IMG/VR virus record: IMGVR_UViG_3300029448_006757
Span: 1 to 25,878 of that record
Reading direction: 5' to 3' (one strand)
From: a virus
Length of the DNA stretch: 25,878 nucleotides
In this document: in pieces, positions 1 through 25,878 of the stretch
Position numbering within the stretch: the first letter of the stretch is position 1
How the letters are laid out: every line of letters starts with the position of its first letter
Notes under the pieces: generated by a model
What the model was told of the DNA's origin: nothing
The model's input: the letters and a program-made list of their open reading frames with translations, nothing else
Databases searched by the model: none
Made by a program: the position numbers and the translations under genes

Positions 1-311
1 TCTCCAACATACTTAAGATCTGTATGAGTAACAATATCCTGCCACTGTGGGCAATATCTTTCATGCCCAGTCCACATCACACAAACTTTTGCTACATCTT
101 TTGGATCATGAGCAGGTTCATATCTGCCTACTGGTATTCTGTTATTCAAATAATCAATGACTCTATAGGCAATAATACTGTTATCAACACCAGCATCTCC
201 TACATTAACAACTTGATGAGGTAGTTTTTTAGTTGACCATTCTTTAAGATAATTGGCCCAAGTAGGCCATTTGTATTGTGTAAAACTACAACCTGAAGTT
301 AAAATTATCAT
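1..311 (-). CDS. SGNH/GDSL-hydrolase-like protein, C-terminus cut by window edge
   Basis: I read this frame from the sequence: an ATG at 311 opens an uninterrupted frame to base 1, and the stop lies outside the window. The N-terminus MIILTSGCSFT fits SGNH block I, with Ser in the GCS context replacing GDS. It is followed by a GDAGVDNS stretch like the block II glycine. In the family these residues belong to esterase/lipase-type hydrolases, often acting on acyl or acetyl groups of polysaccharide. Substrate and compartment cannot be told, and the catalytic Asp-His pair at the C-terminus is not visible. The start overlaps the stop of the upstream 114-aa gene (ATGA), so it is probably translationally coupled. 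It shares the GCS motif with the protein at 23786-24457. Confidence 0.6.
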   Translation of the reverse strand, partial: MIILTSGCSFTQYKWPTWANYLKEWSTKKLPHQVVNVGDAGVDNSIIAYRVIDYLNNRIPVGRYEPAHDPKDVAKVCVMWTGHERYCPQWQDIVTHTDLKYVG

Positions 312-652
312 ACTGCAAAATTTTCAAGATCACCATCTAATAATTGTAACATTACCGCTGGCTTTTCTGAGAAGAACAACACATAAGTTTTCTTGTTATT
401 AATGTAATATGGACATGAACAGTTACGGTCAAGGTTCAACATAGCTTTAACGGTGAGTTGATTTTTGATCTTGATCTTATAGTGTTTGAAATCACAAGTT
501 TTCATCAGATGAAATCCTTTGTACGTCAGCTGAAAGTTGCTATTATCACTTTTGATGTTGCGGAACATTATAGCAGGAAGACTTCTAATGGAATCCTGAG
601 CCCCGACTCTGCCTTTAACAATGTTGGCTAGTGCAAGTTTAGTGAGTTTCAT
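308..652 (-). CDS. Conserved phage-type protein of unknown function (114 aa)
   Basis: Unrecognised. It is a compact basic protein with no signal peptide, membrane segment or enzyme motif. The N-terminus LALANIVKGRVGAQDSIRSL is well formed, and a CSCPYY stretch sits in the C-terminal half; the two cysteines are too few to call a metal site. The start overlaps the upstream gene by 14 bases and the stop overlaps the following SGNH-like gene by ATGA, so it sits inside a coupled run. Length and placement resemble the small conserved early proteins of marine T4-like phages, but I assign no function. Confidence 0.7.
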   Translation of the reverse strand: MKLTKLALANIVKGRVGAQDSIRSLPAIMFRNIKSDNSNFQLTYKGFHLMKTCDFKHYKIKIKNQLTVKAMLNLDRNCSCPYYINNKKTYVLFFSEKPAVMLQLLDGDLENFAV

Positions 653-935
653 CTTTCAACAATTTGCCTTTGGTTAGTTCATAGACCGCGAAGTCTTTTG
701 TCTTGAACATATTGTTGAGTTTCTGTGCAAGGTTATGAGCATGACCAGGATTTGAAAATGAAACTTTCTTATACTTGGGTCCTGGGTAGTTGGAAACAAT
801 AGAAGATGTTTTCAAGTTGATTGGCTTTTGCTGATAGAACACCGCAAAGATGGCAGAAGCTTCTAAGATTTCTTCCATCTTGAAACTTTTGTTGTTTGTG
901 TGTTGCAACAACGTCTTGGGTTTTGGTCTACTCAT
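639..935 (-). CDS. Small basic phage protein of unknown function (98 aa)
   Basis: Unrecognised. It is a lysine-rich soluble protein with an N-terminal MSRPKPKT basic segment and a central alpha-helical-looking EEILEASAIFAVFY segment. It overlaps the next gene by 14 bases. It is separated from glutaredoxin upstream by 43 bases (936-978), one of the few real gaps in this part. That gap holds an AATAAATA octamer at 953-946, one base off the T4 late-promoter consensus TATAAATA, but no good Shine-Dalgarno sequence. It could be a nucleic-acid-binding accessory protein judging from its charge; that is only a guess. Confidence 0.65.
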   Translation of the reverse strand: MSRPKPKTLLQHTNNKSFKMEEILEASAIFAVFYQQKPINLKTSSIVSNYPGPKYKKVSFSNPGHAHNLAQKLNNMFKTKDFAVYELTKGKLLKDETH

Positions 936-978
936 ATGTAATGAGTATTTATTGGTCTTTTTGTATGGTTATGTGGTT

Positions 979-1221
979 TTATTCAAGACCAAGAGCAACA
1001 AGGTCGTCGAAACCGCCCACACGATTGCCATTAATGAATATCTGTGGCACTGTGCGAACAGTTGGATATTCGGCCATGAAAGATTCTCTAATTGCTGGGT
1101 CCTCCATGCTTACTTCTTCCCATTCTAGTCCTTTTGATGAAAGTAGACCTTTTGCTTTTACACAATATGGGCATACTTTTTTGGTGTACATTTTTACTTC
1201 TTTGATATCTGCTATCTTCAT
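979..1221 (-). CDS. grx: Glutaredoxin
   Basis: A glutathione-dependent thiol-disulfide oxidoreductase of the thioredoxin fold, 80 aa, the usual length of a class I glutaredoxin. The dithiol active site CPYC is at residues 17-20, the cis-Pro loop TVPQIF at 57-62, and the glutathione-binding GGFDDL at 69-74. Phage glutaredoxins typically reduce ribonucleotide reductase; no reductase gene is in this window, so the partner is inferred. The ATG at 1221 overlaps the upstream stop (ATGA). It is served by a strong Shine-Dalgarno GGAGGAG at 1235-1229, embedded in the last codons of the upstream gene, which supports this start over the internal Met11. Confidence 0.93.
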   Translation of the reverse strand: MKIADIKEVKMYTKKVCPYCVKAKGLLSSKGLEWEEVSMEDPAIRESFMAEYPTVRTVPQIFINGNRVGGFDDLVALGLE

Positions 1222-1430
1222 TTAAAGTCTCCTCCGTTTAGTTCTATTTCTTGTACTTGGGTTGGTGCATTGATTTGTTTGTCCACTAATCTTAACAATA
1301 GCATATTGAGAGAATTTCTGACACGTTTGATCGTTTCGATATCAAATTTCATTTCCTTTTGTCTCGAATTGTCCGCTCTGTTGATTGCTTCTATAAAATT
1401 TTTAATGTGTAATGTTTCGTCTTGTTTCAT
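1218..1430 (-). CDS. Small phage protein of unknown function (70 aa)
   Basis: Unrecognised. I start it at the ATG at 1430 (MKQDETLHIKNF), because a longer reading would overlap the upstream gene by about 90 bases. It is a mostly helical, charged protein with a heptad-like stretch (KRVRNSLNMLLLRLVDKQ) that could form a short coiled coil or a dimerisation helix. Its last codons double as the Shine-Dalgarno of glutaredoxin, so the two are translated together. The 8-base gap upstream (1431-1438) shows no clear ribosome-binding site. Confidence 0.6.
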   Translation of the reverse strand: MKQDETLHIKNFIEAINRADNSRQKEMKFDIETIKRVRNSLNMLLLRLVDKQINAPTQVQEIELNGGDFK

Positions 1431-1438
1431 ATTGCTAT

Positions 1439-1885
1439 TTAATGCGTAATAAAATATGGACCATATTTTGCCTCTGGTTTTGAATCTAAAAGTGCAAATG
1501 ACCATTGTTCTAATGGATAATAAAACCAGCACTCGAGTGTGAATGGTTCGCCTAATTCTTTCATAAACAACTGTTTGTCATTTATTAGACTTTGTGCCAC
1601 AGTGCCACTTGCTTGTAATAGTTCCTTTTTACAGAATACGTTGTCGATATAGATCCCGCTTAGATTCAGATAACTGTAAGAATGACCATCAGTGTGCAAA
1701 TCATTATGATTATCTATAGAATGTGTGCAAACAAATTTGTTCCAGCCTTCTTCTACTTCTTTTTCAAATATGTATGTAAAACTTGTTTCACCTGATGTAA
1801 GAGAATGCTCGGATCCATCTATTGTCCAAATCCAGTTATTAGATACCTGTGCTATTCCATTTATTTTAATTGAGATAGTCTTCAC
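1439..1885 (-). CDS. Beta-sandwich domain protein, paralogue of the 6441-6884 protein
   Basis: I place the start at the GTG at 1885, preceded by AGAGGA seven bases upstream. The longer reading from 1948 lies inside the amidinotransferase gene. The 148-aa product alternates polar and hydrophobic residues as beta-strands do (TISIKINGIAQ; GETSFTYIFEKEV). It contains an LSGIYIDNV strand and a late aromatic strand, FTLECWFYYPLEQWSFALL. The same order of motifs occurs in the protein at 6441-6884 and in residues 1-135 of the methyltransferase at 18066-19382, so I infer one shared domain. Such folds often bind carbohydrate; binding here is a guess. It overlaps the amidinotransferase upstream by 20 bases, suggesting joint function. 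Confidence 0.65.
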   Translation of the reverse strand: MKTISIKINGIAQVSNNWIWTIDGSEHSLTSGETSFTYIFEKEVEEGWNKFVCTHSIDNHNDLHTDGHSYSYLNLSGIYIDNVFCKKELLQASGTVAQSLINDKQLFMKELGEPFTLECWFYYPLEQWSFALLDSKPEAKYGPYFITH

Positions 1886-2906
1886 AATGATCCTCTCTAT
1901 GGATAATAGCAGTTGCACATGATAATGAAAAATTCCAAAATTGTGCATGACGCATAGGGCATACTACCCAATCTATATTGGCTTTTTGCAGTGTATCGCA
2001 TAGATCTTTGCGTTCTTTTAGTATTGCAACAAGATCTGGTCTAATATTGACTACGCCTAAATGCACTGATGAGTCGACAGTATCGTCATCAATCCAATTA
2101 CTAAGTTCTGTATATGTTTGTCTTTTGTGTTCTTTTGCTTCATACCAGGACTGATCATGCAATATAGTCCATGTAGAAAACTGTGGCACCTGTGCAATTA
2201 GCACGTCTGGATCAATTATTGTTAGTAGCACACCAGGTTTTATAATTCTAATTTGTGCATCTAGATGGCCTTTAAATGGCAAACTCAATGACATAAAAGC
2301 ATGATCAGGAAATTTGCTTTTTACTAGTTCAAGACCAGCTGGACTAATACAATATTTTTCAGTATAGAAGATATGTTTACCACAAGGATAAAATGCAGGC
2401 CCATGCAATATTGTATCTTTATTTCCAGGATAGTCTGTCATATCCATCATTAGATTATCATAGTATTCATCGTCCCAAATATCGGGTGCATCTATTTTAA
2501 CATAATCTACAGAAGGATCCAAATCATCAATTATGTGTTCGATAGATTGCTGATCAAAATATCTTTCAATATCAACAAATGAATTTATGAAAGTGTTATC
2601 TATACACAACACATGATCATGAGGTTGGAAATTAGGCATAGGATTAATTATTTTTGTTCCACAAGCATCAACTATAGATGGTTGATTATGTGTAATTTTT
2701 GGCCTATGGATCTCAACACCATATGAAGCATAGGTACTTGCCAAATTATCTAAATCTTCTTTTGTTTCAAAAACTATTTGTTGTAACACTTTTTTATTCT
2801 CTGTGTTAGGCATGGCATCAAAATATGTGGGTGCAACCATGTTGCCAACAATCACTGTCTTAAGGTCGCCACCAAATGATGTAAACGCCCCTACCTTGTT
2901 AATCAT
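1866..2906 (-). CDS. Divergent amidinotransferase-like (pentein-fold) protein
   Basis: A 346-aa relative of glycine amidinotransferase. The family moves an amidino group from arginine to an amine through a catalytic Cys with His and Asp helpers. Recognisable are the N-terminal LKTVIVGNM strand and ETKEDLDNLASTY helix, the catalytic-His motif GHLDAQIRIIKPGVLL (His214), and the Cys motif LSCATAIIHRE (Cys330). The Asp of the family AGRDI motif appears as GKHI, and the PRD motif as PHDH, so activity may differ from transfer, such as hydrolysis or binding. The C-terminus CEDYLN resembles that of the plus-strand homologue. It starts in an ATGA overlap with the gene upstream. Confidence 0.75.
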   Translation of the reverse strand: MINKVGAFTSFGGDLKTVIVGNMVAPTYFDAMPNTENKKVLQQIVFETKEDLDNLASTYASYGVEIHRPKITHNQPSIVDACGTKIINPMPNFQPHDHVLCIDNTFINSFVDIERYFDQQSIEHIIDDLDPSVDYVKIDAPDIWDDEYYDNLMMDMTDYPGNKDTILHGPAFYPCGKHIFYTEKYCISPAGLELVKSKFPDHAFMSLSLPFKGHLDAQIRIIKPGVLLTIIDPDVLIAQVPQFSTWTILHDQSWYEAKEHKRQTYTELSNWIDDDTVDSSVHLGVVNIRPDLVAILKERKDLCDTLQKANIDWVVCPMRHAQFWNFSLSCATAIIHREDHCEDYLN

Positions 2907-3403
2907 TTTGATCGATTGACTAGAGAAAATGCTTGTTTCTGTTCTGTGACAGTTTTGAATGGTCCTTTAAATTCATTGCCTTCTAGTGTGCTTAGTTTGG
3001 GACAAAATCCTCTTACCCAACCTTTTGGAAAATGCACAAGAAAATATCCAGCCGCATACATATTATCAGAGTTTGCACTTTTACTATACAATGCAATTTT
3101 TTTATGTACATCAAAAACTCCATTGTGTGGAATGTGTTTAGTTGGATATTCATACAATACCTTTTCAGGTTCCTGTGGTTCTACTTCTGCTGAATGATCT
3201 AATACAAATTTTGTATTCACTTCGTCTTCTGACATTGTGAGTATGGTAGAGTCAACACAAGTAACCACGTACTGTGTATCTGTGTGTTTTTGTATAGTAC
3301 CTATTTTAGAACCGTTATGTAATAACAACCAAAATCTGTTAGGCAACAACTGCTTCGTTGTGACTGATTCTTGCGTTAAAAGGCTCTGCATAAAATTTGA
3401 CAT
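2903..3403 (-). CDS. Conserved T4-like marine phage protein of unknown function (166 aa)
   Basis: No function is recognised, though the sequence is typical of a conserved protein found beside RNase H in marine T4-like phages (from memory of the family, not a search). A middle stretch, KKIALYSKSANSDNMYAAGY, leads into YFLVHFPKGWVRGFCPKL and then FKGPFKT near the C-terminus. There is no signal peptide or membrane segment. The start at 3403 lies 65 bases inside the RNase H gene and is preceded by AAGGA about ten bases upstream, which supports this start. The C-terminal stop overlaps the amidinotransferase start (ATGA). Confidence 0.7.
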   Translation of the reverse strand: MSNFMQSLLTQESVTTKQLLPNRFWLLLHNGSKIGTIQKHTDTQYVVTCVDSTILTMSEDEVNTKFVLDHSAEVEPQEPEKVLYEYPTKHIPHNGVFDVHKKIALYSKSANSDNMYAAGYFLVHFPKGWVRGFCPKLSTLEGNEFKGPFKTVTEQKQAFSLVNRSK

Positions 3404-4349
3404 TGTCTCTAATCCTTACTAGTTCATGTTTACTACAAAATTTTAACAGATGAATACCTACATTTGCAACCTGTTTTGGATTATTTTCTGTTTCCGCTAT
3501 TGTTGAAAACATAATCTCTTTGACATCATCGGGTTGTTGTGTAAGGTCTATCACTTGTTGGTTAGTAGCATATTCTTGTTTTACTATTCTTTCTTTACCT
3601 TCATGGTCAATCCATCTGGCATTCATAATATTGTTCCAAGCAAATCCTTGATTGTGCCTGTCTTCAAATGCTTCCAGCAATTTATTTTTCCTTACTTTTG
3701 GATATGCTGAAAATACATTGTCTGATGAGTCACCACGCATACATTTTTCAAACAATAACCATTCTGGATTTGGTGCTTCTTTTTCTACTTTAGTTTTTTT
3801 ATCTATTACAGGATCACCATGTTCATTGAAGAAACCTTCATGCGTTATCAATATATCAGTAATCCCATTGTATTGTGAAACATTTTCACTAATCAATTGA
3901 TAGAAGTCTGAATCGGAACTTACAATAATATGTTTGTCTTCCGGATGTGCTTGTATCCAACCTGCTATGTAATCATCTGCTTCTAGTCTCGGATGTTGTA
4001 ATACTGTGCTATTTGTTTTTGTGGATACAAACTCTTTAAATGAATCAAAAGATTCCCAAAACACTTTGTCTGCTTCCATTTCGGAAGGAGTCATTGCTTC
4101 TCTTGTTTCCTTACGATTTGCTTTGTAAGGAGTATATGTGTCTTTACGCCACGAACGACCTTCGAAACAAAATACAACATGATCTGCTTTGAATCGTTCC
4201 CAACATTTTTTCACAGAGTTAATACAGATATGTAATGCAAGACCTGTCTTTGTGTCGATGTCATCACCACGTACCACGTGTCTTGCTCTGAAGAAAGTGT
4301 TTGCTGAATCAAAAAGTAGATATGTTTTAGGAGATTTCAGTTTTGCCAT
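3339..4349 (-). CDS. rnh: RNase H / 5'-3' exonuclease (FEN family, T4 Rnh-like)
   Basis: A flap-endonuclease-family nuclease that removes RNA primers and flaps during lagging-strand synthesis. Length is 336 aa against about 305 for T4 Rnh. The metal-binding acidic motifs are present in order: LLFDSANTFFRA near residues 11-22 (Asp14), EADDY at 123-127, SSDSDF at 144-149 and GDSSDN at 206-211. The last lies in the H3TH-type region. The insert and longer C-terminus are not assigned. The start is preceded by GAGAGAGG and overlaps the preceding gene by 23 bases. It belongs with the polymerase and clamp in this window, although it lies in a separate promoter block. Confidence 0.92.
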   Translation of the reverse strand: MAKLKSPKTYLLFDSANTFFRARHVVRGDDIDTKTGLALHICINSVKKCWERFKADHVVFCFEGRSWRKDTYTPYKANRKETREAMTPSEMEADKVFWESFDSFKEFVSTKTNSTVLQHPRLEADDYIAGWIQAHPEDKHIIVSSDSDFYQLISENVSQYNGITDILITHEGFFNEHGDPVIDKKTKVEKEAPNPEWLLFEKCMRGDSSDNVFSAYPKVRKNKLLEAFEDRHNQGFAWNNIMNARWIDHEGKERIVKQEYATNQQVIDLTQQPDDVKEIMFSTIAETENNPKQVANVGIHLLKFCSKHELVRIRDNVKFYAEPFNARISHNEAVVA

Positions 4350-4680
4350 CCTCTCTCACTGTGCGTTTTACTATTTCATCTGTACTTCTACCCATTGGGG
4401 TGTCTTCTGTAGCGATAGTATTACACAACACTGAGAACCAATGATCAACAACTTCTTCATCTGTGGTGCCTGAAAATCCATGTTCTTTAAGATTAGTGAC
4501 AAAATGCTTGTTCCAATCTAATTCAAAATAACCCATCTTTGGATTATCTGCATCAACCTTTGTGTCTAGGACTTTCACATAAGGCACGCCTTCTTTTGTT
4601 GCTATTTCTTTTTCAGTCAATGGCTTTTGTGTTGCAGTCTTCTTTTTACCACTGAAGATATTTTTCATCTTGTCTAACAT
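4327..4680 (-). CDS. Conserved T4-like phage protein of unknown function (117 aa)
   Basis: I start this at the ATG at 4680 (MLDKMKNIFSG). A longer reading to 4830 runs into the upstream gene and would have to cross the promoter. The product has a lysine-rich N-terminus followed by a compact domain: PYVKVLDTKVD, then GYFELDWNKHFV, then EEVVDHWFSVLCNTI. I recognise the layout as that of a protein next to RNase H in marine T4-like phages, but no function is known to me. The ATG begins exactly six bases after a perfect TATAAT, so the mRNA is probably leaderless. An alternative start is Met5 at 4668, which has no Shine-Dalgarno either. Confidence 0.75.
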   Translation of the reverse strand: MLDKMKNIFSGKKKTATQKPLTEKEIATKEGVPYVKVLDTKVDADNPKMGYFELDWNKHFVTNLKEHGFSGTTDEEVVDHWFSVLCNTIATEDTPMGRSTDEIVKRTVREDGKTEIS

Positions 4681-4686
4681 ACTATT

Positions 4687-4715
4687 ATTATAAGCATTTT
4701 TACCAAATTTGTCAA
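4687..4715 (-). promoter_or_regulatory. Consensus sigma70-type promoter, leaderless geometry
   Basis: TTGACA (4715-4710), a 17-base spacer and TATAAT (4692-4687) match the bacterial housekeeping consensus exactly. The -35 overlaps the stop codon of the SDR-like gene. The downstream ATG at 4680 starts six bases after the -10, so the expected +1 falls on or next to the start codon. It would drive the block from the 117-aa protein and RNase H to the left edge. Confidence 0.85.
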
Positions 4716-5311
4716 GTGTTGAATACCTCTCCATTACATATTTTTCCGTCACATATTTCTTTGATAATCTTATATAATTTTTGAGCCGAATCAGTTTCGG
4801 CAAAGTCCGGTGATATTCCAAACGTATCAAATTCTGTGTTGGCGAAACTTTTCATTATGGTATAGTTGGTATATTTGTTACCACTATAATCTGGATATGT
4901 TTCGACGCCTTGTGTGTCTTTGTTAATAAAATCAGACAACATCCATCCAAGTTTTGCCTTTGAGCGAAGTTTTTTTCCTAATGTTTTTATAACAAAAAAA
5001 GGTAACTGTGAACTTAACCAATAAGAATGTTGCCATGCTTTAATTTTTGCCCACAAGTCTAAGGTGTCTATATCTGTTGTAAAATCTTGTGGATTTAAGG
5101 TAGAACCATTCTGATTAAAAAATACAAAGTCTATCTTGTTTTTAACCTTTGCTAATATTTTATGTAACTCTGTGATATGTAATTCTTTCCATTCAATTTT
5201 GTATGTTCCGACAGATCCAATATTGATTACTTCATATCCTGCATCTTCACATGCCTCAACAATACTTTCACTATTGTTTTTGCCACAACCTATTAGTAAT
5301 GCAGTCTTCAT
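4712..5311 (-). CDS. Short-chain dehydrogenase/reductase-like protein
   Basis: I start this at the ATG at 5311 (MKTALLIGCG), which overlaps the radical SAM stop (ATGA). The 199-aa product begins with a Rossmann strand-loop and a glycine motif (GCGKNN) like the SDR nucleotide-binding site. It continues with FFNQNG in the place of the SDR NNAG motif, Ser126 in GWMLSD, and a Y-x3-K pair (Tyr150, Lys154 in YTNYTIMKSF). This is the SDR Ser-Tyr-Lys arrangement, so an NAD(P)H-dependent reduction or oxidation is plausible. It is shorter than typical 250-aa SDRs and the glycine motif is not canonical. It is bounded by 12-bp direct repeats and may be an inserted gene. Substrate unknown. Confidence 0.65.
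   Translation of the reverse strand: MKTALLIGCGKNNSESIVEACEDAGYEVINIGSVGTYKIEWKELHITELHKILAKVKNKIDFVFFNQNGSTLNPQDFTTDIDTLDLWAKIKAWQHSYWLSSQLPFFVIKTLGKKLRSKAKLGWMLSDFINKDTQGVETYPDYSGNKYTNYTIMKSFANTEFDTFGISPDFAETDSAQKLYKIIKEICDGKICNGEVFNT
4720..4731 (-). repeat. 12-bp direct repeat, downstream copy
   Basis: GAGAGGTATTCA, identical to the copy at 5319-5330. It lies at the 3' end of the SDR-like gene and encodes its GEVF ending. Together the copies bracket that gene. Confidence 0.7.
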
Positions 5312-6444
5312 AAATCTGTGAATACCTCTCTCCATGGCTTGGTACTTTTTGTAGTGATCTTATCTAAACAAGATTCATATTGTAGTTTGTTTGGTTGTAG
5401 AATTTCATCCACACAATAGTTTATTTCTGATCTAAGATTCAATTCATGTTCCGGAATAGTTTTTCTAACCTCTAACAATTTATCTACTATACCTTGTTTT
5501 TTATCTGCTGGATAATTACAAGACACTAATTCATCAGGATGAAGCAATAAATTTAGAGTAAGATCTTTTATGTCTTTGCCATGATACCAATATGAAATAT
5601 TATCTGCAACGTCTATTGCATTTATGATACTGAAAATCATATTAACTCGTAATTCAAAATCTGTATTTTCTTGTACATACAAAAAATTATCTATAAATGT
5701 TTTCCAATTGGCACCAGTACGAATATATTCAAATTTTTCATGTGTAGCATCTGCACTCATTGTAAGTTGAACATTGTTAAATGTTTGCAAAATTTTATAA
5801 AGTTTGTTATTTTTGTGCCAATGCATATTTGTATTAATCCTTATTGGAATATCTTTATTTTCCAATTGACTGAACAGTGTTACATTTTGAGGAATATAAA
5901 AAGGTTCTCCACCACTCAAATAAATTTCTTTAATATTGTCCTGCTTTTGCAAAATTAAATTTGTAATTGTTTTAATACTTTCCGGGTCAACTAAATTTAC
6001 ATCTACATTTTCATCTTTTGCAATAAGACTGCTCTGATCTGGATTACACATAACACATCTTAAATTACAAACATTAGACCAATGTAGATCTATAAAACGT
6101 AAATCAAAATGATTAGGGTCTGTATAGTCTATATCTTCAAACATAATTTTACTATTATAATGGTCCTTCAAAAAATAATATCCATCATCATCTTTTGATT
6201 GTTTCTGACAGGCCAAGCAATTTTTATTAGGTATATCATTCAACATGTCTTGTCTTAACTGTGTAATTGTTTTCCCTTTAAGTATTGATTCTATGGATTC
6301 TTCATGCAGATTACCTAAGGTAGTCAAACCTCTAGCACAAGTTTCAACATTACCGTTAGAATAAACTTCAAAGTTAGTCCACGGAACTGCACAAAAATTC
6401 TTAGATTGTTTGAACAATTTAAATTTTGTTTTTGGATCTATCAT
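5308..6444 (-). CDS. Radical SAM protein with N-terminal cysteine-rich (twitch/SPASM-like) segment
   Basis: A 378-aa radical SAM enzyme. The 4Fe-4S/SAM motif CNLRCVMC is at Cys126, Cys130 and Cys133, followed by the SAM-contact motif LSGGEPF. Before the core lies a segment with Cys18 (FCAVPW), Cys36 (NGNVETC), Cys76 and Cys79, which resembles an auxiliary cluster region. In this family that region is written ahead of the core rather than after it. Such proteins are common in marine phages as twitch-domain radical SAM proteins; reaction and substrate are unknown. The start at 6444 overlaps the stop of the beta-sandwich gene (ATGA), and the stop overlaps the SDR-like start. A longer reading to 6495 is rejected for that reason. 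Confidence 0.87.
   Translation of the reverse strand: MIDPKTKFKLFKQSKNFCAVPWTNFEVYSNGNVETCARGLTTLGNLHEESIESILKGKTITQLRQDMLNDIPNKNCLACQKQSKDDDGYYFLKDHYNSKIMFEDIDYTDPNHFDLRFIDLHWSNVCNLRCVMCNPDQSSLIAKDENVDVNLVDPESIKTITNLILQKQDNIKEIYLSGGEPFYIPQNVTLFSQLENKDIPIRINTNMHWHKNNKLYKILQTFNNVQLTMSADATHEKFEYIRTGANWKTFIDNFLYVQENTDFELRVNMIFSIINAIDVADNISYWYHGKDIKDLTLNLLLHPDELVSCNYPADKKQGIVDKLLEVRKTIPEHELNLRSEINYCVDEILQPNKLQYESCLDKITTKSTKPWREVFTDL
5319..5330 (-). repeat. 12-bp direct repeat, upstream copy
   Basis: GAGAGGTATTCA, encoding part of the REVF ending of the radical SAM protein. The identical copy is at 4720-4731, 599 bases away, and both are read in the same frame (GAG GTA TTC). Confidence 0.7.
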
Positions 6445-6884
6445 ACTGTACCTAACAACCAAGTATAAAATGGTGTAGTAAAAGGCATTTCCCAAGTGCC
6501 ATTAAATCCAAATGTTATCCAACCTTTTTGCATTTTAGGAGGCGTGTTGTTTAAACTTACTTGATCGTTATACCAATCTTTAGGATATACAGGATAGAAA
6601 CATACATGATCCAAATGTCTTTTTAAATCTATTCTGTCTACTGTAATTTTTTCTATAGTAACTGATTGCTCATTGATTTCATCATGTCCAGATCTTCTAA
6701 GACATAACTTGTGTGATTTATTTTCGCCAAGTTCTAGTGTAAACGTAATTGTTTTTTGTTTATTAATTACAGTAAGGCCGACGATACATTCATCATCTAA
6801 AAATATTTCTATCATGGGCACACCTGATTGTTCGGTGTATTGTGCAGACAAGGTAATTGAAAACTCTACACTTTCCATGATCAC
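6441..6884 (-). CDS. Beta-sandwich domain protein, possibly carbohydrate-binding
   Basis: A 147-aa all-beta-looking protein. It has SVEFSITLSAQY at the start, a TITFTLELGENKSHKLCLR hairpin, a VTIEKITVDRIDL strand, HVCFYPVYP, and a C-terminal FGFNGTWEMPFTTPFYTWLL. The same pattern occurs in the N-terminal 135 residues of the methyltransferase at 18066-19382 (TFTITAQLRRGGEHDLLVRF; YLGWPGEWRLAMREPI) and in the protein at 1439-1885. I infer a shared jelly-roll module, perhaps ligand- or glycan-binding; no catalytic motif is seen. The start is a GTG at 6884 overlapping the QueE stop, or the ATG at 6878. It sits between queE and the radical SAM gene. Confidence 0.65.
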   Translation of the reverse strand: MIMESVEFSITLSAQYTEQSGVPMIEIFLDDECIVGLTVINKQKTITFTLELGENKSHKLCLRRSGHDEINEQSVTIEKITVDRIDLKRHLDHVCFYPVYPKDWYNDQVSLNNTPPKMQKGWITFGFNGTWEMPFTTPFYTWLLGTV

Positions 6885-7777
6885 GTACCAATGGCATTCC
6901 CAAATAGATAAACATGGACTCTTGCCGCAACATTATAACCACGATGGAATGCCTTTTTTGCAACTTCGCCGGCAGTCATACTTTGTTCTTCTTCCCTTGC
7001 TCCTACAGGCATGACCCATACAGGCCAATCAACACCAACATCTCTAAATTGTTTAACCACAGAGTCAAGTTCTTCCCATTCTCTATCTCTGTGTCCAACA
7101 ACAAATTTAAGTTGTCCAAAGTCTCTTGTTTCTTTGTATTCTGCAACTGTTTCTGGTTTGATTGCTTTTGCGGCTTTTTCTCCTGCTACTGACCAAAGTT
7201 TTGGACTCACTGAAAAGAATACTTCTTGTTCCATGTTAGCCAGAAACTCTTTTGTTGTATCTTTTAACTTTTGTGTGCCGTTGGTCTCGAATGTAATCGA
7301 ACTTGGAGTGTTCTCACGTTCTTGCAAGGATTTCATTATTCCAACTATGGCATCCTGTGTCATCAACATCAATGGCTCTCCGCCAGTAAAACAAAGATGT
7401 TGTGTCTGATCTGACACAGGATGTCTGAACAATCCATCAGGATTGGAATCGTTGCGGAGAATATCTACAATTTTGTCTGCCAACACTTCAGGAGTTTCTT
7501 GCCCCATTAAGTGTTTAAATTTCTTTGCCCAAGTGTATGAAGAATCACAACCATGTTTCCAAACAGGCAAGTCTTCAACTCTGTTTACTGTTTTAGGATC
7601 AAAGTCTTCATATGGTAATTCATAAGTGTCTGGATTGGTTGGATCTATTTGTCCAAACCCGTTGCATTGTAAGTTACACAAGAAAAATCTTATCCATGCA
7701 GTTGGCACACCTGTATAGTGTCCTTCGCCTTGGATAGAGTGGAAGATCTCGGAATAGTAATACTTCTTATCAGACAT
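6881..7777 (-). CDS. queE: 7-carboxy-7-deazaguanine synthase (QueE) with widely spaced cluster motif
   Basis: The radical SAM enzyme that contracts 6-carboxytetrahydropterin to 7-carboxy-7-deazaguanine, the third step towards preQ0. The QueE signature YSEIFHSIQGEGHYTGVP opens the protein, then FFLCNLQC (Cys34, Cys38). The third cluster Cys, in the usual CDSSYTW context, is displaced to Cys77 by an insertion, giving CX3CX38C in place of CX3CX2C. TGGEPL follows at 131-136. At 298 aa it is longer than typical QueE, about 210-220 aa. The motif starts at residue 8, so the ATG at 7777 must be the start. That ATG lies six bases after a TATAAT with no Shine-Dalgarno, suggesting a leaderless mRNA. Confidence 0.92.
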   Translation of the reverse strand: MSDKKYYYSEIFHSIQGEGHYTGVPTAWIRFFLCNLQCNGFGQIDPTNPDTYELPYEDFDPKTVNRVEDLPVWKHGCDSSYTWAKKFKHLMGQETPEVLADKIVDILRNDSNPDGLFRHPVSDQTQHLCFTGGEPLMLMTQDAIVGIMKSLQERENTPSSITFETNGTQKLKDTTKEFLANMEQEVFFSVSPKLWSVAGEKAAKAIKPETVAEYKETRDFGQLKFVVGHRDREWEELDSVVKQFRDVGVDWPVWVMPVGAREEEQSMTAGEVAKKAFHRGYNVAARVHVYLFGNAIGT

Positions 7778-7783
7778 AATGTT

Positions 7784-7812
7784 ATTATATAATAGTATTT
7801 AGACAATGTCAA
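7784..7812 (-). promoter_or_regulatory. Consensus sigma70-type promoter, leaderless geometry, upstream of queE
   Basis: TTGACA (7812-7807), a 17-base spacer and TATAAT (7789-7784), a perfect consensus. The -35 is inside the last codons of the DegT-like gene. The queE ATG at 7777 follows after AACATT, six bases, so the transcript is expected to begin at the start codon. The block read would be queE, beta-sandwich, radical SAM and SDR. Confidence 0.87.
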
Positions 7813-8389
7813 ATGTAAGTTCTCTGCAATCACGATGAGCCCCTGACTTGGGTGTGTAATTGCCTTTGGCTATGTATTCGTCTAATAATTTGCTACAATG
7901 TATTGAATGTTCTATAGACATATTGTAATGATATCCAATTATGAAGGTGTCTTGTTCTTTCCATGTAACATTAGGATCTCTTCCATCCATAGACATACGT
8001 TTCATAGTTTGGTATTGTGCTTCATTATCTAATAGTATACAACCTCCACGTTTGGCATCAATAGGTTTGCCATTGCCAAAACTTAAACATTGTACTTGTC
8101 CTTTTCTATACATATTTGGAGAAAGTTGCCATGCACTATCCCAAATGTTTGTTCCATGCAATTGATATTCACCTATCCATTCTTCACCGGTCAATTCATA
8201 ATCTATTCCTAATTTATGAAACAACATCGGAACACTTAGGTATGTAAAAGCCGAACTTGTAATTTTGCTAGGTTTGGTGTATCGTAGTGATATCTCGATA
8301 GCATGAGTACAGCAGTCAGTAGCAATCACGAATGGTGCTCCTGTAAACTTTGATAGTTTATCTTCAAATTGTTTTATTTGTTCGAGCAT
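7799..8389 (-). CDS. Minimal DegT/DnrJ/EryC1/StrS aminotransferase-like protein
   Basis: 196 aa, about half the length of a normal DegT/StrS sugar aminotransferase (about 370 aa), yet the core motifs are in order. These are GAPFVIATDCCTHAIEISL (PLP phosphate-loop region), SSAFTYLSVPML, WDSAW in place of the EDAAQA Asp (Asp84), and SFGNGKPI with a candidate PLP lysine at Lys108. RGGCILLDN and a final RMSMDGRD complete the set. The C-terminal small domain is missing. It may be a reduced PLP enzyme or a non-catalytic relative. It overlaps the 2OG oxygenase by 16 bases and follows a canonical amidinotransferase, a pairing reminiscent of StrS/StrB in aminocyclitol biosynthesis. Confidence 0.7.
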   Translation of the reverse strand: MLEQIKQFEDKLSKFTGAPFVIATDCCTHAIEISLRYTKPSKITSSAFTYLSVPMLFHKLGIDYELTGEEWIGEYQLHGTNIWDSAWQLSPNMYRKGQVQCLSFGNGKPIDAKRGGCILLDNEAQYQTMKRMSMDGRDPNVTWKEQDTFIIGYHYNMSIEHSIHCSKLLDEYIAKGNYTPKSGAHRDCRELTFDIV

Positions 8390-8889
8390 GTTATCTGCAT
8401 AGTATATCTATGTTCTATGCCCATGTTGTATGCCGCGTGTGATGTAGTGCCAGGCCAACCTACAACATCACCTGCTTGCCAATCAGCATACACTTGTTTT
8501 TCAATCTGCATCATATGTCCTAGTTTAGCATCTTCTAAAAATATAATATACCTATGAATATCATTTACGTCTTTGATGTCATATGCCTTTAAAAAATTAG
8601 TATAATGATCTCCGTGTAATGGTAATATACAGCCGGGTGGTGTTCTATTAAAAGCAACAGCAACGATGTCATACTTGAATTGGTCCATTACTTCATCTAC
8701 AAACTTGGGCATTGGATTTGGTAAAGCATATACATCATTACTAATCGAATTCTCATATGGTTTATGACTGTATTGCTTAAAAATATCCTCGCCATATCCT
8801 CCAAGATTTAATGCGTAATCTAGATTTATATAATCTTCTGGTTTCCAGCAGACTCTAATGTTTGTTATCAAAGGTATACTCCAATTCAT
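8374..8889 (-). CDS. 2-oxoglutarate/Fe(II)-dependent oxygenase-like protein
   Basis: A double-stranded beta-helix oxygenase of about 171 aa. The iron-binding triad is visible as LHGDHY (His92, Asp94) and the distal His151 in SHAAYN. Arg161 in HRYTMQ is placed to bind 2-oxoglutarate. The run AFNRTPPGCILPLHGD looks like the aspartyl/asparaginyl beta-hydroxylase side of the superfamily. Substrate is unknown: protein side chain, small molecule and sugar are all possible. I start at the ATG at 8889, 35 bases inside the amidinotransferase gene. A TTG at 8871 with GGAG seven bases upstream is an alternative. It is locked between amidinotransferase and DegT-like genes by overlaps. Confidence 0.78.
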   Translation of the reverse strand: MNWSIPLITNIRVCWKPEDYINLDYALNLGGYGEDIFKQYSHKPYENSISNDVYALPNPMPKFVDEVMDQFKYDIVAVAFNRTPPGCILPLHGDHYTNFLKAYDIKDVNDIHRYIIFLEDAKLGHMMQIEKQVYADWQAGDVVGWPGTTSHAAYNMGIEHRYTMQITCSNK

Positions 8890-9835
8890 AATCACGTTCT
8901 AGTTCCACGGTGCAACAATGCGGGCCACCGCTTAAGGATCTTTGATGTCGCATATGAACGGGAATAACAGTGAATCCTTTTTGTTCTAATATTTTTATCA
9001 AGTTAGTTTGTGTTGATTGCATAATAACAGTGTCTTCATCTAGACTTACGCAATTCATTCCAGTCCATTGACTCATCATTGCTTCTGTACCGGCATAATC
9101 CATTTCAATAGGTTCTGGACATTCTATAAGATCCCAGTTTCTCATGCCATGTGGCAAGTCATCTTTACTCTTAATTCTACTAGGATTAATCAACGCAGTT
9201 CCAGGTTTCAACAAAGCAATAGTGCTGTCTAAATGTGAATATGAATACACATCTGAAATAATATGTACATTAAAATTTGGACCTAATAATTTTTGAAGTT
9301 GTATTCCGCCTTGCCAGTTGCCTGTGTTTGAGTGCAAGTATAAGATATCTCTTCCTGCTCTTAAAACATTTGCGGCATCCCACATAGGTTTGTAAGGTAA
9401 TGTTGCTAATTTATTTTTATTCATAATGCATTGGTCTTCATAATCATTTTCATCAAACTGTGTGCCTGTTAGATCATGTGTTACTTCACACATAAATTTG
9501 TGTTCTTCTTTTCTGCAATTCATAGACATAGGAGATGCAATTATTTTGTCATCAACAGTTAAAATATTATCCCTTGGACAATACAAATAGTGATCAACCT
9601 TGCCAACTTTAGGCCTAACTACTTTTGCCCCGAAGTCTTTATAAATGTTTGCTAAAGATTCGAGATCTTCATTTGCTTCATCTATAATATTTTGAGCATA
9701 AGGACCTATAGGAATAGGATCCATTAATGATCTGTCTGCATAATTGATATGTCTTACGCCAATATCATCTGGCAAATAATTGGCACCGGTAGCAATACCA
9801 ACAATAACCTTTTTAACTTTTCCCCATTCGTTCAT
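8855..9835 (-). CDS. Amidinotransferase (glycine/inosamine-phosphate amidinotransferase family)
   Basis: 326 aa, with all family motifs intact. CPRDNILTV matches the PRD strand, AANVLRAGRDIL carries the catalytic Asp163, SHLDSTIALLKPGTALINPSR carries His201, and SGGPHCCTV carries the nucleophile Cys307. The order and spacing match human/bacterial AGAT and StrB-type enzymes, which transfer the amidino group of arginine to an amine through an amidino-Cys intermediate. The acceptor cannot be read from sequence. It heads a tight block with the 2OG oxygenase and the DegT-like protein. It is divergent from a plus-strand homologue with only 23 bases between the two start codons. No Shine-Dalgarno is visible. 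Confidence 0.9.
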   Translation of the reverse strand: MNEWGKVKKVIVGIATGANYLPDDIGVRHINYADRSLMDPIPIGPYAQNIIDEANEDLESLANIYKDFGAKVVRPKVGKVDHYLYCPRDNILTVDDKIIASPMSMNCRKEEHKFMCEVTHDLTGTQFDENDYEDQCIMNKNKLATLPYKPMWDAANVLRAGRDILYLHSNTGNWQGGIQLQKLLGPNFNVHIISDVYSYSHLDSTIALLKPGTALINPSRIKSKDDLPHGMRNWDLIECPEPIEMDYAGTEAMMSQWTGMNCVSLDEDTVIMQSTQTNLIKILEQKGFTVIPVHMRHQRSLSGGPHCCTVELERDYELEYTFDNKH

Positions 9836-9875
9836 TCATTAAATACTTATATAATAAAATGTTACGTCAATTCAA
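9836..9875. promoter_or_regulatory. Divergent start region with weak promoter elements
   Basis: The 23 bases between two divergent start codons are pure AT-rich signal. On the minus strand, TTGAAT (9875-9870), an 18-base spacer and TATAAG (9851-9846) form a near-consensus promoter for the amidinotransferase, with the -35 inside the plus-strand gene. On the plus strand, TATAAT (9850-9855) ends three bases before the ATG at 9859, but its -35 (TTCGTT) is poor. Both would give leaderless or nearly leaderless mRNAs. Confidence 0.4.
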
Positions 9876-10926
9876 AAGATGGTCTCCATGGGATCCTGTA
9901 AAGTCAATCATGCTCGGATCCTGTTATTCAGAAAAGTTTTTCGAGCCAGTTAAAAACCAAAAGTTAAAAGAATCTTTACAAAAAATTTGTATAGAAACAA
10001 ATGAAGATATTGATCGAATAGAAAGAATATATCGAAATATGGATGTAGAGGTCACTCGAACATTGATCGATGAGTCCGAAACAATTGAAGATTATTTAGA
10101 TGACTCAGGAGCATTAAAACACAAAGCATGGAAGCCTAAGTCACTTGTACCACGACCACCTATTATGCCACGAGACTGTCAAGTGGTTATAGGAGAACAT
10201 ATGTTTGTAAACTTAATAGGTGATCGAAACATGATGAAGTCTTTGTTCAACGTAATGGATGATCCAATTGAACAGTGTGTGATTCCGGTTGATCACGGCT
10301 TCAAAGGTTTACATGGAGGACATCAAACATTGATAGGGAATCGATTGTACTTGGATACTGACGCAGGCAATTATGATCCAGAATACAATGAAAAATTTAA
10401 ACGTATTCTTAATGATTACTATCCACAAATACAAGTACATCAGTTAGAAATAGGCGGTCATAATGATTGTTGTTTTCATCCTTGCAAACCAGGTGTGCTG
10501 ATTTCCTTGAACGATATACAGAATTACGATGAAACATTTCCAGGATGGGATGTGCATTATATTGAAGATGCTAATCTTGACAAAGTTGAAGGTTGGTTAG
10601 ATATAAAAGATAAGAATAAGGGCAGATGGTGGGTGCCAGGTGAAGAGAAGAACAATGAATTTGCTGAATTTGTTGAAACATGGCTAACAGAATGGGTAGG
10701 ATATGTAGAAGAAACTGTGTTTGATGTGAATGTTCATATGGTAAATCCTGAAACAGTAATTGTTAATTCACATAACAAAGAACTATTTTCTTATTTCGAA
10801 ACACACAAAATACAACCAATTATTGCTCCATTTAGGCACAGACACTTTTGGGATGGAGGCGTGCATTGTATGACTTTAGATTTATATCGTGAAGGTGAGT
10901 GTGAAGATTATTTTTCCCAAGGATAA
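9859..10926 (+). CDS. Amidinotransferase-family (pentein) protein, the only plus-strand gene
   Basis: 355 aa and homologous to the two minus-strand amidinotransferases. It has an N-terminal VKSIMLG strand, a TNEDIDRIERIYRN helix, MPRDCQVVIG (Asp106), GGHNDCCFHPCKPGVLISL (His201) and GGVHCMTLDLYRE (Cys337). The Asp of the AGRDI motif is not conserved (NRLYLDTD instead). The C-terminus ECEDYF resembles that of the protein at 1866-2906. At least seven arginines use CGA (for example at PPRPP-adjacent, MPRD and GNR positions), whereas the minus-strand homologue next door uses almost only AGA/AGG. This suggests separate origin. It converges on and overlaps the gpt-like gene by 19 bases. Reaction unproven. 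Confidence 0.8.
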   Translation: MLRQFKRWSPWDPVKSIMLGSCYSEKFFEPVKNQKLKESLQKICIETNEDIDRIERIYRNMDVEVTRTLIDESETIEDYLDDSGALKHKAWKPKSLVPRPPIMPRDCQVVIGEHMFVNLIGDRNMMKSLFNVMDDPIEQCVIPVDHGFKGLHGGHQTLIGNRLYLDTDAGNYDPEYNEKFKRILNDYYPQIQVHQLEIGGHNDCCFHPCKPGVLISLNDIQNYDETFPGWDVHYIEDANLDKVEGWLDIKDKNKGRWWVPGEEKNNEFAEFVETWLTEWVGYVEETVFDVNVHMVNPETVIVNSHNKELFSYFETHKIQPIIAPFRHRHFWDGGVHCMTLDLYREGECEDYFSQG

Positions 10927-11336
10927 ACAATCCAGGTAGGCTCTTTATCCTTATCAATTTTTTGAAACCAATAATCAACACTAAATTCTGAAGGTATGTT
11001 GTCATGTATGACAGCATAGTCAATATCTAAATTTCTTTGATCAAACATATCCTGTAAGAATCTAAATGTTTCTCCAGTATCATTTATATCATCTACACAC
11101 AAATATCTCCCATGTGGAATATCATGAATCATTGTAGGTTTATTCACATGGTCACGTAATGAACAATTCACTGAATACATTGGAATATCTAATTCGTGAG
11201 ATATAATTACAGCAGGAATAAGTCCGCCTCTTTGTATACCTATGACTGCTTTATATCCCATGTCTCTGGCATTGTCCGCAATTAATCTACTTGCTTCTTG
11301 TATTTGTGTCCATGTGATGAATATTTTGTCTGGCAT
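10908..11336 (-). CDS. gpt: Gpt-like xanthine/guanine phosphoribosyltransferase
   Basis: A type I phosphoribosyltransferase that joins a purine base to PRPP. Features are FITWTQIQEASRLIA at the start, IQRGGLIPA near 34-42, the PRPP-binding VDDINDTGET at 81-90, and a C-terminal PTWIVYPWEK. The TW..PW ending and the ITW start are those of E. coli Gpt (152 aa; 142 here), favouring xanthine/guanine over adenine as substrate. It would recycle guanine to GMP, which fits a pathway that consumes GTP and displaces guanine from DNA. Its start overlaps the folE stop (TAATG). Its 3' end overlaps the convergent plus-strand gene. Confidence 0.85.
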   Translation of the reverse strand: MPDKIFITWTQIQEASRLIADNARDMGYKAVIGIQRGGLIPAVIISHELDIPMYSVNCSLRDHVNKPTMIHDIPHGRYLCVDDINDTGETFRFLQDMFDQRNLDIDYAVIHDNIPSEFSVDYWFQKIDKDKEPTWIVYPWEK

Positions 11337-12034
11337 TATTTCGGAGCGAATTGTTGTTGCAGTTTTATATTGTCCATAAATTCTTTCTTTGTTGCTGGAT
11401 CAGTTGCAAACGCACCTTCTAACACAGTGGTCTGTGTCAAACTTGAATGTGCTTCAATTCCTCTGTGTTCAACACAACCGTGAGTTGCTTGAACATAAAC
11501 ACCAACATTCTCGGAGTTGGTTGCTTTCATTATTTCTCTACATATATCCATTGCAAGTTCTTCTTGCAGTGTTCCACGTTTTGCACACCATTGTGCTATC
11601 CTTGTATATTTGCTTAAACCTATTAATGTATCTCCAGCAATAATACCAATGTATGCTACACCCTTCACTGGTTGATGATGATGTGAACACATACTTACTA
11701 TCTCTGATCTCACAGTCAACAAACCTTTGTATGCAGTTGTTGAATCATTTGGAAATGCAGTTGCAGGCGGCATTGGATCATACCTACCGCTCATTAATTC
11801 GTTAATATACATCTTTGATAATCTTTTTGCAGTCCCGTTACTATTTGGATCATTTTCCACGTCAATGACTAACCCTTCTAACACCTTTTGAAACTGATGT
11901 GTAAGTTCATTTATCAGCATTTCTTTTTCGCCCTCGTGTATGAACTCACTTATATTATCACCGGCCCAAAATCTTTTGCCTGCTTTTTGTAATCGTTGTC
12001 TTATTCTTTTAGATATTAAGAAAACCTCAGTCAT
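11336..12034 (-). CDS. folE: GTP cyclohydrolase I
   Basis: Converts GTP to 7,8-dihydroneopterin triphosphate, the first step of 7-deazaguanine (and folate) synthesis. The zinc ligands are Cys116 and His119 in MCSHHHQP and Cys187 in THGCVEHRG. GLSKYTRIAQWCAKRGTLQE and the C-terminal IEAHSSLTQTT are family signatures. Length (232 aa) is normal. It lies in the same run as GMP reductase, the QueD-like protein and the DpdA-like protein, which points to deazaguanine rather than folate. The ATG overlaps the glycosyltransferase stop (ATGA). Confidence 0.96.
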   Translation of the reverse strand: MTEVFLISKRIRQRLQKAGKRFWAGDNISEFIHEGEKEMLINELTHQFQKVLEGLVIDVENDPNSNGTAKRLSKMYINELMSGRYDPMPPATAFPNDSTTAYKGLLTVRSEIVSMCSHHHQPVKGVAYIGIIAGDTLIGLSKYTRIAQWCAKRGTLQEELAMDICREIMKATNSENVGVYVQATHGCVEHRGIEAHSSLTQTTVLEGAFATDPATKKEFMDNIKLQQQFAPK

Positions 12035-13083
12035 GTTTTTAGTATACTTTCGTTGATTGTTTTGTACAAGTTATTTCCATGGAAAAAATTTTTCTTAAGA
12101 GATTGTTTTTGATGTTGCATCTTTATTATATACGAATCATAATTGTCCATGTAATCACAGATTGTATTTAGAATTTTATCTTTGTGTACCAAATAATCTT
12201 TCATACTGCTAGTCCATTCTGCAGGATATTTAAAATCATTGAACATTTCAGTATAACTTAATCTATCAGGAACCATTGGAATAACATCTAGCAGTAAACC
12301 TTCAAATCCAGATATCCCAAGTGTTTCTTGCAAATTTGCAGAAAATAGTAATTTAGATTCTGCCAACAAGTTATGATAATCATCTTTTGATCTTGTTTCT
12401 TCTTGTGCAACCACAAATTCATATTGTGGCAATGCATCTTTTAGATCATAAAATATTTCTGGTTGTTTCTCAGGAGCAATTCTGTGAGGGAATAATATGA
12501 TATCTTTTTTAGGCATATCTTTGAATGCTTCTAATTCTTGATCCATGTACTCCATAGGCCAGCCTGTTCTTGTAACTTTGTCTGTTGTTAAGTCTAATGT
12601 ATTTGCAAACATATTAATATGAAAGTCTGTTGCAAAAAAGTTGTCATCATAACAATCATACATTGAACGTTCAGCATTTCTTACCCATGGCTTATCGCCT
12701 ATAAGTCTACCCAGAAAGTCTGCTGGATCATATGACCCTGCGTGCCACATACCACCTATTTTAATTTTAACACCTAACAGTTCGGCCATGTATCTCAGTT
12801 GAATAACTGTTGGATTCCATGCATCTGTATACAGGAAATAATCTCCATTTTTAATTTCACCATCACAAAACATCTGACCAATTTGTTCAAGTTGTTTAGA
12901 TTTGTATACATTGGTACCACCAAAGTTTAAAAATGCTCCTGGTGTTGTTGCTTGTGGAGTGTTGCCTCCTGATATAGTCATCACAGATTGATTAGTATGT
13001 CTACCTAATTGTCTTGGCAAATACTTTTTCCACTGTGCCGTGTATCTTGTTTCTACTGCTTCTATGTCAACTATGAAAATCAT
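12031..13083 (-). CDS. GT-B-like glycosyltransferase
   Basis: 350 aa from the ATG at 13083, which overlaps the GMP reductase stop; the longer reading to 13143 is inside that gene. The second half looks like a GT4-type nucleotide-sugar domain: DIILFPHRIAPEKQPEIF near residues 194-211, then YEFVVAQEET, then LLFSANLQETLGISGFEGLL (candidate acidic residues Glu254 and Glu261). It then reads VIPMVPDRLSYTEMF. Donor and acceptor are unknown. Its place between GMP reductase and folE raises the possibility that it glycosylates a modified DNA base, as phage glucosyltransferases do, but an acceptor in the virion or host envelope is equally possible. Confidence 0.8.
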   Translation of the reverse strand: MIFIVDIEAVETRYTAQWKKYLPRQLGRHTNQSVMTISGGNTPQATTPGAFLNFGGTNVYKSKQLEQIGQMFCDGEIKNGDYFLYTDAWNPTVIQLRYMAELLGVKIKIGGMWHAGSYDPADFLGRLIGDKPWVRNAERSMYDCYDDNFFATDFHINMFANTLDLTTDKVTRTGWPMEYMDQELEAFKDMPKKDIILFPHRIAPEKQPEIFYDLKDALPQYEFVVAQEETRSKDDYHNLLAESKLLFSANLQETLGISGFEGLLLDVIPMVPDRLSYTEMFNDFKYPAEWTSSMKDYLVHKDKILNTICDYMDNYDSYIIKMQHQKQSLKKNFFHGNNLYKTINESILKT

Positions 13084-14129
13084 TTTGTGTATTGTTCGTA
13101 AACTCTGTTTTGTACATTGTGTGTCTTTACAAAGGTAGCACATTTTGGCATATCTTTCAACCTTCTTGCACCAATATATGTTGCTGATGATCTTACCCCA
13201 CCAAGTATGTCTTCCACGGTTTCTTTTACAGGTCCTCTGTATGGTAATGATATTAGTCTGCCTTCATTACCCCTATAACCATCTTTTCTTTTGCCATGCA
13301 CTTCCCTAGCACGATCTGAACTCATGCCATAAAATTCTACCTTGCCATCTACTACCTCCTGTTCGGACTCGTCATGTCCTGCCAACATGCCACCTATCAT
13401 TACCATATGAGCACCACCGCCCAATGCTTTAGAAATATCTCCTGGAAATACGCAACCACCATCAGCCATTATATGTCCGTCAACACCATTAGCCGCATCT
13501 GAACATTCACATATTGCTGAAAACTGGGGTACACCAACTCCGGTCATTGTCCTTGTTGTACACACTGAGCCAGGTCCGATTCCTATTTTAACAATATCAG
13601 CACCATTTAATATAAGTTCTTCAGTCATTTCTGGTGACACAACATTACCGGCAATTATAATTTTATCTGGATATTCTTCGCGAATACGTTTTACGAAGTC
13701 TATAAATTTTTGATGATAAGCATTTGCAACATCGATTGTAATAAATTTAACGTCTGGAAAACTTTGCAATACCTCAGTCATTGTTTTATAATCGGGTGCA
13801 TCTGGATCCCACATAACATTTGTGCCAGTACACACAGAAACAGACTGTAATCTAAGTCCAGTGCCTGCCGCTTGTTTCCATTGATCAACTGTGGTTGACT
13901 TTGTAATAACAGTCATCATTTTGTATTCCTGTAAAACTTTTGCCATAGAAAATGTGCCGACACCGTCCATGTTACTTGCAAATATAGGACAAAATTCTAA
14001 TTGTTTACCAGAGTTTATAAAATCAAATGTTCTGGTCATTTTCACATCTGCACGTGATGTAAGTGTTGATCTTTTAGGTTGCAACAACACATCATCAAAA
14101 TTCAACTTGATTTCAGATTTAATTCTCAT
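13080..14129 (-). CDS. guaC: GMP reductase (IMPDH/GMPR family)
   Basis: 349 aa, almost the length of E. coli GuaC (347 aa), and without the CBS domains of IMP dehydrogenase. The N-terminus reads FDDVLLQPKRSTL. The active-site loop is KIGIGPGSVCTTRTMTGVG, with Cys190 as the catalytic thiol. HIMADGGCVFPGDISKAL, MIGGMLAGH, FYGMSS and LPYRGPV follow in family order. The CTTRTMTGVGVPQ loop favours GMP reductase (GMP to IMP and ammonia) over IMP dehydrogenase. In this context it could lower the GMP/dGTP pool that competes with a modified guanine; that role is inferred. It starts in an ATGA overlap with the small gene upstream. Confidence 0.9.
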   Translation of the reverse strand: MRIKSEIKLNFDDVLLQPKRSTLTSRADVKMTRTFDFINSGKQLEFCPIFASNMDGVGTFSMAKVLQEYKMMTVITKSTTVDQWKQAAGTGLRLQSVSVCTGTNVMWDPDAPDYKTMTEVLQSFPDVKFITIDVANAYHQKFIDFVKRIREEYPDKIIIAGNVVSPEMTEELILNGADIVKIGIGPGSVCTTRTMTGVGVPQFSAICECSDAANGVDGHIMADGGCVFPGDISKALGGGAHMVMIGGMLAGHDESEQEVVDGKVEFYGMSSDRAREVHGKRKDGYRGNEGRLISLPYRGPVKETVEDILGGVRSSATYIGARRLKDMPKCATFVKTHNVQNRVYEQYTK

Positions 14130-14428
14130 ACATATAAACTTTCTGTTTCATCAATACATTTAAAACGTAAAGTAAGATAACTTTTAATTTTTGTATCATT
14201 GCATGAAAATACAACACAATCAAGTCCTGCATCTTCAAAATAAAAATCTTTACCATATGTCCAACCTTTAAGTCCTAAATCATTGCTTACGATACAACCA
14301 ACATCAAAGTCCTTGTATCCACTGTTTAACGCACCACCTTCTACATCATAATAAGAATTTCTTTCACTGGCATCGACACTTGATATTACAACTTTTGTCT
14401 TGTATCGATATGGTCCAGGATTACTCAA
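14126..14428 (-). CDS. Unknown 100-aa protein between queD-like and guaC; TTG start
   Basis: Unrecognised. It is a soluble, beta-rich-looking protein rich in Asp, Ser and Tyr (FDVGCIVSNDLGLKGW; FYFEDAGLDCVVF). No methionine lies near the N-terminus. The frame begins with a TTG at 14428 that overlaps the QueD-like stop, and GGAG lies eight bases upstream, so I accept TTG as the start. The stop overlaps the GMP reductase ATG. Its position between two guanine/deazaguanine enzymes suggests a role in that pathway or as a pathway-associated subunit, but nothing in the sequence proves it. Confidence 0.65.
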   Translation of the reverse strand: MSNPGPYRYKTKVVISSVDASERNSYYDVEGGALNSGYKDFDVGCIVSNDLGLKGWTYGKDFYFEDAGLDCVVFSCNDTKIKSYLTLRFKCIDETESLYV

Positions 14429-14808
14429 TTCATAGTCTCCTCGAAAGGAAATTCCATATCAGCACCATTCTCTCCATCCTCACTTACAGATATTTTAATG
14501 TATCTGCCTGGATATGTTGCTTTAATTTTTTCTGCAAGATCTTCACCGATCATTTCACAACTCTTATAATCTAGTTCTAGTATGTCATTAGAGTATAAAT
14601 TTTCTAACCATCTTTTAAACTGTATAAACTCTATATCTCTGTCATCATGAAATACTTCTATCCATACTTTGAAATGGAATATATGCCTATGAGGATATCC
14701 TAAAAATGATACATCATATTCATCACCAGTTGCAAGTTTAGGATCTGTTAGTGCCGCAGGATATTTGTGAATACCTTCTTTGCGGAATGTTACCCATATT
14801 GTGTTCAT
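14425..14808 (-). CDS. queD: QueD-like 6-carboxytetrahydropterin synthase (T-fold)
   Basis: 127 aa, the usual QueD/PTPS length. The three zinc-ligand histidines fit His14 (GIHKYPAA), His40 and His42 (PHRHIFHFKVWIEVF, in place of the family HGHxY strand). Cys84 in DYKSCEMIGEDLAEKI sits where the PTPS helix follows its catalytic segment. KISVSEDGENGA corresponds to the C-terminal Glu strand. QueD turns dihydroneopterin triphosphate from FolE into 6-carboxytetrahydropterin, the QueE substrate. The match is by motif only and the HRH form is atypical, so the exact reaction is less sure. It starts in an ATGA overlap with the preceding gene. Confidence 0.72.
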   Translation of the reverse strand: MNTIWVTFRKEGIHKYPAALTDPKLATGDEYDVSFLGYPHRHIFHFKVWIEVFHDDRDIEFIQFKRWLENLYSNDILELDYKSCEMIGEDLAEKIKATYPGRYIKISVSEDGENGADMEFPFEETMN

Positions 14809-15314
14809 AGTATTTCATCATCTCCATATTCATTCCAATCAGTAAAATGTTCTTCTTTTATAAGGTCACGTACCGACCAACACCATACTCCTGGATTTGT
14901 TGCTTTAAAGTCTTTATCATCAATCTTAAAAATAACATTGCCTTTCATTTCCATAATATTTTCTACAGGCACTGCATATACTATTGAAAATTTTGGATTG
15001 GATAGAAAATTTGTTATTTCTTTTAAGTCTGCGTTGCCAGGAACATCAAGTGTGACATGATAATTCTGCAATAGTTTTTTTATTGTTGGCATTAACATTT
15101 CTTTATCAAGTGCATCAAAATATTTGAAACAATGATTGGCTCCAAGATAAATGTGTGTACAATTATTTTCCCTTGCATACTTTTCAATATCTTCATCTTC
15201 TTGGTGTCTAACAACAAACAATGTCTTCATTCCTTGTGTAGGCGTTTTTTCAACTTCTGTGCCTACAAAGAATTCTGCGTTATCTGTTACACCTGTTGAG
15301 TAATCACGTTTCAT
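14805..15314 (-). CDS. Conserved T4-like marine phage protein of unknown function (169 aa)
   Basis: No function recognised. I start at the ATG at 15314 (MKRDYSTGVTDN). The ATG at 15317 is an equal choice, and longer readings run further into the upstream gene. The protein begins with a conserved-looking FFVGTEVEKTPTQGMKTLFVV stretch, then an Asp/Glu-rich helix, HIYLGANHCF, and ends with KIDDKDFKATNPGVWCW. I associate this layout with a conserved protein found in cyanophage/pelagiphage genomes near queuosine-type genes, from memory. The alternating strands and helices suggest a small alpha/beta domain. It is coupled to the QueD-like gene by ATGA. Confidence 0.7.
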   Translation of the reverse strand: MKRDYSTGVTDNAEFFVGTEVEKTPTQGMKTLFVVRHQEDEDIEKYARENNCTHIYLGANHCFKYFDALDKEMLMPTIKKLLQNYHVTLDVPGNADLKEITNFLSNPKFSIVYAVPVENIMEMKGNVIFKIDDKDFKATNPGVWCWSVRDLIKEEHFTDWNEYGDDEIL

Positions 15315-15552
15315 CATTGTCAAACTTCTCATCTATCCATTTGTTCAAACTTTCATCAGACGTATCTGAGCCTCGCATTTCTTCAAGTTCATCTAAAAGT
15401 TGTTTCATCTGTAATTTTTTCTTTTTAGCATCTAGTAATATTTCTTTGTGATCCCATGATCTGTTTAGTTCTCTTTGTGCTTCGAGTTGTTTGACAGTTT
15501 TCTTTAATTTTTTTAACTCTTGTTTAAAATTTAAAATTTTTGCTGACGTCAT
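15304..15552 (-). CDS. Small coiled-coil protein (82 aa)
   Basis: Unrecognised. I start at the ATG at 15552, which overlaps the upstream stop in TGATG; a longer reading crosses the membrane protein gene. Residues 7-62 are almost uninterrupted charged helix with heptad-spaced leucines (LKKLKKTVKQLEAQ; KKKLQMKQLLDELEEM), a clear coiled-coil pattern. The tail is acidic. It probably oligomerises or bridges partner proteins. It lies between a small membrane protein and the 169-aa protein in the clamp/DpdA transcription unit. Confidence 0.65.
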   Translation of the reverse strand: MTSAKILNFKQELKKLKKTVKQLEAQRELNRSWDHKEILLDAKKKKLQMKQLLDELEEMRGSDTSDESLNKWIDEKFDNDET

Positions 15553-15788
15553 CAATAACCTTTTGCTTTCTTCCATGCTGAGTGCAACACATAAAACCAT
15601 AATCCATTAATGGAAGGTTCTACTAATGCAACAGCACCTGCCTCCCATATACTTGCTCCGGTCATTGTGCTAACAACAATCATTGCTATGCATATGTGAC
15701 CAAATGTGTATATCAAGGCCAGTGCTACACTTGATGTTCTTATAAGTTGTTTTACTGCTCCTTGTATGCCTTGTGTAAATTCTGTCAT
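15552..15788 (-). CDS. Small membrane protein, DUF2061-like
   Basis: 78 aa with two hydrophobic segments, roughly residues 19-43 (SSVALALIYTFGHICIAMIV and on) and 48-68. It starts with a short amphipathic segment and ends with a basic tail (WKKAKGY). The order is an initial basic residue before helix 1, a glycine/threonine turn, a VEPSING segment, then FYVLHSAWKK where DUF2061 proteins have YxLHExxW. This matches DUF2061, a small inner-membrane family of unknown function. The ATG overlaps the DpdA-like stop (TAATG). Role unknown. Confidence 0.65.
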   Translation of the reverse strand: MTEFTQGIQGAVKQLIRTSSVALALIYTFGHICIAMIVVSTMTGASIWEAGAVALVEPSINGLWFYVLHSAWKKAKGY

Positions 15789-17248
15789 TATACTTCCTCA
15801 AATAAGTTTCCAAATTGTGTTGATGCATTCACTGTTTTTTTACCTGTTGCTCCTCTTGTGCCTATTATACTCATCCAATACTTTGAATACTCTTTTATTA
15901 TAGCATCTGCAATACTTCTGTCATCCGTTGCAAAGATGGCTTCAACAATGTCGCGGAACATTATTCTATCAAAAGTTTCATTTACCAACATATCCGGAAT
16001 AATGCCGTTGTCATACTGACGATTTGCTTCTTGCACTGCGTTGATATGCATCCAAACATTATGGCCCATCATGACTGCATATGAAAAAGAATCCCAAGAT
16101 GTTTTGCCTTCTTTACCAACTTTGTTCAAGTCACCTGGTCCATATATGCATATATCCTTTGCTTTTAAACCGTCTGTGATAGGCGAATCTAAGAAACTTG
16201 AATGTTTACCTTCACGTATAAATGCTTCACTAAATTTGGTAGTATCTGTGGATAACTTTTTATCATCTATACTAGGAACCATTCTGTATACCCATTTAGT
16301 TCTGTCTTCTGTTTCTAGTTCACAATAAATTTGTCCGTTTGCAGTGGCAAGGAAAGGAGATGCACAATCAAATGTAACCATAAAGTTTTCATTGTGATAT
16401 TTGCGTACTGCTCTTTGTATGTCGGTTAGTAGTGTTGCCCACTCTAATTTTGATGTGCCAAGAAAATGCATAACATCATGTACACCCTTTTCCAGTAATC
16501 CATCAAAACGTAATGCAACTAATCTTTTTAACACTAGGTGAACATCACACATATTTTGTCCACCCATTGACCAACCATTTAAATGGTTGCCTGGATGTTG
16601 CTTAGGATCAGAATAATGTTTCATATGTTCATACCAAGCATCAGCATCAGCATGATTTTCACCTTGTAAAACATTTAAAAACTTACAAGCACCTGTTCTG
16701 TGCTTCATGAAGTACTCATTGTTTATATCCGTGGCCTTTAGTGCTTCTTCATAACTGCCTACACCTGATGCCTTTGCTCCTTCCGGAGAACGTGCTACCC
16801 AGGCTGGGATATCTAAGATCATTCCATAATCCATCATCTCGTCCATCCAGTTAAGCACAAGTTCACGTTTCTTTTGTGCTTTAGGACATGAAGGATCTTT
16901 CCAATCACCTTCCCATTTACCTTTGCCTATTTGGAAGCCACCCGAATCACCTAACACCCATGATGTTGATCTGTCACGTTTTCTAAACATATCTTCTTTG
17001 GGAGAATCTTTGGATAGATCCAAATCGGCGTGACCTGCTGAATATAAACACCATTTGTATTGGAATTGGCCTTCATTGGGATTCAGATAGTTCAAACTCT
17101 CAACACCATGTTTAAAGTTTGTGGGGATACGTGAAGGATCGACGTAATCGGTATGCATCTGTTTCCCAATGAAAGTAGCGTAAAACCCACTTGTAGCAGG
17201 AAGGAAATGAGCGAAATCCTTTTGCTCTTCGGTAAGGTTTAATCTCAT
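15788..17248 (-). CDS. dpdA: DpdA-like DNA-guanine transglycosylase (TGT superfamily)
   Basis: 486 aa from the ATG at 17248, one base after the clamp stop; a longer TTG reading is inside the clamp gene. TGT-type motifs are in order: VLGDSGGFQIG (101-106 region), MILDIPAW (Asp146), FLNVLQG (192-196), GWSMGG (225-230, in place of the TGT GG loop) and VTFDCASPF (Asp294, candidate nucleophile). DpdA enzymes swap guanine in DNA for a 7-deazaguanine base, and folE, queD-like and queE genes in this window would make that base. The zinc site typical of tRNA-TGT is not obvious. The C-terminus FGNLFEEV resembles a clamp-binding peptide, next to the clamp gene. Confidence 0.83.
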   Translation of the reverse strand: MRLNLTEEQKDFAHFLPATSGFYATFIGKQMHTDYVDPSRIPTNFKHGVESLNYLNPNEGQFQYKWCLYSAGHADLDLSKDSPKEDMFRKRDRSTSWVLGDSGGFQIGKGKWEGDWKDPSCPKAQKKRELVLNWMDEMMDYGMILDIPAWVARSPEGAKASGVGSYEEALKATDINNEYFMKHRTGACKFLNVLQGENHADADAWYEHMKHYSDPKQHPGNHLNGWSMGGQNMCDVHLVLKRLVALRFDGLLEKGVHDVMHFLGTSKLEWATLLTDIQRAVRKYHNENFMVTFDCASPFLATANGQIYCELETEDRTKWVYRMVPSIDDKKLSTDTTKFSEAFIREGKHSSFLDSPITDGLKAKDICIYGPGDLNKVGKEGKTSWDSFSYAVMMGHNVWMHINAVQEANRQYDNGIIPDMLVNETFDRIMFRDIVEAIFATDDRSIADAIIKEYSKYWMSIIGTRGATGKKTVNASTQFGNLFEEV

Positions 17249-17249
17249 A

Positions 17250-17987
17250 TTACTTACTTTGTGCTGGAAGTATGTATTGATATTTGCCAATGCCAGAATC
17301 TAGTTTGATCTGTAATGCACCATCATCTGAAAAACTCATTTCAGCATCAGCAGTTTCAATTAATTTTAATATTTGTGTAACTTGTGCCACAGGCCAGGCC
17401 CATGACTTTGCCAACTCTCCAGTAATGCCTGCTTCAAACACAAACTCTCCTGCGTGTGAAGAAGCATCTCCAAATTTAAACTTCAAGTTTCCATCTTCTG
17501 TAATCACAGTAAACACTTGCTCTTCTGAGTTTGCTTGTGCTTGAAAGTTTAACCTTTGCACCGCTGGCATAGTTGGCTTCATTGTGACGTGCCAATTTAC
17601 ACCTCTAAACTTTACAGATTTAAGTTTTTCATTTACAATCTCCGAATTCATAAATCTATAATCATTTTTGAAATCTTTGTTTGCATTTTCAAAATGTAAA
17701 CCTGTTGGCACTGTGTCACCATTGCGATCTTGTGTGTTCACAGTAATTTCTGCTTTGTCTTTGTATTCAGGACATTTAAGTATAATATCTAACTTACCTA
17801 AGTTAGGCATACCAAATGTACCTTTCATCTCTGCAACAGGTTTGTTAAACTCTGCTTTCACAACAACTGATCTGTCCTCAGCCATTGCATCCATTTCTGT
17901 TTTTGCATCATCGCCCACAATCTTCACAAGGTCAATAAATCCTAATGAATGTGTGTGCTTAACAATGTCTTGTAATATATCCTTCAT
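17250..17987 (-). CDS. 45: Sliding clamp (T4 gp45-like)
   Basis: The replication processivity ring that tethers polymerase to DNA; in T4-like phages it also activates late transcription. At 245 aa it is slightly longer than T4 gp45 (228 aa). The N-terminal helix ILQDIVKHTHSLGFID, the GMPNLGKLDIILKCPEY strand-loop and the final GIGKYQYILPAQ strand match the gp45 layout. The all-beta middle and the acidic overall charge also fit. Start: the ATG at 17987 has AGGAG at 18000-17996, eight bases upstream, and its own sigma70 promoter further up. It is followed one base later by the DpdA-like gene. Confidence 0.9.
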   Translation of the reverse strand: MKDILQDIVKHTHSLGFIDLVKIVGDDAKTEMDAMAEDRSVVVKAEFNKPVAEMKGTFGMPNLGKLDIILKCPEYKDKAEITVNTQDRNGDTVPTGLHFENANKDFKNDYRFMNSEIVNEKLKSVKFRGVNWHVTMKPTMPAVQRLNFQAQANSEEQVFTVITEDGNLKFKFGDASSHAGEFVFEAGITGELAKSWAWPVAQVTQILKLIETADAEMSFSDDGALQIKLDSGIGKYQYILPAQSK

Positions 17988-17990
17988 ATG

Positions 17991-18001
17991 TGTATCTCCT
18001 A
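17991..18001 (-). repeat. 11-bp direct repeat containing a Shine-Dalgarno (clamp copy)
   Basis: TAGGAGATACA, the ribosome-binding site of the clamp gene. The identical sequence at 19402-19392 lies ahead of the GC-richer methyltransferase fusion gene, so the pair brackets that gene. Confidence 0.75.
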
Positions 18002-18010
18002 TATAAAACT

Positions 18011-18039
18011 ATTATAAGAGTAATTAGGTCTAAAGTCAA
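18011..18039 (-). promoter_or_regulatory. Sigma70-type promoter of the clamp/deazaguanine block
   Basis: TTGACT (18039-18034), a 17-base spacer and TATAAT (18016-18011): 11 of 12 consensus positions. It lies in the 78-base gap 17988-18065 and is followed by a leader with a good Shine-Dalgarno, unlike the leaderless promoters at 7784 and 4687. I see no terminator hairpin in the rest of the gap. Confidence 0.85.
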
Positions 18040-18065
18040 ACTCTAATTGCCAATTTTTCTATTGT

Positions 18066-19382
18066 TTATTTTTTGTTTCTCAGTAGATACCACTGGGACA
18101 AACAATTGGTCCAAGTTCGTTGCTTGGTGTCTTTTGCAGGAGTGTCTTGAATCGTGGATCTCTCAACACTAAATCCCACGTTGTCAATAAATTTTCTAGC
18201 GTACTGGCGGCTCTTCTTCCTATTAAACACAGTACTGTGATCTATATCGAAATTACCATCTGGATCAACATGTTGAAAACCAGTCTCCGGATCCGCTTGG
18301 TCTCGGTACAATGGATTTATGCCTGAACGTAGAGAATCATTTTGCTCTTCGTAGTGCAGTGTGAAACCTATTGGCATCCAACCACCTGGCTTCGCAAAGT
18401 CAAATACTGGACTGTTCAGATCTATCCAGGTGTCCGGTACCGTGGACATCTGCATGATCACCCATTCCACGTTACTCTTGCGTATTCCATACATCGTGTT
18501 TTCCCAATCGAGTAACTCGTCAACCTGTAGCAACAAAACAGTGTCTATGTCGTGCTCACGCACCAATCTATCTATGTCTGTGTCATAACCACGATGAAAC
18601 TCCATAGGGAGGTCATGTTGGTTTGCAAACTGATTTAACCCGTTGACGTACATGCCACGTGGTTCCACTCCTACTACGTGTTTGGCGCCGTGTCTTGCGG
18701 CCATGTAACTCCACAGTCCGTGGTTACAACCGATGTCTAAAACACGTTTGCCTTTTAATGCCTTCTCTGAGTTGAGGATGTTGTTTTCGTATTTCATTAG
18801 TGTGTGATCACCAGGCTCCCAGTCCATCATCATGGCACTAGCGTCTTCTCCACTAACACTGACCATCATGTCATGTAGATGAAGTTTGTTGGCATTCTGA
18901 TCCCATAATGATCGAATGTTTGATTTACTGAAGGACGACTTAGGCCCCAATGACTGGAATTCCGCACCACAATCTAGTATAGGCTCTCGCATTGCCAATC
19001 TCCATTCACCGGGCCAACCAAGATATAGATGTGAAACAAGAGTCTCGCCAGTCTCGTATGGTGTGTATCTACACTTGTATATGAGTAGACCCACAGGAGA
19101 ACCCTGCACCTGTAGTGATAGGATCTCTATAGCTCCTTGTGGACCTTGCCTGTCCGTAAACCGCACTAAAAGATCATGCTCGCCCCCGCGTCTCAGTTGG
19201 GCCGTGATCGTGAACGTGTACTCCTCGTCCGGTTGTGAAAATCTATGCTCCCGTGCTTGATCACCAAGACTCACACTTAAACACGGCCACGACTTCTGTG
19301 ACACGAAGTTCTGCATCTCATCCTGCATGTCTACCTTAACAGTCAGAGAAACTGTGACAGAGTGTAGCAAGTGTTGATCCAT
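18066..19382 (-). CDS. Beta-sandwich domain fused to a class I SAM methyltransferase
   Basis: 438 aa. Residues 1-135 carry the beta-sandwich pattern seen at 6441-6884 (TFTITAQLRRGGEHDLLVRF, YKCRYTPY, YLGWPGEWRLAMREP). Residues about 150-400 are a Rossmann methyltransferase with motif I VLDIGCNHGLWS (DIGCNHG 216-222) and an acidic motif II GVEPRG. The acceptor is unknown; glycans, DNA bases and small molecules are all possible. Base composition is clearly GC-richer than the neighbours, with many CGC/CGT/CTC codons. The gene is bracketed by 11-bp direct repeats, which suggests transfer. The Shine-Dalgarno AGGAG is 14 bases from the ATG, an unusually long spacing, as if the RBS originally served another start. 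Confidence 0.8.
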   Translation of the reverse strand: MDQHLLHSVTVSLTVKVDMQDEMQNFVSQKSWPCLSVSLGDQAREHRFSQPDEEYTFTITAQLRRGGEHDLLVRFTDRQGPQGAIEILSLQVQGSPVGLLIYKCRYTPYETGETLVSHLYLGWPGEWRLAMREPILDCGAEFQSLGPKSSFSKSNIRSLWDQNANKLHLHDMMVSVSGEDASAMMMDWEPGDHTLMKYENNILNSEKALKGKRVLDIGCNHGLWSYMAARHGAKHVVGVEPRGMYVNGLNQFANQHDLPMEFHRGYDTDIDRLVREHDIDTVLLLQVDELLDWENTMYGIRKSNVEWVIMQMSTVPDTWIDLNSPVFDFAKPGGWMPIGFTLHYEEQNDSLRSGINPLYRDQADPETGFQHVDPDGNFDIDHSTVFNRKKSRQYARKFIDNVGFSVERSTIQDTPAKDTKQRTWTNCLSQWYLLRNKK

Positions 19383-19391
19383 AGACTATTT

Positions 19392-19402
19392 TGTATCTCC
19401 TA
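19392..19402 (-). repeat. 11-bp direct repeat containing a Shine-Dalgarno (upstream copy)
   Basis: TAGGAGATACA; its TAG is the stop codon of the gene at 19400-20215. It is identical to 18001-17991 in front of the clamp gene. Confidence 0.75.
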
Positions 19403-20215
19403 AATTTTTTCGATCTTTGTTGGCCCTGCTTTAATACTATCCAGTTTACCTGGTTTTTTGATAGAAGCAAAGGAATAAAAATCTTCTATATGATAGAACT
19501 CACACTCAAAATCAAATTTATGTGCCATTTGTTCTAGTAAAGACTGTGTAAGATATGTGTGTTTTTTTGCAACCACATGATTCCATTCAGCCTCTTGATC
19601 AGCATCACTGAAATGGATAAATGCACTTCCGCCTGGTTTGAGTATGTTTTTGAATGATTCCAACAGATTCCGCACTTGTTCAAGGGACAAATAAGGTACA
19701 TAATCTAAGCAGATCACAGACCCCACCTGCCCGTGTGGTATATCCATGTCCGGAATATCACCATGTATTTCTAGTTTCTTATGTCTGTATTGTCTTGCCA
19801 GTATAACATTTTTGGTTTTAAGATATGCATTAATGTATCCCATGTCAAATCTATTAGATAAAATATAACACAAATTTGTTTTAATTCCATTTTCAGTGTA
19901 CATTAAAGTTGTTGGACACAAATACACCACAGGATATTTCCAGTCACTTTGTTTCAATACCCAAGTTTCTATAAAATTTGAAACATTTTGATGATGTGTT
20001 ACTTCCATAGTTTCAAAAAATTTATCATTGAATCCCATCTGAAGACTTTTACCCATATCACTGTTTAGCACTTTATATGCATCATCAGAATGTGAAATGT
20101 ATTTTTCTAATTCAAGAAGATCTTCTTTCAAAGCAGATTTAAATGTGTCAAAATTTTCTTCAACTGCTTGTTTTAAGATCTTAACTGCTTCTTTTATTTG
20201 ATATCGCGACGCCAT
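19400..20215 (-). CDS. SAM-methyltransferase-like protein
   Basis: 271 aa. The C-terminal half looks like the later part of a class I methyltransferase: VICLDYVPYLSLEQVRNLL followed by SFKNILKPGGSAFIHFSD, the usual strand-helix-loop with the LKPGG turn. A glycine-rich motif I is not obvious; NLCYILSNRFDMGYINAYL, where a SAM site would be expected, is divergent, so SAM binding is not certain. The N-terminal 90 residues are a charged helix. It is coupled to DNA polymerase by TAATG. Target unknown; a DNA or small-molecule methyltransferase is possible. Confidence 0.65.
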   Translation of the reverse strand: MASRYQIKEAVKILKQAVEENFDTFKSALKEDLLELEKYISHSDDAYKVLNSDMGKSLQMGFNDKFFETMEVTHHQNVSNFIETWVLKQSDWKYPVVYLCPTTLMYTENGIKTNLCYILSNRFDMGYINAYLKTKNVILARQYRHKKLEIHGDIPDMDIPHGQVGSVICLDYVPYLSLEQVRNLLESFKNILKPGGSAFIHFSDADQEAEWNHVVAKKHTYLTQSLLEQMAHKFDFECEFYHIEDFYSFASIKKPGKLDSIKAGPTKIEKI

Positions 20216-22848
20216 TACCCAAATAATTTATCAAATGTGTTGTCTGCTTCTGAATTTCCGAGATCCCAATCCAACACACCAATTAAGTTGTCCAACTTTT
20301 TGTTTATCAAAGTTGATTCCATTTCATCATCAGCAAACGGCATTTCTTTAAACCAATCTGGAATACGTAATTCATCTGTTGGATATGCAATTGATGTATA
20401 TCCCATAGGGTTGTCTTTCAGTTTACACACGATACATTTTTGACCATCAATGATATCCATCGAGTATCTATCATTATAAACCTTTTTGAGTGTGTTCCAA
20501 TTGATGGCGGCTCTTACGTGTCCAGGCATATTAATTTTGCCTTTACGTTTTTCACGTGTGTGATATTCAGTAAGTTTGTTCACACGTCTTGGCGAACCTT
20601 TTTCCCAGCCTGGCATCTTTTTGAACTCTAATCTAAAGTCTGCAATAAATTCCATTATTTCTTGTTCTTCTTTTCCTGTTAAGACTCTATCAAGGACATC
20701 GGATAAAAAATTTTGTATGTAACTTGGAGTATCCGACCTTTTGAGATCTAATCCCATTGCCTTTATTTTGTCTATTTTGTTTCCTTCTAGATCATAAATC
20801 TTAATTGCATATCTTTTCTTTGTGATGAATAGACCTTTTGAACCTACAACTTCTCTACCTGCTTTGATTAATTTACCATATGTTGATGGACAGTTGAATG
20901 CATCTTGCATATATTTTGTAAATGATTTGTTTACTTCTTGTGCAACTGAATCATAAAGTTGTGTTACAGATTCTTCTGACCATGGAATGTTGCCTGCATC
21001 AATTTCTTCTTTCAAAGGAGTATATGCTGAAAAATAAACAGAGTCAGTATCACCATAAATCACTGCTGGGCCAACGTAATCATATGTGCCGCAAATAATT
21101 TCATTTGTTTTGGCAGCCATGTGTTTTGTAATACATCTACCAGTCAATGTAGTTGATTGTCCTATCCTAATATCAAAAAATCTACAACCTGGATTTAACA
21201 ATGCACCATACAAGGAATTTAAGTTAATCTTTTTGACCAACTGCCTTTTGTCCCAAAACTCTTGTTCTACTTTATTACCGGCTTCTATTGCTTGTTGGAG
21301 TTTACCTTGCATCTCTTTTCTCTCTGCATACCAACGTTCTAACAATCCTGGAATCACGCCAGCAAATTCATGTGTAAAAATTGTGCCATTAGCACTTAGG
21401 AACCACGGTTTGCCTTGCTCATAAATTAAGTCATGCACTTCCGCCGCACTTAATATATTAGACTCCCCATTCTCCCAATCGATAGTAATACTTTGTGCTC
21501 TGTCTTTACGCATCACGGCACTGTATTCTAATGTACCAAACTGACCTTCCCATGCTCCAGCAAAACTTATTTTCTTTGCCATTTTATCATCAATAAACTC
21601 TTCTGTGAGATCCTGTCGTAGTTGTCCTACAATAGTTTCATTACCCATATTAAGTGCTCTAATCACACTCGGATACAGTGAATTAATATCAATTGACCCA
21701 ATCCAATCATGCAATCCTTTCTTAGGATATGCCACGTAAGCACCTGCCGCCGGATCTGATCCTGGTTCGCGTCTGACTCTATCAGGAACAACCATACCAC
21801 GTCTGTGTGCTTCGTTGATTATACCTTGTTCCGTCACTGCCACAGCACCCATTGTAGTTTGGATCAATACTGTGTTTTGGTGTGCTAGTTCATTTGATAG
21901 ATCAATAAATTTAAGTTTTGCATCAAGTCTGCCTAGCAGTGCTGTATCTTGCCTATTATACTCAATAAATTTTACAAAGTCTTCATTATATAATTGATCA
22001 AGTGTACCTTCATAAGGCGTCTTTTGTTCACCAAGTTCATGTTTAGATATAAAGTCTAATGCGTAAGAATGTCTTTCTTCATAAGTGTATTTTCTATAAA
22101 GTTGCATGTAGTCTAAATGCACCCTGCCAATAATATCATATGTGACTTCTTCATTACCAAAACGTTCAAACGTTCTTTTGCGTGGAAATGTATTCCACAA
22201 ACACAAACGTCTTGTGTCATCTTTGCTTAACACTTTGGCAATTCTATGGACAGTATATGGAATATCAAAGCCTTCTGAGTTCCAGCCTGATATCACATCA
22301 GCATCTTCTATTATTGTAATAAACTTATCTAACATGTCTGCTTCATCAGGGCATAACATTGTGTTTTCAAATTGTTGTTCAACAATTTCTGGATTAGGAA
22401 AGTTCTTTGGTGGCACTGCAAGAGTAATCAATTGATCTAACCAATCCAAGTATACTGTTACAGAAATAATCGGAGACCATGCATCAGCAGGTTTGGCATA
22501 CCCTTTAGCAGGATCAAAGTCTACCTCAATATCAAAAAATGCACATTGTAATTTTGGAGTCTCTTTTCCAAGATAGTTTTCTTCGAGACATCTGAAAATT
22601 GGATTTACATCTGATTCATACGTCTTTTGATCTTTGTGAAATGCAAGTTCACGTTTGAATTCTTTGCCCTGTTTTGTTGCTATCCTACTTACAGGATTAC
22701 CATAGATACTTTTGTATTTGCCTTTTGGATCATCGTAATAAGCCACATAACGAGCAGGATATTCTGTGAAATATCTTTTGCCATCTCTTCTTTCAACCAC
22801 AGATATCTTGTCTGCTTCCCTATCAAAAAGTGCGTCGACATAACTCAT
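20215..22848 (-). CDS. 43: Family B DNA polymerase (T4 gp43-like)
   Basis: The replicative polymerase with 3'-5' proofreading, 877 aa (T4 gp43 is 898). Exonuclease motifs: AFFDIEVDF (Asp106, Glu108), SGWNSEGFDIP (187-197) and YNRQD (297-301). Polymerase motifs: SIDINSLYPS (motif A, ending at 394), KINLNSLYG (motif B, 540-548), YGDTDS (motif C, 598-603) and TKKRYAIKI. The final residues NTFDKLFG form a C-terminal clamp-binding-type peptide, as expected for gp43. The ATG at 22848 overlaps the stop of the small membrane protein (ATGA) and has no clear Shine-Dalgarno, so translation is likely coupled. Confidence 0.97.
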   Translation of the reverse strand: MSYVDALFDREADKISVVERRDGKRYFTEYPARYVAYYDDPKGKYKSIYGNPVSRIATKQGKEFKRELAFHKDQKTYESDVNPIFRCLEENYLGKETPKLQCAFFDIEVDFDPAKGYAKPADAWSPIISVTVYLDWLDQLITLAVPPKNFPNPEIVEQQFENTMLCPDEADMLDKFITIIEDADVISGWNSEGFDIPYTVHRIAKVLSKDDTRRLCLWNTFPRKRTFERFGNEEVTYDIIGRVHLDYMQLYRKYTYEERHSYALDFISKHELGEQKTPYEGTLDQLYNEDFVKFIEYNRQDTALLGRLDAKLKFIDLSNELAHQNTVLIQTTMGAVAVTEQGIINEAHRRGMVVPDRVRREPGSDPAAGAYVAYPKKGLHDWIGSIDINSLYPSVIRALNMGNETIVGQLRQDLTEEFIDDKMAKKISFAGAWEGQFGTLEYSAVMRKDRAQSITIDWENGESNILSAAEVHDLIYEQGKPWFLSANGTIFTHEFAGVIPGLLERWYAERKEMQGKLQQAIEAGNKVEQEFWDKRQLVKKINLNSLYGALLNPGCRFFDIRIGQSTTLTGRCITKHMAAKTNEIICGTYDYVGPAVIYGDTDSVYFSAYTPLKEEIDAGNIPWSEESVTQLYDSVAQEVNKSFTKYMQDAFNCPSTYGKLIKAGREVVGSKGLFITKKRYAIKIYDLEGNKIDKIKAMGLDLKRSDTPSYIQNFLSDVLDRVLTGKEEQEIMEFIADFRLEFKKMPGWEKGSPRRVNKLTEYHTREKRKGKINMPGHVRAAINWNTLKKVYNDRYSMDIIDGQKCIVCKLKDNPMGYTSIAYPTDELRIPDWFKEMPFADDEMESTLINKKLDNLIGVLDWDLGNSEADNTFDKLFG

Positions 22849-23069
22849 ACAATATAGTTTAACACAATCCCTCCTGTGCCTACAAGGAATAAAACAGCAT
22901 TTGTAACAATCAATGACGGTTCACGCCACATACAAGAAACAGCCAGCCATATGAGACCTCCTAGTGCTAGTATGATAGCACCAAGCGGGTATATGCCAAA
23001 GGCATTAATGCCTGTGCCTACAATCAGAGTTGCAGTGGCTAGCCATTTAAGTAATGTGTCTATTTTCAT
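22845..23069 (-). CDS. Small membrane protein (74 aa, about three TM segments)
   Basis: Unrecognised family. Hydrophobic stretches at about residues 8-27, 29-47 and 53-73 alternate with short loops; WREPSLIVTN marks the turn into the last segment. Small three-helix proteins of this type occur in marine T4-like phages, and no function is assigned. It starts in an ATGA overlap with pseudoazurin and ends in an ATGA overlap with DNA polymerase, so it links a periplasmic electron carrier to the replication block in one transcript. Confidence 0.68.
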   Translation of the reverse strand: MKIDTLLKWLATATLIVGTGINAFGIYPLGAIILALGGLIWLAVSCMWREPSLIVTNAVLFLVGTGGIVLNYIV

Positions 23070-23485
23070 AAAGAGTCAAGTAATTCTGCTAACTTCTTTT
23101 TTGACTTGCCCATTGCTTTTGCTCCAGCAATCGAATCTTTGTTTGAAAGATCACCACCAACAACTACCAGTCCGATCATGCCCATAGACTTATGTGGTGT
23201 ACAAACGTAATAGTATATGCCTGGGGTGTCGAATGTATGTGAGAACTCTTTATTCATTTTACTTTTTTTTGGCAATGTTGCTCCTGGTGGGCCGGCAACA
23301 AATTCAACATTGTGTCCTTTGGAAGTTGGTAACCAAGTTATTGTGTGTGCAACATCAACATTCACAATGTCTTCTGAGTAAACCATTTTGGCTCCATCAT
23401 CACGTTTGTTCAACATGTCGATACTGTGTTCTGCATATGCAGGTGTTACAAATAAAAAAACTAATAGTGTAATAATGTATTTCAT
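23066..23485 (-). CDS. Pseudoazurin-like type 1 copper protein
   Basis: 139 aa with a signal peptide (MKYIITLLVFLFVTPAYA, cleavage expected after residue 18), so the mature protein is periplasmic. All type 1 copper ligands are present: His58 in KGHNVEFV, Cys95 and His98 in YYVCTPHKSMGM, and Met103. HSIDMLNK at the mature N-terminus and the helical C-terminal extension (IAGAKAMGKSKKKLAELLDSL region) are those of pseudoazurin rather than plastocyanin. Pseudoazurins shuttle electrons to cytochrome oxidases or denitrification reductases. A phage copy would be an auxiliary metabolic gene that keeps host respiration going. AAGGAG precedes the ATG. It follows dsbA and is coupled to the membrane protein. 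Confidence 0.9.
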   Translation of the reverse strand: MKYIITLLVFLFVTPAYAEHSIDMLNKRDDGAKMVYSEDIVNVDVAHTITWLPTSKGHNVEFVAGPPGATLPKKSKMNKEFSHTFDTPGIYYYVCTPHKSMGMIGLVVVGGDLSNKDSIAGAKAMGKSKKKLAELLDSL

Positions 23486-23494
23486 TTATGCTCC

Positions 23495-23746
23495 TTATCT
23501 TGCTATGTCTAATAATACTTCTAAGTCTTCAAAATCTTCTCTTTCAGCGGCCGCACTGTCTTTGAATCTTACGTTGATTGCTTTCATTAGTACCGCTGGT
23601 TTTATATTAAGTTCTAGTGCTACTGCTTTTACAGTGTCACGCAATCCTTCATTGAGGTCTTGTACTTCTTGTTTTACGTTTGTTCCTTGTTGTATGATCT
23701 GTTTGATCTTGGCTTGATCATCAGAACTAAAATTTGCTATTGCCAT
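23495..23746 (-). CDS. dsbA: DsbA-like dsDNA-binding protein (T4 type)
   Basis: 83 aa against 89 in T4 DsbA (a double-stranded DNA-binding protein affecting late transcription, not the disulfide oxidoreductase). It is helical and charged: a QAKIKQIIQQGTNVKQEVQDL helix, then LNEGLRDTVKAVALELNIKPAVLMKAINV and an acidic C-terminus. The IKPAVLMKAI segment looks like a DNA-binding helix-turn-helix. AAAGGAG (23760-23754) lies seven bases before the ATG and a sigma70-like promoter further upstream. First gene of the replication block. Motif-level recognition only. Confidence 0.7.
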   Translation of the reverse strand: MAIANFSSDDQAKIKQIIQQGTNVKQEVQDLNEGLRDTVKAVALELNIKPAVLMKAINVRFKDSAAAEREDFEDLEVLLDIAR

Positions 23747-23769
23747 GGTTATTCTCCTTTGAAAAATTA

Positions 23770-23798
23770 ATTATACAGTAAATTTTTAAGTTTGTCTA
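23770..23798 (-). promoter_or_regulatory. Sigma70-type promoter of the dsbA/polymerase block
   Basis: TAGACA (23798-23793), a 17-base spacer and TATAAT (23775-23770): 11 of 12 consensus positions. The -35 overlaps the last codons of the SGNH-like gene. It is followed by a short leader with AAAGGAG before dsbA. Confidence 0.8.
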
Positions 23799-24457
23799 TA
23801 GATATGTTTGTTTGCATAATCATCAGTGTTTGTAAATTGTAACACTCGATTATTTTCAATCATATCAAATATTTCATTTGCTATTTGTTTGTGTGATTCA
23901 GGTCCTGGGTGCTTAGAATCATTTGCGTTAAAATCATTTAAGTTTTTTGAATACTCTACATACCTAACAGAATTGTTTTTGCAACAATTTTTTATACTGT
24001 GAATATTTGTTACTGTTTTAGCATACACATAATCTTCATCAATGAATTCTTGTATTTTGGTTTTTGGTAAATCCATACTCGGAAGCCATAGTGTGGGTGC
24101 TTGATTGCCATTTGATATTTCACGTCTAATCGGAAACATGAAATGATTTACAACAATTTTTGGTTGTAATTTTTCAATCCAATAAGGCAAAATTCTTGCA
24201 GTTGTATCTGAACCAGATCCAGGAATGCATAAATTATTACATCTTATGTTTAACTTTGTTTCTAGTATATTGGTGTAACGATCAACAGTATTAACACCTA
24301 CCCCAAACCCGTATGAACAACCAAAGAAAAGTATGCCATCTTTTTCAAATTCAGTATCTCTAAATCCTGCACTGTTAAATTCATACAAAACGGAATGTTC
24401 ACTGTAAGACTTGCCAGAGTAACCTAGGATGTCACACACAGAAAGAAAACTTGTCAT
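23786..24457 (-). CDS. SGNH-hydrolase-like protein
   Basis: 223 aa. Block I appears as ILFFGCSYGFGVGV with Ser48 as candidate nucleophile. A block II-like NLCIPGSGSDTTARIL follows, and then VVNHFMFPIRRE, with Asn-His standing for block III. The C-terminus has NDSKHPGPESHKQIAN, where the catalytic Asp-x-x-His pair of SGNH enzymes is expected. Such phage proteins are probably esterases, perhaps acting on polysaccharide or lipid. The N-terminal SEHSVLYEFNSAGFRDTEF stretch is typical of the larger family. It is coupled to the 46-aa gene by TAATG. A related protein occupies the left window edge. Confidence 0.7.
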   Translation of the reverse strand: MTSFLSVCDILGYSGKSYSEHSVLYEFNSAGFRDTEFEKDGILFFGCSYGFGVGVNTVDRYTNILETKLNIRCNNLCIPGSGSDTTARILPYWIEKLQPKIVVNHFMFPIRREISNGNQAPTLWLPSMDLPKTKIQEFIDEDYVYAKTVTNIHSIKNCCKNNSVRYVEYSKNLNDFNANDSKHPGPESHKQIANEIFDMIENNRVLQFTNTDDYANKHIYRQT

Positions 24458-24597
24458 TATTTTTTAGTTTGTTTTTTCATTCCGGCACTGAAATATCTTA
24501 CAGAGCCTTCTTTGTTTTTCTTCAAACCACGACTGCCAGGGGATATAGGCTTATCCAACTGTTTTGATATCTGTACAAATTCTTTAATCTTCACCAT
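24457..24597 (-). CDS. Tiny basic protein (46 aa) of unknown function
   Basis: I start at the ATG at 24597 (MVKIKEFVQ), which overlaps the upstream gene by 14 bases; a longer reading to 24672 would overlap much more. The product is very basic (LDKPISPGSRGLKKNKEG; MKKQTKK at the end) and could bind nucleic acid or a partner protein; nothing else is visible. The stop overlaps the SGNH-like start (TAATG), which supports its being real despite its size. Confidence 0.5.
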   Translation of the reverse strand: MVKIKEFVQISKQLDKPISPGSRGLKKNKEGSVRYFSAGMKKQTKK

Positions 24598-25288
24598 ACA
24601 TCGCGTCCGAATTGTCTTTGTCATATTTATTGAATCTACTGCCATCCTTGTATGTGGCTCCTTTAGAACCAAACTCTGTCATGTAGTCATCGGAAGTGCC
24701 GCCAGTCCTTTTGTTTTCAACCGTGTACACTGTTTGGTCAATTTTGTAACCAGGATTGCGTGTTAGTCTTTCTGTGATGTATGCATCATCAGTCCATACA
24801 ATTCTGTTATTAGGATATATGAAAAAATTCCCATCGTCCATCTTAAATGTGTGTCCGCATTTATGTTCTGGATCTTCGGCAAAGTTACAGTCTGTATTGC
24901 CAGCATGATTTTCCCATGACCAGTCTAGGGTGAACATGTATTCTCCCCAATGTCTACCGCCATGCAAATCAATTAGTTCTGCTCTGCGTCTTGCTAATCT
25001 GTGTCGCACATTTACATCAATGTAAGGGGAAAAACAATTCCAATATTGATGCATTTCAATTGGATGTATCGGAGCATCTTCTTTCCAACAAAATGCCATG
25101 ATAGGTCTACGTGTCCAGTTGACTCCGTTTTCCATTAATGCTTCAAACAACGGAACTTTGTGTTCCATTGATGCTACTGAATGAACTTCGGCTACTGAAA
25201 AATCTCCGTGCCCTTTTTGATGATCATACATGTATTCATCTCTTATTAGACAAGTAAAAGGTGGAAGGTTATGATTCAAGTAAGCCAT
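24584..25288 (-). CDS. Conserved T4-like marine phage protein of unknown function (234 aa)
   Basis: No function recognised, but the N-terminus MAYLNHNLPPFTCLIRDEY and a central GEYMFTLDWSWENH followed by HKCGHTFKMDDGNFFIYPNN have the look of a protein conserved in marine T4-like phages (from memory). Two His-Cys clusters (EHKCGHTF; FCWKED) could bind metal, but no known site is complete. It lies 15 bases after a DUF5872-like gene, and GTAATAATAAG separates them, with no clear Shine-Dalgarno before the ATG. Confidence 0.72.
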   Translation of the reverse strand: MAYLNHNLPPFTCLIRDEYMYDHQKGHGDFSVAEVHSVASMEHKVPLFEALMENGVNWTRRPIMAFCWKEDAPIHPIEMHQYWNCFSPYIDVNVRHRLARRRAELIDLHGGRHWGEYMFTLDWSWENHAGNTDCNFAEDPEHKCGHTFKMDDGNFFIYPNNRIVWTDDAYITERLTRNPGYKIDQTVYTVENKRTGGTSDDYMTEFGSKGATYKDGSRFNKYDKDNSDAMYGED

Positions 25289-25303
25289 TATAGCTACTTA
25301 TTA

Positions 25304-25831
25304 TTACTTTTTTGCTCGACTGGCAACGTTGATTGCTTTGCCTTTACGACTAGGATTTTTATCCTTTTTGCGTTTTCTTCTAACGGCGTTTGCTATTGCT
25401 TTCTTGCCGCCACTTGCTCTTAAGGATGCCGCTCTTGATTTGGACAGGCACTTAGGTTTGCCTTCACCTTTTTTTCTGTCGCCACACTTGCCTATTCTTT
25501 CACCTTTGGTATTGTAACGATCCCAGCCTCCACCTCCTGCGCCACCTTTTTTGCCTTTGCCAAACCAAGCACGTAGACCTGAGTGACTTCCTTCTTGTAC
25601 ATTATCATGATACGCACAAGAATTTAAAAGTGAAAAGTTTTCGTGAAAGTATGCAACAGCATCATCTTCGTTATCAAAAAGTTTTACTGGTTCATTAAAT
25701 TTATCTACTACAAGATATCTGTCTTCACGTTTGACACAGTTAGGAACACGTTTGCCAAACATTGTTTTAAAGCCTTTACGTTTATAGCCTTTCCAACAGC
25801 GAGTTCCTTCATGAAATTCTTTTGCTCTCAT
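25304..25831 (-). CDS. Basic DUF5872-like phage protein
   Basis: 175 aa. The N-terminus has RCWKGYKRKGFKTMFGKRVP followed by NC, a motif seen in several marine phage proteins. The C-terminal half is Gly/Lys-rich (GWDRYNTKGERIGKCGD) and then runs CLSKSRAASLRASGGKKAIA into a highly basic tail ending RAKK, which looks like DUF5872. Function is unknown. The charge and Gly-rich linker suggest nucleic-acid binding or packaging in the virion. The ATG overlaps the stop of the truncated upstream gene (TAATG). Confidence 0.68.
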   Translation of the reverse strand: MRAKEFHEGTRCWKGYKRKGFKTMFGKRVPNCVKREDRYLVVDKFNEPVKLFDNEDDAVAYFHENFSLLNSCAYHDNVQEGSHSGLRAWFGKGKKGGAGGGGWDRYNTKGERIGKCGDRKKGEGKPKCLSKSRAASLRASGGKKAIANAVRRKRKKDKNPSRKGKAINVASRAKK

Positions 25832-25878
25832 TAAATTAGTCCCAGTGCGTTGGCGATGCTGATTTCAATTGTTAATAG
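25831..25878 (-). CDS. C-terminal end of an unidentified gene, cut by window edge
   Basis: The minus strand reads in frame from the window edge as LLTIEISIANALGLI and a TAA that overlaps the next ATG. Fifteen residues are too few to identify the protein. The stop/start overlap of the same type used across the window makes it likely a real gene end. Confidence 0.55.
   Translation of the reverse strand, partial: LLTIEISIANALGLI

Follow-up and report, generated by a model that had tools for sequence, protein, structure and literature searches.

The 25,878-nucleotide stretch of viral DNA analysed here (IMG/VR record IMGVR_UViG_3300029448_006757, positions 1 to 25,878; hereafter, the window) carries on its minus strand a DNA polymerase gene, a gene for a 271 amino acid protein, a gene for a 438 amino acid protein and a sliding-clamp gene, in that order. 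The features of the locus are as follows, listed from upstream to downstream on that strand.

20215–22848, minus strand: family B DNA polymerase, 877 aa.
19400–20215, minus strand: 271-aa methyltransferase-like gene, apparently fast-diverging, with about 2 residues lost through the insertion.
18059–19409, minus strand: inserted segment, about 1351 bp, with ends that are ambiguous within the repeated AAAAATT.
19403–19409, minus strand: left AAAAATT copy, within GAAAAAATT, which encodes the last residues of the 271-aa protein.
19392–19402, minus strand: left TAGGAGATACA, which provides the 271-aa gene with its new stop and the inserted gene with its ribosome-binding site.
18066–19382, minus strand: 438-aa gene, with an N-terminal beta-sandwich-like domain and a SAM-dependent methyltransferase domain.
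18951–19382, minus strand: N-terminal domain, aa 1–144, predicted to be all-beta (mean pLDDT 66, pTM 0.66).
18069–18815, minus strand: methyltransferase domain, aa 190–438, with SAM motif VLDIGCNHGLWS.
18052–18058, minus strand: right AAAAATT copy, within ATAGAAAAATT, directly before the native tail GGCAATTAG.
18043–18051, minus strand: GGCAATTAG, the remnant of the final codons and stop with which the ancestral 271-aa gene ended, now noncoding; the equivalent in relative L003 is GGCGATTAG.
18011–18039, minus strand: ancestral clamp promoter, TTGACT-17-TATAAT, kept in relatives with an empty site.
17991–18001, minus strand: right TAGGAGATACA, the ancestral clamp ribosome-binding site.
17250–17987, minus strand: sliding clamp, 245 aa, phrog_12062; some phage relatives carry the annotation PCNA or DNA polymerase III sliding clamp.

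An IMG/VR search with the clamp as query yielded 80 loci. The five nearest of those with the 271-aa gene (L001, L002, L003, L004 and L023), with 91–97% amino-acid identity to the window in polymerase and clamp, have the order polymerase, 271-aa gene, clamp, without the 438-aa gene. In L001, L003 and L023 the clamp comes directly after the 271-aa gene and has a single copy of TAGGAGATACA before it, which is the arrangement that the original prediction had expected of relatives; the same place is occupied by AAGGAGATACA in L002 and by CAAGGAGATACA in L004. The 271-aa gene is likewise present without the 438-aa gene in a second set of loci (L008–L013, L016 and L073), and in L005, L006, L007, L014, L015, L017 and a more distant clade the clamp leader comes directly after the polymerase. 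Across the whole contigs of 29 relatives, which are mostly fragments, nothing matched the 438-aa protein. A tree of polymerase and clamp places the window nested within the clade of L001, L002, L003, L023 and L004 (support 99/97 and 100/99), and one gain in the lineage of the window is the simplest reading of the relatives and the tree.

The content of the gap between polymerase and clamp varies among the relatives, being empty, occupied by the 271-aa gene, or, in L008, occupied by two extra genes and the 271-aa gene. The extra pair in L008 (3022–4108) follows the polymerase and precedes the 271-aa gene; one of the two is weakly kinase-like and the other encodes a cytidylyltransferase. On the other side of the clamp, between it and the 488-aa gene, L005 carries an FTR1-type iron permease gene (5740–6399; PF03239, 105 bits), and L006 has a gap of the same size.

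The 438-aa gene had been described as GC-richer than its neighbours, and per-gene profiles of GC and codon usage, taken against window genes of at least 140 codons, bear this out. Its GC is 0.460 versus 0.352 ± 0.027 for the other window genes (z = 3.9) and its synonymous-codon deviation (z = −7.9) is the most atypical among the genes compared. At third codon positions the difference is larger (GC3 0.476 versus 0.265 ± 0.034; z = 6.3), and it is on this account that we regard the gene as foreign. The empty sites of the five nearest relatives together with the foreign composition uphold the proposal of a foreign insertion: a methyltransferase gene of foreign origin has entered the genome of a large marine phage, between the DNA polymerase block and the gene for the sliding clamp.

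Comparison with the empty sites places the seam. The empty site of L003 reads ...GAAAAAATT GGCGATTAG AG TTTGACTTTAGACCTAATTACTCTTATAATAGTTTTATATAGGAGATACACAT ATG. In the window, the sequence to the left of the inserted gene is ...ATCGAAAAAATT TAGGAGATACA..., and that to its right is ...ATAGAAAAATT GGCAATTAG AG, after which promoter and leader are as in L003; the junction is AAAAATTTAGGAGATACA. The old tail of the 271-aa gene, GGCAATTAG, is left stranded on the right side of the insert. The clamp promoter and the right-hand TAGGAGATACA are ancestral, since both precede the clamp in the empty-site relatives. Common to both seam ends is an exact 7-bp AAAAATT inside GAAAAA(A)TT, with the right-hand A-rich copy imperfect outside the 7-mer. 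When the flanks are joined at AAAAATT, the product aligns to the empty sites of L001, L003 and L023 with 1 gap column and to that of L002 with 3; the fit to L004 is poorer, with 26. As a specific signal the 7-mer is weak (p ~0.02, from the anchored match of random window 18-mers), and the A-rich match as a signal of the junction is suggestive only.

We consider it highly probable that an insertion took place and that its site lies in the last codons of the 271-aa gene, a judgement that does not extend to the substrate of the encoded enzyme. A foreign gene of ~1.35 kb entered these codons upstream of the conserved clamp promoter, in this lineage only, as sampled. A junction at the short A-rich AAAAATT is what illegitimate recombination, or template switching at microhomology in the course of phage replication, would be expected to leave. 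The insert supplied a new stop codon to the 271-aa gene, at the cost of two residues, as well as a ribosome-binding site.

Other histories would produce a similar arrangement. An unsampled related phage that already had both genes could have donated the segment through homologous recombination within the 271-aa gene, in which case the A-rich repeat would be incidental or a trace of the earlier event. The 271-aa gene shares ~53–86% nucleotide identity with close relatives per 150-base bin, against mostly 80–95% for its neighbours; it thus appears to be a fast-diverging or swapped gene, and exchange in the slot may be frequent. However, its GC3 of 0.261 in the window is not foreign, and no donor phage with both genes was found, and we judge this route unlikely. 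Deletion between the same short repeats would also give the same empty site, and ambiguity between insertion and deletion of that kind has been described for a mycobacteriophage gene (PMC3029335). A 438-aa gene that was ancestral in the clade would, however, have to be lost repeatedly across nested branches, and its composition is still foreign, which makes such a history very improbable. An assembly chimera, in which the assembler joined a gene from another organism, retains some probability because the insert is known from one genome only, and the foreign composition and the short A-rich homology at the seams would suit it. Yet the assembler would have had to err twice, independently, at a single site; the reading frames are intact, the ribosome-binding site is in place and the sole homologue found sits in another viral contig, and we give this explanation little credence.

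The original prediction had drawn the seam at an 11-bp direct repeat, TAGGAGATACA, whose two copies are exact, lie where it had placed them and are the only two in the window. They take in the TAG stop of the 271-aa gene at one end and the clamp ribosome-binding site at the other, and bracket the gene, and relatives have a single copy there. This repeat is not the recombination site: a collapse of the 11-mers would delete a promoter that is retained in the empty-site relatives. That a gene and its promoter were inserted by recombination at TAGGAGATACA, such that removing one copy restores the ancestral state, is barely credible and is refuted by the empty sites, given that in every empty-site relative the clamp promoter still separates the 271-aa gene from the single copy, and that the 11-mer join is without ~50 bp that the relatives have (49–51 gap columns against the empty sites; 51 versus 1 for the AAAAATT join). 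Nor is the 11-mer rare as a repeat: the AT-rich window holds 31 exact direct repeats of at least 11 bp with a spacing of 100–1500 bp, and another gene, at 4712–5335, is also flanked by an 11-mer near both ends. The 11-mer was also considered as a common ribosome-binding site of these phages and rejected as such, counts of AGGAGATACA in three related contigs being 1–3 per contig. The case counsels caution: before short repeats at ribosome-binding sites are named as seams, they should be checked against empty sites.

As had been pointed out, the ribosome-binding sites differ in spacing, with 14 bases between AGGAG and ATG for the 438-aa ORF and 8 for the clamp. The suggestion that the insert brought a promoter with it did not stand: the strongest promoter-like site, TTGACT-17-TATAAT, is ancestral, lies downstream of the 438-aa gene and serves the clamp. 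Promoter-like sites around the 438-aa gene are at chance level (23 versus 19.6 ± 4.7) in a scan that a phage-specific promoter type would escape, and no terminator-like site was found 3' of the gene on its strand. Since the insert has a ribosome-binding site and no identifiable promoter, read-through from the polymerase block is probably how the 438-aa gene is expressed; the clamp keeps its own promoter. Translational coupling may perhaps contribute, via the new TAG stop, which lies 17 bases ahead of the ATG of the 438-aa gene.

The 438-aa protein matches Methyltransf_9 and FtsJ above the Pfam cut-offs, and motif I and the acidic end of strand 2 of class I SAM-dependent methyltransferases are present (VLDIGCNHG...GVEP). 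Scores against TIGR04290 (43.8 of 300 bits) and CmoB (32.5 of 209 bits) fall far under the NCBIfam cut-offs. The resemblance to TIGR04290 and CmoB-like proteins (Methyltransf_9, PF08003) lies in the SAM-binding motif region, at approximately aa 190–290, and is limited to that part; unlike them, the 438-aa protein has an extra N-terminal beta domain. A structure model of the full-length protein is of low confidence (pLDDT 40.5). In a fold search, the N-terminal domain gave weak C2/PLAT-like and phage beta-sandwich matches, none with E < 0.001. This domain may hold a substrate or a partner. The proposal that the 147-aa and 169-aa proteins of the window contain the same beta domain was unsupported by direct search.

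Single-protein searches of viral contigs, isolate phages and GTDB-genome contigs revealed no relative of the 438-aa protein, and matches on plasmids were to generic methyltransferases. Profile searches returned one true relative, in a distant viral contig of 44.9 kb (G030), which was also the only one recovered by a motif scan. There both domains are encoded in two overlapping frames, representing split genes or a frameshift, in the GC-richest stretch of the contig. A protein of this kind, with beta domain and methyltransferase, is rare, with one other viral contig having both halves, and the two cases suggest that the methyltransferase gene travels between large phages, fused or split. A TRAP-transporter-type solute-binding protein gene (DctP, PF03480) was seen near the methyltransferase relative in a viral contig (L092, 878–1792).

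As to function, we tentatively favour methylation of a glycan or other small molecule that decorates the virion or the host surface. This is the most likely role because of the cargo nearby, namely a DegT-type aminotransferase in the window, the cytidylyltransferase in L008 and an FkbM methyltransferase in G030. A role in DNA-base modification is possible because the window has GTP cyclohydrolase I and QueE-like genes, and phages in which guanine is modified to 7-deazaguanine are known (PMC6884629), but the transglycosylase that this would require was not confirmed. It is doubtful that this phage group uses the stretch from the polymerase gene to the clamp promoter as a recurrent landing site for swapping enzymes of one modification pathway, with the beta-domain methyltransferase adding a new modification to, for example, a deazaguanine-type DNA base, as the FolE, QueE-like and transglycosylase-like genes nearby might suggest.

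A possible 7-deazaguanine DNA modification set would comprise the QueE-like gene (6881–7777), the GTP cyclohydrolase I (FolE) gene (11336–12034) and an unclassified 488-aa gene beside the clamp (15788–17254). The last of these resembles tRNA-guanine transglycosylase or DpdA by eye, and its assignment as a DpdA-type transglycosylase was unconfirmed by Pfam, PHROGs, NCBIfam and PDB sequence searches. Elsewhere in the window, two cassettes, at 1443–2900 (169-aa gene and 346-aa phrog_25854 gene) and 4718–6880 (207-aa, twitch-type radical SAM and 147-aa genes), are shared with the L003 contig and absent from the L001 and L002 contigs by nucleotide alignment. There are three phrog_25854 paralogues (1866–2906, 8855–9835 and 9859–10926), one of them on the strand opposite to the other window genes and one with weak similarity to arginine deiminase or dimethylargininase. 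A plastocyanin/azurin-type copper protein (PF00127) with an apparent signal peptide is encoded at 23066–23485 of this phage genome.

The locus offers a useful example of how an uncultured large phage gained a single gene cleanly, with empty sites to match and with the promoter of a replication gene spared. The gain is an ordinary kind of phage event, and it bears comparison with known systems. The original prediction had called the insert a moron, a term of Hendrix et al. (quoted in PMC3029335 and PMC2784084) that in the strict sense typically denotes a gene with its own promoter and terminator. Like phage morons, the 438-aa gene is of foreign composition, is present in one genome and is absent from close relatives, where the genes on either side are contiguous. 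Unlike them, it has no promoter or terminator that we could find, the neighbouring promoter being the ancestral one that serves the clamp. The insert is not a strict moron, because no identifiable promoter or terminator came with it. Gene 68 of mycobacteriophage Island3 (PMC3029335) is similarly an additional gene at whose seam the preceding gene has its end repeated; the similarity there extends over ~50 bp or 18 residues, whereas here it is confined to ~7–12 A-rich bases. The promoter-terminator (PeSL) cassettes of T4-type phages (PMC4503421) resemble the present case, that of a large phage whose replication genes are T4-like, in that genes are exchanged beside a promoter. A PeSL-flanked module has promoter and stem-loop cassettes at its ends, whereas here there is one promoter, on one side only, without a stem-loop terminator.
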